Below, piece by piece: positions 1 to 64,000 of a DNA stretch of 64,000 nucleotides. Source of the DNA: Halorientalis regularis (lineage in GTDB: Archaea > Halobacteriota > Halobacteria > Halobacteriales > Haloarculaceae). How positions within the stretch are numbered: the first letter of the stretch is position 1; each line of letters begins with the position of its first letter. Under the pieces are notes generated by a model. It saw nothing but the letters and a program-made list of their open reading frames with translations. It did not search any database and had not been told where the DNA came from. The DNA lies in contig NZ_JALJCL010000017.1 in the NCBI RefSeq assembly GCF_023698535.1, positions 1 to 64,000 on the forward strand, written 5' to 3'. The position numbers were made by a program, and so were the translations under genes.

Positions 1-170
1 CGGGCAGCCACGCGACACGGGGTAAGAGCTGAACGCATCTAAGCTCGAAACCCACCTGGAAAAGAGATACCGCCGAGATCACTCGTAGAAGACGAGATCG
101 ATAGACTCGGGGTGTACGCGCCGAGGTGACGAGGCGTTTAGCCCGCGAGCACTAACCGATCGAAGCCACC
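1..170 (+). rRNA. 23S ribosomal RNA, 3' end (partial)
   Basis: The window opens inside the last domain of an archaeal large-subunit rRNA. The stretch with GGTAAGAGCTGAACGCATCT and the following TAAGCTCGAAACCCACCT is the conserved helix region near the 3' end of haloarchaeal 23S rRNA, and the GAGCACTAACCGATCG segment is close to its 3' terminus. The exact mature end cannot be fixed by eye and is placed approximately. The 5S gene follows on the same strand after about 165 bases, the usual order in a haloarchaeal rRNA operon. Confidence 0.93.
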
Positions 171-269
171 AATCATACCGCATTGAGACTCGATTCCACA
201 CGAGTCCAGGCGCTAACTGGATCGCACGTAACACACAGTCCGTCCCACCGAAAGACAAGCCTTTCACGC

Positions 270-293
270 CTCGAACGTCGAGAAACGTTCGAG
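270..293 (+). other. Hairpin in 23S-5S spacer
   Basis: CTCGAACGT (270-278) pairs perfectly with ACGTTCGAG (285-293) around a six-base loop. It lies in the transcribed spacer between 23S and 5S rRNA and probably helps fold or process the precursor. Its role is inferred from position only. Confidence 0.6.
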
Positions 294-296
294 ACA

Positions 297-334
297 CCGA
301 CACTGGAGAATCGCGGTTCGATTCCGCGAGTCGG
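297..334 (+). ncRNA. tRNA-like 5S rRNA 5'-processing element
   Basis: A T-arm mimic, TCGCGG (311-316) / CCGCGA (324-329) with the loop TTCGATT, is stacked directly on a five-pair acceptor-like helix, CCGAC (297-301) / GTCGG (330-334). It ends two bases before the start of 5S rRNA. In Haloferax, tRNase Z is known to recognise such a tRNA-like structure and cut the 5' end of 5S rRNA. The geometry here fits that model closely. It is not a tRNA gene, as D and anticodon arms are absent. Confidence 0.8.
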
Positions 335-336
335 CG

Positions 337-459
337 TTAAGGCGGCCACAGCGGCGGGGGTACACCCGTACCCATCCCGAACACGGAAGTTAAGCCCGCC
401 AGCGTTCCGGGGCCTACTTGAGTGCGCGAGCCTCTGGGAGACCCGGTTCGCCGCCTCCG
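337..459 (+). rRNA. 5S ribosomal RNA
   Basis: The sequence begins TTAAGGCGGCCACAGCGGCG and contains the conserved CCCATCCCGAACACGG loop B/C region and CCTCTGGGAGACCCGGTTCG near the 3' end, all hallmarks of haloarchaeal 5S rRNA. The 5' TTAAGGCGGC... and the 3' ...GCCGCCT pair to close helix I. The length of about 122 bases is normal. The mature 3' end is uncertain by a few bases. It is the last gene of the rRNA operon here, because a strong terminator follows within ten bases. Confidence 0.96.
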
Positions 460-466
460 TTCATTC

Positions 467-501
467 GACCCGCACCAGCATCGCGCTGGTGCGGGTCTTT
501 T
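467..501 (+). terminator. Hairpin-plus-T terminator of the rRNA operon
   Basis: A perfect 13-pair GC-rich stem (467-479 with 485-497) has a five-base loop and is followed by four T residues. The layout resembles an intrinsic terminator, which is less common in archaea than plain T-tracts. Its position directly after 5S rRNA supports termination of the operon. Confidence 0.85.
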
Positions 502-577
502 CATTTCGAACACCAACAGCGACAGCGGACGCTCGCTTTCGAACAGTTGGCAACCGTCCGGCCGTTGAAAGTTCACA

Positions 578-586
578 CATTTATTT
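578..586 (+). promoter_or_regulatory. TATA box of acyl-CoA dehydrogenase gene
   Basis: An AT-rich CATTTATTTG box lies about 28 bases before the ATG of the following gene. This spacing places transcription start at or next to the start codon, as in the leaderless transcripts common in haloarchaea. Confidence 0.55.
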
Positions 587-609
587 GCCGGTAGCCCCTG
601 GTAGGGTGC

Positions 610-1812
610 ATGTCATTCACTGACGAATCTGGGTTCGCGGAGTCGGAGACACACCGGATGATGCGGGAGACGGCGCGAGAGGTGGCCAGCGGGTACGGTG
701 ACGACTACTGGCGGGACGTGTCGGATGGCATGGAGCCGACGGAGTTCTGGCAGGACTGTGCGGACGCGGGCTTTCTCGGTGTCACGGTGCCCGAAGAGTA
801 CGGCGGGGAGGGAATGGGGATTTCGGAGCTGACGACGATCGTCGAGGAGTTGGTGGCTCACGGGAGCATGGGGGCGGAGATGCTGTTCGTGGTGAACGTG
901 GTTTTCGGTGCGGTGACACTGACGAATCACGGCTCCGAGACACAGAAAGAAGAGCTCTTGGAGCCGCTGGTGAACGGCGACCTGAACTTCTGTATGGCGC
1001 TGACGGAGCCGAACGCGGGGCACAACGCGCCGAACCTGGATACGTTCGCCGAGGAACAGGACGACGGGACCTTTCTGATCGACGGGAGCAAGCAGTGGAT
1101 CAGCGGGGTGGACACGGCGGACGAGATGCTGTTGGTGGCGCGCACGACGCCGAAAGACGAGGTGGCCAAGCGGACGCAGGGGATCACGCTCTTTCTGGCG
1201 GACCCACAGGACGAGAACATCGAGCGGCGGGAGCTGGACGTGGGGATCCCGACGCCGGAGAACCAGTACGAACTCTCTTTCGACGGGTACGAGGCGACCG
1301 AGGACGACATCATCGGAACGCGGGACATGGGGCTGTACCAGTTGTTCGACACGGTCAATCCCGAACGGTTGGTCGGTGCGGCGGGGGCAATCGGCGTCGG
1401 ACGCAACGCCATCGAGCGGGCGGTCGAGTACGCGAACGATCGTGTGGTGTTCGACGAACCAATCGGGGCTCACCAGGCGATCCAGCACCCGCTCGCGGAC
1501 GCGTACTCGAAGGTCGAGGCGGCGAAGCTGCTGGTGCAGAAGGCCTCGTGGCTGATGGACGAGACGGAGGGGACTGAGGACATGAAAAAGACGGCGGAGG
1601 TCTCGAACATGGCGAAACTCCGGGCGTCGGAGGCGGGTCACGAGGCGACGGACGTGGCGCTGCAGACGCACGGCGGCAACGGGTTCAGCCGTGATTACAT
1701 GATCGTCGAGATGTGGAAGGGGAGTCGTCTGGGGACGGTCGCACCGGGGTCGTCACAGATGATGCGCAATCACATCGCCGAGCACACGCTGGGACTGCCA
1801 CGCTCGTATTAG
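610..1812 (+). CDS. Acyl-CoA dehydrogenase
   Basis: A 400-residue protein with the whole acyl-CoA dehydrogenase fold: an N-terminal helical domain, the FAD-binding beta domain around residues 125-230 (CMALTEPNAGHNAP, KQWISG) and a C-terminal helical domain with the QTHGGNGFSRDY signature (352-363). It oxidises acyl-CoA at the alpha-beta bond and passes electrons to ETF in fatty-acid or branched-chain amino-acid breakdown. The usual C-terminal catalytic Glu (YEG motif) is replaced by WKG with Lys370. A Glu at 252 (PERLV) sits where isovaleryl-CoA dehydrogenase has its alternative base, so a branched-chain substrate is possible. It appears monocistronic with a leaderless promoter. Confidence 0.92.
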   Translation: MSFTDESGFAESETHRMMRETAREVASGYGDDYWRDVSDGMEPTEFWQDCADAGFLGVTVPEEYGGEGMGISELTTIVEELVAHGSMGAEMLFVVNVVFGAVTLTNHGSETQKEELLEPLVNGDLNFCMALTEPNAGHNAPNLDTFAEEQDDGTFLIDGSKQWISGVDTADEMLLVARTTPKDEVAKRTQGITLFLADPQDENIERRELDVGIPTPENQYELSFDGYEATEDDIIGTRDMGLYQLFDTVNPERLVGAAGAIGVGRNAIERAVEYANDRVVFDEPIGAHQAIQHPLADAYSKVEAAKLLVQKASWLMDETEGTEDMKKTAEVSNMAKLRASEAGHEATDVALQTHGGNGFSRDYMIVEMWKGSRLGTVAPGSSQMMRNHIAEHTLGLPRSY

Positions 1813-1853
1813 ACCGCTACGCTTAAACGCGGTTCTCGACTACTACCGACTGC

Positions 1854-1929
1854 GCCAAGGTGGCAGAGTCTGGCCGAACGCGTCCGCCTGCAGAGCGGAT
1901 CATCGCCGGTTCAAATCCGGCCCTTGGCT
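1854..1929 (+). tRNA. tRNA-Cys (GCA)
   Basis: The acceptor stem GCCAAGG (1854-1860) pairs with CCTTGGC (1922-1928), followed by discriminator T. The anticodon stem TCCGC/GCGGA encloses the loop CTGCAGA with anticodon GCA. The T arm is GCCGG-TTCAAAT-CCGGC. No intron is present. CCA is not encoded, as usual in haloarchaea. Degenerate copies of its 3' end follow directly. Confidence 0.96.
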
Positions 1930-2063
1930 TCTGTGTCGCGAACAATTCGTGAGCGACCAGAACCATCGGCCGTGATTTGAAGCAGGGAGCGGCTCTGGCG
2001 CGACCGGGGCTCAAATCCGGCCCGCGACTTCCTGCCGCTCGCAACTTCTGAGCCACCAGGACC
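1929..2063 (+). repeat. Post-tRNA-Cys repeat: hairpins plus copies of the tRNA T-arm
   Basis: Just after the tRNA comes a hairpin whose stem is TTCTG + GTCGC (1929-1939, one bulged T) with GCGAC + CAGAA (1953-1962) and a 13-base loop GAACAATTCGTGA. Next come an inverted partial copy of the T-arm (GATTTGAA, about 1973-1981), a spacer, and a direct copy GGGGCTCAAATCCGGCC (about 2005-2021). A second, decayed hairpin follows with TCCTG (2030-2034) pairing CAGGA (2057-2061). The same architecture with the same loop follows tRNA-Lys. No ORF with codon bias runs through it. Confidence 0.75.
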
Positions 2064-2144
2064 ATGGGTTGGGTGGTGGTAATACGAACGCACAGGCGAA
2101 CGTGTGCGCATCGTTTTTGTCGCTCCGTCACGTGTATACTTGTC

Positions 2145-2687
2145 ATGGCTGACAATGACGCACAAACGAGCACCGAAGAGTTCGAGCCGGCGGTCGAAGG
2201 TGAAGTTGCGGAGCCGGATTTCGCCCATCTCGCGGGTATCGTCGCGGACGGGTTGATCGGGGCCCTGGGTGGGTTGGTCGGGACGGCCGCGATGAGTATC
2301 GGGCTGTTCGTGGCGTCGTCGCTGGGGGCGTTCGACATGGCCTCGTTCGGTATCCTGGCGGACCTGACCGGGTTGGACGTGATCTTCCCGGCGAACGCCG
2401 TCGCGGTCGGCTTCCTGGTCTTTCTCGGCGGCGGGATGGTCACCTGGCCGCTGTTGTTCGCCGCGACGGCGGCGTACCTCCCTGGCGAGCGGTTCGCCAC
2501 GAAGGGGTTGCCCTACGGATTCGTCCTCTGGACGGGGTTCGTGCTGGCGTTCTCCCAGGGCGTCGGCGGCGGGGTGCTTACGCTTGCGCTCTACGCAGTG
2601 TTGACGCTGGTGAGCCACCTCGCGTACGGGTTCAGTCTCGGCGCTGTCTTCGACTACCTCTCGGACCGGCCCGAGACGCTGGTCTGA
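2145..2687 (+). CDS. Multi-pass membrane protein (DUF6789-like)
   Basis: A 180-residue protein with an acidic soluble N-terminus of about 30 residues and four predicted membrane segments. It includes a glycine-rich first segment (GALGGLVGTAAMSIGLFV) and a final segment ending near YGFSLGAVFDYLSD. The pattern resembles haloarchaeal DUF6789 proteins, of unknown function. The internal ATG is chosen over an upstream frame extension because the extension is not acidic and runs through tRNA-derived repeat sequence. It precedes the iron-related cluster on the same strand, but the 50-base gap does not prove a shared operon. Confidence 0.75.
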   Translation: MADNDAQTSTEEFEPAVEGEVAEPDFAHLAGIVADGLIGALGGLVGTAAMSIGLFVASSLGAFDMASFGILADLTGLDVIFPANAVAVGFLVFLGGGMVTWPLLFAATAAYLPGERFATKGLPYGFVLWTGFVLAFSQGVGGGVLTLALYAVLTLVSHLAYGFSLGAVFDYLSDRPETLV

Positions 2688-2737
2688 GCGGGCGACAGGG
2701 GAACCCCTAACTCCTCGCCGCCCGAACTCGGTCGTGA

Positions 2738-3805
2738 ATGCACAGGCGACGCCTGCTCACCCTCCTCGCCGGCGCTGGCACCGCTGGCTTCGCGGGCTGT
2801 AACCGACCGCGAACAGCGGGAACGTCGACCGAGAGGGGAGCCTGGACCGCGACTCCCTCGACTCCAACCGGATCGGCCGACGGCCGCGTGTACGTCCAGC
2901 CGTTCGTCGAGGAGATGGGGCGACTGGGGACGGCGACCGCCGGTCCCTGCCGTGTGGCGCTCCTGTACACGGTCCCCCACCGGTTCTGGACGGTGACGAA
3001 CGATCAGCGGTCGCTCGTCCCGAAGGGAAGTGGCGGCGGCTACCGCCTCCACCTGATGGCGGTCGTCTGGGACCCCAAGACAGGCGTTGCGATCCCGGAG
3101 ACGGGACTTTCGCTCGAACTCGAACGGGACGGGCGACTGGTCTCGGAGGAGGTTATCTACTCGATGCTCTCCCAGCGGATGGGCGTCCACTACGGGGGCA
3201 ACTTCACGCTCCCGGCCGACGGGGACTACCGCGCCCGGATCGACGTGGGTGCGCTCTCGATCCGCCGGACTGGCGCGTTCCGCGACCGCTTCGACGAGCT
3301 GGCGACCGCCGAGATCACGTTTCGGTTCACCGCGGGAGACCGCCGCGAAATCGGCACACACTCGATCCCCGAGGCCGGCGAGGGCGGGGCGGTCGCGCCG
3401 ATGGATGCCGCGTTCCCGCTCGGTCGAGCGCCCGAAATCGAGGCCATGCCGGGCACGCACCTCGGGACTGCCCGGAGCGGGGACGCGGTGTTCGGGGTCG
3501 TCCGGCTAGCCGATCCGCCCGCGGGCATCGCGGGTGACGGACCGTACCTCGCGGTGTCGGCCCGGACGCCGTACAACCGGCTCCTCGTCCCCGCGATGTC
3601 GCTGACGGCGTCGGCCGGCGCGTTCGACGGCGACCTCGTCCGGACGCTCGATCCCGACCTGGGGTATCACTACGGAGCGACGATCCCCTCGCTCGCGGAG
3701 GCCGACCGACTCCGCTTGACCGTCGCGATGCCGCCACAGATCGCCCGTCACGAGGGGTACGAACGCGCGTTTCTGGAGATGCCGCCGATGGAGCTGTCGA
3801 TCTGA
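2738..3805 (+). CDS. P19-type iron transport lipoprotein, copy 1
   Basis: A 355-residue exported protein. The N-terminus has a twin-arginine signal (RRRLL) and a lipobox ending at Cys21, so it should be a Tat-exported lipoprotein anchored outside the cell. The first domain (about 45-215) has the P19/Tp34 pattern PHRFW...LHLMAVVWDP...LSQRMGVHYG, related to periplasmic ferrous iron-binding proteins. A second domain (about 235-355, DUF7350-like) holds YNRLLVPAMSL and LDPDLGYHYGA. A paralogue with the same architecture lies two genes downstream. The stop is one base before the next ATG's neighbour, so the genes are co-transcribed. A role in iron uptake is inferred from family and neighbours. Confidence 0.82.
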   Translation: MHRRRLLTLLAGAGTAGFAGCNRPRTAGTSTERGAWTATPSTPTGSADGRVYVQPFVEEMGRLGTATAGPCRVALLYTVPHRFWTVTNDQRSLVPKGSGGGYRLHLMAVVWDPKTGVAIPETGLSLELERDGRLVSEEVIYSMLSQRMGVHYGGNFTLPADGDYRARIDVGALSIRRTGAFRDRFDELATAEITFRFTAGDRREIGTHSIPEAGEGGAVAPMDAAFPLGRAPEIEAMPGTHLGTARSGDAVFGVVRLADPPAGIAGDGPYLAVSARTPYNRLLVPAMSLTASAGAFDGDLVRTLDPDLGYHYGATIPSLAEADRLRLTVAMPPQIARHEGYERAFLEMPPMELSI

Positions 3806-3806
3806 G

Positions 3807-4739
3807 ATGCGCGCGAGCGTTCTCCTCGTCGGCTTGTTCGCTCTCGCCGTCGCGGGGGCCGGCCTCGCGGTCGCCCACGGGAACCACGCGACGGCGAACC
3901 CGCAGGTGTCGGCCAACGGCACCATCGTCGTGGAGGAGGCATTCCTCTCGACGGACGGGTACCTGGTCCTGCGGGCCGACGACAGCGGTGAGCCCGGACG
4001 GATCGTCGGTGCCCGGCCACTCGACCGGGGTCGCCACCGCGGCGTCACCGTTCGGGCCGACGGCGCGTTCTGGGCGAACACGAGTGGCGACGTGACGCTG
4101 TGGGCGGTGTTGCACACCGACGCCGCGGCGGGGGACGACTTCGACCCGGCCGCGGACAGCATGCTCAGCTGGTTCGGCGGCCCGGCCGGCCAGCGCTTCC
4201 CGGTCGCACGGGGGGAGCGACCCGTTTCGGTCGTCACCCGTGGGGCTGGCGCGCTCGAAAACGGAACGCTTCCGGTCGTCGCGGCGACGCTCCCCGAGAG
4301 CGGCGCCCTCGTCGTCCACACGGCCGAGAACGGGACGCTCGGCAGACCACTCGGGTCCCGCGCGCTCTCGGCGGGCCGACACACGAACGTCCGCGTGCCC
4401 GTGAATACCACCGGACTCGACGAGCGCGCGGTCGTCGCGGTCACCGTCCACGTCGACGACGGCGACGGTCGGTTCGAATCGGGGAACGATTCGATTGTTC
4501 GCGTCGCGGGCGAACCGGTCGCCAGTCGATACGAGCGACCCCCCGACGGGCGCGACCCGATTCGCGTGAATACGCCGACGCCCGCCGATTCGGGCGGGGA
4601 TAGCAAGACTGTCGGCCGGACGCCCACGACCGACGCGCCCGTCGGCACCGCGGCGGACGGTGCGGGCCCGGGAATCCGGGGCGTCGCGCTCGCGGCCGTC
4701 GTGATCGCTGCGTGGCTGGCCTGTCGCAAGGGTGTGTGA
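3807..4739 (+). CDS. Exported DUF7282-like protein
   Basis: A 310-residue protein with a cleavable signal peptide (1-22, hydrophobic ending AHG), two repeats of a beta-rich domain (about 30-130 and 150-230) with the TIVVEEAFLSTDGYLV pattern typical of DUF7282, a Thr/Pro/Asp-rich stalk, and a C-terminal hydrophobic segment ending in a short basic tail (ACRKGV). This suggests a cell-surface protein anchored at its C-terminus. It sits between two P19-type iron lipoproteins with one-base spacing from the first. No catalytic residues are recognisable, and a role in metal handling is only suggested by context. Confidence 0.72.
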   Translation: MRASVLLVGLFALAVAGAGLAVAHGNHATANPQVSANGTIVVEEAFLSTDGYLVLRADDSGEPGRIVGARPLDRGRHRGVTVRADGAFWANTSGDVTLWAVLHTDAAAGDDFDPAADSMLSWFGGPAGQRFPVARGERPVSVVTRGAGALENGTLPVVAATLPESGALVVHTAENGTLGRPLGSRALSAGRHTNVRVPVNTTGLDERAVVAVTVHVDDGDGRFESGNDSIVRVAGEPVASRYERPPDGRDPIRVNTPTPADSGGDSKTVGRTPTTDAPVGTAADGAGPGIRGVALAAVVIAAWLACRKGV

Positions 4740-4792
4740 CCCGGTGCCGTGAACCGGAACGGGCTTTTGTGTCGGATGCCTACTGTCCGGCG

Positions 4793-5839
4793 ATGAACAG
4801 ACGTGCTGTCCTCCGGGCGGGGGCCGGACTGGTCGGCGCGGGGATCGTCGGGGGGTGTCTCCAGACGGAGTCGCGGTCGGTTCGGTCGCCGCCGCTGGCC
4901 GAGAATCGCCCTGACGCTGTCTACTACCCGACCCACTCCGAAGGGATGAAGATGGTCGGGTCGACGACTGCGGGCGAGTACGAGACCGCCGCGATGTACA
5001 GCTACCCCCACCGGTTCTGGGAGGTCACGGGGTCGGACACGAACCTGAAAAAACTCGACGGGAGCACGGCGATGCACTTCATGGCCGTCGTCTGGGACCC
5101 CGAGACGAAGACGGTCCTGCCAAACGCCAGTCTGACCGTCGAACTCACGAAAGACGGATCGCTGGCAGACCAGACCAACATGTACGCGATGCTGTCCCAG
5201 CCGATGGGACTGCACTACGGCAACAACCTCGAGGGGAACGGCGACGGTACCTACACCGCCAGCATCGACATCGGCTCCGTTCCGGAAGACCGCGTTCGCC
5301 GATCCGGTGACTTCCAGGGCCGGTTCACCGAACCGGAGACGGCCGAGATCGAGTTCGAGTACAGCGAGAGCGCCCGCGACGACCTCCCCTATCAGGAGTA
5401 CGACGACGCGGGCAAACGTGCCGCCCTGAAGCCGATGGACACGATGGCGCCAAGCGCGACCGTCCCGCCCAACGGCGAGTTGCCGGGCGAGGTCCGCGGA
5501 ACGGCCACGAGCGGCGACGCCGTGTTCGTCGTCACGGTGCAGGACACGGTGCCCGCGGGCATCGAGGGCGACGGGCAGTACCTGGCGGTGTTCGCGCACA
5601 CGCCGTACAACCGGATGGTCCTGCCGTCGATGACGCTGTCCGGGGCGCTGGCCGGCGACTCGCTGGCCCTCGAATCGACGCTCGACCCCGACCTGGGGTA
5701 TCACTACGGCGCGGCCGTCTCCGAGGTGGCCGACGGCGCCACTCTCTCGATCACGGTCGACACGCCGCCCCAGTTGGCCCGCCACGAGGGCTACGAAATG
5801 GCCTTCCTGACGATGCCCGACATGGAGGTGCAACTCTGA
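4793..5839 (+). CDS. P19-type iron transport lipoprotein, copy 2
   Basis: A 348-residue paralogue of the gene at 2738. Twin arginines at 3-4 and a lipobox ending at Cys22 mark a Tat lipoprotein. The P19 domain keeps PHRFWEVTGSD, HFMAVVWDPETK and LSQPMGLHYGNN. The C-terminal DUF7350-like domain has YNRMVLPSMTL and DLGYHYGAAV. The ATG at 4793 is preferred to an in-frame upstream start because it begins the signal peptide directly. Its stop overlaps the start of the next gene (TGATG), indicating translational coupling to the Dyp-like peroxidase, which mirrors the partner logic of bacterial EfeO/EfeB. Confidence 0.85.
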   Translation: MNRRAVLRAGAGLVGAGIVGGCLQTESRSVRSPPLAENRPDAVYYPTHSEGMKMVGSTTAGEYETAAMYSYPHRFWEVTGSDTNLKKLDGSTAMHFMAVVWDPETKTVLPNASLTVELTKDGSLADQTNMYAMLSQPMGLHYGNNLEGNGDGTYTASIDIGSVPEDRVRRSGDFQGRFTEPETAEIEFEYSESARDDLPYQEYDDAGKRAALKPMDTMAPSATVPPNGELPGEVRGTATSGDAVFVVTVQDTVPAGIEGDGQYLAVFAHTPYNRMVLPSMTLSGALAGDSLALESTLDPDLGYHYGAAVSEVADGATLSITVDTPPQLARHEGYEMAFLTMPDMEVQL

Positions 5840-7146
5840 TGGACCTCGACGAGTCACTGCCACGCCGGCAGTTCATGAAAGCCGCCGTCGCGGTGGGTGG
5901 GGCGAGCGCCTTGAGCGCCTGCCTCGGGCGAGCACCGCGGGCCGGCGAGCCAGTCCCCGAGGGCGTCTCCGACATCTCGACACTCCCCCAGCGACAGCAC
6001 GCCTGGAACGACCGCGTGCGCGTGGACGCCGACGGCAACGTCCACCTGCCCCGCCACCAGGCGTTTCTCTACCTGACCGTCGACGCCGACGGGCCGCCCG
6101 GCGAGGACGCCCGCGAGACCGTCGCGGCGGCCCTGCGAACGCTGGATCGCGCCTACGAGCGGAGCAACGAGGGGCTGGTCTACTCGCTCGCGTACTCGCC
6201 AGCCTATTTCGAGCGGTTCGAGGAATCCCTGCCCGACAGCGTCGACTTGCCCGAACCCCGGCGGCTCTCGGGCTTCGAGAACCCCACGTTCGACACGCAG
6301 GACGCTCTGCTCCACCTGGCCAGCGACCGCGCGGACGTGGTGCTCGAGGCCGAAGAAGCCATGTTCGGCGATCGGAGCGAGGCCAACGGGGTCGCCGTCG
6401 ACGCGACACTCGGCGATGCCCTGACCGTCGACGACCGCCGGACGGGCTTCATCGGCGCGGGGCTGCCCGCCGAGCGCCAGGCCCAGGGCGGCGAGCCGAT
6501 CAGCGGCATCCCCGACTCCCTGCCGGTGCCCGAGCAGTCGCCGCTGTTCATGGGTTTCGAGGCTGGCTTCGCGGGGAACCAGGCCACCGAGGACTACGTC
6601 ACGATCCGTGAGGGTCCCTTCGCCGACGGGACGACCAAACACGTCGCGAACCTCCGCCAGCGACTCGGCGACTGGTACGACGAACAGAGCTTCGAGGAAC
6701 GCGTCATGGAGATGTTCAGCCCGAGCCACGCCGAGCAAGGTCTCGTCGAGGGCGTCGGCGACAACCTCGGTGCCGACAGCGGCATCGACCAGTTCCTCGA
6801 CCCCGAGACCATCGAGCAGTCGATCGGTGACCACGGTCGGGTCGGGCACGCACAGAAGGCCGCCCGCGCGAACCGTGACGAGGACGGCAACGTCCGCATC
6901 CTCCGGCGACACGTCGAATCGACCGACGACGACGTGGCGAGCCTCCACTTCCCGTCGCTCCAGCGCCGACTCTCTACGTTCGAGGACGTTCGGGAGGCCA
7001 TGAACGGCGACGACCTCACCGACAACCCGGCGATCCGACAGCGGGTCAACAACGGCATCCTCGAGTACATCTTCGTCCAGAACCGCGGGAACTTCCTGGT
7101 GCCGCCGCGGCGCCACCGCGCGCTCCCGACGCCGCGACCCGCCTGA
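5839..7146 (+). CDS. Dyp-peroxidase-like Tat lipoprotein (DUF7405-like)
   Basis: A 435-residue protein with a twin-arginine signal (RRQFMK) and lipobox ending at Cys28. The body resembles Dyp-type heme peroxidases. The segment HAQKAARANRDEDG followed by VRILRRH matches the HIRxANPR...RILRR region of EfeB-like enzymes, where the His is the proximal heme ligand. GFEAGFAGNQATED lies where the family carries its substrate-side loop. It overlaps the upstream P19 gene by one base. EfeB relatives oxidise ferrous iron or strip iron from heme, so this may be the oxidase of the cluster. A canonical GxxDG motif is not obvious, so the peroxidase activity is inferred. Confidence 0.72.
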   Translation: MDLDESLPRRQFMKAAVAVGGASALSACLGRAPRAGEPVPEGVSDISTLPQRQHAWNDRVRVDADGNVHLPRHQAFLYLTVDADGPPGEDARETVAAALRTLDRAYERSNEGLVYSLAYSPAYFERFEESLPDSVDLPEPRRLSGFENPTFDTQDALLHLASDRADVVLEAEEAMFGDRSEANGVAVDATLGDALTVDDRRTGFIGAGLPAERQAQGGEPISGIPDSLPVPEQSPLFMGFEAGFAGNQATEDYVTIREGPFADGTTKHVANLRQRLGDWYDEQSFEERVMEMFSPSHAEQGLVEGVGDNLGADSGIDQFLDPETIEQSIGDHGRVGHAQKAARANRDEDGNVRILRRHVESTDDDVASLHFPSLQRRLSTFEDVREAMNGDDLTDNPAIRQRVNNGILEYIFVQNRGNFLVPPRRHRALPTPRPA

Positions 7147-7244
7147 TTCGGTCGTCACGTCATCCGCTCCCCGTGCCGACTCCGTGCGGGATGGTAACAC
7201 TGCAGTCGTGCGGTTTAGGGCCGTTCAGCCCCTACTGGATAGCG

Positions 7245-7490
7245 ATGCGGAAAGACGAATTCCTGTACCTCCACCAGTTGCTCGCCGCGGCACAGCGGAC
7301 GCTGGCGGCGCGGGGCGTGACTGACGTGGACGAGACTGCGGAGACGGTGTCGCCGATGGCGGCCCACGCGTCGAAGGCGGACCACGAGCGGGCCGTGATG
7401 GCGCTGGCGGCGACGCTGGCGACGGCGACGGTCGACGAGTCAGATGCGGCACAGAACGCGCGTGACCGGCCGCGACAGGCGCCGAACTGA
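7245..7490 (+). CDS. UPF0058 family protein
   Basis: An 81-residue protein beginning MRKDEFLYLHQLLAAAQRT, the typical N-terminus of the archaeal UPF0058 family. It is helical with conserved His residues (HQLL, HASKADHERAV) that may bind metal. Function is unknown. The ATG at 7245 matches the family start. The longer frame upstream is not conserved in type. It stands alone between two unrelated genes. Confidence 0.85.
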   Translation: MRKDEFLYLHQLLAAAQRTLAARGVTDVDETAETVSPMAAHASKADHERAVMALAATLATATVDESDAAQNARDRPRQAPN

Positions 7491-7561
7491 TCGGAACCGG
7501 CCGGTGACGGTCTCGCTGGCGAAAAGTAACGATTAAAAGCTGTCCTCCCCAGCCTCGAAGT

Positions 7562-8395
7562 ATGCAACGACGAGCCGCGGCGATATACTTCGTTCTCTTC
7601 CTCGCCATCGGGGCGGGGTCGTTCGGCTACATCAGCGTCGTCGACGCCCAGCGACCCGAAATCGACGTGCAGGGCCAGGAGCTCGGCGACGGCGATACGC
7701 TCAGAATCGGCGACCGGATCTACGTCGCCTCCGTCTCGGAGGGGAGCGGTGAACTCGCCTGGACCAACCAGTCCGCGCTGGCGACCGCGTCCCTGGAGAA
7801 CAACGCCACGACGACCTACAACAACCAGTCGTGGACGGTCGTCATCGAGAACCGCACCGACGTCTCGGAGTTCGACCTTCGCGAGGAGCTCAACGTCAGC
7901 GCCATCCTGCTCGACGACCCCGCGGTGGAAAACGAGACCGCCACCTTCCAGGGCGACGAGTACGTCGTCTACCCGGCCAACGAGACCGCTGACCGCGAAC
8001 TCGTCCGCCTCGACGAGTACCTCCCCGCGCCCGAGACGCGGACCTTCACCGTCGGTGACGAGTACGAGTACGTCGCCGAGGAAGACGGGCAAGTCACCGC
8101 CACCGTCACGAACGTGACCACGTCCGCGGCCGAACTCACCTGGACCTCCCCGCAGGAGAACACCATCTCGCTCTCCGAGGGTGGGAACGTCACCCTCGGC
8201 GGGACCCAGTACGTCGCCCACTTCCCGGACAACAGCACCGTGATCCTCTCGGAGAACGTGGACGGGTACCTCGAAGACGTCGAGCGCCAGGACTACTTCA
8301 CCGAGCGCAAGAACGGGCTCTGGGGCATCGTCTACGTCAGCCTGGGTGCCGCGATCATCCTGCTCGGCGCGGCGTACCTCCCCGTCAAGGACTAA
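7562..8395 (+). CDS. Haloarchaeal surface membrane protein, unknown function
   Basis: A 277-residue protein with one N-terminal membrane segment (about 5-24), a long extracellular region rich in Asn-X-Ser/Thr sequons, and a C-terminal membrane segment (about 252-272) with a short KD tail. Two similar beta-type repeats with TFxVGDEYEYV and YVA/YVV strands are visible. The topology suggests a protein held at both ends with its domain outside, probably N-glycosylated. An AT-rich element (AACGATTAAAAG) lies about 25 bases upstream and may be the TATA box. No known enzyme motif is seen. Confidence 0.8.
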   Translation: MQRRAAAIYFVLFLAIGAGSFGYISVVDAQRPEIDVQGQELGDGDTLRIGDRIYVASVSEGSGELAWTNQSALATASLENNATTTYNNQSWTVVIENRTDVSEFDLREELNVSAILLDDPAVENETATFQGDEYVVYPANETADRELVRLDEYLPAPETRTFTVGDEYEYVAEEDGQVTATVTNVTTSAAELTWTSPQENTISLSEGGNVTLGGTQYVAHFPDNSTVILSENVDGYLEDVERQDYFTERKNGLWGIVYVSLGAAIILLGAAYLPVKD

Positions 8396-8477
8396 CTGCG
8401 ACTCGTCGGACTCGGTTTTCGGAAAACGGCTCGTCTCGATCCGCAGGCGTTTGCCTCTCGTTCTCGTCGCGTCTCGT

Positions 8478-8684
8478 CTACGCCGGCCCCGCGTCCGTCC
8501 GCGAGAGCCAGCCCAGTCCGACACCGACGCCGATCGCCAACAGCCCGCCGATGACCTTCACGCCGCCGACGGCCCCGCCGAGCGTCGTCCAGGGTGTCCC
8601 CGCGACGGTTCCCAGCCCCGCGAGGACCAGGAACGCCCCCGTCAGCAGTCCCAGCAGTTCCAGTCTGTCACTGAAGCCTCGCAT
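8478..8684 (-). CDS. Small two-segment membrane protein
   Basis: A 68-residue protein with two hydrophobic stretches (about LLGLLTGAFLVLAGLGTVAG and VGGVKVIGGLLAIGVGVGLG) separated by a short loop. The ATG at 8684 is chosen because GGTGGAG lies five bases ahead as a ribosome-binding site; a GTG nine bases upstream is the alternative. The sequence has haloarchaeal codon bias. The function is unknown. Confidence 0.7.
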   Translation of the reverse strand: MRGFSDRLELLGLLTGAFLVLAGLGTVAGTPWTTLGGAVGGVKVIGGLLAIGVGVGLGWLSRTDAGPA

Positions 8685-8773
8685 ATGCTCCACCTACTCG
8701 GTCACCCCCGTAAAGTCCCCGGTCTCGTTTCGGCTGGCTAATCGGTCGGGAACACGTCCCGGACGAGGAGACA

Positions 8774-9009
8774 CAGGGTCGGGAGGGAGTTGAACCGAGC
8801 GGAGACGGTCGCTCGCAAGCTCACGCTGTGTCTCCCCGGGTTCAACTCCCTCTGACGGAGTCGCCGCTCACGGATTGTTCGCGGCGACGTACGGGCCGGG
8901 AGGGAGTTGAACCACGCCGGAGAACCTGCGCTCCGCGCAGAACCTCGGTCTGATTCAATCCCTCCGGGACGCAATACTGTCGCTCACGAATTGTTCGCGA
9001 CAGCGATAG
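8774..9009 (-). repeat. Post-tRNA-Lys tandem repeat units built on the tRNA 3' end
   Basis: Two units of about 120 bases follow the tRNA on the minus strand. Each starts with a hairpin. Unit 1 has CTGTCGC/GCGACAG (8977-8983, 8997-9003) and unit 2 has GTCGCCGC/GCGGCGAC (8860-8867, 8881-8888). Both have a 13-base loop, GAACAATTCGTGA or GAACAATCCGTGA. Each unit then carries an inverted copy of the tRNA T-arm, a GC-rich spacer, and a direct copy of the tRNA end (GGTTCAACTCCCTCC plus CGGCCC-like bases). The direct copies end at about 8893 and 8777. The pattern equals that after tRNA-Cys, but the T-arm copied is that of tRNA-Lys. Confidence 0.8.
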
Positions 9010-9121
9010 CGGGCCGGGAGGGAGTTGAACCCCCGACCATCTGGTCACTCCCGAATTCGCCCGGATCGAACGGGCGAACTCGTTAAAAGCCAGACGCTCT
9101 GCCTAACTGAGCTACCGGCCC
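9010..9121 (-). tRNA. tRNA-Lys (UUU) with intron
   Basis: On the minus strand the acceptor GGGCCGG (9121-9115) pairs with CCGGCCC (9017-9011), with discriminator G at 9010. The D stem is GCTC/GAGC. The anticodon stem TCTGG (9094-9090) pairs with CCAGA (9044-9040), and the mature loop CTTTTAA gives anticodon UUU. The T arm is GGGGG-TTCAACT-CCCTC. A 38-base intron interrupts the loop at the canonical 37/38 site (9083-9046). The two exons rejoin into a perfect tRNA. Confidence 0.95.
9046..9083 (-). other. tRNA-Lys intron (bulge-helix-bulge type)
   Basis: Insertion between positions 37 and 38 of the anticodon loop. The intron forms its own hairpin, TTCGCCCG/CGGGCGAA with a seven-base TTCGATC loop. 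Together with the extended anticodon stem it can present the bulge-helix-bulge cut by the archaeal splicing endonuclease. The boundary may shift by one base because both ends carry an A. Confidence 0.85.
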
Positions 9122-9176
9122 TCGTGCGAACGTGAGGCGGTCGGGTGGTAAACAGTTTCGATCCACTGCAAGCGGA

Positions 9177-9845
9177 TCAGTCGTCGAGGTACGATTCCAG
9201 TGCCTCGCCGACCAGCCGACCAGGATCGACGTCTTCCAGCGCGGCCTGCCGGCGGAGCTCGCAGTAGGCGTCCTGGGACAACTCCATCGACATCTCGCCG
9301 AGTGTGACGCCCTTGGCGGCCAGGGCTTCCTCGACGGTGTGGCCGTCGTTGACGGTGCTGGCCGCCGAGCGGATCTGGCGTACGGTGAGATCGTGATCGA
9401 GGGCGGCCCACGCGAGCAACAGGCGGGCCTCACCGGCCACGCGGGCGATGTGTTTGGCGGCGGTGGGTGCGATCTCGCCTTTGGCGACGTGGCGGCGGAT
9501 CGACCGCGGGAGGTCGTGGACCCGCGACCACTTCCGAATGAACGCCACGGTGGCGTCGCCGCCGGCGCGCTCGGCCGCGGCCTTGTAGGACCCTTCGCCC
9601 CGTACGAGGGCGGCACAGGCGGCCGCGCCCCGGAGCATGTAGACGTTGTCGGGGGCACCGGCGGTGTTCTGTGAGAACTGGCGGACGGTTTCGGCGGCTT
9701 CCGCGAGGCTGTCGAGGTCCTCCGGATCGAACGCGACGGCACGCTCGGCGTGCTCGCCAGTGAGCGTCGGGTCGCCTCTGATGACGGGACGGCCCACTGG
9801 CGACTCGCGGTCCGTGGGCGGTCCCTCCGCGGGCCCATCGGTCAT
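9177..9845 (-). CDS. DUF7119-like conserved haloarchaeal protein
   Basis: A 222-residue soluble, mainly helical protein. After a charged N-terminal 25 residues it contains helices with VRQFSQNTAGAPDNVYMLRG, FIRKWSRVHDLPRSIRRHVA and TAAKHIARVAGEARLLLAWA, then a DLTVRQIRSAASTVNDG segment that resembles a helix-turn-helix. The pattern matches a haloarchaea-specific family (DUF7119). Function is unknown, though the HTH-like segment permits DNA or RNA binding. It is transcribed away from the small coupled genes upstream. Confidence 0.75.
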   Translation of the reverse strand: MTDGPAEGPPTDRESPVGRPVIRGDPTLTGEHAERAVAFDPEDLDSLAEAAETVRQFSQNTAGAPDNVYMLRGAAACAALVRGEGSYKAAAERAGGDATVAFIRKWSRVHDLPRSIRRHVAKGEIAPTAAKHIARVAGEARLLLAWAALDHDLTVRQIRSAASTVNDGHTVEEALAAKGVTLGEMSMELSQDAYCELRRQAALEDVDPGRLVGEALESYLDD

Positions 9846-9901
9846 CGATTCGTGGTAAGGCGACGAATGATAAAAGAGTCCCGTAGGTCGCCGGACATTC
9901 G

Positions 9902-10042
9902 TCAGTCGTCCGCGGCCTCGCGGCGCTCGCTGGTGTGCTCCCAGACTTCGGCACAGCCACAGCCGTCATCCAGGTCGTCGAGATGGTCGGTTGGCACGTC
10001 CTCTTCCTCCTCCGTGTCAGGGTCTGTTGCGTGTTCGCTCAT
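9902..10042 (-). CDS. 46-residue acidic CxC mini-protein
   Basis: A very small gene encoding an acidic protein (TDPDTEEEEDVPTDHL) with a central DDGCGCAEVWEHTSERR segment. The CxC pair plus His could bind a metal ion. Its ATG overlaps the stop of the upstream 33-residue gene (ATGA), so the two are translationally coupled. The acidic composition and GC-rich third positions argue for real coding sequence. Function unknown. Confidence 0.65.
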   Translation of the reverse strand: MSEHATDPDTEEEEDVPTDHLDDLDDGCGCAEVWEHTSERREAADD

Positions 10043-10140
10043 CGATAATCCAGCTCCTGGTCTGGTTCGTACAGCTCCGGCGCAACGTCCGCTGGGGCCT
10101 GTCGGGCCACGCCGTCGGTCACACCGTCACTGTCAATCAT
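10039..10140 (-). CDS. 33-residue mini-protein coupled to the next gene
   Basis: A 34-codon gene starting ATGATTGACAGTGACGGT, with GGAG four bases ahead of the ATG as ribosome-binding site. The product (MIDSDGVTDGVARQ..., ending ELYEPDQELDYR) is acidic with no membrane segment. Its TGA overlaps the ATG of the 46-residue gene. A possible TATA element (CTTATGATGG) lies upstream on the minus strand. It is too short for homology judgment by eye, and the SD plus overlap are the support. Confidence 0.55.
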   Translation of the reverse strand: MIDSDGVTDGVARQAPADVAPELYEPDQELDYR

Positions 10141-10372
10141 CACTCCTCTGTAATGGCCCTACCATCATAAGGCCTCCCGCAACTGTAATCCTCACCCGTA
10201 CTCCCGACTACCGGCAAAGTATGTCTCTTCCTCTGACTACGATTCGTGGTATCGCGTCACACTGGCCGCTGGGGACGGTCAGATGCCCGTCCGATCCCTG
10301 TGGGCGGCCCGACCCCGGCGAGTATTGTCCGCGCCGGACCACTCAGGTGGCTTGGGTATCAAGAGCGAGCGA

Positions 10373-10711
10373 ATGACCACCGACGTCCACCAACTCGACG
10401 ACGGTGCCTGGATCAGCGTCAACGACTCCCGGGAGATCAACGTCTCCGATCTGTGGCTGTTGGCCCGCCACGAGTTCTGTGACTGCGAGATGGCGGACTT
10501 CCTCGCGGAAGGCGTCGTCGAGGTCGGCGTCGACTACCCCGACATCGACGCCCGGTTCGCCGGGCGCTGTATCCAGTGTGGGACAGAGGGCGTCACCGAC
10601 TGGCTCACCGTCGGCCGCGTCATCGACCCCGAAGACGGGCAATTCTACGGCGTCGTCCCCGAGAGCGTCCACGTACCGCGGAAACGAACGCGACTGGCCC
10701 GTCCGGAATAG
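10373..10711 (+). CDS. Cys-rich haloarchaeal protein, possible zinc site
   Basis: A 112-residue soluble acidic protein with two cysteine pairs, EFCDCEMADF near residue 40 and RCIQCGTEGV near residue 70, that together could form a four-Cys metal site. The start at 10373 (MTTDVHQL) is chosen because the upstream extension is basic and low in acidic residues. It precedes the nitrite/sulfite reductase by about 90 bases on the same strand, but no functional link is shown. Confidence 0.7.
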   Translation: MTTDVHQLDDGAWISVNDSREINVSDLWLLARHEFCDCEMADFLAEGVVEVGVDYPDIDARFAGRCIQCGTEGVTDWLTVGRVIDPEDGQFYGVVPESVHVPRKRTRLARPE

Positions 10712-10798
10712 CCGGCAACATAATCCGCTACCACGAAGAGGTGGGGAGGTTTGTCGGTGGGCAGAACTGTATATGAGTGTAGCGCTAGACCTCTGGAT

Positions 10799-12562
10799 AT
10801 GCCGAGCAAGGTCGAGAACTGGAAATCTGAGGTCTACGGATCGGAGATCCGTGAGCACCTCATGGAGTTCGCGGAGGAGGGCTGGGACGCGATTCCCGAA
10901 GACGAACACGACGCCTGGTTCGAGCGGTTCAAGTGGTGGGGCCTGTACCACCAGCGGTCGGGCCAGGAGAGCTACTTCATGATGCGTATCGGGACGCCCA
11001 ACGGCGTGATCGAGTCCGGCCAGCTCGAGGTCATCGGCGAGATCGCCAAGGAGTACGCGACCGGCCCCGTCGACAACCCCGAGTTCGGTGCGGCGTACTG
11101 TGACTGGACGACCCGCCAGTCGATCCAGCTCCACTGGATCAAACTGGAAGACGTGCCGGAAATTTTCGAGAAACTGGAATCTAACGGTCTTTCTACCCAG
11201 CAGGCCTGCGGCGACTCCTGGCGCAACATCGTCGGCTGTCCGGTCGCCGGCAAGGACAAGCACGAACACATCGACGCCTGGCCCGTCGCCGAAGACCTCC
11301 ACGAGGAGTTCAAGGGCAACGACGACTACGCCAACCTGCCCCGGAAGTGGAAGGTGTCAGTGACGGGGTGTGACCAGGGCTGTGGTCAGGGCGACATCAA
11401 CGACCTGGCCTTCGAGCCCGCCGAGAAGGACGGCGAACTCGGCTTCAACGTCCGGGTCGGCGGTGGGCTCTCCCGAAAGGAACCGCGCTTCGCCCGCGAC
11501 ATCGACGTGTGGGTACCTCCGGAACAGGCCAGCGACGTGGCCGCCGGGATGAGTGCCCTGTTCCGCGAGTACGGCGACCGCGAGGACCGCTTCAACGCCC
11601 GCATCAAGTTCCTGATGGACGAGTGGGGCCCCGAAAAGATGCGCCGCGTCCTGCAGGAGGAGTTCGTCGACTTCGAGCTCCCGACGGCGGGCGAGGACAT
11701 GCGCGACCAGTACACCTACAACGCCGGCCACGACGACGGCCACGGCGACCACGTGGGCGTCCACGAACAGCCCGACGGCAACTACTACGTCGGCCTGGAC
11801 GTGCTCGTCGGCCGGATGGGTGCCGACGACACGCTGGAACTGGCCGAACTCGCCGAGGAGTACGGCTCCGGGGAGGTCCGCCTGACCCAGCGCCAGAACG
11901 TCATCGTCACCGACGTGCCCGAGGAGAACCTCGACGCCCTGCTCGACGAGCCGCTGCTAGAGGACTACTCGCCGGACCCGCACCCGTTCATGCGGGGTTC
12001 CATCGCCTGTACGGGTTCGGAGTTCTGTTCGCTGTCGATCACCGAGACGAAGAACCGCCAGGTCCGGTACGCCCGCTGGCTCAAGGACAACGTCGACCTC
12101 CCCGACGGCGTCGAGGACTTCCACATCCACCTGTCGGGCTGTACGGCCTCCTGTGCTCAGCCCCAGATCGCCGACGTGTCCCTGCGCGGTATGAAGACGC
12201 GCAAGGACGGCGAGCCGGTCGAGGCCTTCGACATCGGCCTCGGCGGCGGCCTCGGCGAGGACCCGCACTTCGCCGACTGGGTGGAGATGCGCGTCGCCGC
12301 CGACGAGGTCCCCGGCTACATCCAGAACCTGCTGGCGACCTACGAGGACCAGCGCGAGGACGGCGAGACCTTCCGGGAGTTCGTCGCGGCCCGCGACGAG
12401 GACGAACTGCAGGACCTCGCGGAGGCCGAGGAGACCAGCTACGATGACCCGTACATGCACAACACGAAGATGACGTGGTACCCATACGCCGAGGACGACG
12501 ACATGAACGCCTCGCCGGCACCCACGGACGGCTCCGGCCAGCCGCTTCCCTCCGACGACTGA
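10799..12562 (+). CDS. nirA: Ferredoxin-dependent nitrite/sulfite reductase
   Basis: A 587-residue siroheme/[4Fe-4S] reductase with the duplicated ferredoxin-like and catalytic halves of the family. The cluster-binding cysteines are visible as C404-x5-C410 (CTGSEFC) and C448-x3-C452 (CTASC). The N-terminal half has the related but degenerate TGCDQGCGQGDI. It would reduce nitrite to ammonia or sulfite to sulfide with six electrons from ferredoxin. Haloarchaeal NirA proteins have this layout, but sequence alone does not separate nitrite from sulfite specificity, and no nitrate reductase or transporter lies nearby. The start at MPSKVENWKS is preferred because it fits the family length. Confidence 0.9.
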   Translation: MPSKVENWKSEVYGSEIREHLMEFAEEGWDAIPEDEHDAWFERFKWWGLYHQRSGQESYFMMRIGTPNGVIESGQLEVIGEIAKEYATGPVDNPEFGAAYCDWTTRQSIQLHWIKLEDVPEIFEKLESNGLSTQQACGDSWRNIVGCPVAGKDKHEHIDAWPVAEDLHEEFKGNDDYANLPRKWKVSVTGCDQGCGQGDINDLAFEPAEKDGELGFNVRVGGGLSRKEPRFARDIDVWVPPEQASDVAAGMSALFREYGDREDRFNARIKFLMDEWGPEKMRRVLQEEFVDFELPTAGEDMRDQYTYNAGHDDGHGDHVGVHEQPDGNYYVGLDVLVGRMGADDTLELAELAEEYGSGEVRLTQRQNVIVTDVPEENLDALLDEPLLEDYSPDPHPFMRGSIACTGSEFCSLSITETKNRQVRYARWLKDNVDLPDGVEDFHIHLSGCTASCAQPQIADVSLRGMKTRKDGEPVEAFDIGLGGGLGEDPHFADWVEMRVAADEVPGYIQNLLATYEDQREDGETFREFVAARDEDELQDLAEAEETSYDDPYMHNTKMTWYPYAEDDDMNASPAPTDGSGQPLPSDD

Positions 12563-12628
12563 GGAGCGTTTTCCCGCCGACCGAGCGAATCCGTTTTCCC
12601 GAACCGCGTCCGTTCGCGGACACGCGGC

Positions 12629-13663
12629 TCAGATAACGTACGTCTCGAACAGCAGAAAGAACAACGGCAACAGCACTGACGAGGCGAGCCGTGATGCTAT
12701 CGACAGCGACATCGGGTACAGGCTCACGCTGTCGTAGGTCCCGTACGCGGTCCGGAGTTCCTCGAGTTTCATCTGGAGTGTTTCGATCTCTTCGGGGTCG
12801 TCGGCCGCCATGAGCCGATCGCTGAGGTCGTGGATCCGTTCGCGCGTGTCGTTTAGCTGCGCTTGCTTGATCTCGTTCGCACGACGGTTGATGTAGACCG
12901 TCGGGAACGCGAACGAACCGACGATCAGGCCGATGTAGACCGCGACGAGAAGATAGATGATGCCGCTGCCGCCGCCGACACGGACGACGTCGAACGCGAG
13001 GGGGAGCCCCAGCGCGCCGATCGAGAGCATCGTCGTCGTCCGGATCGCGAAGTAACCGATAGTGCTGAGTCCGCCGAGGCCGTCGGGGTGTAACGGATCG
13101 ATGCTGAAATCCAACTGACCGATCTCGCGAATACAGAGCGTCGTCGTGGCGGCCATGCGGATGCCGACGGCGGTGATCGCGCCACCCCAGGCGGTAAAGA
13201 CCAGATAGACGAGGTAGGCGGGATCGGTGTACCCGGGGACCCCGAGCGCCCGGAAATACCCGTCGTTGGCGAGGATCGCGAACAGAATCAACGCGGTCCA
13301 GACGACGGTCGTCGCCCCCATGTCGGTAAAAAACGCCCTGTACCGGGCGGCGATAGCCCGGAGTTCCCGGTTGTCCTCGTGGGGTGTTACCTCCGTGGCT
13401 CGCTCGACGAACGTCGGGAGGACGACGGTGTCGTACCGCCAGATCAGTACCGTTGCGACCGCGATCATCGCCGACGCGAGCAGTTGACTTCCGAGGAACA
13501 CCCGCCGGACGTCGAAACCGATGAACGCCAGAAACACTCCTGTAAGCGCGAACGGAACCAGTCCGACGGTGAGCAGTATCGTCGGCACAGGGCCGACCGG
13601 ACTGCGCTCGACGAACACCCGTGAGAGCCGCGTCACCCAGACCTCCTCGGCGTTCTCGTCCAT
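12629..13663 (-). CDS. Haloarchaeal multi-pass membrane protein, unknown
   Basis: A 344-residue protein with about seven hydrophobic segments, among them TILLTVGLVPFALTGVFLAF, LLASAMIAVATVLIW, VVWTALILFAILA and the final VLLPLFFLLFETYVI. A charged cytoplasmic coiled region with DTRERIHDLSDRLMAADD and EIETLQMKLEELRT sits before the last segment. No transporter signature is recognised. It is convergent with the reductase gene and divergent from DUF6360. Confidence 0.75.
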   Translation of the reverse strand: MDENAEEVWVTRLSRVFVERSPVGPVPTILLTVGLVPFALTGVFLAFIGFDVRRVFLGSQLLASAMIAVATVLIWRYDTVVLPTFVERATEVTPHEDNRELRAIAARYRAFFTDMGATTVVWTALILFAILANDGYFRALGVPGYTDPAYLVYLVFTAWGGAITAVGIRMAATTTLCIREIGQLDFSIDPLHPDGLGGLSTIGYFAIRTTTMLSIGALGLPLAFDVVRVGGGSGIIYLLVAVYIGLIVGSFAFPTVYINRRANEIKQAQLNDTRERIHDLSDRLMAADDPEEIETLQMKLEELRTAYGTYDSVSLYPMSLSIASRLASSVLLPLFFLLFETYVI

Positions 13664-13825
13664 ACCGACGGTGACGGGGCTCGACAGTTAAACGTTCGAG
13701 AGACCTCCTGTACTGAGTTCTGGCCCGGCGAACGCACCGGACGCAAGGGACGGTCTGTGGCGACGGTCGTCCGGGACGACACGACGATGAAAAAAGTGGA
13801 AGTGTCGGCCCGCCCAATCGCCAGT

Positions 13826-14110
13826 ATGGTAGACCGACTCCTGAAAGTCAACGCCTACACTACGTTCGACCTGCTGGACGGCCGCGTCGAGGGCCACGGC
13901 TTCGACGAGGAGGCCCTGGCCGTTCTGAACGTCACCGCGCCGCGCCAAGACCCAGACCACGTCAAACTCCAGTTGGAGATGGACAACACGCAACTCGATT
14001 CGGTGGAGCCCCACGCCGACCACGTCACGCTCTCGGCGGCAGAAGCCCGGGAACTCGCGGCCGAACTCGAAGAGTACGCCGGGAAGGTCGAGGCCGCACA
14101 GTCCGAGTGA
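13826..14110 (+). CDS. DUF6360 family protein
   Basis: A 94-residue acidic protein starting MVDRLLKVNAYTTFDLLDGR, typical of the haloarchaeal DUF6360 family. It looks like a small alpha/beta fold with strands TFDLLDGRVEGHGF and HVKLQLEMDN and a C-terminal helix (AEARELAAELEEYAGKVE). Function unknown. The internal ATG is used because the upstream extension crosses a non-acidic stretch. Confidence 0.85.
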   Translation: MVDRLLKVNAYTTFDLLDGRVEGHGFDEEALAVLNVTAPRQDPDHVKLQLEMDNTQLDSVEPHADHVTLSAAEARELAAELEEYAGKVEAAQSE

Positions 14111-14173
14111 GCGGGCTCGGGGGCCGACCGAACCGCACTACTATGTGGGATGGGTCCGAATCTCACACCGTCG

Positions 14174-14470
14174 ATGGACCCCGACGGGAACCCCGCTTCG
14201 CGCGAACTCGGCTTCTGTCCGTGCTGTGGCTACCAGTCCCTGCCCGAGGACCAGCCGGGGTCCTACGAGGTCTGTCCCGTCTGTGACTGGATGGACGACC
14301 CCGTCCAGTTCCACAATCCGGCCTACGTCGGGGACACCAACCACGTCTCGCTGGCCGAGGCCCGGAAGAACTTCGAGGAACACGGGGCCTGTACGCCGGG
14401 GGCCGCGCCGGACACCCGCGCCCCCCGCGACGACGAGCGCCGGGACCCCAACTGGCCCTACGAGGAATAG
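14174..14470 (+). CDS. CPCC-type cysteine-rich protein
   Basis: A 98-residue protein with GFCPCCGYQSL and a second pair YEVCPVCDWMDD, the CPCC family arrangement expected to bind zinc, followed by NPAYVGDTNHVSLAEARKNF. The start at MDPDGNPAS leaves a short N-terminus. A GTG/ATG 24 bases upstream is the alternative. The role is unknown in this family. Confidence 0.82.
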   Translation: MDPDGNPASRELGFCPCCGYQSLPEDQPGSYEVCPVCDWMDDPVQFHNPAYVGDTNHVSLAEARKNFEEHGACTPGAAPDTRAPRDDERRDPNWPYEE

Positions 14471-14500
14471 TTTTCTGTCGCTGGGGCTCCAAGACAGGGT

Positions 14501-15469
14501 ATGTCCGAGTGGACGACGGCACAGATGCCCGACCTGTCGGGCGAGACAGTGATCGTCACCGGCGCGAACAGCGGTCTCGGGTTCGAGGGAGCACGGGCCT
14601 TCGCCGACGCGGGCGCGACGGTCGTCATGGCTTGCCGGAGCGTCGAGCGCGGCGAGTCCGCGGCCGACGAGATCCGCCGCGACGCACCCCCGGGTGCCCT
14701 CTCCGTGCTGGAACTCGATCTGGCCAACCTCGACAGCGTCGCGGCCTTCGCCGAGACGTTCACCGACGAGTACGACGCCCTGCGCGCGCTCTGTAACAAC
14801 GCGGGCGTGATGGCGGTTCCCCGGAGCGAGACCGACGACGGGTTCGAGATGCAACTCGGCGTGAACCACCTCGGCCACTTCGCGCTGACGGGCCATCTGC
14901 TGGACACCCTGCGCGACACCGACGGCGAGAGCCGCGTCGTCACCCAGTCCAGTGGTCTCCACGAGAACGGCGAGATCGACTTTTCGGACCTCCAGAGCGA
15001 GCGCGACTACGGCAAGTGGGACGCCTACGGCCAGAGCAAGCTGGCCAACCTGCTCGTTGCCTTCGAGCTGGATCGCCGCCTCGACACGGCCGGCGTCGAC
15101 GGCGTCACGAGCGTCGGCTGTCACCCGGGCTACGCCGACACGAACCTCCAGCGTCGCGGCCCCGAACAGGCCGGCTCGACGCTCCGACTGGCGATGATGC
15201 AAGTCGCCAACGCCGTCTTCGCACAGGATGCCGCGACCGGCGCGCTCCCGATGCTGTACGCCGCGACGGCGCCCGACCTCGAGGGCGGCGAGTACATCGG
15301 GCCCAGTGGGTTCATGAACATGCGTGGGCCGCCTGCGGAGGACACGCCCTCCCGCCGGTCCCGCGACCCCGAGCGCGCGCGCCGGCTCTGGGATGTCTCC
15401 GAGGACCTGACCGGCGTGACCTACGACCTGCCCGAGGCGACCGCGACGGCCGGGGCCGGCGACGACTGA
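14501..15469 (+). CDS. Short-chain dehydrogenase/reductase
   Basis: A 322-residue classical SDR with a Rossmann NAD(P) motif VTGANSGLGFEGA (about residues 20-32), NNAGVM, catalytic Ser in VTQSSGLH and YGQSK active site. The long C-terminus after the active site resembles the retinol dehydrogenase / protochlorophyllide reductase-like branch. It would oxidise or reduce a lipid-like alcohol or ketone. The substrate is not visible. It ends ten bases before the convergent glutaredoxin-like gene. Confidence 0.9.
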   Translation: MSEWTTAQMPDLSGETVIVTGANSGLGFEGARAFADAGATVVMACRSVERGESAADEIRRDAPPGALSVLELDLANLDSVAAFAETFTDEYDALRALCNNAGVMAVPRSETDDGFEMQLGVNHLGHFALTGHLLDTLRDTDGESRVVTQSSGLHENGEIDFSDLQSERDYGKWDAYGQSKLANLLVAFELDRRLDTAGVDGVTSVGCHPGYADTNLQRRGPEQAGSTLRLAMMQVANAVFAQDAATGALPMLYAATAPDLEGGEYIGPSGFMNMRGPPAEDTPSRRSRDPERARRLWDVSEDLTGVTYDLPEATATAGAGDD

Positions 15470-15478
15470 CACCGACCG

Positions 15479-15721
15479 TCAGCTCTCCAGTTCCCGGCGG
15501 AGTTCGGCCGCGTCGACTCGGAACTTGAACTTGGGTGTCCCGTCCACGAGGACGTAGGGGACGCGTTCGCCGTACGCCTCGCGGAGGTCGGGGTCCTCGT
15601 CCACGTCGATCTCCTCGATCTCGACCTCGACCGACATCTCATCGGCCACCGTCTCGATGGTCGCTTTCGCCTCGTCACAGAGGTGGCAGTTCTCCCGGGA
15701 GTAGACGGTGACTTCGGGCAT
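15479..15721 (-). CDS. Glutaredoxin-like thiol protein
   Basis: An 80-residue thioredoxin-fold protein with active site C12-H-L-C15 close to the N-terminus (VTVYSRENCHLC), the conserved cis-Pro region RVPYVLVDGTP, and a C-terminal helix. It fits the glutaredoxin/DUF836-like family and would carry out thiol-disulfide exchange. The ATG giving MPEVTVYSRE matches family starts better than one ten codons upstream. It lies just downstream of a CoA-disulfide-reductase-like gene on the same strand, suggesting a shared redox role. Confidence 0.86.
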   Translation of the reverse strand: MPEVTVYSRENCHLCDEAKATIETVADEMSVEVEIEEIDVDEDPDLREAYGERVPYVLVDGTPKFKFRVDAAELRRELES

Positions 15722-15747
15722 ACGCGAGTGCTGGGCGGCCGCGGGGA

Positions 15748-17175
15748 TCAATCTTTCAGCTTCCCGTTCAGCACCTTCGCGGCGACGAGAATCGGGTCCC
15801 AGACGGGGCTAAATGGCGGGGCGTAGGCCAGGTCCGCGCGTTCGAGTTCGTCGACGGTCATGTCCGCTTCCAGCGCGGTGGCGACGGTGTCGATGCGGAC
15901 GGCCGCGCGGTCAGTGCCGACGATGGTGCCCCCGAGGAGGCGCTCGCTCGCCCGGTCGGCGACGAGGGTCACCGTCGTCTCGGCCGCGCCGGGGTAGTAG
16001 CCCGACCGCGAGCGCGTGGTAATCGTCTCGCTGACGGGATCGAAACCGGCCTCGCGAGCCCCGTCTTCGAGCAGTCCGACCCGGCCACACTCCTGCTCGA
16101 AGGCCTTGACGACGGCCGTGCCCGCGACGGAGCCGACCGGCGTGGGATCGCTCGCCACGGTCGTCCCGACGGCCCGGCCCGCGCGGTTGGCGGTCAGTCC
16201 GAGCGGGACCCACGCGGACTCGCCGGTGACGGTGTGGTCGTCCTTGGCGCAGTCGCCGGCGGCGTAGATTCCGTCCACGCTGGTCTCGCCGTACTCGTCG
16301 ACCGCGACCGCACCGTCCGCGCCCAGTTCGACCTCGGTTCCGTCCAGCAGGTCCGTGTTGGGTACCACGCCGACCCCGACGACCGCGAGGTCGATATCGA
16401 GGGCGGTCCCCCCTTCACACTCCAGGCGCTCGACGCGGCCGTCGCCGGCCAGTCGTTCGACTTCCTCGCCGAGATGGAGGGTGACGCCCTGCTCGCGGAG
16501 TTCCTCTGCGACCGCCTCGCCGACGGCCTCGCCGAACGGCGAGAGGAGGTGGCCCGACCGCTGGAAGACGTGTACGTCGAGACTGTGGGCCGACAGGGCT
16601 TCGGCCATCTCGACACCGACGTAGCCGCCGCCGACGATGGCCGCCGTCTCGGGCGCGGTCATCGCGCCGAACCGCTCGACGCGCTCGCGGTCGACGAAGT
16701 CCTCGCCGCCCACGTCCGCGAGCGCGTCCTCGCTCGGGTCGAGCAGGAAGGCCCGGATCGCCGCCGCGTCGTCGAGCCCGTGCAGGGGGAAGGCACCGTC
16801 CAGTTCGTGCCCCTCGATGGGGCCTGTCACCGCCCGCGCGCCGGTCGCGACCAGCAGGTCGCCGTAGGGCTGCTCGAACTTGCCGTTCGGGCCCTCGACG
16901 GTGACCGTCCCGGCGTCGGGGTCGACGGCGACGACCTCGTGGCCCCGTCGGAGGTCGATGTCGCGCTCTTCGATGTCCGCAGGCGTCAGCGAGAGCAGGT
17001 TCTCCAGCTTGTCGACTTCGCCTTTGACGAAGTAGGGTTCGCCACAGTGGGCGTAGGAGACCCACTGCCCCTTCTCGAAGACGATCACGTCACGGTCGGG
17101 GGACTCGCGTTTGCACTTGCTGGCGGCGCTCAGTCCGGCGGCGTCCCCGCCGATGACGACGAATGGCTCGGGCAT
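15748..17175 (-). CDS. FAD-dependent NADH oxidase/CoA-disulfide reductase family protein
   Basis: A 475-residue two-dinucleotide-binding flavoprotein. FAD motif GGDAAGLSAASK is at the N-terminus, the redox Cys44 in YAHCGEPYF matches the single-Cys active site of CoA-disulfide reductases and NADH oxidases, NAD motif VGGGYVGVEMAEAL is central, and the second FAD contact is YAAGDCA. A dimerisation domain follows with GYYPGA. It likely reduces a low-molecular-weight disulfide or oxygen with NAD(P)H. The start is chosen so that the Rossmann motif follows directly. The glutaredoxin-like gene lies 26 bases downstream. Confidence 0.88.
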   Translation of the reverse strand: MPEPFVVIGGDAAGLSAASKCKRESPDRDVIVFEKGQWVSYAHCGEPYFVKGEVDKLENLLSLTPADIEERDIDLRRGHEVVAVDPDAGTVTVEGPNGKFEQPYGDLLVATGARAVTGPIEGHELDGAFPLHGLDDAAAIRAFLLDPSEDALADVGGEDFVDRERVERFGAMTAPETAAIVGGGYVGVEMAEALSAHSLDVHVFQRSGHLLSPFGEAVGEAVAEELREQGVTLHLGEEVERLAGDGRVERLECEGGTALDIDLAVVGVGVVPNTDLLDGTEVELGADGAVAVDEYGETSVDGIYAAGDCAKDDHTVTGESAWVPLGLTANRAGRAVGTTVASDPTPVGSVAGTAVVKAFEQECGRVGLLEDGAREAGFDPVSETITTRSRSGYYPGAAETTVTLVADRASERLLGGTIVGTDRAAVRIDTVATALEADMTVDELERADLAYAPPFSPVWDPILVAAKVLNGKLKD

Positions 17176-17215
17176 ACTCCCACATTCGCCGGCCAGCACA
17201 TAGGCTTCAGGTCAC

Positions 17216-17527
17216 CTAGTCGTAACTCCGGGGCGGAACGTACAGCGACAGGGTCTTCTGTGGTCGGTCGCCGGTGTTCTCGATCTCGTGGGTCTCCCCG
17301 GCCTCGATACAGACGAGGTCGCCGGCCTGGAGCGCGACCGGTTCGCCCTCGACGATGGCACGGCCCTCGCCCTCGATCACGTAGAGCCACTGGTCGCTTT
17401 TCTCGTGGTGGTTGTCGGGGCCGCCCGTCGACTGGCCCGGCGAGAGCGTCATCACGGCGGCCTGTGCCGTTTCGGTCTCCTCCAGCACGTCGAACCAGCG
17501 ATCCGAGTCGACACGTGTCCGCTTCAT
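17216..17527 (-). CDS. Small cupin-domain protein
   Basis: A 103-residue single cupin barrel. Metal-ligand positions are NHHEKSDQWLYVIEGEG for motif 1 and GDLVCIEAGETHEIENTG for motif 2. The first motif carries two His, a Lys where Glu is common, and the second keeps the His. It may bind a metal and small ligand. The ATG at MKRTRVDSD is preferred over a long basic upstream extension. A TATA-rich divergent promoter lies upstream. Confidence 0.86.
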   Translation of the reverse strand: MKRTRVDSDRWFDVLEETETAQAAVMTLSPGQSTGGPDNHHEKSDQWLYVIEGEGRAIVEGEPVALQAGDLVCIEAGETHEIENTGDRPQKTLSLYVPPRSYD

Positions 17528-17598
17528 ACACCCCGCTTCGACGGAGAGGCGGTTGGGCGTTACGGCACGCCCCCGTTCTTTCACGCGCTGAAAGAGCC

Positions 17599-17608
17599 TA
17601 TATATATC
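17599..17608. promoter_or_regulatory. Divergent TATA region
   Basis: A CTATATATATCC box between the cupin gene (minus) and a small plus-strand gene. The alternating TA run is symmetric, so it can serve either strand. The distance to each start is about 60-75 bases. Confidence 0.45.
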
Positions 17609-17669
17609 CCCTTTCACGCGGAGAAAACACGCTGGCGCGTTTATGACGGTATCGGCACAGAGTGGCTGT

Positions 17670-17906
17670 ATGAGTGATTCAGATACCACACGCGAAACTG
17701 TGCCGACGACGACGTACCTGCCCGACCACCTGCTGGCCGGTGGCCAGGCAGGGATTCTCACCGTCAGGGCCGTCGACGACCGGACCGACGAGAACGGGGA
17801 CGACGCGGCCGACGGCGAGGATGGTGACACCGGTAGCGACCCGACCGCGGAGTTCTGTCGGTCCTGGCGGCGTCACCGGTCGGGGTCGCAGTCGTTCCCC
17901 TTCTGA
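17670..17906 (+). CDS. Small acidic hypothetical protein
   Basis: A 78-residue protein starting MSDSDTTRETVPTTTYLPDH with a short hydrophobic stretch AGGQAGILTVRAV, an Asp/Gly-rich middle (DENGDDAADGEDGD) and a basic Ser/Phe tail. Codon use and acidity are haloarchaeal. No family is recognised, and it may be lineage specific. Confidence 0.55.
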   Translation: MSDSDTTRETVPTTTYLPDHLLAGGQAGILTVRAVDDRTDENGDDAADGEDGDTGSDPTAEFCRSWRRHRSGSQSFPF

Positions 17907-17970
17907 GCGGTGCCGTTTCCCGCGTCGAGACCGAGCCGCCGTCCCCCAAGCCCGGTCCCGGGACAGGCGT

Positions 17971-19842
17971 TCAGTCGTCGGCCTCGGCGTCGGATACCGT
18001 GGACTCTGTGCGACCCAACCGTCGTGAGAGCAGATAGCCGAGCCCGCTCGCGCCGCCGAGGGCGGCCGGAATTCCGAAGCCGGGGCCGCTCCCGCTCGTC
18101 GTCGTCCCGTCGTCGGTGGCGGCGGCCGTTCCGTCGCCGCCGTCCATTCCCTCGGTAGTCTCCATTCCCTCGGTGGTCTCCATTCCACCGTCACTGTCCG
18201 TTCCCTCGGCAGTCTCCGTCCCCTCGGTCCCGTCCATCTCGCCGTCTCCGCCGTCCATGCCGCCGACAGTGCCGGCCGCCGGGAGCTCCTGGCTCGCCGG
18301 GACCGACAGCTGTACCTCGGAGTCGCCGCTGATCTCGATCCCTGCGTTGTCGTCCGACGGCCGGTACAGCGACCCGCCGAAGAGGTCGTTGACCTCCGCC
18401 GAGGTGAGGGCGTCCTCGCGGGCGCTCATCGCCACCCGGAGTCGGTCACCGGCTTCCAGAGTCGCGTGGACGCCGAACAGTTCGAGTTCGATCTCGCCAG
18501 CCTCCGTGACTGCCAGTGGCGTCACCCGCTGTTTGATCGTCGTGGCCTCGCCGTCACGGACGCGCTGGAGCGCGACGAACAGGTGACTCCGTCCCTCGCC
18601 GGTCGGCGTGGCGTCGAGTGTGAGCGTCGGGAGCCCAAGGATCTCCGTCGCCGCCTCGATCTCGACGTCGACGCTGGCGACGTTGCCGTCCGCACCGCTG
18701 AGCTGGACCGACTCGGAGACCGTCCCGGTCGTCGACCGCTCGGGATGTGGGGGGAACTCCTCGGCAGCCTCGAACGCGTCGGCGGCTGCGTCGTAGTAGT
18801 GCAGCGTCGACACGTCGAGATCGCCGTCCTTGAGATGTGCCTCCTGCCACTGGAGTGCCATCCGGCCGACGAACTGCCGGGAGGTCTCCGACCCCGGCGG
18901 GTAGCTGCTGGGTTGGCCGAGGATGTGCGTGCCGTCCTGGCCGAGCAGTAGCGTCACCTCGCTGCCGTCGTTCTGGAGCTTGCGGAAGTTGCGCACGCCC
19001 TCGTTGATCGGGAACAACTGGTCGGTCAACTCCGGGATCAACAGCGCCGGCGTGTCCTCGATCGCGTCGTAGGTGACCGGCGAACGCTGTCGGTAATACT
19101 CGCGGTCGTCCTCGGTCATGCGCCCACGTTCGAGGATACCCGCGGTCGTCTCGGAGTTCTCCGGCGCGATGTTGCCGGTCTGCGCGCCGAATTCGAGCGC
19201 CTCGATCCACCCGCGCTTGATCACGCCGTTTGGCGCGAGCGACTGTGCGAGGTTGTTCCAGGTCGCCCGCGGCACGATCGCGTCGAGTCGGTCGTCGACC
19301 GACGCCGTCCGCAACTGGATCCCGCCACCGTAGGAGGTGCCGTCCATCCCGATCCGGGGATTGTTCTCCTCGTCGGTCACGACCGCGTCCTGCTGGGCCA
19401 GGTAATCGATCAACGCGCTCGCGTCCTGCTGTTCGAGTTCGCTCGTCGAGTGGACCTGGCCACCGGAGCCCCCGGAGTCCCCGCCCTGGCCGAACCCGCG
19501 GGACGTGTACGCCAGCACGACGAAGCCGTTGCTGGCGTACACCGAGGCGAGTGGCTGGAGGTCCGTCTTGTTCCCGCCCCAGCCGTGGGTCATCAAGATA
19601 GCAGGATGTGGCCCGTCGGCTGTCGGTTCGTAGAACGTCGTGTCGAGTTCCGTCCCGTCGAAGGACTCGAGCCGCCGCTCGTCGCTCTGGAAGGCGTCCT
19701 CGTCGCTCTGTAGCGCCGCGACCGGATGCGCGAACGGATTCATCGCAGTCTGACTCCCGACGACTCCCAACCCGGCGGCCGCACCGAGATACTTCAGCAC
19801 ATCCCGCCGTGTCTCTGCCGGCAGTTCGCTATCATTTACCAT
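17971..19842 (-). CDS. Tat-exported S15/CocE-type serine hydrolase
   Basis: A 623-residue exported alpha/beta hydrolase. The N-terminus has a Tat signal (RRDVLKYLG). The catalytic domain (about 55-370) shows the oxyanion/strand motif ILMTHGWGGNKTDL, the nucleophile elbow GTSYGGG and a late His in GTHILGQ, as in X-Pro dipeptidyl-peptidase (S15)/CocE proteins. A beta-sandwich follows (about 400-530). The C-terminus has a Met/Thr/Glu/Gly low-complexity stalk and GPGFGIPAALGGASGLGYL with a basic tail, a PGF-CTERM-like surface anchor. It probably works on peptides or esters outside the cell. A TTTAAAA box upstream on the minus strand may be its promoter. Confidence 0.86.
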   Translation of the reverse strand: MVNDSELPAETRRDVLKYLGAAAGLGVVGSQTAMNPFAHPVAALQSDEDAFQSDERRLESFDGTELDTTFYEPTADGPHPAILMTHGWGGNKTDLQPLASVYASNGFVVLAYTSRGFGQGGDSGGSGGQVHSTSELEQQDASALIDYLAQQDAVVTDEENNPRIGMDGTSYGGGIQLRTASVDDRLDAIVPRATWNNLAQSLAPNGVIKRGWIEALEFGAQTGNIAPENSETTAGILERGRMTEDDREYYRQRSPVTYDAIEDTPALLIPELTDQLFPINEGVRNFRKLQNDGSEVTLLLGQDGTHILGQPSSYPPGSETSRQFVGRMALQWQEAHLKDGDLDVSTLHYYDAAADAFEAAEEFPPHPERSTTGTVSESVQLSGADGNVASVDVEIEAATEILGLPTLTLDATPTGEGRSHLFVALQRVRDGEATTIKQRVTPLAVTEAGEIELELFGVHATLEAGDRLRVAMSAREDALTSAEVNDLFGGSLYRPSDDNAGIEISGDSEVQLSVPASQELPAAGTVGGMDGGDGEMDGTEGTETAEGTDSDGGMETTEGMETTEGMDGGDGTAAATDDGTTTSGSGPGFGIPAALGGASGLGYLLSRRLGRTESTVSDAEADD

Positions 19843-19864
19843 ACCATCAGTCTACACTCACAAA

Positions 19865-19876
19865 ACACATTTTAAA
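19865..19876 (-). promoter_or_regulatory. TATA region of the exported hydrolase gene
   Basis: An AT-rich block reading AATTTAAAATG on the minus strand lies about 25-35 bases ahead of the hydrolase start. It is the lowest-GC spot in the spacer. Confidence 0.45.
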
Positions 19877-20064
19877 TTTTGGGAGGATTGTAAAGGGATA
19901 TACTTAAAAGAAACCTGTTCAGGTAAGCGATCCGTGCGGGTCAACCAACACTGTAACTCCTGTTCGATATTCGAGCGAACAGTGTACGCTCTCGGGCCAG
20001 CGGTCGGTCGTCGACTTCGCAGCGTGAACCAGTGCAGTCAAACCCCGTGGCTCGTAAGTTCCAG

Positions 20065-20318
20065 GCGATAAATGTGCGGTTCCTGGGTGGTGCGGGCGAG
20101 GTCGGCCGCAGCGCGATCCTGATCGACGACACCCTCCTGCTGGATTTCGGCATGAAGACGGCCGACTCACCCCAGTTTCCCGTCGAGACACCCGACCCCG
20201 ACGCCCTCCAGCGGGCGACGAGCCACGCTCGCTTCGTCACCGGTCGCGACGGTCAGCGAAAACGTATCGCCGACCAGAATACCGCGATCGTCACGACCAG
20301 CGGGCTGCTCGGTGGTGA
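20065..20318 (+). pseudogene. Broken MBL/beta-CASP gene (internally deleted remnant)
   Basis: The frame reads VRFLGGAGEVGRSAILIDDT and later SHARFVTGRDGQRKRIADQN, then ends near SGLLGG. It aligns with the start and with residues about 260-297 of the intact gene at 24822, so some 210 central residues, including all zinc ligands, are gone. The join falls at DAL, which occurs at both sides in similar form. The start codon position reads ATA instead of ATG. Base composition is high-GC like the host. Reading stops where AT-rich sequence begins. It is best seen as the left part of a native gene split by an insertion. Confidence 0.8.
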
Positions 20319-20554
20319 AGAAATACTAGTAGTTCAATTCGCCAAAATCGTGGGACCTGCCTTGATCTACTCCGCGGTAGCAGCAGAGACTGACCGTCAG
20401 ATTATACAGAAAGTGATTATTTTATGGAGTCCACGCAGCACTCTTTTGACTCGTTCGAAAAGTAACGAACATTCGTTTGTAGACTCTCTCCATCGCGAAA
20501 ACGTGTTGTGAGGGTATCGGTGCGTGCTCGCAGCGGGGAAAGAAGTGGTGCCCG
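20319..20554. other. AT-rich junction segment without a gene
   Basis: Base composition drops sharply compared with the surroundings. No frame here has haloarchaeal codon bias. It separates the broken MBL gene from the TRAP transporter and probably contains sequence brought by the insertion or a decayed insertion element. No inverted ends or transposase motif could be assigned. Confidence 0.5.
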
Positions 20555-21847
20555 TCAGACAGGCGAGAGAACGTTGAGTCCGGGGAAGAGGAAAAAGAGT
20601 AGCCAGACTCCGATCAACAGCAGGAGATACGGGACAGCAGCGATCGCGACGCGCATGTACTCCTGGTCGGTCAGTTCGCTGATGACGAAGAGGTTCAATC
20701 CGTACGGCGGGGTGATGAACCCGATAGCGTCGCTCATCATGAACACGACGCCCCACGTGACAGGATGCAGTCCGAGCGTTCCGGTGGCGATGGGGGCCAA
20801 CAGCGGGGCGGTGATAATCATGTTCGGAAGCGACGCGAGCACCGAGCCGGTGAACAGCATCAGTGCCACCATCGCCGAGATGATGAGCCACTCCGTGGGG
20901 AGGCCGGCGATGAGGCCAGCAACGACCTCTTGAACGCCCTCATAGGAGAGGTTCTGCTGGACCATCACCGACATCACGTACAGCGGGACAGTGATACCTG
21001 TCAGTGTGACACCTTGCTGGAGTGCGCTGACGACCTGACTGCGGTCGCCGAGTCGGCCGGTAAGGGTCCCGGTCACGAGGATGTACGCGAAGGCGATGCC
21101 AGCCGACTCCGAAGGGGTGAACAGACCGGCGAGGACGCCACCAACGAGCAGTGCGACAGTGACGAAGGCGTGTTTGGCCCGCCACGCCGCCCGCACGACG
21201 CGGGTCGCCTCGAAGTCGAAGTCCTCGACGCCGTAGCCGTTCCTGTGGGCCGTGTAACTACAGTACGCCGAGAGGACGAGCAACATCCCGATACCGGGAA
21301 TGATACCCGCCATGAACAGGTCCGTCACTGGCACGTCGAATGTGACGCCGTAGATGATAAAGAGGACGCTCGGCGGAATGATGATACCGACCGTGCCACC
21401 GGAAGCGACCGTCGCCGCGGCGAAGGTGTCGGAGTAGCCTTCCTCTTGGAGTTCGTCGAACAGTGCTTCGCCGACGGAGGCGGTCGTCGCCTCGTTCGAG
21501 CCGGTGATCGCCGAGAACACGCCGGCCGTGTAGATAGCGGTGTTGCCGATAGTGCCTGGCAGCCAGCCGGCAACGGCGTTGGTGAACTCGACGATGTCCT
21601 CAGAGATGCCGAACTCGTTGATGAGCGAGCCGACGATGACGAAAAGCGGGATAGCGACCCACGGGAAGGAGTTCAGCGACTCGTAGGCCACGATGGGCAT
21701 GTTGATCGGTGGGAACAGCGTATGCGTGATTGCATAGCCCAGCGCCCACACGCCAAACACGAGCAGGATGCGCACGCCAAGGAGGAACAGGGCCACGGCG
21801 ATAATCGTCAGGACGATAAGGATGTTCCCCTCGAGGAAACCCAACAT
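20555..21847 (-). CDS. dctM: TRAP transporter large permease (DctM)
   Basis: A 430-residue integral membrane protein with about twelve hydrophobic segments and the DctM signatures NMPIVAYESLNSFPWVAIPLF reduced here to its core, GNTAIYTAGVFSAITGSNEA, TVGIIIPPSVLFIIYG and GFITPPYGLN. It forms the sodium- or proton-coupled channel subunit of a tripartite ATP-independent transporter for an organic acid. ATG at 21847 follows a GTG two codons upstream that overlaps the stop of dctQ (GTGA), so translation is coupled. GC content is lower than flanking host genes, in line with the proposed island. Confidence 0.93.
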   Translation of the reverse strand: MLGFLEGNILIVLTIIAVALFLLGVRILLVFGVWALGYAITHTLFPPINMPIVAYESLNSFPWVAIPLFVIVGSLINEFGISEDIVEFTNAVAGWLPGTIGNTAIYTAGVFSAITGSNEATTASVGEALFDELQEEGYSDTFAAATVASGGTVGIIIPPSVLFIIYGVTFDVPVTDLFMAGIIPGIGMLLVLSAYCSYTAHRNGYGVEDFDFEATRVVRAAWRAKHAFVTVALLVGGVLAGLFTPSESAGIAFAYILVTGTLTGRLGDRSQVVSALQQGVTLTGITVPLYVMSVMVQQNLSYEGVQEVVAGLIAGLPTEWLIISAMVALMLFTGSVLASLPNMIITAPLLAPIATGTLGLHPVTWGVVFMMSDAIGFITPPYGLNLFVISELTDQEYMRVAIAAVPYLLLLIGVWLLFFLFPGLNVLSPV

Positions 21848-21849
21848 CG

Positions 21850-22416
21850 TCACTCACTCCCGAGATCACTGCCGGTCAGCAACTCCTCACCGGCGCGGTA
21901 CTTGCGGGTCACGATAACGAACTGCTGGCAGGTCCGGACAAACACGAGCGCGAACCCTACGGTGACGGAGAGATAGAGGAGATACTCCGGAATCGGGGTT
22001 CCGGTAATCGTGGTGCCCGACCGGACGGACTGCTCGATGTAGCGCAGCGAGTACTGGACGATGACGCCCGAGAGCGTCAACCAGAGCAGCCACTCGATAC
22101 AGTAGACGCCGTAGACGCCCCAGCGAGGGAGCCGTTTGATGACGGCCGAAAACCGGATGTGGTCGTCAGAGCGAACGAGACTCGCCGTCGACAGCCACGC
22201 CGCCCAGATGAACAGCCCGATAATGACCTCCTGAAGCCAGACGAACGAGTAGGCGTCGAACAGGAGGCGGCTGAGAATCTTGTAGACGACGAGCACGGCA
22301 TAGAGGAGAATGAACCCCATAGCGAGATACGATTCGAGATTCTTCTCCAGGTCGCGGAGCCGCGACAGGTGTCGCTGGGGAAGCGGTGCTGACTCTGAAT
22401 CGAGAAGCGGGGACAT
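21850..22416 (-). CDS. dctQ: TRAP transporter small permease (DctQ)
   Basis: A 188-residue protein with four membrane segments: LAMGFILLYAVLVVYKIL, WLQEVIIGLFIWAAWLSTAS, YCIEWLLWLTLSGVIVQYSL and YLLYLSVTVGFALVFVRT. The second carries the family pattern E-x5-F-x-W-x2-W-L, followed by the charged segment RSDDHIRFS. It is the membrane scaffold of the TRAP system between DctP and DctM. The start at MSPLLDSES follows the dctP stop by two bases. Confidence 0.9.
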   Translation of the reverse strand: MSPLLDSESAPLPQRHLSRLRDLEKNLESYLAMGFILLYAVLVVYKILSRLLFDAYSFVWLQEVIIGLFIWAAWLSTASLVRSDDHIRFSAVIKRLPRWGVYGVYCIEWLLWLTLSGVIVQYSLRYIEQSVRSGTTITGTPIPEYLLYLSVTVGFALVFVRTCQQFVIVTRKYRAGEELLTGSDLGSE

Positions 22417-22418
22417 AC

Positions 22419-23645
22419 TTAGATTTCGTCGAGGTGGTCGTCCCACCAAGACGTGAGGGTAAAGTCCGCAGTCGATTCGGGAGCCGAAGAACTCCGAGTC
22501 AGTTCGTAGATACTGTCCGCGAAGTCCCGCGCCGCGTCGGGGCCTCCCAGCAGGGTGCCGGCCTGCTCGAAGGTCTTGCTGTAGAGCTCGGAGTTCCGCT
22601 TGTAGGCGGTGGCGTCTTTCCACTGCTCGAGTTCGCTTTCGGACGGAACGTTGATCTTGATATTGCTTTTTCCGTAGTCCGTTCCCTCGGGCGGCTCTTG
22701 GACGGCACCGGCGCGGTCGGTGATGACCTCCTCGGTGTTGTGGATGAGCTCTTCTGTGACCCGTTCACTCTCCTGAGCGACGAGCGACCGGTGCTCGTCG
22801 GAGAGGCTCTTGAGCCAGTCGACGTTGGCCCAGCTCATCTCGATGCCGAGCGACCAGTTGTTCAGAACGGTCTGGTCGAGCGAAGGAAGCATTCCGTAAG
22901 CGGCGACGTTCGTCAGCCACGTCTCCATACCGCCGATGAGGCCCGATTTAAGCCCCTGAATGGCGTCACCCCAGCTGACCTTGACGGGGCTGCCACCCCA
23001 CTCGGTGATTGCCTTCGCGGGAATTCGAGAGACAGTCCGGCGAATGTCCATTCCCTCTATCTGGTCGGGCGTGGTGACGCGCTCCCCGTCGACCTGTTTC
23101 GCACCGGACTGGCCGATGTGGATGACCCGATGCTGGGCCGGATAGCCGATGAACGGAACGTAGTTGTACTGCTTGGCGAAGGGGACCCAGAACTGCTTCC
23201 ACGCCGTCTCGCTGAAGATGCCATACGAGAGTGCGGCGCGGTTGTCCGGCGGGAACAGGTACGGCAGCGCCCAGATGTTGTTCTCCGGCGAGAACTTCGT
23301 CGTGTTCCCGACCGAGGTCGTGCCCGCCTGGACGATGTCGTTTCGGATCTTCCCGATGCAGTCCGACTCGCCACAGACCTGCGAGTCGCCGATGATGTCC
23401 ATTTTCACGTCGCCATCGGACTTCTCCGCCAGTCGGTCGGCGAGCGTCCAGGCACCGTACGGGTCAACGTTGCCCATGCCGTTTGCGCTCTCGGAGCCGA
23501 CAGTCCCGTACTTGAACGTGCTCGGGGACGTCCCGCCTCCGTTTCTGATGCCACTGAGACAGCCAGCGAGACCGACAGTACCTGCGACACCGATACCACT
23601 GAGATACCTCCGTCGGGAGATACCCGTCGCTGTTGTGTCAGACAC
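22419..23645 (-). CDS. dctP: TRAP solute-binding lipoprotein (DctP)
   Basis: A 408-residue extracytoplasmic binding protein. The N-terminus has twin arginines (SRRRYLSG) and a lipobox ending GLAGC, giving a Tat lipoprotein. Family features include SANGMGNVDPYGAWTLADRL, IGDSQVCGESDCIGKIRND, and the GGMETWLTNVAAYGMLPS region that holds the carboxylate-binding Arg zone in relatives. The substrate is probably an organic anion but cannot be named. GTG at 23645 is chosen because it begins the signal directly. A TTG nine codons upstream adds a basic stretch and is less likely. It is first in the dctPQM operon. Confidence 0.88.
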   Translation of the reverse strand: MSDTTATGISRRRYLSGIGVAGTVGLAGCLSGIRNGGGTSPSTFKYGTVGSESANGMGNVDPYGAWTLADRLAEKSDGDVKMDIIGDSQVCGESDCIGKIRNDIVQAGTTSVGNTTKFSPENNIWALPYLFPPDNRAALSYGIFSETAWKQFWVPFAKQYNYVPFIGYPAQHRVIHIGQSGAKQVDGERVTTPDQIEGMDIRRTVSRIPAKAITEWGGSPVKVSWGDAIQGLKSGLIGGMETWLTNVAAYGMLPSLDQTVLNNWSLGIEMSWANVDWLKSLSDEHRSLVAQESERVTEELIHNTEEVITDRAGAVQEPPEGTDYGKSNIKINVPSESELEQWKDATAYKRNSELYSKTFEQAGTLLGGPDAARDFADSIYELTRSSSAPESTADFTLTSWWDDHLDEI

Positions 23646-23742
23646 GGTCGGTTTCCATCGACTGAGCCTCAAGAAAGCCGTGGTTTCTCGTAATATCGGC
23701 CCCTGTCAACGAGTCACGCGAACCGCAAAACGACCCGGCAGC

Positions 23743-24459
23743 TCAGAGACGGATGCCGCCGTCGACGACGAGCGTCTGGCCGGTCATCGCAGACGTCGTG
23801 GCGAAGGTCCGGACGGCCTCGGCTACCTCGTCGGGTTCGACCAGACGGTCCAGCGGTGAGATGTCCCGCACGTCGGGGCGTCGCTCCTCCGCGAACATCT
23901 CCGTCTTGACCGGCCCCGGTGCGACGGCATTTGTGCGGATACCGTCCTTGGTGTACTGTTTCGCCAGCGACTTTGTGAGGCCGAGAAGCCCGCTCTTCGA
24001 CGCGCCGTAGGCCACGTCAGTCGGACTCCCGCCCGTCCCGGCGGTCGAGGAGATGTTGACAATCCGTCCCTCGCCCTGTTCGCGCATGGCAGGCAGGACG
24101 GCACGGGTACAGTAGACTGCTCCTTCGAGGTTGACACGGAGGGTCTGTTGAATCGTCTCGTCGTCGGCATCTTCAAGCGGTGCCTCGTGCAACACGGCGG
24201 CGTTGTTGACGAGGGCGTCGATAGTGCCGAGTTGCTCGCGTACGTCCTCGACCATTGCCGTGACCGCTTCGGGGTCGGTGACGTCACACTGAGCGACGAG
24301 AGCGTCCTGCCCTTGATCTCGGACGTCGCCCGCGACGGCCTCGGCGCTCTCCTGGTCGCTGTTGTAGTGGACGACTACGTCGTGGTCCGCCCCGAGGTTC
24401 CGTGCCGTCGCGCTTCCGATGCCGCCGCTGGCGCCAGTGACGAGTGCAGTACGTGTCAT
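23743..24459 (-). CDS. FabG-like short-chain dehydrogenase
   Basis: A 238-residue SDR with cofactor motif VTGASGGIGSATARN at the N-terminus, NNAAVL, catalytic Ser in NISSTAG and YGASK, then PGPVKTEM and a terminal VVDGGIRL. Length and motifs match 3-oxoacyl-ACP reductase/FabG-like NADPH-dependent oxidoreductases. It may act on the substrate of the adjacent TRAP transporter, with which it shares strand and lower GC. The ATG at 24459 sits just ahead of the first beta strand. Confidence 0.9.
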   Translation of the reverse strand: MTRTALVTGASGGIGSATARNLGADHDVVVHYNSDQESAEAVAGDVRDQGQDALVAQCDVTDPEAVTAMVEDVREQLGTIDALVNNAAVLHEAPLEDADDETIQQTLRVNLEGAVYCTRAVLPAMREQGEGRIVNISSTAGTGGSPTDVAYGASKSGLLGLTKSLAKQYTKDGIRTNAVAPGPVKTEMFAEERRPDVRDISPLDRLVEPDEVAEAVRTFATTSAMTGQTLVVDGGIRL

Positions 24460-24526
24460 CGTCGGTCGTTTGGGTCGAAGACAAAACAGTCCACGGACCG
24501 AGCGCGTCGAAACAGGAGTCGACGGC

Positions 24527-24790
24527 TTACTCTTCTCCCGCTTCGCTCTCGCCGGCCAGACCACCGCTGCCGGTCGGACCGACCGAGACGTCGAACTCGT
24601 GTTCGGCTTCGTTCTCGAAGCAGTCGAGTATGTCACGAGCTGCTGGGCGTACCGCTGGAGTTGTTGGCTCGCTCGGTGACCTCGTTCAGTTCCGCGGCCT
24701 GTTCTTCGGCGGCAGCGGAGACGTTGTCGGTCTTGGACTGGGTTTCCTCGCTCAGAGAGATAGTAGGTTTGATACGACTATTCCGACGCA
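24527..24790 (-). pseudogene. C-terminal fragment of a halobacterial transducer (methyl-accepting protein)
   Basis: On the minus strand one frame reads SEETQSKTDNVSAAAEEQ then AAELNEVTERANN, a second reads LQRYAQQL, and a third reads RDILDCFENEAEHEFDVSVG to ESEAGEE and stop TAA (24529-24527). Together these give the typical C-terminus of a haloarchaeal Htr transducer, broken by two frameshifts and missing its start and sensor. It lies inside the proposed island between the SDR and the MBL gene, and it marks past recombination there. Confidence 0.75.
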
Positions 24791-24821
24791 TCCAAACAGT
24801 CCCAACGCATAGTCCTTTCAA

Positions 24822-26054
24822 ATGGATATTCGGTTCCTGGGTGGGGCTGAGGAGGTTGGGCGTAGTGCTGTTCTTGTCAACGGTTCTCTCCTTCTCGATT
24901 ACGGAATGAAAAGCGCCACCCCACCACAGTTTCCCGTGGCATCGCCCAGTCCCGACGCAGTCGTCGCCAGTCACGGCCATCTCGATCATGTCGGAGCGCT
25001 TCCGTCACTCCTCTCAGGTGATGATCGATCACCGATTCATTGGACACCGCCCACGCGCGAACTCGCGCTCACACTCGCTCGTGATACGCTCAAGCTCCAT
25101 GGCGGTACGTACAATTGTCCGTTCACCGAAGAAGAAATCAAACGCGTCACCCAGGTTTCCGAAACACACGGCTACCGTGAAACATTCGAAGCGGCAGATC
25201 ACCAGGTCACCTTCTATAACGCCGGCCACATCCCCGGGAGCGCGCACGTGCTGATTGACGATGGAGACACACGACTACTGTACACGGGTGATTTTCACAC
25301 CGAGGATCAGCGACTCGTCGCAGGTACGACCGCCCGTCCTGCCGCGGACGTTGTCGTCTGTGAGAGCACGTATTCCGATGTCACGCACGGAAATAGAGGA
25401 GACCTCGAAGAACAGTTTGCCACGAGTGTCAGAACGACCCTGTGGGAGGGGGGCACGGTTGTCATTCCTGCCTTTGCAATCGGGCGTACGCAGGAGCTGC
25501 TGCTTATCTGTGAGTCGCATGACATTCCCTGTTACGTCGACGGGATGGGCAAGCAGGTGACTGAGACGCTTCGTCAGTATCCTGCTTTCCTCCGTGATGG
25601 GGAGGCACTTCGGCGAGCAAAGTCACATGCTCGATTCGTTACCGGGAGAGATGGGCACCGCAAACGGATTGCCGAGAAGAACGTAGCTATCATCACCACT
25701 AGCGGGATGCTCTCCGGTGGCCCGGCGATGACCTACATCCCGGAGATCCGGGATCGGCCGGTGAACAAGATCGCGATGACGGGCTATCAGGTCGAGGGCA
25801 CGCCCGGTCGGGAGTTACTCGAAACGGGGCGCGCCGAGATCGACGGCCGCGTCATGCCCGTCGCCGCACAGGTCGAACAGTACGACTTCTCCGCCCACGC
25901 CGACCGGTCGGGCCTACTGGAGTTGCTCGACTCCTACCGGGACACACCGGTGCTGATCGACCACGGCGACAGATGTGGGGCCTTCGCCGACGAACTGGTC
26001 GCCGACGGATTCGAGGCGAGCGCGCCCGAGAACGGCGATCGGGTGTCGATCTGA
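24822..26054 (+). CDS. MBL/beta-CASP RNA-processing nuclease-like protein (chimeric gene)
   Basis: A 410-residue metallo-beta-lactamase/beta-CASP protein. Zinc motif HGHLDH is at residues 51-56, the beta-CASP domain has CESTYSDVTHG and IPAFAIGRTQELLL, and the C-terminus carries the late His motifs SAHADRSGLLELL and DHGDRCGAFADEL. Such proteins are exo- or endonucleases related to CPSF/RNase J. There is no N-terminal KH domain, unlike aCPSF1. Codon use changes abruptly near residue 297. Before it, third positions are mixed. After it, they are almost all G or C, as in host genes. The gene therefore looks recombinant, with host-type sequence only at its 3' end. Confidence 0.88.
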   Translation: MDIRFLGGAEEVGRSAVLVNGSLLLDYGMKSATPPQFPVASPSPDAVVASHGHLDHVGALPSLLSGDDRSPIHWTPPTRELALTLARDTLKLHGGTYNCPFTEEEIKRVTQVSETHGYRETFEAADHQVTFYNAGHIPGSAHVLIDDGDTRLLYTGDFHTEDQRLVAGTTARPAADVVVCESTYSDVTHGNRGDLEEQFATSVRTTLWEGGTVVIPAFAIGRTQELLLICESHDIPCYVDGMGKQVTETLRQYPAFLRDGEALRRAKSHARFVTGRDGHRKRIAEKNVAIITTSGMLSGGPAMTYIPEIRDRPVNKIAMTGYQVEGTPGRELLETGRAEIDGRVMPVAAQVEQYDFSAHADRSGLLELLDSYRDTPVLIDHGDRCGAFADELVADGFEASAPENGDRVSI

Positions 26055-26055
26055 G

Positions 26056-27918
26056 CTACTCTCGCCCGTCGTCGTCGACGTTCCCATAAGCGGTGGCGTA
26101 TCCCTCGTCTTCGCGCTCGCTCTCACGGGCCTGGAGGTTCTGTCGGGTGAACTGCGGCTCCGCACTGATTCCCGACCGACGCCGGAGCGACAGGTAGAGG
26201 CCCACGAGCGCGACCGGAGCGCCGAGTCCGGCGACGGCGGCGGCCGTCCGGTCGCCGGCGACGAACAGGACGAGTGTGGCGAACGCCGACGCGACGAACC
26301 CGAGCCCGAGGACGGCCTGCTTCGCGAGCTGGTCGAACAGGCCGTTCTCGTCGCCCAACGCCGTGCGTACGGTGAGGTCGTCCCTGTTCGCGCGGTCGAG
26401 CGTGCGCTCCAGTTTCGGGCCGGTCACCAGCAGGGCCTCGGTCGTGGCCCGCAACTCGTCGCCGGCGCGGTCGAGCAGTTCCCGGGCCCCCTGGCTCGCG
26501 TACCCCTCGGAGCGGACGTACTCGGTGACGAGTTCGATCAGGTCGAAGTCGGAATCGAGCGTCCGGCAGACCCCCTCCAGTACCGTCGTGATCCGGACGA
26601 TCAGCGCCAGGTCCTGGGGGAGACGGAGCGGGAACTCGTACAGTTCGGCCTGGAAGTCCGCGACGAGTTGCTGGACGCGATACTGGTCCACGTCCTGGCC
26701 CCGGAAGCTCTCGATGACGATCTCGAACATCTCCCGCAGGAGCCGGCGATCCGCGGTCGGGTCGAGCGCGCCCATGGCGACGAACGAGTCGATGATCCCG
26801 TCCACGTCGTTCTGAGCGATGGCGACGTAGAAATCGAAGATCTGCGCTTGCAGCTGCTCGTCGACCGTGCCGGTGATCCCGAAGTCGTAGAAGACGATGG
26901 TGCCGTCGGCCTGCACCGCCAGGTTCCCCGGGTGGGGGTCGGCGTGGAAGACACCATCCTCCAGCACCATCTCGATGTAGGCCTCGAAGAGTCGCTCGAC
27001 CAGGGCCTGGCGGTCGATCCCCATGGCGTCCAACCGCTCCACGTCGGTGATCTTCGTCCCCTCGACGTACTCCATGGTCAGCACGCGGGGCCCGGAGTGG
27101 GAGTCGACGGGCTCGGGCACGCGCACGCGGTCGTCGTCTCCGAAGTTCTCTCGGACGGTTCGAAGCATCCAGGCCTCGTGGACGTAATCCATCTCCTCGC
27201 GGATGGTCGTCGAGAACTCGTCGGCGAGATTTTCGAGGGTGAACGCCTGTCCCGGCTCGGCCCCCCGGATCAGCAGCGGCGTGAGCGTCTCGATCACCCG
27301 GAGGTCGGCCGCGACGCGCTGCCGGATGTTCGGCCGCAGGACTTTCACCGCGACGCGCTGGCCGTCCAGCCGAGCGGTGTACACCTGGCCGAGACTCGCG
27401 CCGCTGATCGGTTCCGTGTCGAAGCTGTCGAAGGCCTCCTCGACGGGCCCGAGTTCGGCCTCGACGATGGGTTCGATCTCGTCCCACGCGGCCGGGGGTA
27501 CACGGTCCTGTAGCCGCTGGAGGACGACGATGTACGGGCCGGGGAGCACGTCGGGCCGGGTCGAGAGGATCTGGCCGACCTTGATGAACGTCGGGCCGAG
27601 CGCCACCAGCGTGTCCAGCAGTTCCTCGGCGCGGTCGACCTGTGTCTCGTGATCGACCTGCCGACCGCGCCCGAACAGGAGAAAGCGCCGTCGGTCACGG
27701 GCGTAGGCGAGGGCGAGCGGGAGGAACTGCCGGACGACGACGAGGAGTCGCCAGGCGACGCGGAGACGGAGCCAGCTGCCGTCGGTCCCTGCGCTGGCCG
27801 CCCGGCTGTCGTCGCCGGTGGCAGACTCGCGGTCGCCGGCCGTCGTGGCGTCGGGTTCCGCGGCTGTTCGGCGTCGCGCCGACGCATCCGGTGTCACCTC
27901 CGCGTCCGATTCGGCCAT
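26056..27918 (-). CDS. ABC1/UbiB family atypical kinase
   Basis: A 620-residue protein with an acidic, disordered first 45 residues, an ABC1 kinase domain (about 100-430) and two C-terminal membrane segments (LGLGFVASAFATLVLFVAGD and AAVAGLGAPVALVGLYLSL). Family signatures present: KxGQ (FIKVGQILSTRPDVLP), Ala/Gly loop PISGASLGQVY, VAVKVLRP lysine, HADPHPGNL and FYDFGITG. Relatives regulate quinone and lipid metabolism at membranes. It is convergent with the MBL gene with one base between stops. Confidence 0.9.
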   Translation of the reverse strand: MAESDAEVTPDASARRRTAAEPDATTAGDRESATGDDSRAASAGTDGSWLRLRVAWRLLVVVRQFLPLALAYARDRRRFLLFGRGRQVDHETQVDRAEELLDTLVALGPTFIKVGQILSTRPDVLPGPYIVVLQRLQDRVPPAAWDEIEPIVEAELGPVEEAFDSFDTEPISGASLGQVYTARLDGQRVAVKVLRPNIRQRVAADLRVIETLTPLLIRGAEPGQAFTLENLADEFSTTIREEMDYVHEAWMLRTVRENFGDDDRVRVPEPVDSHSGPRVLTMEYVEGTKITDVERLDAMGIDRQALVERLFEAYIEMVLEDGVFHADPHPGNLAVQADGTIVFYDFGITGTVDEQLQAQIFDFYVAIAQNDVDGIIDSFVAMGALDPTADRRLLREMFEIVIESFRGQDVDQYRVQQLVADFQAELYEFPLRLPQDLALIVRITTVLEGVCRTLDSDFDLIELVTEYVRSEGYASQGARELLDRAGDELRATTEALLVTGPKLERTLDRANRDDLTVRTALGDENGLFDQLAKQAVLGLGFVASAFATLVLFVAGDRTAAAVAGLGAPVALVGLYLSLRRRSGISAEPQFTRQNLQARESEREDEGYATAYGNVDDDGRE

Positions 27919-27956
27919 GTTGTCGTCGGTAGGAGTCCCCCACTCAAGGCCGTGGT

Positions 27957-28241
27957 GGTCGGCCGTTCGCATTCCGGCGGGTCTCCCTGGCTCGCGGTTT
28001 CACCGCTCGACCGTTCGAGGACTCCTTTCGGTCGTCCTCGCGACGCTCGAACTTCCCTGCTCGCGGTTCCGTTGTCACCGCTCGCACATCCGGGGACGCT
28101 CCCCCTGGTCGCGTCCCCCTGCTCGCGGCTCCTTCCTCGCCGTTCGCATTCCGGAGGTTCTCCTTTCAGTCGAACCTCCCTGCTCGCGGTTCCGTTGTCA
28201 CCGCTCGCACATCCGGGGACGCTCCCCCTGGTCGCGTCCCC
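27957..28241 (-). repeat. Tandem array of hairpins with conserved GA...GGA loops
   Basis: Read on the minus strand, four larger hairpins with 11-base loops alternate with four smaller ones. Larger stems lie at 28215-28241, 28154-28178, 28092-28118 and 28016-28040. Their stem sequences differ in three versions, all perfectly paired, yet the loops are GACCAGGGGGA (twice), GACTGAAAGGA and GACCGAAAGGA. Smaller stems at 28186-28204, 28126-28142, 28063-28081 and 27994-28006 have loops GACAACGGA (twice), GAGGAAGGA and GAA. A 64-base block is repeated exactly at 28055 and 28178. The first hairpin abuts the stop codon of the gene at 28242. No coding bias is present. Confidence 0.85.
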
Positions 28242-28523
28242 TTACTCCTCCACGGCGTCGGGACGAACCCGAAATCGGTTGTACCCGCCGTGTGAGAGTT
28301 CCAGCGAGTCGAGCCACCAGTTCCAGCGCTCGGCCAGGCCGTAGTCGTCGGGCGCGTCTTCGAGGTTATCGACGACGGCGTCGACGGTCAACTCGAAGCC
28401 CAACTCGGCCTCGATCTTTCCGGCGTCGGCCAGATCGCGGGCCTGTCGCGCCACGACGCGTCGCGCCTGCTCGGTCCCCCCGAAGACCGTTCCCAGTTCA
28501 CGTTCCAGCGAATCTCGGTCCAC
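28242..28523 (-). CDS. Small haloarchaeal hypothetical protein
   Basis: A 93-residue acidic, helical soluble protein. It begins at a GTG (VDRDSLERELGTVFGG) and includes DAVVDNLEDAPDDYGLAERW and a terminal SHGGYNRFRVRPDAVEE. There is no in-frame ATG near, so GTG is the likely start. The longer upstream frame is antisense-type shadow of the next gene. Its stop is followed at once by the hairpin array. Confidence 0.65.
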   Translation of the reverse strand: MDRDSLERELGTVFGGTEQARRVVARQARDLADAGKIEAELGFELTVDAVVDNLEDAPDDYGLAERWNWWLDSLELSHGGYNRFRVRPDAVEE

Positions 28524-28573
28524 ACGCTCGCTCCGGACTGGACATACTTGACGTTCTCGAAGCCGTCTCGGGG

Positions 28574-30367
28574 TCAGATCGGGGCCTGCGTCGCCGTACT
28601 CGCGACGAGGAACCACGTGATCAACACGGCGTTGACGAACGCCCCCGTCCAGACTCGGCCGGTCCGGTGATAGAAGTACGTCGAGATCAGTGCCGCCGCG
28701 GTCAACACGGGCAGGAAGGATAGCGAGACGATGGCGTACAGCGCCAGCGGCGGGACCGCGAGCGCGTGACCCAGCAGGAGCGGCACGTACTGGACGGCCA
28801 CCAGCAGGACGAACCCGCCGACGACGACGACGGTGTTGGTCGCCATCGCGCGCCGGAGCGACGTGGTGGTCGCCGGCGTCCGGAGGCGGCCGTGCAGGAG
28901 GACGCCCAGCGCCACGAAGAACGCGCCGAACACCGGTAGATAGACGAGGTAGGCCCCGACCTGCCACGGCTGGAGCAGTTTCAGCGCGACGAACCAGAAC
29001 CGGTAGTCGACGTCGAACAGCGCGTCCACGACGACCAGCGACAGGTACACCGCGCCGACGACCGCGACGGCCACGCCCAGCGCACGAGCGACCGCGCCGC
29101 CGCTCTCGCCGGTCCCCAGCCCCAACTGGGCCAGTGCGTCGCCCTCGGTGTCCCGGCGAACGTGCAAGATACCTACGAAGGCAATGGTGAGCAGCGCGTT
29201 CACCAGCGCCCAGATCGCCACGCCGTTGGTGATCGTCTGCGGGAAGATGGCGTTGGCCGACAGCACCTGATCGCCCAGGATCATCGCGGGATAGTACGTC
29301 AGTGCCGGCACGATCGCGGCGACGGCGGCGTTCGCGTACCACCAGCCGCCCCGTTCGGTGACGGCGTCGGGCACGGTGTCGACCGCCGCCGACAGCGGGT
29401 CACGGTCGAGCAGGAGACTCCCCGCCGGGAACACGAAGAGAACGGCCCCAAACAGGGCGAGCAGGGTCCCGACTTCCTTCCAGTACCACACCTGGTTCGT
29501 CGGGGACAGGTCGGTCTCGGTCGGGACGGTTCGCTGGAGCCACTCGACGGAGTCCGCCACCGCAGCTCCGGAGAGGTGGGTGCCGGGGTGAGTCGTCGCC
29601 GGCGTGGTGAGCCGCCGGGCCGATCCCGACTCGACGGACCCGTAGACCCGGCCCTCCTCGACGGCGCTCTCGGTGCCGAAGACGGCTTTCGTCTTGGTCG
29701 CGCTCCGGACCGCCGCGCTGTCGGCCGAGGGCGCGCCCCACATCAGCCAGTGGAACTCGTCGTACTCGGCGAAGACGACGCCGACGTTCCGCGGGAACGT
29801 CGCGCTCCCGTTGGGTGCAGTCGCGTTCGGGATCGGGAACCCGGGAATCGGTCCCGGGCCGGACCCCTGGTAGATGACCGCGTCGTACTTCTGTGGATGG
29901 ACGGCCGCCGCGGCAGTGATCGCCCAGCCCCCCATCGAGTGGCCGCTCAGCGCGATTGAGTCGTTCTGGACCAGCGACCGGGACTGGAGGTACGCCAGGC
30001 CGTCGGGGCCGCCGAAGGCGTTGGCGAACGCCGGCGGCTCCGAGCCACCGTGGCCCGTCTGGTCCAGCGCCAGCACGACGTAGCCCCGTCTGGCGTACTC
30101 GGTCGCGAACGGTGCCTGGACCTGCTTCGTGTTGATGTAGCCGTGGACGGCCAGCACGCCCGGCGCGGGGTTCTTCGCCGAGACGCCCTCGGGGACGTAG
30201 AGATGCCCTGACATCGTCGTGCCGTTGGTGCCCTCGAACTGTACGTCCTGTACCGAGACCGAACCGCCCGCGGTATGGCCCCAGTAGCCCAGTGCGCCGC
30301 CGCCGAACACCAGGACCAGTGACAGCACGAGTAGTCCGACCCGTCCATCTATCTTTACGTCTACCAT
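28574..30367 (-). CDS. Alpha/beta hydrolase fused to a multi-pass membrane domain
   Basis: A 597-residue protein. One N-terminal membrane segment (about 8-30) is followed by an alpha/beta hydrolase domain (about 45-300) with [12 protein letters not shown], the nucleophile elbow SGHSMGGWA and a late His near [14 protein letters not shown]. About eight membrane segments follow to the end (for example [38 protein letters not shown] and [10 protein letters not shown]). The hydrolase would face outside. Such fusions occur in haloarchaea and some bacteria with unknown substrate. The ATG at MVDVKIDG is preferred because it precedes the first segment directly. Confidence 0.82.
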
Positions 30368-30501
30368 GGGTGGTAGCGGGAAACAAAGGGACAAAACTGT
30401 TTCCATCGTTCATCAAGAACGAACACAACACATCGGATGTAATGATACAGCCGTGACCTGTCGGGTCCGGTGGGCGAGGCTGGGGCAGGTGCGTTCCGAC
30501 G

Positions 30502-30510
30502 GGCTTTTTA
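30502..30510 (+). promoter_or_regulatory. TATA box of rps6e
   Basis: CTTTTTATTC lies about 28 bases before the rps6e ATG, the spacing of a leaderless haloarchaeal promoter. Confidence 0.6.
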
Positions 30511-30533
30511 TTCGGCACGGTCTGAATCGACCA

Positions 30534-30929
30534 ATGGCAGATTTCACCGTCGTCGTCGCGGACCCCGAGAGCGGCGACACTTACCAGATCGACGTGGACG
30601 GACAGGACGCGAACCGCTTTATCGGCCGCGAACTCGGCGACGAAGTCGACGGCGCGGCCGTCGGCCTCGACGGCTACACGCTCGAACTCACGGGTGGCTC
30701 GGACAACGCGGGCCGACCGATGCGGTCGGACGTGCGCGGCCCGAACCTCACGTCCCTGCTCTCGGACGGCGGCACCGGCTTCGAGCCGACCCGCGACGGC
30801 GAGCGCAAGCGCGTGACCGTCCGCGGTCGGGAGGTTAGCGAGGAAGTCCGTCAGATCAACGCCAAGATCACCGAACGCGGTTCCGCCGACGTGGCCGACC
30901 TGCTGGGCGAGGGCGAGGACGACGAATAG
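30534..30929 (+). CDS. rps6e: Ribosomal protein S6e
   Basis: A 131-residue small-subunit protein with the S6e pattern: [57 protein letters not shown] and [20 protein letters not shown]. Length and the acidic C-terminus match archaeal S6e, which lacks the long eukaryotic tail. The ATG is fixed by the leaderless TATA spacing. The next gene starts one base after its stop, so the two are co-transcribed. Confidence 0.96.
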
Positions 30930-30930
30930 C

Positions 30931-31365
30931 GTGTCCGACCGCCTCCCGAGCGATCACGACGCCGTCGTGACCCACCGGGCCAGTCTCGAACGCGTCGGCC
31001 GGACCGACCGCCCGAAAGTCGTCGTTCCCGACGACGCGGCGGTCCCCACCGACGAACTGGTCCGCGTCGTCCTCGACGGCCGGACCTGTCACGCTCGCAT
31101 CGAGACGAGTCTGCAGGGCGACCCCGAGATCACCGGGGCCTACGACACGCCGACGCTGGCGCGAGACCCGGGCGACGGACAGAACCGCCTCGAAACGTGG
31201 GTCGCGGACGCCGACGTGACCGTCGGCGGCTCGGTCCTGCTGGACGTGGTCACCGAGGGGTTCAAGTACGGCCTCCGCGCCCCCGGCGAACGGACCGTCT
31301 ACGAGGCGACCGAGCAACCGAGCGACAGTCTCTCCTCGATTGCCGACGATCTCGGCGAGGATTGA
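30931..31365 (+). CDS. DUF7112-like conserved haloarchaeal protein
   Basis: A 144-residue acidic protein starting at GTG immediately after the rps6e stop. It reads MSDRLPSDHDAVVTHRASLE, then RPKVVVPDDAAVPTDELVRV, a CHARIETSLQGDPEI segment and GGSVLLDVVTEGFKYGLRAP. It fits a haloarchaea-specific family often found beside rps6e. Function is unknown. Confidence 0.8.
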   Translation: MSDRLPSDHDAVVTHRASLERVGRTDRPKVVVPDDAAVPTDELVRVVLDGRTCHARIETSLQGDPEITGAYDTPTLARDPGDGQNRLETWVADADVTVGGSVLLDVVTEGFKYGLRAPGERTVYEATEQPSDSLSSIADDLGED

Positions 31366-31507
31366 CCGCGAACGAGACTCGCCGACGGCTCCGGAGTCGA
31401 TACGCGCACAAACGTTTTGACTGTCTACGCACTGGCAAGTGTACGGGAAGCCGTGCGCGAAACCCTCAAGATGCGGCCACGCGTACTGACGTCACTCTCC
31501 CCCTAGC

Positions 31508-32377
31508 ATGTCGGAATCAGTGATCGCGGACTTCGTGGGCAAATTCAACGCCAGCGCCTCCGAGCGCGGGGAACCGGCGACGGGTCGGATCCTGCTCAGC
31601 CAGAAACGGCTGGTGCTGGCCGCCGACGCCGGCAAGACCACGATCCCGCTGTCCGCGATCTTCGACGTGGCCGTGGGCCACGTTCCACAGGACCTGGGGA
31701 AGTTCTTCGACTCGACGGTGACCATCGCGTTCCGCAAGGGCGACCACCGCCACGTCGCGGCCGTCGAGGCCGGCGACGACAAGATCGAGAAGTTCTCGAC
31801 GGTGCTGTTCAAGGCCCTGCTCAACGAGACGACGATGACAGTCAAACACCCCGCGCGGCTCGGTGGCCGCGTCACCGACGCCGCGTTCCACCCCGCGAAG
31901 CTCTACCTCAAACCGCGGATGGTCCGGTTCAAGGGTCCCGACTCGACGTTCACCGTCGATCTCTCGACGGTGACGAGCTTCGAGCGCAGTCAGCGCGAGA
32001 TCGACGGGAAACCGCGGGAAGTGTTGTCGGTTCGGCACATGCAGGACGGGCAGGCAATGACCTCGCTCGCGGCCATCGACTCCGGGCGGAAGATGTCCAT
32101 TCTCGGTCGGTACCTGCGACTGGAGTACAGCGACATCGTCGCCGACCTCGAGGATACCTCCCTGTCCGAGGACGAGACCGAACTGCTGGTCGCGGTCTAC
32201 TCGACCGGCTCCGGCGTCTCGCTGGCCAAGGTCGTCGACGTCGAACCCAGTCAGGTCCAGATGTTGCTGAGCGACCTGCGTAACAAGGGGTTGATCGCCG
32301 ACGGCCAGGACGAGACGGAACTCACCGCCAAGGGTCGCATCGTCGTCAGCGACAAACTCGAAGACGTCAATACCTGA
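31508..32377 (+). CDS. cheF: Taxis protein CheF (copy 1)
   Basis: A 289-residue protein of the archaeal CheF family (DUF439). N-terminal half has PH-like strands (GRILLSQKRLVLAADAGKTT, IPLSAIFDVAVGHVP), and the C-terminus has a winged-helix-like part ETELLVAVYSTGSGVSLAKV and LLSDLRNKGLIADG. In Halobacterium, CheF proteins bind CheY, CheD and CheC and link the chemotaxis system to the archaellum motor. A second copy follows on the opposite strand, end to end, 13 bases away. Confidence 0.9.
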   Translation: MSESVIADFVGKFNASASERGEPATGRILLSQKRLVLAADAGKTTIPLSAIFDVAVGHVPQDLGKFFDSTVTIAFRKGDHRHVAAVEAGDDKIEKFSTVLFKALLNETTMTVKHPARLGGRVTDAAFHPAKLYLKPRMVRFKGPDSTFTVDLSTVTSFERSQREIDGKPREVLSVRHMQDGQAMTSLAAIDSGRKMSILGRYLRLEYSDIVADLEDTSLSEDETELLVAVYSTGSGVSLAKVVDVEPSQVQMLLSDLRNKGLIADGQDETELTAKGRIVVSDKLEDVNT

Positions 32378-32390
32378 CTGGCGATCGTTT

Positions 32391-33257
32391 CTACCGTTCG
32401 TCCATCACGTCGCTGGCGATGTTCCGGCCGCGGGCTTTCAGCCGGACCTCCTTGCGAACCCGCACTTCTTCCAGAATTTCGAGTTCGATCAACCGGTCGT
32501 ACACTTCCTCGACTTTCTCCACGTCCATGCCGACGAAGTTGGGAATCTCGAAGGGCGAGACGCCCGAATAAAGTGCCATGAGGACCTCGTGTTCGCGCTC
32601 GGAGAGGTCGGCGTTGACCTCCGCGCGCTGCTCCCCCTCCCGCAGGAGGCTCCGGAGGAAGACGGTGTGGCGATGCGTCCCGGAGATGTGGGTCTGGACG
32701 CTCGTCCCGTCGTCCTCGGTGTGTTCGACCTCCAGCACGAGGCGTTCGTCGTCCATAACCGTCCGGTTCCCCTCGTCGACGCCGCCGATATCGTCGAGCG
32801 GGATCTCGACGAACTGGCCGTCGGAGATGGCGAGTTCGACGCGCTCGTCGCCGATCTTGAGCCGGCCTTTCTTCCACTGGGTGTCCTGGACGACGCCGCC
32901 CTCGACGGCCGGGTGTTTCGTGAGGATGACCTGCTGGTTGAGCAGTGCGCCGTAGAGCTTGTTCTTGAACGCCTCGGTATCGTTGGGGGCGACCAGCGTC
33001 ACGTCTTTGCCGACCTGCAGGGAGACGTAGCCCGACACCCGGGCGATGGTCTGGTTCACGTCGACTCGGCCCTTGAGGCCGTCGACGTTCGAGAGCGGGA
33101 TGGTTCGTTTGCCGTCGTTGCTGACGAGGACGATGCGCTTGTTCGAGAGGATGATGCGGCCGCTCTGCCACTCGATGTCGTTGAGCTTCCGACCGTCCTT
33201 GACGACCCGTGCGAACTTCCCCTGGTCGTCGGCTAGCTTCTGTTCACCCTCGCTCAT
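32391..33257 (-). CDS. cheF: Taxis protein CheF (copy 2)
   Basis: A 288-residue paralogue of the neighbouring CheF. It keeps the pattern SGRIILSNKRIVLVSNDGKR followed by TIPLSNVDGLKG, the middle KKGRLKIGDERVELAI region, and a C-terminal winged-helix-like HEVLMALYSGVSPFEIPNFV with EEVYDRLIELEILEEV. It probably shares the adaptor role between Che proteins and the archaellum. It is convergent with copy 1 and lies upstream of the HEAT-repeat gene on the same strand. Confidence 0.9.
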   Translation of the reverse strand: MSEGEQKLADDQGKFARVVKDGRKLNDIEWQSGRIILSNKRIVLVSNDGKRTIPLSNVDGLKGRVDVNQTIARVSGYVSLQVGKDVTLVAPNDTEAFKNKLYGALLNQQVILTKHPAVEGGVVQDTQWKKGRLKIGDERVELAISDGQFVEIPLDDIGGVDEGNRTVMDDERLVLEVEHTEDDGTSVQTHISGTHRHTVFLRSLLREGEQRAEVNADLSEREHEVLMALYSGVSPFEIPNFVGMDVEKVEEVYDRLIELEILEEVRVRKEVRLKARGRNIASDVMDER

Positions 33258-33335
33258 GCGTCCTGATCGATCCGTCGGATTCTTGGCTCTCGCCGTGTAT
33301 TAACCTTCCTACCGTACGAACTGCCGATACACGGC

Positions 33336-34583
33336 TCACTGGACACCCCGTCCGCCCAGTTTCGAGATGGCCGAGAAAGCCTTCTTCCTGAGCTGTTCGC
33401 TCTCGGTCTGGTCGATGAGGTCGTCGAGGCGCTCGCGCGTGCGCTCGCCGCCGACCTTCCCGAGCGTGAACACCGCCTGTGCGCGGACGTTCTCGTCGTA
33501 ATCCGTGTCGTCGACCACCTCGAGCAGACGGCTCTCGACCTGTTCCCCGCCGATCTCGGCGAGGCTGGTCGAGGCGAACTGGGCGGTCATCTGGTCCTCG
33601 TCGTCCAGAATCTCGACCAGCGCCTCGACGATCCGGCCGTAGCCGGCGCTGTCCTGGTCGGCGACCCGGCCCAGGAGCCAGGCCGTGTTGCGGCGCTGGC
33701 GGTTCTGGGTACTCTCCTCCAAGATGTCGATCATCGGCACGAGGACGCTCTGATCGTCGGTCCGGTTGAGTTGTTCGACGACGGTTTCGCGGATCTCGTG
33801 GCTCTGGTCGGTCGGCACGTTCGAGAGGAGTTCGATGATCGAGTACACCGCCGTCCGGCGGACCGAGGCGTCGTCGTCGCTCAGGGCACCCACCAGTCCC
33901 TCGACCGGGCGGGAGTTGCCGAAGTTCCCCATCGCCCCGACGGCGATCCGCCGGATCGGCGCGCGCTCGTCGTCGAACATGTCGAGTAGTGCGGTCAGGG
34001 CCTGCCGGTTGCCGATGGCCCCCAGGGCCTCGGCGGCCTCGCGGCGCACCTCGGCTTTCGGGTCCGAGAGGCGTTCGATCAGGGCGTCGGTCGCGCGGGC
34101 GTCCTCCAACCGGCCGCAGGCGCGGGCGACCCGCGCCCGGACGCGAGGGTCCGAATCGTCGAGCGAGTCGAGCAGTTTGGGCAACACGTCCGTCTTCCCG
34201 AGTTCGCCCAGTGCGTTGGCGGCGGCCATCCGGAGTTCGGGCACGTCGGCGGTGAGTGCCTTCGAGAAGGCCTTGGCCTTGGCCCAGTCGGCCTGCCGGT
34301 CCGCGCCCAGATCCAGGCCGGCCATCTCGGCGATCAACTCCTCCATCGCGTCGGTCCCGAGTTGATTCAGGGCGTCGATGGCGGCGGCGGTCACGCGGTC
34401 GTCGTCGGTCGACTGGGCCAGGTCGACCAGCGGCGTCACCACGTCGTGGCCGTCCAGCGTCTCCTCGTCGAAATCGCCGAGAATCTCGGCGGCACGAGCC
34501 CGTAACTCCGGGTTGTCGCTGGTCCGGACCACGGACTTGAGTTCCTCGACCTCACCCTCGCGTTCGAGCTGGTAGAGTGACAT
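33336..34583 (-). CDS. HEAT-repeat chemotaxis-associated protein
   Basis: A 415-residue all-helical protein made of about twelve HEAT/PBS-lyase-type repeats of roughly 31 residues, seen in periodic segments such as PELRMAAANALGELGKTDVL, PRVRARVARACGRLEDARAT and KAEVRREAAEALGAIGNRQA. Halobacterium has a homologous HEAT protein that interacts with CheF and CheY in the taxis network. The ATG overlaps the cheR stop (TAATG), so it is coupled to cheR. It likely acts as a protein scaffold, with no enzyme motif. Confidence 0.87.
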   Translation of the reverse strand: MSLYQLEREGEVEELKSVVRTSDNPELRARAAEILGDFDEETLDGHDVVTPLVDLAQSTDDDRVTAAAIDALNQLGTDAMEELIAEMAGLDLGADRQADWAKAKAFSKALTADVPELRMAAANALGELGKTDVLPKLLDSLDDSDPRVRARVARACGRLEDARATDALIERLSDPKAEVRREAAEALGAIGNRQALTALLDMFDDERAPIRRIAVGAMGNFGNSRPVEGLVGALSDDDASVRRTAVYSIIELLSNVPTDQSHEIRETVVEQLNRTDDQSVLVPMIDILEESTQNRQRRNTAWLLGRVADQDSAGYGRIVEALVEILDDEDQMTAQFASTSLAEIGGEQVESRLLEVVDDTDYDENVRAQAVFTLGKVGGERTRERLDDLIDQTESEQLRKKAFSAISKLGGRGVQ

Positions 34584-35401
34584 TATGCCTTGCGGTAGAT
34601 ACGGTGGCGCTTGTCGAACGGTTCGAACGTGTCCCGACACTCGTGGGGGAGCGTCTCGGTCATGCCGATGACGAGATAGCCGTCGCCCCGGAGCGACCCC
34701 TCGATGGTCTCGAAGATGGGCACCTTGTATTCGGAATCGATGTAGATCAACAGGTTCCGACAGAGTACCAGGTCGAAATCACGCTTCGGGTCGCCTCGGA
34801 TGAGGTCGTGGTTCTCGAACTCGACGAAGTCTTTCACCCGGTCTTTCACCTGGAACCGGTCGCCGTCCTGCTCGACGTAGCTCGTCGAGTCCGCCAGCGG
34901 GGCCAGTTCCTCGCCGATGTCGGTCGTCTGTGAGGTCTCGTAGATGCCCCGGCGGGCCACGTTCAGCGAGTCGTCGCTGATGTCGGTGCCCAGAATCGAG
35001 AGCCGGCGCGCGTTGATCTCGTCGTCGTCGAGCGCGAGCATCGCCAGCGAGTACGGCTCGCGGCCGTCGGCACACGGGGCGCTCCAGACCCGGACCGACC
35101 GTCGCTCGCCGGTCAGGCGGCGCAGCACGTCCTGGATACCCGTCCAGGCCTCGGGGTTGCGGAAGAAGCCGGTGACGTTGATCGACAGTGAGTCGAGCAG
35201 GCGCTCGGCCTCGCCGTCCTCCGTGGTCAACTGGTCGCGGTACTCGCCGTAGCTGTCGGCCCCGGTCCGGCGCATCCGGGCGGTGATCCGCCGGTCGAGG
35301 TAGGCGTCGTTGTAGAAGCCGGTCTCGAACCCGACCTCGCGCTGGATGTACCCGAGCAGGTCGTCGAAGGCCTCGCGGGACTCCTGTCTGCTGTCGGTCA
35401 T
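34583..35401 (-). CDS. cheR: Chemotaxis protein methyltransferase CheR
   Basis: A 272-residue CheR with a helical N-terminal domain (RRITARMRRTGADSYGEYRD), the NVTGFFRNPEAW motif, SAM-binding loop VWSAPCADGREPYSLAM, DISDDSLNVARRGIY, and the LVLCRNLLIYID segment. It methylates glutamates on transducers using S-adenosylmethionine. It lies one base after the cheA stop on the same strand and is coupled to the HEAT gene. Confidence 0.95.
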   Translation of the reverse strand: MTDSRQESREAFDDLLGYIQREVGFETGFYNDAYLDRRITARMRRTGADSYGEYRDQLTTEDGEAERLLDSLSINVTGFFRNPEAWTGIQDVLRRLTGERRSVRVWSAPCADGREPYSLAMLALDDDEINARRLSILGTDISDDSLNVARRGIYETSQTTDIGEELAPLADSTSYVEQDGDRFQVKDRVKDFVEFENHDLIRGDPKRDFDLVLCRNLLIYIDSEYKVPIFETIEGSLRGDGYLVIGMTETLPHECRDTFEPFDKRHRIYRKA

Positions 35402-35402
35402 C

Positions 35403-37400
35403 TCAGAGCGTCACCACGTCGAGGATGTGGACGATGTTGCCGTCCCCTAGCACCGCCGTCCCCGAGAGGCCCGGCGTCCCGCTGAGGATCCCCTCCAGGG
35501 GTTTGACGACGACTTCCTCCTGCTGGGTGACGGCGTCACACTTCAGCGCGACCTGGCGTTCGGACTCGCGAATCCGGACGAGCATGCCGTCGCCGTTTGT
35601 CTTTGCGTCGGGCACGTCGAACGCCTCGGCGATGTCGACGATGGGGTAGATGTCGTCGTTGTGTTCGATGACTTCCTCGCCGTTGATGATTTTCGTCCCG
35701 TTCATCTGGCTGATCTCGTCGATGTTCTTGATCGGGACGCCGTACTGCTCGTCGCCGACCTGGACGAACAGGACCTTGACGATGGCCATCGTCACGGGCA
35801 GGCGCAGCGAGACGGTGGTCCCTTCGCCGGGTTCGGAATCGACGCTCACCGATCCGTCGAGTTGCGTGACGGTGTCGTGGACCACGTCCATCCCGACGCC
35901 GCGGCCGCTGGTGTCGGTCACCTCGTCTTTGGTGGAGAGGCCGGGGTGGAAGGCTAGGTCGTAGATCTCACCTTCCTCCATCCGGTCGAGTTCCTCCTCG
36001 GTGCGGACGCCGTGTTCCAGCGCCTGCTCGCGGATGTCCGCCACGTCCAGCCCTGCGCCGTCGTCCTCGACCTCGATGATGACGTGGTCGCGCTCCCGCG
36101 TGGCGCGCAACTCCACGGTCCCCTCGCGGGGCTTGCCCTTCCGTTCGCGCTCCTCCGGAGGTTCGATCCCGTGGTCCACGGCGTTCCGGAGGATGTGCAT
36201 CAGCGGGTCCGAGATCTCGGTGAGGATCGTCCGGTCGAGTTCGATGTCTTCGCCCTCGATCCGGAAGTCGACCTCCTTGTCGAGTTCACGCGCCAGGTCC
36301 CGCACGAGTCGCGGGAACTTGCCTACGACTTTCTTCAGCGGGATCAGGCGCATGTCCATCACCGTGTTCTGGAGGTTGGCGCTGATCTTGTCCAGCTCGT
36401 TGAGGTTCTCCCCGGCAGCGTCCATGTCGCCGTCGGCGACGGCCCGGCGGAGCTTGATCCGGCTGGTCACGAGCTGTTCGACCTGGCCGTGGAGTTCGTC
36501 CAGCCGGTCCACGTCCACGCGGACGGACTTGATCTCGTCGACCGACGAGTCCGTCGACGCCGCCGTCTCACCGCTATCGCTGCCGTCCTCGCCATCGTCG
36601 GCGAACTGGTCGACGTGCTCGACGGCGAAGGCGTCGATCTTGGAGACGCTGCTGAGACTCCCGCGGAGGACGTCGGTGTCCGGGGCGTCGACCAGCAGGT
36701 CGAACCCGCCCTCGTACTCGCCGTCCTCGATCTTCGCCCGGGCGGGTTCGGCGGCCAGCAATCCGAAGGTGTCGGCGACCGCCTCGACGGCGAGCATCCC
36801 GTCGACGCCGAGCATGTTGCTGTCGCCGATCTCGACGCGGACGTGGTAGGCCTCGTCGGCGTCGACGCTCGCGTCCGCGAACACCGAGGTGTCGACCGTC
36901 ACGTCAGTCTCGCCATCGTCCGCGCCGTCGTCGGCGTCGTCGCCCTCGCTCTCGGCGGTGTCGTCACTGGCTTCCTCGGCGGCGTCGCTGCCCGCGTCGC
37001 CCCCGTCGTCGGCGGCGTCGGGGCCGTCTTCGAGGACGCCCCGGATCTCGGCGACCATTTCGTCGGTGTCGGTCGTGGACTCGCCGTGTTCTTCGATCTC
37101 GCTGACGATGACCTCGATCTGGTCGACGCCCGCGAAGATCATGTCCATCACCTCGGGGGTGACCTCCATGTTGCCCTCTCGCATCTCGTCGAGGAGGTCC
37201 TCGATGGCGTGGGCGAGATCGCTGGCGTCCTCGAAGCCCATCGCGCCGAAGTTGCCCTTCAGCGTGTGGGCCGTCCGGAAGATCGACTCCATCGCCTGCT
37301 CGTCCTCCGGGTCTGACTCCAGGGCGAGCAGGGAGTTGTTCAGTTCGGTGATCGCTTCCTCGCTTTCGCGGATGAACGCGTCGAGATACTGGTCGTCCAT
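35403..37400 (-). CDS. cheA: Chemotaxis histidine kinase CheA
   Basis: A 665-residue kinase. The P1 domain has phospho-accepting His45 in RTAHTLKGNFGAMGF. An acidic linker follows (about 130-170, many Asp/Glu). A P2-like region and the P3 dimer helices (VDVDRLDELHGQVEQLVTSR) come next. The ATPase domain has ILRNAVDHGIEPPEERE, EVEDDGAGLDV and SGRGVGMDVV, and the C-terminal P5 CheW-like domain binds CheW. It phosphorylates CheY and CheB. Four bases separate it from cheB. Confidence 0.96.
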   Translation of the reverse strand: MDDQYLDAFIRESEEAITELNNSLLALESDPEDEQAMESIFRTAHTLKGNFGAMGFEDASDLAHAIEDLLDEMREGNMEVTPEVMDMIFAGVDQIEVIVSEIEEHGESTTDTDEMVAEIRGVLEDGPDAADDGGDAGSDAAEEASDDTAESEGDDADDGADDGETDVTVDTSVFADASVDADEAYHVRVEIGDSNMLGVDGMLAVEAVADTFGLLAAEPARAKIEDGEYEGGFDLLVDAPDTDVLRGSLSSVSKIDAFAVEHVDQFADDGEDGSDSGETAASTDSSVDEIKSVRVDVDRLDELHGQVEQLVTSRIKLRRAVADGDMDAAGENLNELDKISANLQNTVMDMRLIPLKKVVGKFPRLVRDLARELDKEVDFRIEGEDIELDRTILTEISDPLMHILRNAVDHGIEPPEERERKGKPREGTVELRATRERDHVIIEVEDDGAGLDVADIREQALEHGVRTEEELDRMEEGEIYDLAFHPGLSTKDEVTDTSGRGVGMDVVHDTVTQLDGSVSVDSEPGEGTTVSLRLPVTMAIVKVLFVQVGDEQYGVPIKNIDEISQMNGTKIINGEEVIEHNDDIYPIVDIAEAFDVPDAKTNGDGMLVRIRESERQVALKCDAVTQQEEVVVKPLEGILSGTPGLSGTAVLGDGNIVHILDVVTL

Positions 37401-37403
37401 AGT

Positions 37404-38522
37404 TTAGGCCTCCGTAAGCGCGTCGAGTACGGCGTCGGTGATCGACTCCAGTGCGAGCTCGTCGTCGACGACGCCGGTCTCGACGGCTCGTTTCGGCATG
37501 CCGTACACTGCCGAACTCGCCTCGTTCTGGGCGATCACGCGACCGCCCGCTCGCGCGACGGCGCGGACGCCGTCGGCACCGTCGGTCCCCATCCCGGTCA
37601 GGATGACCGCGACCATCGGGTCCGTGATACAGTCGGCGGCGGTCCGCATCGTCACGTCGACGGCTGGCCGAACACTGTTCTCCGGCGGCGCCTCCGTGAG
37701 TGCCACGCGGAGTCGCCCGCGTGCGTAGTTCGAAACCTCCATGTGCTTGCCGCCGGCGGCGACCAGCGCCTCGCCGCCGCCGATACGTGCGCCGTCGGTC
37801 GCCTCGGCCACGTCGTAGTCGCTGCGACTGTCGAGGCGCTCGGCGAAGCGGCCAGTGAAGCCGTCGGGCATGTGCTGCACGATCAGCACGCGCAGGTCCG
37901 CCGCCGGCGGCAACTCGGCCATGATCCGCTCGACGACCGTCGGGCCACCCGTCGACGACCCGAGCAACAGCGTCGGGTTGTCCACGTAGGCGGCCGGTTC
38001 CGCGACGGTACCGGTGTCGGCCCCAGCGGCCGGGCCCGTCGCCGAGGCTTCGGCGGCCTCGATGGCCTCCGTGTAGGCCTCCTGGGGCGTGGTCGCGTCG
38101 GTACCCGGACCGACGCGAACGTCGACTTCCGCGACCGACTGCACCATCTCGACCAGCTGGTCTTCCAGCCGGGACATCTCCATCGAGACCTCCCCGCCGG
38201 GTTTGGTGAAGAAGTCGACTGCGCCCTTCTCCAGGGCCTCGAAGGTCACGTCTGCGTTCTCGTCGGTGTGGGCCGACAGCATGAGGACGGGCGTGGGCGT
38301 AGTGGCCATGATCTCCTCGACGGCCTCGATACCGTTCATCTCGGGCATCTCCACGTCCATCGTCACCACGTCGGGCTCGTGCTCGCGGACGGCGCTGACG
38401 GCCTCGCGACCGTTCCGTGCCTCCGCGACGACCTCGACGCCGCTCTCCTCGAGCATATCGGAGATGACACTCCGCATGAAGTGGGAATCGTCGGTGACGA
38501 CGGCCCGGGTCGCCCGTGCCAT
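37404..38522 (-). CDS. cheB: Chemotaxis methylesterase CheB
   Basis: A 372-residue CheB with an N-terminal receiver domain (phospho-Asp56 in VVTMDVEMPEMNG), a Thr/Ala-rich linker (about 140-180) and a C-terminal methylesterase/deamidase domain. The catalytic Ser190 lies in LLGSSTGGPT, His217 in QHMPDGFTG and the Asp in GMGTDGADG. It demethylates transducers when phosphorylated by CheA. It is first in the cheBAR-HEAT operon. Confidence 0.95.
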   Translation of the reverse strand: MARATRAVVTDDSHFMRSVISDMLEESGVEVVAEARNGREAVSAVREHEPDVVTMDVEMPEMNGIEAVEEIMATTPTPVLMLSAHTDENADVTFEALEKGAVDFFTKPGGEVSMEMSRLEDQLVEMVQSVAEVDVRVGPGTDATTPQEAYTEAIEAAEASATGPAAGADTGTVAEPAAYVDNPTLLLGSSTGGPTVVERIMAELPPAADLRVLIVQHMPDGFTGRFAERLDSRSDYDVAEATDGARIGGGEALVAAGGKHMEVSNYARGRLRVALTEAPPENSVRPAVDVTMRTAADCITDPMVAVILTGMGTDGADGVRAVARAGGRVIAQNEASSAVYGMPKRAVETGVVDDELALESITDAVLDALTEA

Positions 38523-38772
38523 TCAGCTCCCTCCGTGGGAACCGGCCGGCCGGTCGCGACGGGGGGACGCGTCGCCGACGGTCGCCGTTGCGTGTGCGAG
38601 ACGGTCCGTCCGCGTCGGGCGTTTCGGCATCCGTGAGTTCTGTCCCGGTGGTATCCGCGAGCAACCAATAAAGACACCGCCCCCGTAATCAAATGTGATA
38701 GCCCAGGGGCCAATCTTAAGTCCGGATCCACGTTCAGTTGGGAGTAGACCGACTCCGACGGTCGAATCTACT

Positions 38773-39231
38773 ATGTCACAGGCGACACCGACGGACACCG
38801 CCGAGGCGACGGGGCAGGTACTGGAGTTCAAACTCGGGCCGGAGACGTACTGCGTCGACATCGACTACGTGACCGAGATCGTCGACGTGGGCGAGCTGAC
38901 CGGCCTCCCGAACGCACCCGACTACGTGAAAGGTGTGATGGATCTGCGCGGGCGCACGACGGCCATCGTCGACCCGAAGACGATCTTCGACATCGACGGG
39001 GCCGACGCCGACGCCCAGCGGATCATCGTGTTCGACCCCGAGATCATCGCCGACCGGAAGGCCGCCGGGTGGCTCGTCGACGAGGTCCACCAGGTCGTCA
39101 AGCTCGACCCCGACACCATCGAGGAAGCCCCCGAGAGCGGGCGCGAGGCGGTTCGGGGCGTCATCAACCACGAGGACGACGAGGAGGACGGGTTCGTCAT
39201 CTGGGTCGATCCACAGGCCGTCCACAAGTAG
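38773..39231 (+). CDS. cheW: Chemotaxis coupling protein CheW
   Basis: A 152-residue CheW with the SH3-like double barrel: LEFKLGPETYCVDIDYVTEI, ELTGLPNAPDYVKGVMDLRG, AIVDPKTIFDI and GWLVDEVHQVVKL. It bridges transducers and CheA. An acidic loop (EDDEEDG) near the C-terminus is typical of halophilic forms. The ATG at 38773 fits the family. It is divergent from cheB. A T-run follows the gene. Confidence 0.95.
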   Translation: MSQATPTDTAEATGQVLEFKLGPETYCVDIDYVTEIVDVGELTGLPNAPDYVKGVMDLRGRTTAIVDPKTIFDIDGADADAQRIIVFDPEIIADRKAAGWLVDEVHQVVKLDPDTIEEAPESGREAVRGVINHEDDEEDGFVIWVDPQAVHK

Positions 39232-39307
39232 ACCGGTCCGGCCCCGTTCCAGATACAGCCCCGAGCCAACGTCTGGCCGCCGTTCACGACCAGTTAGAGA
39301 ACAAGGT

Positions 39308-39315
39308 TTTTCTAC
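39308..39315 (+). terminator. T-tract after cheW
   Basis: A run GGTTTTTCT about 75 bases after the cheW stop is a plausible archaeal T-tract terminator ahead of the promoter of the next gene. Confidence 0.4.
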
Positions 39316-39330
39316 CCTGACGGCGGACCC

Positions 39331-39339
39331 TTTTTTAAT
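39331..39339 (+). promoter_or_regulatory. TATA box of KaiC-like gene
   Basis: CTTTTTTAATTCG lies about 32 bases before the ATG of the KaiC-like gene. Confidence 0.5.
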
Positions 39340-39368
39340 TCGCGGCGTGTACGCCTCTTCAAGGAAAC

Positions 39369-40094
39369 ATGATCGAGCTAACGAAGACGGGGATCGACGG
39401 ACTCGACCAGATCCTCAACGGTGGGATCGTCAAGAACTCGACGACGCTGGTCAGCGGGAATCCGGGGGCCGGCAAGTCCATCCTGGGGCTGCAGTACATC
39501 TACAATGGCGTCGAGATGTTCGACGAGAAGGGGATCTATCTCTCCTTCGAGGAAAACGAGAAAGACATCCGCGAGGCCGCCGAGTCCATCGGCTTCGAGA
39601 ACTGGGCCGACCACGTCGAGAACGGCGATATCAAAGTGTTCGACAAGCAGGTCCTGCTCCGGGAGAACGATTTCACCTCCTCGCTGGACCTGTTGCTCGA
39701 CGACATCCAGGACGATGACTACCAGCGGATGGTGCTGGACTCGCTGACCATGTTCCAGCTCTTTTTCGAGAACGAACAGGAGAAACGGACCTACCTGCTG
39801 AAGTTCACCGACATCCTCCGGAAGAACGAACTGACGACGCTGATGACCAACGAACAGGGCGCGGTGTTCCCCGACACGGATATCGGACTGGAGAACTACC
39901 TCACTGACGGGAACATCTACCTGATTCAGACGCCCACTGAATCGGGGGTCAACCGCTACGTCTGGGTGGCCAAGATGCGCAAACAGAACATCGAGACCGA
40001 CATCTTCCCGATGGAGATCGAACACGGCGGGATCACGGTCCACCAGAACGCCAGCGCGTTCTCGATGATGAGTGAAGACGAATCGCCGATCTGA
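39369..40094 (+). CDS. KaiC/RadA-like ATPase in the motility locus
   Basis: A 241-residue single-domain RecA-superfamily ATPase with Walker A GNPGAGKS (30-37), a paired acidic segment SFEENEKDIREAAESIGFEN, Walker B-like MVLDSLTMFQLF, and a late IETDIFPMEIEHGGITV. It resembles one half of KaiC and also ArlH, but ArlH is encoded separately below. KaiC-like proteins are common signalling ATPases in haloarchaea. Its place between cheW and the winged-helix regulator suggests a role in motility control. Confidence 0.85.
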   Translation: MIELTKTGIDGLDQILNGGIVKNSTTLVSGNPGAGKSILGLQYIYNGVEMFDEKGIYLSFEENEKDIREAAESIGFENWADHVENGDIKVFDKQVLLRENDFTSSLDLLLDDIQDDDYQRMVLDSLTMFQLFFENEQEKRTYLLKFTDILRKNELTTLMTNEQGAVFPDTDIGLENYLTDGNIYLIQTPTESGVNRYVWVAKMRKQNIETDIFPMEIEHGGITVHQNASAFSMMSEDESPI

Positions 40095-40221
40095 GTCGCT
40101 CTACCACTTGTTATTTGCTTCGATAACGGATGTAACCCACTACTGTCCGGTTACGAGGATCTGAAATCGGCGGCGATACTCCAGATATCGGGCCGTTTCG
40201 ATCGTTCGTTGGACCCGTCAA

Positions 40222-40229
40222 TTTTATAC
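40222..40229 (+). promoter_or_regulatory. TATA box of winged-helix regulator gene
   Basis: TTTTATAC lies about 31 bases ahead of the start codon, giving a leaderless transcript. Confidence 0.6.
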
Positions 40230-40241
40230 TTGGGTAAATTC

Positions 40242-40254
40242 ATTATCTGATAAT
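40242..40254 (+). promoter_or_regulatory. Palindromic operator at the regulator start
   Basis: ATTATC-T-GATAAT is a perfect inverted repeat ending two bases before the ATG. It overlaps the expected transcription start. The half-site GATAATC recurs upstream of the archaellin and cheY TATA boxes. Autoregulation by the encoded protein is inferred. Confidence 0.55.
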
Positions 40255-40256
40255 CA

Positions 40257-40592
40257 ATGCCACCTGCTGAGATTCTACGAACGCTTGGAAACAAGTACAG
40301 TGCCGAGATCCTGGAGGCGACCGACGAGCCCCAGTCGGCACAGGGGTTGAGCGAGGAACTCGATATCCCCATCGCCACCTGTTACCGGCGGATCGACGAG
40401 TTGACCGAGCACGACCTGCTCGAACTCCACGACAACATCCTCTCGGACGACCGCCGACGGATCAAGGTCTACCGCCGGAACGTCGACGAGATTACCGTGG
40501 ACTTTTCGGGAGAGCTGTCCGTGGCCGTCGAGGAACGGTCGGAAGTCACCAACAAACTCGACGAGGCGTGGCGGACGCTCTCGGAGAGTTGA
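40257..40592 (+). CDS. Winged-helix transcription regulator
   Basis: A 111-residue ArsR-like winged-helix protein: ILRTLGNKYSAEILEATDEP, AQGLSEELDIPIATCYRRID (recognition helix) and ELTEHDLLELHDNILSDDRR, followed by beta strands and a C-terminal helix EERSEVTNKLDEAWRTL that could dimerise. It is encoded just before the archaellin region. The palindrome at its start and the matching half-sites near archaellin and cheY promoters make it the best candidate for a local motility regulator. Confidence 0.85.
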   Translation: MPPAEILRTLGNKYSAEILEATDEPQSAQGLSEELDIPIATCYRRIDELTEHDLLELHDNILSDDRRRIKVYRRNVDEITVDFSGELSVAVEERSEVTNKLDEAWRTLSES

Positions 40593-40741
40593 TTTCAGCA
40601 TTCGATCCGCTGGGGGAACCGAGGGGCGCTGCAGTCGGGCGGTTTTTGCCCCCGCTGTAACGGGTAGTTATCAGCATAGATATTTTCAAGGGTGGATTTA
40701 AGGTATAGGTCCTCCCTCTATTGTCGTAGGGACAGATTGTG

Positions 40742-41020
40742 ATGACAGTAGAAATCCTCTATGCCGCCTCCACCCTGGTCTTCGTCGTGGCCGGGTTGAC
40801 GATGGTCGGCATGGCCATACGCGCGTACGTGCAAACGTCACGGCAGGCGATGTTGCATCTCTCGCTGGGCTTCTCGCTGGCCGTTGCCGGTGCCGCCGCG
40901 ACGATGATCAGTGCGTTCATCAACGACTTCTCGGGGACCCGCTGGCTGTTGCTGGTCAACAGCGGCCTGACGACGTTCGGGTACCTGTTTGTGATGTACA
41001 GCCTCGTCACCTACGAGTGA
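40742..41020 (+). CDS. DUF7521-like small membrane protein
   Basis: A 92-residue protein with three membrane segments: ILYAASTLVFVVAGLTMVGM, LSLGFSLAVAGAAATMISAF and LLVNSGLTTFGYLFVMYSLV. Haloarchaeal DUF7521 proteins have this size and often follow winged-helix genes. It could sense or tether the regulator at the membrane, which is an inference. An ATTTAAGG box lies about 45 bases upstream. Confidence 0.8.
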   Translation: MTVEILYAASTLVFVVAGLTMVGMAIRAYVQTSRQAMLHLSLGFSLAVAGAAATMISAFINDFSGTRWLLLVNSGLTTFGYLFVMYSLVTYE

Positions 41021-41175
41021 TCGCAGCTCCCGGCGCCCTCCAGCAGCCGAACCACCAGACGGAGACGGTATTATCACCGATGAAATCGCAGTCCAATCTC
41101 GATTATCATATCCAAATCCTCCAGACTGGCGTTACAAATCTCTATAATCGCCGGCTAATCGGTTGTTTTCAGACT

Positions 41176-41201
41176 CGATAATCGGCAGGTCAGGTTTATT
41201 A
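41176..41201 (+). promoter_or_regulatory. Archaellin promoter with CGATAATC site
   Basis: CGATAATC (41176-41183) is followed by the TATA element TTTATT, whose first T is exactly 19 bases after the C of the motif. The cheY promoter has the same arrangement and spacing. The leader to the archaellin ATG is about 45 bases. Other variants (GATTATC at 41101, ATAATCG at 41144) lie upstream. Confidence 0.6.
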
Positions 41202-41272
41202 CCAAGAATTGATTCTGTCCGTGTAGAGTCCGGGTCGGCCGTGACGGTCGCTCGGGCACAGGTAACATAGCC

Positions 41273-41968
41273 ATGTTCGAGATATTCAAAGAAGACGAAG
41301 ACCGAGGCCAGGTCGGTATCGGGACCCTCATCGTGTTCATCGCGATGGTGCTGGTCGCGGCGATCGCGGCGGGCGTCCTGATCAACACGGCCGGCTTCCT
41401 GCAGAGTCAGTCAGAAGAGACGGGCCAACAATCGAGTCAGCAGGTCACCAACCGTCTGGACATCGTCTCCAAGACCGGTGAGAAGACGGACGGTGCCGAC
41501 GCGACGATTACCAACGACGATTACGGGACTGTCGACTCGAGAGACGAAGCGCTCGGGAAAGTGACGCTGATGGTGACGAAGGCACCCGGTGCATCGGACA
41601 TCGACCTGCGGGACGTGACGATTCAGTGGGTCGACGATTCCGGGGTGTACAACATCGTCTCCGAGAAAGCAGCCAGGGATGGCGCAGGGAACAACGCCGG
41701 ATACTTCGTCATCAACCCGGTCAAAGACGAGGACGGCTCCAGCACGATCGTCAACAGTCCCGACGACCGGATGGAGCTGGTCATGACGCTGGGTGCGACA
41801 AGTAACATTGATCTCGGTGATACGGACGGTACGCCCACCACTGCGGTGGACCGTCTGGAAGAGGGTGACTCGGTCACGCTCAACGTCGCGACCGAAGACA
41901 GTTCGGCCTCGACAGTGCGGATCACCGTGCCCCAGTCGCTGAGCGGGCAGACGGCCGCCACGCTGTAA
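41273..41968 (+). CDS. arlA: Archaellin (archaellum filament protein)
   Basis: A 231-residue type IV-pilin-like filament protein. The signal ends RG and is cut by the prepilin peptidase after Gly12 ([12 protein letters not shown]). The hydrophobic N-terminal helix follows ([19 protein letters not shown]), then a beta-rich surface domain with many Asp and Ser/Thr residues. It is the only archaellin gene in the window. Transcription likely starts at the promoter with the CGATAATC site and stops in the T-rich stretch after the gene. Confidence 0.96.
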
Positions 41969-41980
41969 TCCGGTCACACA

Positions 41981-41993
41981 CTTTTCGTTTTCT
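41981..41993 (+). terminator. T-rich terminator after archaellin
   Basis: Three T-runs (CTTTTCGTTTTCTT) start about a dozen bases after the stop codon, typical of archaeal factor-independent termination. No stem is needed. Confidence 0.6.
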
Positions 41994-42086
41994 TCACGCC
42001 GGCCAGAGACATCTCGGTCCGTTCGCCACGGACGCCGTCTGACACCACCGACGGAATTATTGCCCTCGGTCACGGCAGATTATAGC

Positions 42087-42740
42087 ATGCCCCCGGGCCG
42101 AGACGAGGAGCCGACCGGCGGTGACCCCGAAGAGGGCCCCGTCCTCTCACCCGAGGAACTCGACATCGCCGAGGACGAACGGGTCAAGGAACTCGACGAC
42201 GGCCGCTACGTCGTCTCGTCGGGCGACCCCATCGCCGACACCGGCTCCGAGCCGGCCGGCCAGATCGACGGGGAGACGGCCAGCGACCGGCCCGTGCCGC
42301 CGGAACCCGACACCGATCCCGAGCCGGCCGGCGCACCGTCGGCACCGACACCACCCGAACCGGAGTCCGAACCCGATGCCGAACCGGAACTCACGGCCCG
42401 AACGGTTCACGAGTGGCTCACCGACGATATGGGTGCGGCGAACTCCCGGTACGGGTTCGACATCACCGCGGCGTTCGACGGTGAGGTCTCCCAGCAGCGG
42501 ATGGTCTCGAACGACGTGGTCACCATCTTCGAGAGCCTCGTCATGTGGTACGCCCAGCAGATCGACCGAAACACGCCCGTCGAGGAGGTACTCGGCATCC
42601 TGCTGATGGAGGCGAACGTCCCGGTCCGGTATCCGCCCGACGCCATCGTTCGGACGCTCGAATCGACGGATCTCTCGCCCGAAGACTCCATCGCCGATCT
42701 GCTCGAGGAGATCCGCGAAGACGAGGGGCTCCAACTGTGA
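42087..42740 (+). CDS. DUF7500-like protein in the motility locus
   Basis: A 217-residue acidic protein. The first 105 residues are disordered and Pro/Glu/Asp-rich. A helical C-terminal domain has ARTVHEWLTDDMGAANSRYG, EVSQQRMVSNDVVTIFESLV and RNTPVEEVLGILLMEANVPV. This family occurs near archaellum genes in haloarchaea. Function is unknown. Its stop is 21 bases before the next gene. Confidence 0.78.
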   Translation: MPPGRDEEPTGGDPEEGPVLSPEELDIAEDERVKELDDGRYVVSSGDPIADTGSEPAGQIDGETASDRPVPPEPDTDPEPAGAPSAPTPPEPESEPDAEPELTARTVHEWLTDDMGAANSRYGFDITAAFDGEVSQQRMVSNDVVTIFESLVMWYAQQIDRNTPVEEVLGILLMEANVPVRYPPDAIVRTLESTDLSPEDSIADLLEEIREDEGLQL

Positions 42741-42761
42741 CGCTCCCGACCCCGCCAACGC

Positions 42762-43271
42762 ATGGCTGACCGCTCGGTGCCGTCGGTCCGGCGACTCCAG
42801 CTCGGTACCGCCGCCGTCGTCCTCGTCGTCCTCGTCCTCTCGGGCCCGCTCGTCGGCGTCGTCGACCTCACGCCGGAGTCCCGCGGTGCGGCCGAGCTCG
42901 GGGATGGCACGGCCGAGGCGTCGGTCGTCGGCGACCCGACCGCCGACCTCGCGATCACGCCCGGTCGGTTCGGGACCAACGTCTCCTATCTCCGGGTTCC
43001 CCCGGCGGTCGTCGACGTACGACAGGTCGAGGACCGGCCCCGATTGCTCTACATCGTGCGGGTGCCGGCCCTGAACTTCGAACGCTCCGTGACGGAACCG
43101 CTCGACGAACGCGTCGACGGTCGCGTCACGCTCCGGATGGACGACCGCGCGTTCCGGCACGCGCGCATCCGCAACGAGAGCTACAACGCGACCGTCGTCG
43201 TCCGGGTCCAGAGCTTCGAGGTGAGTCGGACCGTCTACCGGCGAACGGCGACCGTGCCGGTCCGAGACTGA
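42762..43271 (+). CDS. Membrane-anchored protein in the motility locus
   Basis: A 169-residue protein with one N-terminal membrane segment (LGTAAVVLVVLVLSGPLVGVV) and an extracellular beta-rich domain (RFGTNVSYLRVPPAVVDVRQ, LYIVRVPALNFERSVTE). It has two or three glycosylation sequons. No known family motif is visible. It follows DUF7500 closely and ends before the cheY promoter. Confidence 0.75.
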   Translation: MADRSVPSVRRLQLGTAAVVLVVLVLSGPLVGVVDLTPESRGAAELGDGTAEASVVGDPTADLAITPGRFGTNVSYLRVPPAVVDVRQVEDRPRLLYIVRVPALNFERSVTEPLDERVDGRVTLRMDDRAFRHARIRNESYNATVVVRVQSFEVSRTVYRRTATVPVRD

Positions 43272-43367
43272 CGCCGACGCCTGCAGACTTGATAACGTTT
43301 CGTCCCGCCCCAGATCCATTCCGGGCTCCGAACGTCCACGTCACGCGGCGTAGCCCGTATTCAAACA

Positions 43368-43393
43368 CGATAATCTGACGGAAGGGTTTATGC
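43368..43393 (+). promoter_or_regulatory. cheY promoter with CGATAATC site
   Basis: CGATAATC (43368-43375) precedes the TATA element TTTATG by exactly 19 bases from first C to first T, the same as at the archaellin gene. The TATA is about 32 bases before the ATG, so the transcript is probably leaderless. Confidence 0.6.
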
Positions 43394-43420
43394 CGATATT
43401 CGCAGTACGAATCGGTAACA

Positions 43421-43780
43421 ATGTCAGAGGTACTGATCGCGGACGACTCGGAGTTCATGCGGAACCTGCTGCGGGAGATCCTGGAGGAAGACCACCGGAT
43501 CGTCGGCGAGGTCGAGAACGGCGTCGAAGCAGTCGAAGTGTACAAAGAAGAGCGGCCGGATCTGGTCATGATGGACATCGTGATGCCCATCCGTGACGGG
43601 ATCGAGGCGACCGACGAGATCAAGAACGGTGACCCGGAGGCGACGGTGATCATGTGTACGAGCGTCGGCCAGGAAGAGAAGATGAAAGAGGCGGTCAAGG
43701 CCGGTGCGGACGGGTACATCACCAAGCCCTTCCAGAAGCCCAGCGTAATCGAGGCCATCGAGGACGCAGTCGGGGCGTAG
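43421..43780 (+). CDS. cheY: Chemotaxis response regulator CheY
   Basis: A 119-residue receiver domain. Acid pocket LIADDSEF, phospho-Asp52 in LVMMDIVMP, switch Thr/Ser in IMCTSVGQ, and Lys in YITKPF are all present. Phospho-CheY acts on the archaellum motor through CheF and ArlCDE. It starts an operon with cheC and cheD. Confidence 0.97.
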   Translation: MSEVLIADDSEFMRNLLREILEEDHRIVGEVENGVEAVEVYKEERPDLVMMDIVMPIRDGIEATDEIKNGDPEATVIMCTSVGQEEKMKEAVKAGADGYITKPFQKPSVIEAIEDAVGA

Positions 43781-43781
43781 G

Positions 43782-44987
43782 ATGGAAGTAGACATCCAGT
43801 CGCTCGAGACGTTCAACCAGCTCGCCGCCGAGGGAGCCCAGCAAGCGACGGCCATGCTGGCCCAGATGACGGGCATCCAGGCCGAGGTGGAGGTGACCAA
43901 GATCACGCTCATGGACCGGGCCGACATCGGCGAGGAACTCGCCGGACAGGAACTGGTCGGCATCGGGTTCGACCTCGAAGGGGCGCTGGTCGGCGACACG
44001 ACGCTGGTCTTCGAGGAGGCCTGTACTGGCCCGATCGTCGAGGCACTGCCGGGCGGTGCGGCCGGCGACGAGATGGTCGAGTCGAGCGTCAAGGAGCTCG
44101 GCAACATCATGATGAGCGGGTTCATCGACGGGTGGGCCGACTTCCTCGGGACGACCATCGAACACTCGCCCCCGGAGTACGTCGAGGCGACCGGCGCGGA
44201 CGTGCTGCCGGCCGCGGACGATCCGAACGAGCAGGTGTTCGTGTTCAAGAGCCACATCGAGTGGCCGGGCGAGGACCTGTACTTCTACATCTACATGCTG
44301 CCGGCCTACGATCAGCTCACCGAGCTGATGGCCGACAGCGGGACCGGCGAGGACGCCGTCCCGGTCGACAAACTCTCCGTGTTCAACGAGATGACCAAGG
44401 AGGGGACCGCGACGGCGGCGGCCAACGTCACGCAGATGACCGGCATCGAGACCGACGCGGAGGTGACCCAGATCAGCTTCGCGCCCGTCGAGGACGTGCC
44501 CAAACAGGTCGACAACAAGGCCTACGTCGGGACCGCCGTCGAGTTCTCTGGGACGCCCAGCGGCTACCTGATGATCCTGTTCGACGAGGAGTCGGCGATG
44601 AACGTCGCGGAGGCGCTGATGCCGATGGAGCCCGAGGGCGAGGGTTTTACCGACATGCACGAGAGTGCTATCGAGGAGATGGGCAACATCATGACCAGCG
44701 GCTTCATCGACGGCTGGGCGAACGTCCTGGAAACGTCCGTCGATCACACGCCGCCCCGCGTCGTGCACGATATGGGGCGAGCGATCATCGACCCCCTGGC
44801 GGCCCAGGTCGGCCAGCACCAGGAACACGCCTTCATCATCGAGTCCCACATGCAGACGGCCGACCTCGAATTCGGCTGTGAGATCCACGCGCTCCCCGAC
44901 GACGCGGAGCTACGGCAGGCGCTCGAGGAACTGGACGTCGCACGGAAAGACGAGACCGAGCCGGACGTCGAAACGATCTTCGAATGA
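43782..44987 (+). CDS. cheC: CheY-P phosphatase CheC, two-domain form
   Basis: A 401-residue protein made of two consecutive CheC domains. Each has the active helix with the E-x2-N motif: SSVKELGNIMMSGFIDGWAD in the first half and SAIEEMGNIMTSGFIDGWAN in the second. Each domain starts with a helix resembling FNxLAxEGAQQATAMLAQMT. CheC removes phosphate from CheY and binds CheD. Usual bacterial CheC is about 200 residues, so this is an internal duplication. It overlaps cheD by four bases. Confidence 0.92.
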   Translation: MEVDIQSLETFNQLAAEGAQQATAMLAQMTGIQAEVEVTKITLMDRADIGEELAGQELVGIGFDLEGALVGDTTLVFEEACTGPIVEALPGGAAGDEMVESSVKELGNIMMSGFIDGWADFLGTTIEHSPPEYVEATGADVLPAADDPNEQVFVFKSHIEWPGEDLYFYIYMLPAYDQLTELMADSGTGEDAVPVDKLSVFNEMTKEGTATAAANVTQMTGIETDAEVTQISFAPVEDVPKQVDNKAYVGTAVEFSGTPSGYLMILFDEESAMNVAEALMPMEPEGEGFTDMHESAIEEMGNIMTSGFIDGWANVLETSVDHTPPRVVHDMGRAIIDPLAAQVGQHQEHAFIIESHMQTADLEFGCEIHALPDDAELRQALEELDVARKDETEPDVETIFE

Positions 44988-45502
44988 AAGTATACGACAG
45001 TAGCACGGGCACGGCGAGCAGTCCCGAACAGGAGCGGGTCAAGGTCGGCATCGCGGAGTACGAGGTGACGACCAGCGACGCGACACTGACGACCAGCGGT
45101 CTGGGGTCCTGTCTCGGCGTCGCACTGTACGACCATGGGGCCGGCGTCGCCGGCCTCGTCCACGTGATGCTCCCGTCGGCCGACGGCGTCGAGGATCCCA
45201 ACGCTGCCAAGTACGCCGACACCGGCATCGAGACGCTGTTGCTGGAGATGGAACGCGTCGGCGCGAACCGCGACAGCATCCACGCGAAAGTCGCCGGCGG
45301 CAGCGACATGCTCGACTTCTCGGAGAACGGATCGGGCATCGGCGTTCGGAACATGGAACAGGTCGAGTCGACCCTCGACGATCTCGGTGTCCCCCTCGTC
45401 AGCGAAGACGTGGGTGGCGACCACGGCCGCTCGCTCCGTCTGGACGGGGCCTCCGGTGACCTCACGGTCAAAAGCGCCAACAAGGGAAGCAAGACGATCT
45501 GA
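44984..45502 (+). CDS. cheD: Receptor glutamine deamidase CheD
   Basis: A 172-residue CheD. The catalytic triad positions match the Thermotoga enzyme: Thr37, Cys43 (GLGSCLGVAL) and His60 (GLVHVML). It deamidates glutamines on transducers and is regulated by CheC. The N-terminus of about 20 residues before VGIAEYEV is longer than usual. It overlaps the cheC stop (ATGA). Confidence 0.93.
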   Translation: MKVYDSSTGTASSPEQERVKVGIAEYEVTTSDATLTTSGLGSCLGVALYDHGAGVAGLVHVMLPSADGVEDPNAAKYADTGIETLLLEMERVGANRDSIHAKVAGGSDMLDFSENGSGIGVRNMEQVESTLDDLGVPLVSEDVGGDHGRSLRLDGASGDLTVKSANKGSKTI

Positions 45503-45649
45503 ATCTCCGGGGGGTACTTAAACGACGGATGTTTCTATCGGTGATAACAGGGTCGCCGATTCCGGGAACGACGACCTATCGACTGGAGCCAGGTCTGAAA
45601 CCCGATTTCGGCTAATTCGCCCGAAATCTCCAGTTGAAGCGTCTGACGA

Positions 45650-45671
45650 GTATCACTCATGATACTATAAG
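45650..45671 (+). promoter_or_regulatory. arlCE promoter with adjoining palindrome
   Basis: GTATCA (45650-45655) and TGATAC (45660-45665) form an inverted repeat with a four-base centre that runs into the TATA element ACTATAAG. The TATA is about 45 bases before the arlCE ATG. Binding here would block TFB/TBP, so it may be an operator. Confidence 0.45.
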
Positions 45672-45710
45672 CGACAGGTTGAAGACCGTAAGGAGCGAAT
45701 ACTGCCAGTG

Positions 45711-47555
45711 ATGAGTAGTCTCGCCGCGGGCCCGGTCGCGCTCGTGCTCGCCGCCGGCGGTGAGGGGCTGGTCCCGGAGGGACTGGCCCCGCTGGTGGCG
45801 CTCTTGGCCAGCGGCGTGGTCGGAATGAGTATCAAAAACGTCTTCGACTCGATACTCTCCGACGAGGACGAGGACGGCGATCTCGGCGGTGATATGGGCG
45901 ACGACATGGGTGGTGACATGGGTGAGGACGGCGGCCTAATGGCCGACGAGGGCGGCGACGACCTCGACGACTTGGGCGGTCTCGGCGGCGACGACGACCT
46001 GGGCGGGTTCGACGACGACGGCGGCGACGGATTCGGCGACATGGACGGTGGTGGCGGTGGCGGTCCGGCCACCGACGAGCTGGAGAACCGGCTTGACGAA
46101 CTCGAAAACGAAGTCGGCAGTCTCCAGTCGACGGTCAACACCGTCCGCAACGAGAACGAACAGATCGGCGAGCAGGTCCAGGACCTCGACGAGAATATCC
46201 GGAAACTGCTCGACATCTACGAGATGGTTACCCGCGGTGTCAACCCCTTCGCCGACGACATTCAGGGGGGTGCCGGTGGCGGCGGCTTCGAGGAGGGCAG
46301 TTTCGGTCTGTTCAGCGACGACGACGACGACGGTGACGACGAGGAGATCGACGACGAGATCGCCAACGCCGACGCCGAGGGCTTTTTCGACGAAGACCTC
46401 GTCGAGGACGAGGGCGACGACAGCGTGGAGGACGTCGGCGACGACTTCGGCGGCGTCAGCGACGTGGTCGACGACGGTGACGATGGCGGTGGCGACGACA
46501 TGGGCGAGTTCGACGACGATTTCGACGAGTTCGACGACGACGGTGACGACGATTTCGACGACGGCGGCGACGACATGGACGATTTCGGTGACATGGACGA
46601 CTTCGACGACGGCGGCGACGATTTCGATGACCTCGACGACGGTGGTGACGACCTGGACGACGGCGGTGACGGCGACGGCGGGAAGTCCTTCCAGGAACTC
46701 AAACAGGAGTACGAGTCCGGCGACGCCGACTGGGCCGAAGGCGAAGCGCCCGACGACGCCGCTGAGGAGGGGGCCGACGACGAGCCCGTGGTCGAACCCG
46801 CCGACGACCTCGAGGACGACGGCGACGACTTCGACGACGGGTTCGCGGACGGAGCCGACGACGACGGGTTCGGCGACCTGGAGGACGATCTCGACGACGC
46901 CGACGACGCGGACGGCGACGTGGTGGAGTCGACGGATGTCGACGACGTCCTTCCGTCTGCCGGCGACGACGGCGAAGCCGGTGAGGACGCCGACGACGCG
47001 GCCGACGGGGGCGGTGCAATGGCCGTCGAGGCCGAACCCGAGCCCGAACCGAACGTCGAGGCCGAATCCGCGATGGACCCGGACCCGGAACCGGCGGTGG
47101 ACTCGGAGTCCGAACCGGAACCCGAACCTGAACCCGAGCCCGCGGCCACGACGCCCGACGCACCCGCGACGGATCAGGCGAGTACGGCCGAGACGGACGG
47201 GGCCGCGACGGACGACGGGCCGGGCAAGCCCTACCTGCGGACGCTTCCGGACGGGTACGCGGCCGATCTGATCGTCATGGAGTGGCTGGAGTACCTCGTC
47301 GGGGAGTCGGACGTGCGCGAGACGGCCGAAGCCATCCAGTACTACGAGCGAATCGACTGGGTGAGCGAGTCGGTCGCCGGGGAGTTGCGGTCGTTCCTGT
47401 CGGGCTACGACGGCGGCGGGTCGGGTGGATCGCTGACGATCGATCACCACACCCAGAGTCTCCGCTACATCAGCCAACTGGGCGAGGACGCCGCCAACGG
47501 GGCGGCCATGCGACTGTTGGCCCGTGGAGGTGGTGGTGATGGGCTTCAGCGTTAG
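45711..47555 (+). CDS. arlCE: Archaellum switch protein ArlCE fusion
   Basis: A 614-residue protein. N-terminal region has a hydrophobic stretch (GPVALVLAAGGEGLVPEGL and LVALLASGVVGM). A first Asp/Gly tract precedes a coiled-coil ArlC-type domain (ENRLDELENEVGSLQSTVNT, VQDLDENIRKLLDIYEMVTR). A very long Asp/Gly/Glu tract follows (about 190-430) plus a Pro/Glu segment. The C-terminal ArlD/E domain reads LRTLPDGYAADLIVMEWLEY then HTQSLRYISQLG. It forms the cytosolic ring that receives CheY-P through CheF. The acidic tract is far longer than in non-halophiles. ATG is preferred over an adjacent GTG. Confidence 0.92.
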   Translation: MSSLAAGPVALVLAAGGEGLVPEGLAPLVALLASGVVGMSIKNVFDSILSDEDEDGDLGGDMGDDMGGDMGEDGGLMADEGGDDLDDLGGLGGDDDLGGFDDDGGDGFGDMDGGGGGGPATDELENRLDELENEVGSLQSTVNTVRNENEQIGEQVQDLDENIRKLLDIYEMVTRGVNPFADDIQGGAGGGGFEEGSFGLFSDDDDDGDDEEIDDEIANADAEGFFDEDLVEDEGDDSVEDVGDDFGGVSDVVDDGDDGGGDDMGEFDDDFDEFDDDGDDDFDDGGDDMDDFGDMDDFDDGGDDFDDLDDGGDDLDDGGDGDGGKSFQELKQEYESGDADWAEGEAPDDAAEEGADDEPVVEPADDLEDDGDDFDDGFADGADDDGFGDLEDDLDDADDADGDVVESTDVDDVLPSAGDDGEAGEDADDAADGGGAMAVEAEPEPEPNVEAESAMDPDPEPAVDSESEPEPEPEPEPAATTPDAPATDQASTAETDGAATDDGPGKPYLRTLPDGYAADLIVMEWLEYLVGESDVRETAEAIQYYERIDWVSESVAGELRSFLSGYDGGGSGGSLTIDHHTQSLRYISQLGEDAANGAAMRLLARGGGGDGLQR

Positions 47556-47976
47556 CGGCTCGGCGGCGATCATCTTCGCCGGGATGTTCATCGGCTTCGG
47601 CATCCTCTACGGTGCCGTCTCCGACGGCTACGAGCGTGTCTCCGACGCACAGGACGCCCGGACCAACGACGCCCTCGAGACCGAGAACACCGCGATCAAC
47701 GTCACGTCCGCGGAGTACACCGGCACCAACGACCGGCTCACGGTGCTCGTCGAGAACACCGGCGCGACCGCGGTCGGGCTCAACGCGACCGATTTCCTGA
47801 TCGAAAACGAGTACGTGACCGACTGGCAAGCCTCGGCGACCGTCGCCGGGCACAAAGATACGTGGCTGTGGCTGCCGGGCGAACAGCTCAATATCACGGT
47901 TCGGACGAGCGAGGTGCCGGCGCGGGTGACCGTCGTCACCGGCAACGGCGTCGCCCGGACGGCGGAGGTGAACTGA
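47539..47976 (+). CDS. arlF: Archaellum stator protein ArlF (first copy)
   Basis: A 145-residue protein with one N-terminal membrane helix (SGSAAIIFAGMFIGFGILYG) and an outer beta-sandwich with several Asn sequons (NVTS, NATD, NITV). Matches ArlF, which binds the S-layer and holds the stator. It overlaps the end of arlCE by 17 bases. A related gene follows directly and is likely a paralogue. Confidence 0.85.
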   Translation: MGFSVSGSAAIIFAGMFIGFGILYGAVSDGYERVSDAQDARTNDALETENTAINVTSAEYTGTNDRLTVLVENTGATAVGLNATDFLIENEYVTDWQASATVAGHKDTWLWLPGEQLNITVRTSEVPARVTVVTGNGVARTAEVN

Positions 47977-47977
47977 G

Positions 47978-48433
47978 ATGGGTATCAGTGTGACCTCGTC
48001 GTTCGCCGTGATCGTCGTCGGCGCGCTTCTCGCGTTCGGCGTGTTCTACAGCGCCTCGGCCAACTCCTTCGAGCGCGTCCGGGAGGCCAGCGAGGGCCAG
48101 AACGAGCGCTTCAAAAGTGTGCAGGAGACGGCGATCACCGTCACGGCGGCCGACGTGATCGACACGACGCCCTGTACCGTCCAGGTCAACGCCACCAACG
48201 AAGGCCAGACCACGCTGGGCATTGGCGACACGGACGTGCTGGTCGACGGGGTCTACCGAACGGGCTGGCAATCCGAGACCACCGTCGCCGGCGACGAGAA
48301 CACCAGCGACTGGTTCCCGACCGAACGTCTGTCGCTCAACGTCTCCGTCGACGGGACGCCGGAGCGCGTCAAGGTCGTCACTGGCCCGGGCGTCGCTGGC
48401 ACTCGTGCGATCACCGGGGGGTCAGCATGCTGA
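47978..48433 (+). CDS. ArlF-like stator protein (second copy)
   Basis: A 151-residue protein of the same plan as the preceding one: membrane helix SSFAVIVVGALLAFGVFYSA, FERVREASEGQNERF where the first has YERVSDAQDARTNDA, and a beta domain ending VKVVTGPGVAG against VTVVTGNGVAR. The resemblance shows duplication of arlF in tandem. Both may form the stator or one may have changed its partner. It starts one base after the first copy. Confidence 0.8.
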   Translation: MGISVTSSFAVIVVGALLAFGVFYSASANSFERVREASEGQNERFKSVQETAITVTAADVIDTTPCTVQVNATNEGQTTLGIGDTDVLVDGVYRTGWQSETTVAGDENTSDWFPTERLSLNVSVDGTPERVKVVTGPGVAGTRAITGGSAC

Positions 48434-48449
48434 CGGAGGTGCGTGACTG

Positions 48450-48911
48450 ATGGCGAGCGTCTCTGTGTCACACATGATACTGTTCATCGCCTCCATCATG
48501 ATCGCCGCGAGCGTCGCTGGCGTGTTCACCGATAGCATCAGTCAGGTGAGCCAGGCCATCGACGACCGCGGAATATCGGTCAGTGAGAACGTTCGCACTG
48601 ACATCGAAGTGATCAGCGACAGCGGCTCGGCCGCGGTCTACGACGAGACGACGGAGAACATCACCCTCTACGTCAAAAATACTGGCTCACGGGAGTTACG
48701 ATCCGAATCCGAAGCCATCGACGTGCTGGTCGACGGCCAGTACGAGACCGACGTGACGGTGACCATCCTCGACGGGGCCGACGGCTGGGGGCCCGGCGAC
48801 GTGGTTCGACTGGAGATCAGTCCGAACGACGGCGGCGGGCTCACGACTGGTGACCACCGCGTGAAGGTCATCATCAACGAAGACGAGGAGGTGTTTAGGT
48901 TCCGCATATGA
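48450..48911 (+). CDS. arlG: Archaellum stator protein ArlG
   Basis: A 153-residue protein with an N-terminal helix [20 protein letters not shown] and a beta-rich outer domain. The start and the [20 protein letters not shown] segment match ArlG (FlaG), which forms stator filaments capped by ArlF. It overlaps arlH by four bases. Confidence 0.88.
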
Positions 48912-49672
48912 GTATCGCAACACAAGATCTCTACTCGCTCGGCCTGACGGATCACGACCGGCTCAACAAGGAACTCGGCGGCGGCATCCCGCCCGGCAGC
49001 ATCGTCCTCGTCGAGGGCGACTACGGGGCCGGGAAGAGCGCCATGAGCCAGCGGTTCACCTACGGACTCTGTGAGGAGGGCCACTCGGTGACGATGCTGT
49101 CGACGGAACTCACCGTCGGGAGTTTCCTCGACCAGATGCACTCGCTGTCCTACGACATGGTCGATCACCTCCTGCAGGAGAACTGTCTGTTCCTCCACGC
49201 CGACATCGGCGACACGAACACGCTGACCGGCGGCGAGGAGGAGGAGGGCGACCGCAAGGAACTGCTCAAGCGTCTGATGGAGGCCGAAGTGATGTGGGGC
49301 ACCGACGTGATCATCATCGACACGTTCGACTCGATCCTCCGGAACGACCCCAAGTTCGAGGCGCTGGTCCGACAGAACGAGGAACGCCAGGCCGCACTGG
49401 AGATCATCGGCTTCTTCCGGGACGTGATCTCCCGGGGGAAGGTGATCGTCCTCACTGTCGACCCCTCGACGCTGGACGAGGAAGCCATCGGCCCGTTCCG
49501 CTCCATCGCCGACGTGTTCCTCGAACTCGAGATGGTCGAGGTCGGCAACGACGTGCGCCGGCAGATCTCGGTGAAGCGGTTCGCCGGGATGGGTGAACAG
49601 GTCGGTGACTCCATCGGGTATTCCGTGCGGTCGGGGACCGGCATCGTGATCGAGAGCCGCAGCGTCGCATAA
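48908..49672 (+). CDS. arlH: Archaellum regulatory ATPase ArlH
   Basis: A 254-residue RecA-fold protein with Walker A GDYGAGKS (37-44) and Walker [10 protein letters not shown]. It binds ATP and associates with ArlI and ArlJ at the motor base. Spacing to arlI is two bases. The region resembles KaiC, consistent with the ArlH family. Confidence 0.93.
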
Positions 49673-49674
49673 CC

Positions 49675-51345
49675 ATGACTGAACACGGAACCGCCCAGCC
49701 GTCGGACGAACTCAGGCAGTACGCCGCCAGGCGTCGGCATCTGCAGGACCACCTGAAGAAGTTCAAGCAGATCACGGGCGAGTTCCCGCTGCTCATCGAC
49801 GAGGCCGACGACGAGTACGAGACCGACCGGCCGAACGTCCTCTACCCGGTCGGTGGCCCCATCTTCGTCCACATCTACGGCGACGTGGGCCAGGATACCA
49901 AGTATTACGCCATCGAACCGGAACTCGACGAGACCGAGGCGACTGTCTACCAGAACGTCCGCGACAAACTCCTCCAGAAGTCGGTGACGAAACCCGCCCC
50001 GACCGACGAGGCCGAGTACGACGACCGCATCGAGGAGCTGCTCCAGGAGACCACCCGGATCAAAGACGAGGAAGACGCCGGCGTGATGAGCAAACTCTCC
50101 TCGGTCGTCGACATGGGGAAAGTCGAGGTGTCCCGGGAGACCTACGAGGACATCCGCTACATCCTCAACCGCGATATCGTCGGCCTGGGCCCGCTGGAAC
50201 CGATCATGCGCGACCCGGCCAACGAGGACATCCACGTCATCGGCCCCCACGAGACCTACGTCGACCACGCCGTCTACAGCATGCTGGAGACGACGGTCGA
50301 CTTCGGCGAACCCGAAGAGTTCGACCAGTGGCTCCGGAACATGGGCGAACGGATCGGCGACCCAGTCTCCGACTCGGACCCCATCGTCGACTCCACCCTC
50401 CCGGACGGGTCGCGTCTGAACCTCATCTACTCCGACGACGTGAGCCTCAAAGGGCCGAGCCTCACCATCCGGCAGGGCGACGAGACGCCGCTGTCGATGT
50501 TCCAGATCACCAAGTGGGGCACGCTCAGTCCGCGGCTGGCCGCGTATCTGTGGCTCTGCCTGGAGAACGAGCAGACGGTGTTCGTCGTCGGGGAGACGGC
50601 CTCGGGGAAGACCACGACGCTGAACGCAGCCTTCGCGTTCATCCCCCGAGACGCCAAGATCTACACCGCGGAGGACACCGCGGAGGTCATCCCGCCCCAC
50701 GACACCTGGCAGCAACTCCTCACGCGTGAAGGCGAGGAGGAAGGCACCGGGGTCGACATGTTCGACCTGGTGGCGGCCGCCCTGCGTTCGCGTCCCGACT
50801 ACATCGTCCTCGGCGAGGTCCGTGGGGCGGAGGGTCGAATGGCGTTCCAGGCGGCCCAGACCGGCCACCCCGTGATGCTGACCTTCCACGCCAGCGACAT
50901 CGTCAGTATGATCCAGCGGTTCACCAGTGACCCGATCAACGTTCCCGAGACGTTCATGGACGTGGCCGACGTGGCGCTGTTCCAGAACCGTGTCAAGCAG
51001 GGCGACGAGGTCCTCCGTCGGGTGACCTCCGTCCAGGAGATCGAGGGCTACTCCAAGGAGATGGACGGGGTCGTCACCCGGCAGGCGTTCTACTGGGACC
51101 CCGTCGAGGACGAAATCGTCTTCCAAGGGATGAACAACTCATACGTCCTCGAAGAGCAGATCGCGACGCTGCTGGGCTACGAGGACACCCGGAAGATCTA
51201 CGACGATCTGGACTTCCGGGCGAAGATCATCGAGCGCGCCATTCAGGAGGGCGTGCTGGGGTACCACGAGGTCAACGAGCTGATCGCCGACTTCCAGCGT
51301 GATGGGATCGAGGGCCTCCCCTTCGACATCCACCGCGAGACCTGA
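49675..51345 (+). CDS. arlI: Archaellum motor ATPase ArlI
   Basis: A 556-residue type II/IV secretion-type ATPase. Walker A GETASGKTT is near residue 306, the Asp box follows, Walker B YIVLGEVRGAEGR is near 377, and His box TGHPVMLTFHASD near 395. N-terminal domain (1-200) contains halophile-type acidic helices. It powers assembly and rotation of the archaellum. The next gene starts two bases after the stop. Confidence 0.96.
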   Translation: MTEHGTAQPSDELRQYAARRRHLQDHLKKFKQITGEFPLLIDEADDEYETDRPNVLYPVGGPIFVHIYGDVGQDTKYYAIEPELDETEATVYQNVRDKLLQKSVTKPAPTDEAEYDDRIEELLQETTRIKDEEDAGVMSKLSSVVDMGKVEVSRETYEDIRYILNRDIVGLGPLEPIMRDPANEDIHVIGPHETYVDHAVYSMLETTVDFGEPEEFDQWLRNMGERIGDPVSDSDPIVDSTLPDGSRLNLIYSDDVSLKGPSLTIRQGDETPLSMFQITKWGTLSPRLAAYLWLCLENEQTVFVVGETASGKTTTLNAAFAFIPRDAKIYTAEDTAEVIPPHDTWQQLLTREGEEEGTGVDMFDLVAAALRSRPDYIVLGEVRGAEGRMAFQAAQTGHPVMLTFHASDIVSMIQRFTSDPINVPETFMDVADVALFQNRVKQGDEVLRRVTSVQEIEGYSKEMDGVVTRQAFYWDPVEDEIVFQGMNNSYVLEEQIATLLGYEDTRKIYDDLDFRAKIIERAIQEGVLGYHEVNELIADFQRDGIEGLPFDIHRET

Positions 51346-51347
51346 CC

Positions 51348-53102
51348 ATGGCCTCGAAGGAATCGACCAGCACCGTCGAAGAACTCAGACTCTCGGTCGC
51401 CAGTGTCCTCGACGACCTGCTGGAGTCGTATCAGCAGATGCACGTCCCGATGCGGCGGTACATGCTGGTCATCCTGCTGCCGGCGACCGGCTTCATGCTC
51501 CTGACCGTCGTCGGCGCACTCCTGATCAACGCGCCGACGTTCGTTCGGGTGCCGGTCCCCTTGCTGGGACTCCTGCTGTTCGGGGCCGCCCTCTTTTACC
51601 CGAAGATCCTCCTCTCACAGGAGAAGAAAGCGCTGAACAACCGGCTCCACCTGGTGATCACGCACATGACCGTGCTGTCGACCACCCGGATCGACCGCAT
51701 GGAAGTGTTCCGGGCCCTGGCCGAGGAAGAGGAGTACGGGGCCCTGGCCCAGGAGATGCGTCGGGTCGTCCAGCTGGTCGACACCTGGAACCAGAGCCTC
51801 GACGACGCGCTGCGCCGTCGGGCCAGACAGGTTCCCAGCGACGCCCTGGCGGACTTTTTCGACCGGCTCGCCTACACGCTGGGTGCCGGCCAGCCCCTCG
51901 AAGACTTCCTCCTCTCCGAACAAGAGCAGGTGATGCAGAACTACGAGACCGTCTACACCGGCTCCCTGGAGAATCTGGAGGTCATGAAGGACCTGTACAT
52001 GTCGATGATCCTCTCGATGACGTTCGCGCTGGTGTTTTCGGTCGTCCTGCCGATCCTGACCGGGACGAACCCGACGATGACCGTCAGCGCCGTCATTCTC
52101 CTCTTCATCTTCGTCCAGACGGGGTTCTACCTCGTCATCCGGACGATGGCTCCCACCGACCCGCTGTGGTACCAGCCCGAGGAGATCACGACCGAACTCG
52201 ACACGAAACTGATCGCCGTCTTCGCCACGGGCGTCTCGTTAACCTTCGTGCTGGCGATCGTCTCGCTGGGTGGGATGTTCGGTATCAGTCCGATCACCCT
52301 CGAAATGATCCTGCCGCTGTCCTCGATCCCGCTTCCGCTCTACGTGGCCGTCCCGGTCACGCCGCTTTTGATCCCCGGCCTCTACGTGCGCCGCGTCGAG
52401 AAACGGATCGCCGCGCGTGACGACGAGTTCCCCTCCTTCATCCGCGCGCTCGGTGCCGCCGAGGGGGCCAAGCAGTCGACCACCTCGATGGTCCTCTCGA
52501 CGCTCCGGAAGAAAGACTTCGGTGCGATCACCGGGAACATCGACGACCTCTACAAGCGGTTGAACATGCGGATCGAGCCCTCCTCGGCCTGGCGGTACTT
52601 CACGGCCGACTGTCGCTCCTACCTGATCCAGAAGTTCTCCGAGATGTTCCTCATCGGGCGGGAGATGGGTGGCTCGCCCAAACAGCTCGGAGAACTCATC
52701 TCCGAGAACATGAACGTCGTCCTCCAGTTGCGCCAGCGCCGGTCCCAGGCCGCGACGACGCTGATCGGCCTGCTGTACGGGATCTCGGCGGCCGCGACCT
52801 TCGCCTTCTTCATCGGCCTGCAGGTCGTCAACATCCTCGCCAGCATGAGCCTGGACCTGACGACCGCCTCCGAGTTCAACGTCAACTCCCTGATCAACAC
52901 CAGCGTCTACAACATCCCGCTGATCGAGTTCCTCCTGATCGTCGTCATCGTGTTCAACGCCCTGCTGTCCTCGCTGATGATCCGCGAGACCGACGGCGGG
53001 CACAAGCTCAACGCCTACATGCACTTCGTGATCCTGACCTGGCTCGGTGCCATCATCGCCATCTTCACGAAGTCGATGGTGAGCAGTTTCCTCACTATCT
53101 AA
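51348..53102 (+). CDS. arlJ: Archaellum membrane platform protein ArlJ
   Basis: A 584-residue polytopic protein with two TadC/GspF-like cytoplasmic domains (RVVQLVDTWNQSLDDALRRR and FTADCRSYLIQKFSEMFLIG) and about nine membrane segments, including MLVILLPATGFMLLTVVGAL and AATFAFFIGLQVVNILASMS. It anchors ArlI and the filament. It is the last gene of the archaellum operon. A T-run and three-hairpin element follow its stop. Confidence 0.95.
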   Translation: MASKESTSTVEELRLSVASVLDDLLESYQQMHVPMRRYMLVILLPATGFMLLTVVGALLINAPTFVRVPVPLLGLLLFGAALFYPKILLSQEKKALNNRLHLVITHMTVLSTTRIDRMEVFRALAEEEEYGALAQEMRRVVQLVDTWNQSLDDALRRRARQVPSDALADFFDRLAYTLGAGQPLEDFLLSEQEQVMQNYETVYTGSLENLEVMKDLYMSMILSMTFALVFSVVLPILTGTNPTMTVSAVILLFIFVQTGFYLVIRTMAPTDPLWYQPEEITTELDTKLIAVFATGVSLTFVLAIVSLGGMFGISPITLEMILPLSSIPLPLYVAVPVTPLLIPGLYVRRVEKRIAARDDEFPSFIRALGAAEGAKQSTTSMVLSTLRKKDFGAITGNIDDLYKRLNMRIEPSSAWRYFTADCRSYLIQKFSEMFLIGREMGGSPKQLGELISENMNVVLQLRQRRSQAATTLIGLLYGISAAATFAFFIGLQVVNILASMSLDLTTASEFNVNSLINTSVYNIPLIEFLLIVVIVFNALLSSLMIRETDGGHKLNAYMHFVILTWLGAIIAIFTKSMVSSFLTI

Positions 53103-53107
53103 AACCC

Positions 53108-53228
53108 ACTTTTTCCGTCAGGGGGGTCGCCGTAGGCGGTCCCCCTGCGCAAAAACGTGGGGAAAAACACGGGATTCGCGCCGACGGCGCGAATCCCGAG
53201 AACCGCGCGCCTGCGGCGCGCGGATGCT
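53108..53228 (+). repeat. Three-hairpin post-stop element (copy 1)
   Basis: After the arlJ stop there is CCCACTTTTT, then three hairpins: 53120-53131/53135-53146, 53171-53182/53186-53197 (12 perfect pairs) and 53203-53211/53215-53223 (9 pairs). All have three-base loops. The linker between hairpins 1 and 2 is GCAAAAACGTGGGGAAAAA, and GAGAA leads to hairpin 3. A second copy at 63570 keeps the T-run, the linkers and hairpin 3 stem but has different sequences in stems 1 and 2. The T-run probably ends the arl transcript. The rest is unexplained. Confidence 0.85.
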
Positions 53229-53452
53229 GGGACCACCCGTCCCGCGACGGCTATCGCGACCCACACCCCCCAGCCGATTCGCTCACTCCCGTCGGTCGTT
53301 CGCTCATCCCTCGCGCGTCCGTCTCGCACCCTCGCGGTCGATCGATCGCTCGACGGCGCGCGCCACCGCGAGAGACGACACGTACCCCCGGAACGCTGAC
53401 CACCACGACTCCCCTTCGCGCTCCTTTAGTGTCCACGCGCGCGAGAGCGGGC
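53229..53452. other. GC-rich spacer without a gene
   Basis: The stretch after the three-hairpin element is GC-rich with CGATCG-type alternations but no frame with acidic codon bias. It should hold the promoter of the DUF5807 gene. A weak CTCCTTTAGTG element about 30 bases before that ATG is the only candidate. Confidence 0.4.
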
Positions 53453-53941
53453 ATGGACGAGAAACGGGAGCAATTTTTAGCGGGCGAGCGCCCCGACGAC
53501 GTGTTGCTGTACTTCGACGAGCGCGCCGTCGATGGGATGGACCGCCTCGCGAAGGTCGGCGAGAGCGTCGATGGTGGCGTGGTGTTGATCCTCCCCGGCA
53601 AAGAGGGCCGGTCGGCCTTCCAGCGGGCGGTCGGCGTCGATCCGATGACGCTGGCCCAGTCCGCGATGGACAACGAAGGCGAGATCGACCGCGGCTGTAT
53701 CGGCGGGGTCTGTCCCGAGAGTGCGGAACGCAGTTCCGCGGACGTATCGAGCGGCGAGCGGAGCGAACCGCGAGACGACGCCGACGAGGACGGTGATCAC
53801 CACGCCCGCTTCGTCTTCGCGTTCGCCGAGGAACAGAACGAGGAGGTCGGCGGGCTCTACGCCGAGGGGGACGTGATCCACGCCTACGCGCGGTGTGACT
53901 GCGACACGACCTACTCCGAGAAGTGGGTCGCCGAGGACTGA
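53453..53941 (+). CDS. DUF5807-like conserved haloarchaeal protein
   Basis: A 162-residue acidic protein beginning MDEKREQFLAGERPDDVLLY, as in the haloarchaeal DUF5807 family. It has strands DGGVVLILPGKEGRS, a Cys pair region GCIGGVC and C-terminal HAYARCDCDTTYSEKWVAED. Between about residues 90 and 110 sits SAERSSADVSSGERSEPRD, which comes from an inserted palindromic repeat that keeps the frame. Function is unknown. A zinc site from GxC/CxC cysteines is possible. Confidence 0.82.
   Translation: MDEKREQFLAGERPDDVLLYFDERAVDGMDRLAKVGESVDGGVVLILPGKEGRSAFQRAVGVDPMTLAQSAMDNEGEIDRGCIGGVCPESAERSSADVSSGERSEPRDDADEDGDHHARFVFAFAEEQNEEVGGLYAEGDVIHAYARCDCDTTYSEKWVAED
53719..53776 (+). repeat. In-frame palindromic insert within DUF5807
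   Basis: GCGGAAC-GCA-GTTCCGC (53723-53739) is a perfect stem with three-base loop, followed by GAGCGGCGAGCGGAGCG and AACCGCGAG, an imperfect second stem. It resembles the small-hairpin parts of the array at 27957 (GAGCGG...ACCGCGAG). It encodes a serine/arginine/glutamate linker and interrupts the conserved part of the protein. Confidence 0.6.
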
Positions 53942-53942
53942 G

Positions 53943-55025
53943 CTACTCGTCCTCGGCGTCCGCCTCGCGTTTCACGTCGTGGAAGGCCTCGACGATGACC
54001 TGCCGAGCGACCGCACCCCGAGTCGTCCAGTGGTTGGCGTAGTCCAGCATGTCGTCGTAGATATCTGGCTTACAGCCGGCGGCCTTGGGGTGGCCGCCGC
54101 CGTTGACCTTCGCGGCGACTTCGTGGGCGCGCTCGAACGCGTCGGTGCCGCGGATGCTGGCGCTCCCGGCGGGTTTGACGATGACGGCGGCGTCGGTGCC
54201 CTGCTGGCGGAGGGCTTCGGCGACCTCGTTCTGGGAACAGCGGCCGTAGGTGACGCCGACGGTCCAGTCGCCGATCTCGTGGATCTCCGCGCGGTCGACG
54301 GCCCGCTCGACGAGCGCCTCCTTCTCGACGCGCTGCTCGGCGAGGAACTCCTCGACTTCCTCGGGGAGGTCAGCGCCGTGTTCGCGGACGGTCTCGATAT
54401 ACTCCTCGGGGTCGGCCCAGTAGGCGTAGTCGGCCAGATCGTCGCTCCGGGGGTCCTCGCGGAGCCAGAGGTCGTGGTCGCGGGTGACGACCGCGAGTTC
54501 GGCGAGGTACTCGGGCACGTCGGCGTCGAGCGAGCGCGCGACCACGTCGGCCGAACACTCCTCGTCGGACTCGCCGACGACGCGGCGAGTCACGAGGTCG
54601 TCCACGCGTGCGCCCACGTCCGCGTCCCACTGGTGGTGGTCGAACCAGTGGATCTCGCTGGCGCGGTCGGCGACCAGTTCGAGGTGTTCCAGGTCAGTCT
54701 CGGCGTCGGGACAGAGGTCACAGACGAACACCGGAATCCCGGGTTCGGCGTACTCGGCGACGTATTCGAGGGCGGTCGCGATGTCGCGCGGGCCGGCCGG
54801 GATCAGTGCGGCCTCGGCGACCAGTTCCCGGAGCAGGGCCACGCAGGCCAGGCCGTCGGCGTCGGGGTCGGCGATCACCACGGCGGGGGCGTCGGCGAGC
54901 GCTTCGCGTGCCTCGCGTTCCTGTTCGGCCTCGGCGACCGAGTCCGGGTGGAAGAATCCCTCGCCGGGGAGCAGTGACTTCCGGGTGAGAGAGAGCCGCT
55001 CGTCGTCGATGAGCCAGTCGTCCAT
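53943..55025 (-). CDS. DHH family phosphoesterase
   Basis: A 360-residue DHH-DHHA1 protein. Motif I is IADPDADGLACVALL, the DHH motif reads WFDHHQWD, motif IV has TRDHDLW, and the DHHA1 part ends with NGGGHPKAAG. It belongs to the RecJ/NrnA-like enzymes that degrade oligonucleotides or cyclic dinucleotides. The specific substrate is not visible. It is convergent with DUF5807 with one base between stops. Confidence 0.9.
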   Translation of the reverse strand: MDDWLIDDERLSLTRKSLLPGEGFFHPDSVAEAEQEREAREALADAPAVVIADPDADGLACVALLRELVAEAALIPAGPRDIATALEYVAEYAEPGIPVFVCDLCPDAETDLEHLELVADRASEIHWFDHHQWDADVGARVDDLVTRRVVGESDEECSADVVARSLDADVPEYLAELAVVTRDHDLWLREDPRSDDLADYAYWADPEEYIETVREHGADLPEEVEEFLAEQRVEKEALVERAVDRAEIHEIGDWTVGVTYGRCSQNEVAEALRQQGTDAAVIVKPAGSASIRGTDAFERAHEVAAKVNGGGHPKAAGCKPDIYDDMLDYANHWTTRGAVARQVIVEAFHDVKREADAEDE

Positions 55026-55069
55026 ACCACCCCCAGCGCGGCGGGCGTCAAGAAGGGCACGGTCGCCCG

Positions 55070-55525
55070 TCAGGCGGGCGTCTCGGCCCTGGACTCCTCG
55101 TCGGCGTCGAGCTGGCGGACGGTCAACACGGGAGTGGGGCACCTGCGGACGACACCCTCGGCGACGCTGCCCAGTAGAAAGGAGTGTTCGCCGTGGCGGC
55201 CGCGGGTCCCCATCGCGATCACGTCCGCGTCGAAGTCGGTGACGTATCGGCAGATCTCGGTGACCGGTTTCCCCTCCCGGACGGCGGTGTTGACCTCGCG
55301 GTCGGCGTGGTCGACGATGCTCTCGAGTGCCTCCTCGCCCGCGTCTTCGAGCGCGTCGCGTAGCTCCGCCCGCACCTGTTCGGGCGACCCCTCCACGTCG
55401 CTGCCATCGATCACGTACAGCGCGTGGACCTCGGCGTCGAACTTCGCCGCCAGGTCCAGCGCGACGGTGACGGCCCGCTCGACGCTCTCGGAGCCGTCCG
55501 TCGCGATCACCACGGTGTCGAACAT
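55070..55525 (-). CDS. Universal stress protein (ATP-binding type)
   Basis: A 151-residue UspA domain: VVIATDGSESVERAVTVALD at the N-terminus and the nucleotide motif GTRGRHGEHSFLLGS (G-x2-G-x9-GS) near the C-terminus. Likely binds ATP and dimerises. It is divergent from a second Usp gene. Confidence 0.92.
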   Translation of the reverse strand: MFDTVVIATDGSESVERAVTVALDLAAKFDAEVHALYVIDGSDVEGSPEQVRAELRDALEDAGEEALESIVDHADREVNTAVREGKPVTEICRYVTDFDADVIAMGTRGRHGEHSFLLGSVAEGVVRRCPTPVLTVRQLDADEESRAETPA

Positions 55526-55619
55526 TACCGGGCGCTACCGCTCGCGCCGTCATAAAATGCCCGACGCGTCCAACCGGCCGCTCGGTGCCTTTTTCCCCCT
55601 GCCGGGCGGACGGTGGATC

Positions 55620-56069
55620 ATGGCAGCCGTCGAGTTCGACCAGGTCCTCGCCCCGCTGGACGGGAGCGAGGAGTCACTGGAAGCCGCCGAGTACGCCGTC
55701 GCCGTGGCCGAGCGGTACGGCGCGGACGTCCACGCACTGTACGTTCTCGAGGAATCGGTCGTCCGAAGTCTGGAATCGGGCGAACTCGAAGGCGATACCG
55801 TGGCTGCCGACACCGAGGAGTTCATGGCGACCGTCGACCAGCTCGCGGCCGACCACGACATCTCGATGGGTCACTCGATGGCGCTGGGGTTCGTCACGAC
55901 CCAGCTCACCCACCACCCCGGGAGCGTCATCCTCGACACCGCCGACGCCGTCGACGCCGACTTCCTCGTGGTCCCGCGTGAACCAGTGTCGGGCGACCCC
56001 GACGAAGTCCTCGGAAAAGCCGCCGAGTACGTCCTCCAGTACGCCAGCCAGCCCGTCCTCTCCGTGTGA
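55620..56069 (+). CDS. Universal stress protein (no ATP motif)
   Basis: A 149-residue UspA-like protein: DQVLAPLDGSEESLEAAEYA and DADFLVVPREPVSGDPDEVL. The G-x2-G-x9-GS loop is not preserved, so ATP binding is doubtful. It shares an intergenic region with the divergent Usp gene and lies upstream of the VirB-like operon, separated by 341 bases. Confidence 0.88.
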   Translation: MAAVEFDQVLAPLDGSEESLEAAEYAVAVAERYGADVHALYVLEESVVRSLESGELEGDTVAADTEEFMATVDQLAADHDISMGHSMALGFVTTQLTHHPGSVILDTADAVDADFLVVPREPVSGDPDEVLGKAAEYVLQYASQPVLSV

Positions 56070-56410
56070 CTGACAGACACAGTACGGCCTCCAGAAATAT
56101 TGGATAGTCAATGTGTTTGGCGCCGTTTCTGTACCCGTGCATCGAGTCCCGTTCCGGATCGGGCGGTGGATCGAACCGGCAGCGGACGGGCGGTTTCGGG
56201 AGCGCTATAGACACTCCTTCTGCGTAGGTTCGACAAACGACCCCAACGTTTATGCTACTCCTCAGCAACCATATGACATATACCGGATATCGATCCGGAT
56301 ATGCTAAGGGGGGTTTAGCATATGGGGAAGCAAGCAACGCAACACGTAGCACAGGCCGTAGTCAGTACTGAGTGGAAAGCACACAACGGGCGCTCTGGGG
56401 GGTGCCTGAG
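56070..56410 (+). promoter_or_regulatory. Long leader with palindrome and hairpin before the VirB-like operon
   Basis: No gene is seen here. A TATA-like GTTTATGC lies at 56248-56255. About 28 bases on is the palindrome CCGGAT-ATCG-ATCCGG (56283-56298), directly followed by a hairpin with ATATGCTAA (56299-56307), a seven-base G-rich loop (GGGGGGT) and TTAGCATAT (56315-56323). The pilin gene starts about 90 bases further. The structure lies at or near the presumed transcription start and may be an operator or an RNA control element. Confidence 0.55.
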
Positions 56411-56950
56411 ATGACAGCCGACAGCGTGCGGACCCGGCTCGGCGAGCCGGTCGCGACTCTCTGGCTGGAACTCGACCGGCAGCTGTTCGCGCTCTCGCCG
56501 TGGGCGAGTCGCCTGCTGGCGATCCTCGTCGTGATCGCATCGGCGCTCCTCGGAGTGGTGATGTTGCGCCTCACCGCGATGGCATTCGTCATGCCCGCGG
56601 CGGCACAGAACGGCGTTTCCAACGTCAACAGCGTGCTGTGTGGCGACGGTGCGCCGCCCATCGCGCCGCTGATCGCGTTCGGCGTCGCGGCCATCTCGCT
56701 GTTCCTGCTGGTGAAAGCGGTCATCCAGGGGACGGTCGCGTTCAACAAGCTCGGCTCCTCGCGCGCACAGCAACAGTTCGAGGGGAAACAGGCACTGGCT
56801 GGCGCGGGGAAGACGGCGGCGGGCGCGTTCGTCCCGCCGCTGTTCGTGGCGCTGCTGGACAACGTCCTGAACCTGGGCATCTCGAGTTGCCTCATCGACG
56901 CCATCGGCGGTGGCGCGATCCTCACGACCGCGGCGAGCCTGCCGTTCTGA
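56411..56950 (+). CDS. VirB2-like membrane pilin subunit
   Basis: A 179-residue protein with three hydrophobic helices: SRLLAILVVIASALLGVVML, PPIAPLIAFGVAAISLFLLV and GKTAAGAFVPPLFVALLDNV. Two Cys (in SVLCGDG and ISSCLIDA) could form a disulfide outside. Size, helix hairpin and operon with VirB6- and VirB4-like genes suggest the pilin-like component of a conjugation-type apparatus, like CedA1 of thermophilic archaea. Homology of the pilin is weak by eye, so the role is inferred mostly from context. Confidence 0.6.
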   Translation: MTADSVRTRLGEPVATLWLELDRQLFALSPWASRLLAILVVIASALLGVVMLRLTAMAFVMPAAAQNGVSNVNSVLCGDGAPPIAPLIAFGVAAISLFLLVKAVIQGTVAFNKLGSSRAQQQFEGKQALAGAGKTAAGAFVPPLFVALLDNVLNLGISSCLIDAIGGGAILTTAASLPF

Positions 56951-57088
56951 GGGCGGTCGAGGAGTGTTCTCCGCCCCGACCGGGGACCTGCGACGGTGCC
57001 CGGCGAGCCGGCGTCACGCACACGGGGGGTCGCCTCCGGACGATCGCACAGTCACATCACCACTCGCAGTGTCGGAAGTGTCGAATCC

Positions 57089-58459
57089 ATGAAACAACGT
57101 ATCCTGCTCGTGCTGGCGCTCTGTACGGTGCTTACGGGTCCAGTGTCGGCCGCGGCCGGGACGGCGACTACCGCGACAGATGGGGGTGCCACGGCGGCCG
57201 TCGACGGCGGGGTCGCGCTGCAGACCGACAACAGTACCGGGAACGACACGGACGGCAACGCTACCGACGGCCAAATCGACTTCGGTGCCGGGGTCGACGA
57301 CGGTAACGACACGAGCGGCGGCGGTGGTGACGGCAGCGGTGGCGACAGTAGCTTCTTCGGCATCGACCTCGGCACGGTCGCCCAGGACGCGGTCGAGGGT
57401 GCGGTCATCTCGCTGTTGAACGGCTTCGCCGAGGACGCCGGTGAGGTCGTCGCGCAGTTCCAGGAGGAAGGCATCGTGTTCGGTATCCCGGCCCCGGGTG
57501 AGCCGGCGTCGCCGGTCAGCTGGCTGAACCCCACCGGCGACACCACGGAAGGACAGCGGTGGGTGACGACCCAGACGTACCACTGGGTCTTCGGGTTCCT
57601 CGGATTCGCGGGCCTGTTGCCGGCGCTGATGCTCGCCATGGGGAAAGGCAACCGTAAGCCCGACCGTGGGACCGCGAAGCGGTTCGTGCGCGGGTTCGTG
57701 ATGATTCTGGTCGGCTGGATCATCATCGCATTCTGCTATCACCTGGCGGATACGGTCGTCCGGATGATCGCGCCCAGTTACGACCAGTACCAGCCGGTGT
57801 TGCGCAACGCCGAGGTCGACAAACGCGTCCTCGGTGCGGTGCTGGGCGGGGCGAAGGGGCTCTTCCTGACGACGGCGCTGGGCGTGCTGTACGTCCAGTA
57901 CATCCTCGCGTTCGTCTGTGCGGCGGTGTGGCCGGCGATGTGGGTGCTGATGGCATACCGGTCGACGATGGCCCGCTCGGCCGGGAAGATCGCACTGGCG
58001 TTCATGGGGTCGCTCGTCGTCATCAAGCTCCTGCAGGCGACGATCTTCCGCTTTCTCGTGCAGTTCCAGTTCGGAACGCCGGTCGCCAACGAGGTGGCCG
58101 CCACGGTGGGCATCACCGTCGCCTTCCTGCTCTTGCCCTACACCGTGTTGACGAAGATGATTCCGCGGACGCTGCTGATCTTCGGGCTGCACGAACTCCG
58201 GGAGAAGGGCCGGGAAGACAAACGCTACCAGGAGCGACTGGGGAACGTTCGCCGGAAGTTCAACCAGTCGCTCCGGCGCAGTCCCGACGGCGGTGTCGAG
58301 CGGGTCGGGCCGGCCAACCGCGGGTCGAACGGATTGCCGAACCGCCGGGCCGGCAAGCTGGAGTCGGGCCGTGCCGACGGCGAACGCGGGCTCCCGCGGG
58401 GCTCGGACGGACGGCCCGACCGGCGAGCGGACGGCGGCGATACGGAGGACAGGAGGTAA
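57089..58459 (+). CDS. VirB6/TrbL-like polytopic membrane protein
   Basis: A 456-residue protein with a signal peptide (1-23), a Gly/Asp/Thr-rich linker (about 25-85), and six to seven membrane segments between 170 and 370 (for example WVFGFLGFAGLLPALMLAMG, FVMILVGWIIIAFCYHLADT and VQYILAFVCAAVWPAMWVLM). The last 90 residues are cytoplasmic and rich in Arg/Gly/Asp. The layout matches VirB6/TrbL (CedA in other archaea), the inner-membrane channel of type IV secretion systems. It is six bases upstream of the VirB4-like gene. Confidence 0.7.
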   Translation: MKQRILLVLALCTVLTGPVSAAAGTATTATDGGATAAVDGGVALQTDNSTGNDTDGNATDGQIDFGAGVDDGNDTSGGGGDGSGGDSSFFGIDLGTVAQDAVEGAVISLLNGFAEDAGEVVAQFQEEGIVFGIPAPGEPASPVSWLNPTGDTTEGQRWVTTQTYHWVFGFLGFAGLLPALMLAMGKGNRKPDRGTAKRFVRGFVMILVGWIIIAFCYHLADTVVRMIAPSYDQYQPVLRNAEVDKRVLGAVLGGAKGLFLTTALGVLYVQYILAFVCAAVWPAMWVLMAYRSTMARSAGKIALAFMGSLVVIKLLQATIFRFLVQFQFGTPVANEVAATVGITVAFLLLPYTVLTKMIPRTLLIFGLHELREKGREDKRYQERLGNVRRKFNQSLRRSPDGGVERVGPANRGSNGLPNRRAGKLESGRADGERGLPRGSDGRPDRRADGGDTEDRR

Positions 58460-58465
58460 GTACCG

Positions 58466-61400
58466 ATGTCGAACGATCTGCCACGACCGAACGACGAGAG
58501 ACGCGAACAGCGGAGTACGCGGGACCCGAGTCAGCTGATCCCGCCCTACATCGACACGTCGATCGAGATCATCGGTCCACTGACGACATCGGACCTGTTG
58601 CTGTACCTGCCAGCCGCCGGTCTCGCGCTCGTCGCGCTCATGGCGCTGATGTCCGACGCGTGGAGCCTCTTTTTCCCCGCGCTGATCGCCGCCGGCGCCC
58701 TCACCTTCGTTGCGACGGCGGCCAAAATCACGACCGACTGGTACTCCTCGCCCCGTGGGCGCGTCGAGGCGTGGTTCCGGTCGCTCTGGCGCTCGCGGAC
58801 GCTCCCCTGGGAGCACGAGGACGTCGTCGGCCGGTCGATCCCCGGGGTTCGCGGGTTCCAGCCCGAGGGGACCGCCAAGATGGACGACGGCCGCTACGTC
58901 GGGGTGGTCCGGGTCGATCCGACCAACGCCGCGCTCGGGTCGGAGCGCGAACTCGACGGGCTCGCGGCACAGCTGTCCAGCGTCGTCGACGAGCAGATCA
59001 AGGACTTCGACGTCAAGCTGTTCGCGACGACCGGCGAGTACGACGCCGAGGACGTCGTCGGGCAGTACGAACAGCGCGCGGGCAGCGCCGACCGGCTCGA
59101 CGAGGACTTCCAGACCGCGATGTACAAACGGGAACTGCTGGACGACGTGGCCGACTGGTACCGCGAGACCGACCGACCCCAGTGGGCCGCCAACGACTGG
59201 CGCTACTACGTCGTCGTCGAGGTCACGCCCGGCGACGTGCAGTCCCCGGGCGACGTGAGCGTCTGGGACATGCTCAACCCACTTTCGAGCGTCGACCCCG
59301 AATCGGCCGACAAGCGCCAGTACGCGACGCTACTGGATCGGCTCTCGACAGTCGAGGGGGCCATCGACGGTATCACGGGCCTGAACGCCGCCCGGATCGG
59401 GGTCCGGGAACACATCGAACTCCTCAGCGAGTACTGGACCGGGCAGGACGCCGTGCCCAGCGAGAACCTGATCCGGGCCATCGAGGAGGAGGAACTGTCA
59501 GAGGCCCAGCAGGCCCGCATGGACGAACTGTTCGCGCCCGACGAACTCGACGTGCACGGCGACTACGTCGAGGTGGGCGACGAGTTCTGCCGGACCTTCT
59601 GGATCGCGGAGTGGCCCGTCGAGCCCCAGTCATTGTTCCTCCGCGACCTGTTCACGCTCCGGGGCGTCGACGTGGACGTGTGCTTCCACGTCGGGGCCAG
59701 CGACAAGCGCATGAAGATCGCGGAACTCGAACAGGTCATCGCCGACATCGAGTCCGAGGGCCACGAGCGCCGCGAGAGTTCCGACGTGTCGGCCGCGGAC
59801 GTCGACCGCGACGTGGACGCTTACGTGAAGTACCGCGAACTCCTGCGGACGACCCGGACCCAGCCGTGGGACTTCGCGGGCTACGTCACCGTCAGAGCCG
59901 ACACCGAGGCCGCGCTCAGACGCGCCGAGTCGGCTATCGAGGAGTTCGACGACGTCGAGTTCGCCAAGCGCTCGGTGCTCGACGACGACGCCGAGATGAT
60001 CCGCGACACGCTCGAATCCTCGCCCGCGGACTGTTTCACCGTCGTTCCGGCCAGCCGCCAGCTGGAGGCGTTCCAGTCCGGCGCGCCGACCGGCCGTGAC
60101 GCCTTCACCGAGGCCTCGAAGATCGACAAGACCACCTCGGTCCCCGGCGGGGCCATCGGCGCGACCTTCCCCTTCTGTGGCACCGACGTGCGCGAACCGA
60201 CCGGGATGGACTGGGGGCGCAACAAGCAGAACGGCGCGATGCTCAAGGCCGACCCCTTCGAGCGGGAGAGCGCGCCACACATCCTCACCATCGGGAAGTC
60301 CCGGAGTGGGAAGACCTACGCCTCGACGAAGGCCGCGGCGCGGTGGTACCTCCAGAGCGAGGACCACACGCTGATCCTCTGTGACACCCAGAGCGGGTTC
60401 GACGGGATCACGAAACTGCTGGGCGGCGAGCACATCGTCGTCGACGGGACTCAGACGATCAACCCGCTGGACATCCAGCCGTTGCCCGACCACGTCCGGG
60501 AGTCCGCCGGCGGCCGCGTCGACCCCTACCGCATGAAGATCGAGGAGGCCACGCAGTTTTTCGCCGGCATCCTCCGTTCACAGGGGATCGATCCCGGCAA
60601 CTACGTCGCCACCATCGAGGAAGGGCTGGAGGGCACCTACAACCGCGCGGGCATCTACCAGGACGATCTGGACAGCCACGCCCGCGAGAGCCCGACCATC
60701 GAGGACTTCATCGACACGCTGGGGGACATGCTGGAGAACCCCGAGTCCTACACCCACACCGAACACGCCGCCGAGATCGAGCAGAAAGTCGAGCGGGTCA
60801 GCGACCTGCTGGACAAGCTCTCGGGGTTCAAGGAGGGCGGGAAGTACCACCACCTCGAAACCGGCGCGGGGATCATGAACCCCGACGTGGACATGGCCTA
60901 TCTGGACCTCCAGCAACTCCGGGACGCCAGCGACGCCGAGAAGTCGATCATGCTCCAGCTCATGCTCGGGCAGGTCGCACAGAAGGCCAAGCGGACTCGT
61001 GGCAAACTCGTCTTCATGATCGACGAGGCCCACGTCCTGTTCCACTCCGAGGAGATGACCCGCTGGCTCCAGAAGGCCGCCCGGGAGTGGGCCCGGTACG
61101 ACGCCGCACTGTGGTTCATCAGCCAGTCGCCACGGGAGTTCATCCAGCAGTCCGCAGACCGGGACGTGGGCCAGGAGAACGAACGCCGCACGATCATCGA
61201 CCAGTGTTCGACGATCAACTTCTTCCGAACCCCGCGGGTCTCCCCGGAGACGCTGGCCGAGTTCGGGCTCAACCGGCAGCAGATCGACTGGGTCCGGGAG
61301 GAGGCCACGCCCGGCAAGTCCGGGAAGGGGTACTCGGAGGCGCTAACGTACTTCGAGGATTACGAGGGCTGGTTCCCGACGTACGTGGAGGCCTCGCCGT

Positions 61401-61783
61401 TCGAGGACCTCGTCTACAACTACACGCCCCGCGAACACGGGAACTTCCACGAGTACGTCCAGCGCCACTGGGGGACCGTCGAGGAGGGGATCATCGTCGA
61501 CGGCGAGATCACCGTCGATCCCAGCGTCCCGCTGACCGGCTCACAGACCGCCGAGGCGGAACCGATCACGGACGGGAAGGGACAGGACCCCGACGAGTCC
61601 ACGCTGGAACCGCCCGAGCCCGAACCGGCGGAACCCGAGGCCGAGACCGACGACCCGATAGATCCCGGACTCGATGGGGAACGGGCGTCGACGACCGAGG
61701 CCGCGACCGATCCCAACGGGACGCCGCCGTGGCTCGACGAATCCGACGAGGAACCCGATCCGGACGACGTGGACCTATTTTAG
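58466..61783 (+). CDS. PrgI-VirB4 fusion conjugation ATPase
   Basis: A 1105-residue protein. N-terminus carries a PrgI-type unit with two membrane helices (LLLYLPAAGLALVALMALMS, FFPALIAAGALTFVATAAKI). A VirB4/TraC N-domain follows (about 130-540), then a HerA/FtsK-like ATPase domain with Walker A GKSRSGKT near residue 611 and Walker B LVFMIDEAHVLF near 853. The last 100 residues form an acidic Pro/Glu tail. VirB4 energises substrate transfer and pilus assembly. It is in an operon with VirB2- and VirB6-like genes. No relaxase or VirD4 is seen nearby. The stop overlaps the convergent GNAT gene by nine bases. Confidence 0.85.
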   Translation: MSNDLPRPNDERREQRSTRDPSQLIPPYIDTSIEIIGPLTTSDLLLYLPAAGLALVALMALMSDAWSLFFPALIAAGALTFVATAAKITTDWYSSPRGRVEAWFRSLWRSRTLPWEHEDVVGRSIPGVRGFQPEGTAKMDDGRYVGVVRVDPTNAALGSERELDGLAAQLSSVVDEQIKDFDVKLFATTGEYDAEDVVGQYEQRAGSADRLDEDFQTAMYKRELLDDVADWYRETDRPQWAANDWRYYVVVEVTPGDVQSPGDVSVWDMLNPLSSVDPESADKRQYATLLDRLSTVEGAIDGITGLNAARIGVREHIELLSEYWTGQDAVPSENLIRAIEEEELSEAQQARMDELFAPDELDVHGDYVEVGDEFCRTFWIAEWPVEPQSLFLRDLFTLRGVDVDVCFHVGASDKRMKIAELEQVIADIESEGHERRESSDVSAADVDRDVDAYVKYRELLRTTRTQPWDFAGYVTVRADTEAALRRAESAIEEFDDVEFAKRSVLDDDAEMIRDTLESSPADCFTVVPASRQLEAFQSGAPTGRDAFTEASKIDKTTSVPGGAIGATFPFCGTDVREPTGMDWGRNKQNGAMLKADPFERESAPHILTIGKSRSGKTYASTKAAARWYLQSEDHTLILCDTQSGFDGITKLLGGEHIVVDGTQTINPLDIQPLPDHVRESAGGRVDPYRMKIEEATQFFAGILRSQGIDPGNYVATIEEGLEGTYNRAGIYQDDLDSHARESPTIEDFIDTLGDMLENPESYTHTEHAAEIEQKVERVSDLLDKLSGFKEGGKYHHLETGAGIMNPDVDMAYLDLQQLRDASDAEKSIMLQLMLGQVAQKAKRTRGKLVFMIDEAHVLFHSEEMTRWLQKAAREWARYDAALWFISQSPREFIQQSADRDVGQENERRTIIDQCSTINFFRTPRVSPETLAEFGLNRQQIDWVREEATPGKSGKGYSEALTYFEDYEGWFPTYVEASPFEDLVYNYTPREHGNFHEYVQRHWGTVEEGIIVDGEITVDPSVPLTGSQTAEAEPITDGKGQDPDESTLEPPEPEPAEPEAETDDPIDPGLDGERASTTEAATDPNGTPPWLDESDEEPDPDDVDLF

Positions 61784-62299
61784 GCGGATCGCCATCTCCA
61801 GCTCGAAACTCTCGGTGCTGATCATGTCGAAGCCGACCTTCTTGTAGACCGCGATGGCGGGGTCGTTCCAGCGTTCGACGGTGAGCCAGACGCGTTCGAC
61901 GCCCTCGTCCTGTGCGTACCCGAGCAGGTGTTCGAGCAGTTCGGTGCCGATACCTGCGCCCTGATAGGGTCGGACGACGAAGATCGCCAGTTCGTAGCTC
62001 CCGTCCTCGTCGCGGACGAGCGTCGCGTGGCCGACCGGGCCGTCGTCGTGCAGCGCCACGACGTTCAGGCAGTCGTCGGAGAGCAACACGTCGAGCCAGT
62101 CGCGGATCGGCTCCTCACGGACCGGGGGGATCCCCTGGGCACGGTCCTCGGCCTCGAAGTCGAGGTACATCTCGACCAGCGCTTCGGTGTCGTCGTCGCT
62201 GCCGGTGCGGTACCGGAGCTTGCGGCCCTCGCCGTCGGTGACGGTGTCGGGCGGGCTCGGGAACTCACCGGCGGGTTCGTCGGGATACTCCCGAGTCAT
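61775..62299 (-). CDS. GNAT family N-acetyltransferase
   Basis: A 174-residue acetyltransferase. Motif A reads IFVVRPYQGAGIGTELLEHL, and motif B has VERVWLTVERWNDPAIAVYK and VGFDMISTESFELEM. It would use acetyl-CoA to acetylate an amine on a small molecule or protein. It overlaps the preceding Usp gene by four bases (ATGA) on the same strand and the VirB4-like gene at its 3' end. Confidence 0.9.
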   Translation of the reverse strand: MTREYPDEPAGEFPSPPDTVTDGEGRKLRYRTGSDDDTEALVEMYLDFEAEDRAQGIPPVREEPIRDWLDVLLSDDCLNVVALHDDGPVGHATLVRDEDGSYELAIFVVRPYQGAGIGTELLEHLLGYAQDEGVERVWLTVERWNDPAIAVYKKVGFDMISTESFELEMAIRLK

Positions 62300-62664
62300 C
62301 TGACGAGGGTCACCGTCGTTTCGGCGTTCAACAGGACGAATTCGAGCGTCTCGTCGAAGTTGATCTTCCCGAGCGGGCTCCGCTCGCCACCGGCGACGAC
62401 CAGACGGTCGAACTGTTCCTGCTCGGCGACCTCGACCAGCCGGCTGCCCGGGTGGCCCGAGAGCTGTCTGATTTCGGGATCCATTCCGGTCTCGGCCAGT
62501 TGCTCGCGGACTTCGGTCTCGATCTCGTCGGGTGTGAGGGCGATGTCGTCGCGGTCGACGATGGCGACGGTCACCTCGTCACCGGCCTCCTCGGCCCGCG
62601 TGACCGTGTCGGCGAGCGCCTCGAACGATCCGTCGCTGCCGCCGATGCCCAGCAACACTTTCAT
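62296..62664 (-). CDS. Short universal stress protein
   Basis: A 122-residue UspA-like domain starting MKVLLGIGGSDGSFEALADT with LVVAGGERSPLGKINFDETL near the C-terminus. It is about 25 residues shorter than usual. A part of the nucleotide loop is kept (GGERSPLGKI) but not the full motif. Its stop overlaps the start of the GNAT gene, so both are coupled. Confidence 0.87.
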   Translation of the reverse strand: MKVLLGIGGSDGSFEALADTVTRAEEAGDEVTVAIVDRDDIALTPDEIETEVREQLAETGMDPEIRQLSGHPGSRLVEVAEQEQFDRLVVAGGERSPLGKINFDETLEFVLLNAETTVTLVR

Positions 62665-62796
62665 ACCCGTGTCCTCGCACCGACGGGTGAAAAACCCTCA
62701 ACCCAGTTGTGCGGTTCGGACGGCCGAAACCGTGTATGTCTGACGCACGACCGACGCCGCCGATACGCTTTTTCGCCCGGGGCACGGACACCTGCT

Positions 62797-63564
62797 ATGC
62801 CCGATTCTCCCGTGTCCGACGCCGACGATGCGCCCGGCGACGACCACGACGCCCGGGAGTCCCCGCCGGAGGACCAGTCCACAGACGCGGCCGTCGACGG
62901 GACCCCAGCCGAAGACGGCGACGCCGCCGACGCGCCGGCGAACCAGTCCGCCCACCCGTCCGTGCCCGACGAGGACGAGTCCGCGGGTACCTCCCCGCAA
63001 CCGTCCGTGCCTGATGACGTGCAGAAGTACGATCGCTTCAAGAAGATCGAGGGCGGCACCTACGACCGGGCCAACGAGTTCCTCCGGGACCGGACCTACA
63101 TCACCGCCCGCGAGTGGGCCATCGCCCGGCTCTGTGCGGACTTCCGGACCGAGACCGGCGTCGAGATGACCAAGATCGGCGAGAACCTGCCGGAACTGGT
63201 CCCGTTCATGACCGACACCTACACGCCCCAGGCGGTCAACCAGGCCCGCGCCGCCTTCGAGGAGAAGGTCCGCAAGGCCGGCGCGACCTTCCTCTACGGC
63301 GCGATGTGTGACTTCTTCACCGCCGAGGAACTCGACGACGTGATGTACGAGGCCACCGAGGTCGCGAAGTTCCTGCTGGAGGTCGAGGGCGTCGAACTCT
63401 CCGTCGAGGAGGAACTCGAAGCCGAGGACCGCATCTCCGAGGTCATGCGGGACGTGCGGGAACACTCCGCCGCCCTCCGCCACGACCAGTGCCCCCACTG
63501 CGGCGGCGAACTGGACGGCGGTGAGGGCGACGGCAACAGTACCACAGCCGAAGCTGACGACTAA
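62797..63564 (+). CDS. DUF5806-like conserved haloarchaeal protein
   Basis: A 255-residue protein. The first 75 residues are acidic and disordered with a repeated PSVPD motif. The folded part reads YDRFKKIEGGTYDRANEFLR, TYITAREWAIARLCADFRTE, and GATFLYGAMCDFFTAEELDD, typical of the haloarchaeal DUF5806 family. C-terminus has a zinc-like CPHCGGEL. Function unknown. Its stop is followed by the second three-hairpin element. Confidence 0.85.
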   Translation: MPDSPVSDADDAPGDDHDARESPPEDQSTDAAVDGTPAEDGDAADAPANQSAHPSVPDEDESAGTSPQPSVPDDVQKYDRFKKIEGGTYDRANEFLRDRTYITAREWAIARLCADFRTETGVEMTKIGENLPELVPFMTDTYTPQAVNQARAAFEEKVRKAGATFLYGAMCDFFTAEELDDVMYEATEVAKFLLEVEGVELSVEEELEAEDRISEVMRDVREHSAALRHDQCPHCGGELDGGEGDGNSTTAEADD

Positions 63565-63565
63565 C

Positions 63566-63690
63566 CATCTTTTTAGTTTGGGGGGTGCGCTCCGCGCACC
63601 CCGCTCGCAAAAACGTGGGCAAAAAACTGCTCGTCGCGGAGCGCTGCTCCGCGACGAGGGAACCGCGCGCCGGAGGCGCGCGGATACTGA
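63566..63690 (+). repeat. Three-hairpin post-stop element (copy 2)
   Basis: Same plan as the copy after arlJ: CCATCTTTTT just after the stop, hairpin 1 GGGGTGCGC/GCGCACCCC (63582-63590, 63594-63602), linker GCAAAAACGTGGGCAAAAAA, hairpin 2 with 13 perfect pairs (63630-63642, 63646-63658), linker GGGAA, and hairpin 3 CCGCGCGCC/GGCGCGCGG (63663-63671, 63675-63683). Loops are three bases each. Hairpin 3 stem and the tail GGATRCTG are identical to copy 1. Confidence 0.85.
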
Positions 63691-63735
63691 ACCCACGACC
63701 ACCAGACGACCGTTCGACTGCGCTCCTCTCTGACT

Positions 63736-63774
63736 GAGGGAAGTGGACAGCACAGTCCGACATCGGTGGCTGTC
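63736..63774 (+). other. Short inverted repeat in spacer
   Basis: GGACAGC (about 63743-63749) pairs with GCTGTCC (about 63768-63774). It lies between the three-hairpin element and the last gene and may be part of its promoter region. No gene is seen in this spacer. Confidence 0.35.
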
Positions 63775-63827
63775 CGTTTCACTTCTGGACCGAAAGCACT
63801 GTGTATCTCTGCTTCGAACCGATTTCT

Positions 63828-64000
63828 GTGAACGAACGGCTCAAGATCGTTCTGCTGGACTACGTTAGCGGCGCGGCGGCGCTCGTCCTCGCGGTGCCGC
63901 TTCTCGGGGCCTTCCAGCCGTGGGTGCTCCCGGTCGTCGCGGTCACGCTCGCGGGGACGGGGTGGATCATGTACCAGTCCGACCGCGACGGGTTCGGGAG
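63828..64000 (+). CDS. Membrane protein, N-terminal part
   Basis: The frame opens at GTG and reads MNERLKIVLLDYVSGAAALV, LAVPLLGAFQPWVLPVVAVT and LAGTGWIMYQSDRDGFG to the window edge. Two hydrophobic segments are visible. Codon use is haloarchaeal. An upstream in-frame GTG at 63801 is possible but would add a non-acidic stretch. The family cannot be recognised from this fragment. Confidence 0.5.
   Translation, partial: MNERLKIVLLDYVSGAAALVLAVPLLGAFQPWVLPVVAVTLAGTGWIMYQSDRDGFG

Follow-up and report, generated by a model that had tools for sequence, protein, structure and literature searches.

Dispersed GA-loop hairpins with fixed loops and free stems in haloarchaeal genomes

A row of hairpins adjoining a stop codon in Halorientalis regularis was found to belong to an abundant set of dispersed palindromes with a fixed loop and a free stem. 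These are very probably a transcribed, REP-like repeat family of the haloarchaea, and they appear to be a common and apparently undescribed non-coding feature of the whole archaeal class. We assign a probability of about 0.45 to the full reading, in which a REP/BIME-like family is copied at the DNA level and its members also serve as 3'-UTR hairpins that tune the end of translation or the decay of the mRNA.

Organization of the array in Halorientalis regularis

The window, which is the stretch of 64,000 nucleotides analyzed here (contig NZ_JALJCL010000017.1, positions 1 to 64,000), contained the tandem hairpins that the original prediction had placed on the minus strand. Eight were located in a row from 28241 to approximately 27976, and the MFE of the array was -147.5 kcal/mol, as compared with -118.3 +/- 4.4 kcal/mol for dinucleotide shuffles (z = -6.6). 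The upstream gene of about 98 codons (28242..28538, minus strand) had no Pfam family and was conserved with 57% to 94% identity across 8 loci, including 93% to 94% in H. persicus, H. pallida, and a Halorientalis MAG. Its TAA stop codon at 28244-28242 directly adjoined the 5' side of hairpin 1 with no gap, just as predicted. The downstream gene (26056..27918, minus strand, with a predicted start codon near 27918) was in the same direction and coded for an ABC1/UbiB-type kinase. A gene for a Beta-CASP/RMMBL metallo-nuclease of the RNA-processing type (24822-26054, plus strand) was convergent with the kinase gene by the array, which is probably a coincidence.

The large hairpins, here called type I, and the small hairpins, called type II, alternated along the minus strand. 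Hairpin 1 (28215..28241) and its exact copy, hairpin 5 (28092..28118), had 8-bp stems and the structure GGGGACGC-GACCAGGGGGA-GCGTCCCC, hairpin 3 (28153..28179) had an 8-bp stem and the structure GGAGGTTC-GACTGAAAGGA-GAACCTCC, and hairpin 7 (28016..28040), which was also present at two sites in genome G002, had a 7-bp stem and the structure CGAGGAC-GACCGAAAGGA-GTCCTCG. Hairpins 1 and 3 matched the covariance model with E-values of 1.5e-4 and 4.8e-5, respectively. Among the small hairpins, hairpin 2 (28182..28208) had the structure GC-GA-GCGGT-GACAACGGA-ACCGC-GA-GC and was exactly copied, loop GACAACGGA included, in hairpin 6 (28059..28085), while hairpin 4 (28121..28147) contained the loop GAGGAAGGA and one A-C mismatch in the stem, and hairpin 8 (27990..28010) consisted of GCGGT-GAA-ACCGC with a GAA triloop. 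All four large hairpins with 11-nt loops that had been proposed were thus located, but hairpins 1 and 5 are spanned by an exact duplication of a 65-nt unit (28177..28241 and 28054..28118, minus strand), so that the array contains three independent large stems rather than four.

Conserved loops and variable stems

The type I hairpins followed the order stem, C, GA, N2, a GNA-type triloop, N2', GA, G, and stem', in which the outer stem was closed by a 5' C and a 3' G and the inner stem was made of 2 bp on either side of the triloop. Of the earlier rule that the loops start with GA and end with GGA or A, the closing GA...GA steps were retained, and the remainder was replaced by the sharper form GA/2 bp/triloop/2 bp/GA with the flanking C and G. 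The GACAACGGA loop fitted this grammar with a 1-bp inner stem, and the GAGGAAGGA loop had no pairing at the inner-stem position. The small hairpins, of the form GC-GA-RCGG ... CCGY-GA-GC, repeated the tandem-GA idea, some of them with two GA steps. The layout suits a GNA turn and tandem sheared G·A pairs, which the GA steps may form.

A scan of 0.76 Mb from the genome of the window and a congener for hairpins with a 2x2 mismatch between the outer stem and a 2-bp inner stem that is capped by a triloop identified 49 hairpins of the GA/GA mismatch class versus 7 of the next commonest type. In a larger set, both inner pairs were present in 62 of 85 11-nt loops with GA at both ends, as compared with 154 of 1700 loops with other ends. 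A C preceded the loop in 55 of these 62 cases, the triloop was GNA in 44, and the inner N2 pairs covaried as matched sets (CC/GG, GC/GC, AC/GT, and CT/AG).

The covariation count for alignment A1 was not relied on, since A1 had been selected for paired stems and the count was therefore circular. Sites were instead picked by the loop core CGA-N2-GNA-N2'-GAG alone, ignoring the stems, and at least 5 of 6 flanking Watson-Crick pairs were observed at 68 of 106 such sites versus none of 14 sites with AG/AG or GG/GG control cores. The stems were free to vary, with 67 distinct stems among 96, and contained few mismatches; G-U outnumbered A-C about twofold (10 vs 5), in small counts. Of 120 cases compared, the GA strand gave the more stable predicted RNA hairpin in 110. 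The sequence GCGAAGC, at the center of the loop seen most often in the haloarchaeal hairpins, is known as an extraordinarily stable hairpin in DNA (PMC6582339).

Distribution across genomes

The search with a covariance model that had been proposed as a check identified further copies. Matches to the model used for the genome searches, R1, the E-values of which are rough, were found in 23 of 29 relatives at E<=0.1. At E<=0.001, they were found in all 15 haloarchaeal genomes, from 11 genera, most of which had been chosen among genomes with R1 matches already seen. A phylum-wide sample yielded matches in 17 genomes of the same order, and one or two weak matches in each of five genomes outside it. 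Other copies, on which the original prediction had been made to depend, were abundant, with a density of 20 to 54 per Mb in most of the haloarchaeal DNA scanned and with tens of copies per genome. Halorientalis contained 34 to 54 GA/GA hairpins per Mb, versus a single one in 500 kb of GC-matched bacterial plasmid DNA.

No GA/GA hairpins were found in the scan of a haloarchaeon with 49% GC, and no elements in plasmid stretches of 100 kb each from Natronococcus AD-5 and Haloferacaceae XH8. No match to the GA-loop hairpins was obtained in the phage collection searched, and the plasmid search gave one match only, within a P-type ATPase gene. The exact long pattern of the terminal module was present in only two of 195 genomes of the order, both from the same genus, which argues that the family is recognized by its structure and not by a long sequence. 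None of the Rfam covariance models matched the array, even near threshold. We found no description of the family by sequence or topic in the open papers searched, in line with the earlier remark that no such family was known, and a subscription journal may contain one. The covariance model is now available for the annotation of further copies.

Genomic placement and strand bias

The hairpins avoided divergent promoter regions, which contained 12 of 114 intergenic hairpins but 34% of the intergenic bases (p ~1e-8, a value that treats the hairpins of one array separately although these are not independent). Arrays were also found after stop codons elsewhere, mainly in genome G002. Within 0 to 5 nt after the stop codon, the GA strand was the mRNA strand in 13 cases and the opposite strand in 1, and within 0 to 15 nt the ratio was 18:1, where the gene ends were taken from a simple purpose-made ORF caller and G002 contributed most of the stop-adjacency data. 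At distances of more than 15 nt the bias was gone (40:36). The position near stop codons did not by itself differ significantly from that of other intergenic hairpins (13/58 vs 2/20, p = 0.33), and it is the asymmetry of the strand that stands out. Many arrays were antisense to, or distant from, stop codons.

Turnover of the arrays and insertions into reading frames

At the site orthologous to that in the window, the array varied between close relatives. H. persicus and the MAG LUM.68 contained arrays in which the first stem was different yet perfect, with GGCGACGC and GGGGACTC, respectively, each with its partner, in place of the GGGGACGC of the window. A single degenerate hairpin was kept in H. 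pallida, and the array was absent from H. salina and H. marina, in which the stop codon was followed directly by the downstream flank. Arrays within one genome shared stretches of 80% to 96% identity.

Some hairpins appear to have been inserted into the loops of others. A comparison of the window with locus L115 suggests that 27976..28057 (minus strand) may represent an older type I hairpin with arms at 28041-28057 and 27976-27989, the loop of which has been filled by hairpins 7 and 8; the arms are better matched in H. persicus. A similar arrangement was noted at G002:C1 near 1925621.

Hairpin units were also present inside genes, and they account for some of the odd charged inserts in haloarchaeal enzymes. 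The L-aspartate oxidase frame in genome G008 (L012, ORF from 1352) contained five in-frame 54-nt units, corresponding to 18-residue repeats, and TrpG (L009) contained an in-frame insert of hairpin units. An in-frame pair of units in an annotated P-type ATPase gene on the Halomontanus rarus plasmid NZ_CP119797.1 (L193:2448-2560) added a segment in which E, R, S, and D are frequent. Read by eye, the frame at locus L005 (G020:C1, ~89165-89343) passes through its first hairpin to a stop codon in the linker, and its original end seems to have given way to a hairpin unit.

It had been argued that stem changes in combination with a fixed loop imply either selection on or templated copying of the structure. 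The paired and free stems were borne out, whereas selection on the RNA alone was not evident. Taken as a gauge of RNA selection, the ratio of G-U to A-C mismatches leans, with its small counts, toward maintenance at the DNA level. Because G-U pairs were few, exact or near-exact copies were frequent, and the array was absent in two species, the stem changes are likely to result largely from templated DNA copying or hairpin correction rather than from slow RNA compensation, as far as such counts allow.

Comparison with known elements

Palindromic elements in Rickettsia are located in frame in conserved enzymes, to which they add charged peptide inserts. The haloarchaeal hairpins resemble them in the in-frame insertion into conserved proteins, a likeness at the level of features, but differ in sequence and loop rule, in their mainly intergenic arrays, and in their archaeal hosts.

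A broader likeness was seen to the REP/BIME elements and REPtrons of E. coli, Pseudomonas, and Stenotrophomonas, which are also short, dispersed, mostly intergenic palindromes in arrays; REP/BIME elements likewise avoid divergent promoter regions and are often close to stop codons. The many dispersed intergenic copies of short palindromes agree with this. Unlike REP/BIME, the haloarchaeal family combines a free stem with a fixed loop, an inverse conservation rule that is unlike that of known REP families, and has units inside genes. REP palindromes have a conserved tetranucleotide, most often GTAG, immediately on their 5' side; in the haloarchaeal hairpins no base was consistently dominant at this position, with GTAG at -4 in 4 of 96 cases. 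REPs are also associated with a Y1 (TnpA-REP) gene in the same genome. No Y1_Tnp gene was found in genomes G005, G025, and G026, each of which contained many hairpin copies, and only frames of IS200 size (126 to 140 aa) were found in the other genomes. An association with a Y1 transposase was rejected because the element-rich G005 lacks the gene. Given the absence of the tetranucleotide, and of the transposase from an element-rich genome, the family should not be classified as REP, although it would operate in the manner of a REP array.

The archaeal REP predictions by RepRanger (PMC12306157) similarly count generic palindromes in archaeal genomes, in a text without reference to haloarchaea or to a GA-loop grammar of this kind. 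Kink-turns and other tandem G-A RNA motifs share the adjacent GA/GA steps that are able to form sheared pairs, but a kink-turn was rejected, given the symmetric 2x2 internal loop without a 3-nt bulge and the lack of an Rfam match. A CRISPR array was rejected as well, in that the units vary, the hairpins abut, and a repeat/spacer order is absent.

Possible functions and alternative explanations

We propose that the family would have expanded at the DNA level by tandem duplication, locus-to-locus copying, and insertion of modules into the loops of other modules, and that copies just after a stop codon would be retained mainly in the orientation that places the GA/GNA loops on the transcribed strand. 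The RNA at the start of the 3'-UTR would fold in vivo into a row of very stable hairpins, which by analogy with bacterial REP/BIME could hold back terminating ribosomes or retard 3'-to-5' decay, such that the yield of the upstream gene would be set relative to that of the downstream gene. REPs located <16 nt from the stop codon reduce translation in E. coli (PMC12306157). A pure shield against 3' exonucleases is less sure, since RNase R, an exoribonuclease of Haloferax, is able to degrade structured RNA at the optimal growth temperature (PMC12320835). We regard an effect of the hairpins on expression as tentative, with the odds slightly against it.

The hairpins may alternatively be selfish or neutral DNA without a host function, an explanation that we consider possible although not favored. 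Ultra-stable single-stranded hairpins of the GA strand, combining GNA mini-hairpins with sheared G-A pairs, would provoke strand switching in replication or repair and thereby duplicate units, hairpin-templated correction would keep the arms matched, and the placement would reflect where insertions are tolerated. The perfect stems with few one-sided intermediates, the stability of GCGAAGC as DNA (PMC6582339), the units within loops of other units, the in-frame coding inserts, and the patchy presence at the orthologous site are all consistent with this, but it does not by itself predict an 18:1 strand bias confined to the first 15 nt after stop codons. More doubtful is a hairpin code shared by the whole class, with the loop C-GA-NN-GNA-NN-GA-G as its inherited signal and a free stem; paired stems would be rewritten by DNA synthesis on the hairpin as template, and the same hairpins would serve at stop codons as strand-specific 3'-UTR signals. 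It is improbable that a haloarchaeal protein with affinity for RNA or DNA recognizes the GA/GNA loops and thereby marks 3' ends or organizes the chromosome, with the stems presenting the loop: the loop and the closing C-G are indeed fixed and the stem is free (67 stems in 96), yet intrinsic stability also explains a fixed loop. Marginally less probable again is a role in terminating transcription of the upstream gene or in processing its 3' end, which would fit the position after stop codons and a related subgroup with CTTTTTCGCCCACGTTTTTGCG 3' of the hairpin; however, termination needs no row of hairpins, and an intrinsic terminator was rejected for the window, where no T-run follows the array hairpins. 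Hairpins are abundant in GC-rich DNA and 'other' 2x2 hairpins were common, but chance palindromes of a GC-rich genome are refuted by the GA/GA class (49 vs 7), the paired flanks (68/106 vs 0/14 controls), and the single GA/GA hairpin in 500 kb of GC-matched bacterial DNA.

The REP-like family favored here opens 2 subjects to test, namely the control of translation or decay by an archaeal 3'-UTR structure beside the stop codon, and the spread of palindromes that stay perfect without a recognizable transposase.

Related elements

A second dispersed family was observed, terminator-like in appearance, in which a near-constant CTTTTTCGCCCACGTTTTTGCG box lies between a GA-loop hairpin and another hairpin 3' of it, with a GAAAAAGGTGG-like sequence at the end (G002:C1 near 1573256, 1439255, and 1670195; G000:C41:77885-77911). 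The dense short tandem repeats of the CGACGA type at 45956-47214 in the window are probably an acidic, repeat-rich coding stretch. GA-loop hairpins were also located directly after tRNA-like 3' ends (GGTTCAAATCTCC...), enclosed by the T-arm sequence in an inverted copy, at G002:C1 near 888819-888988 and 1387020 and at G010:C1 near 684012.
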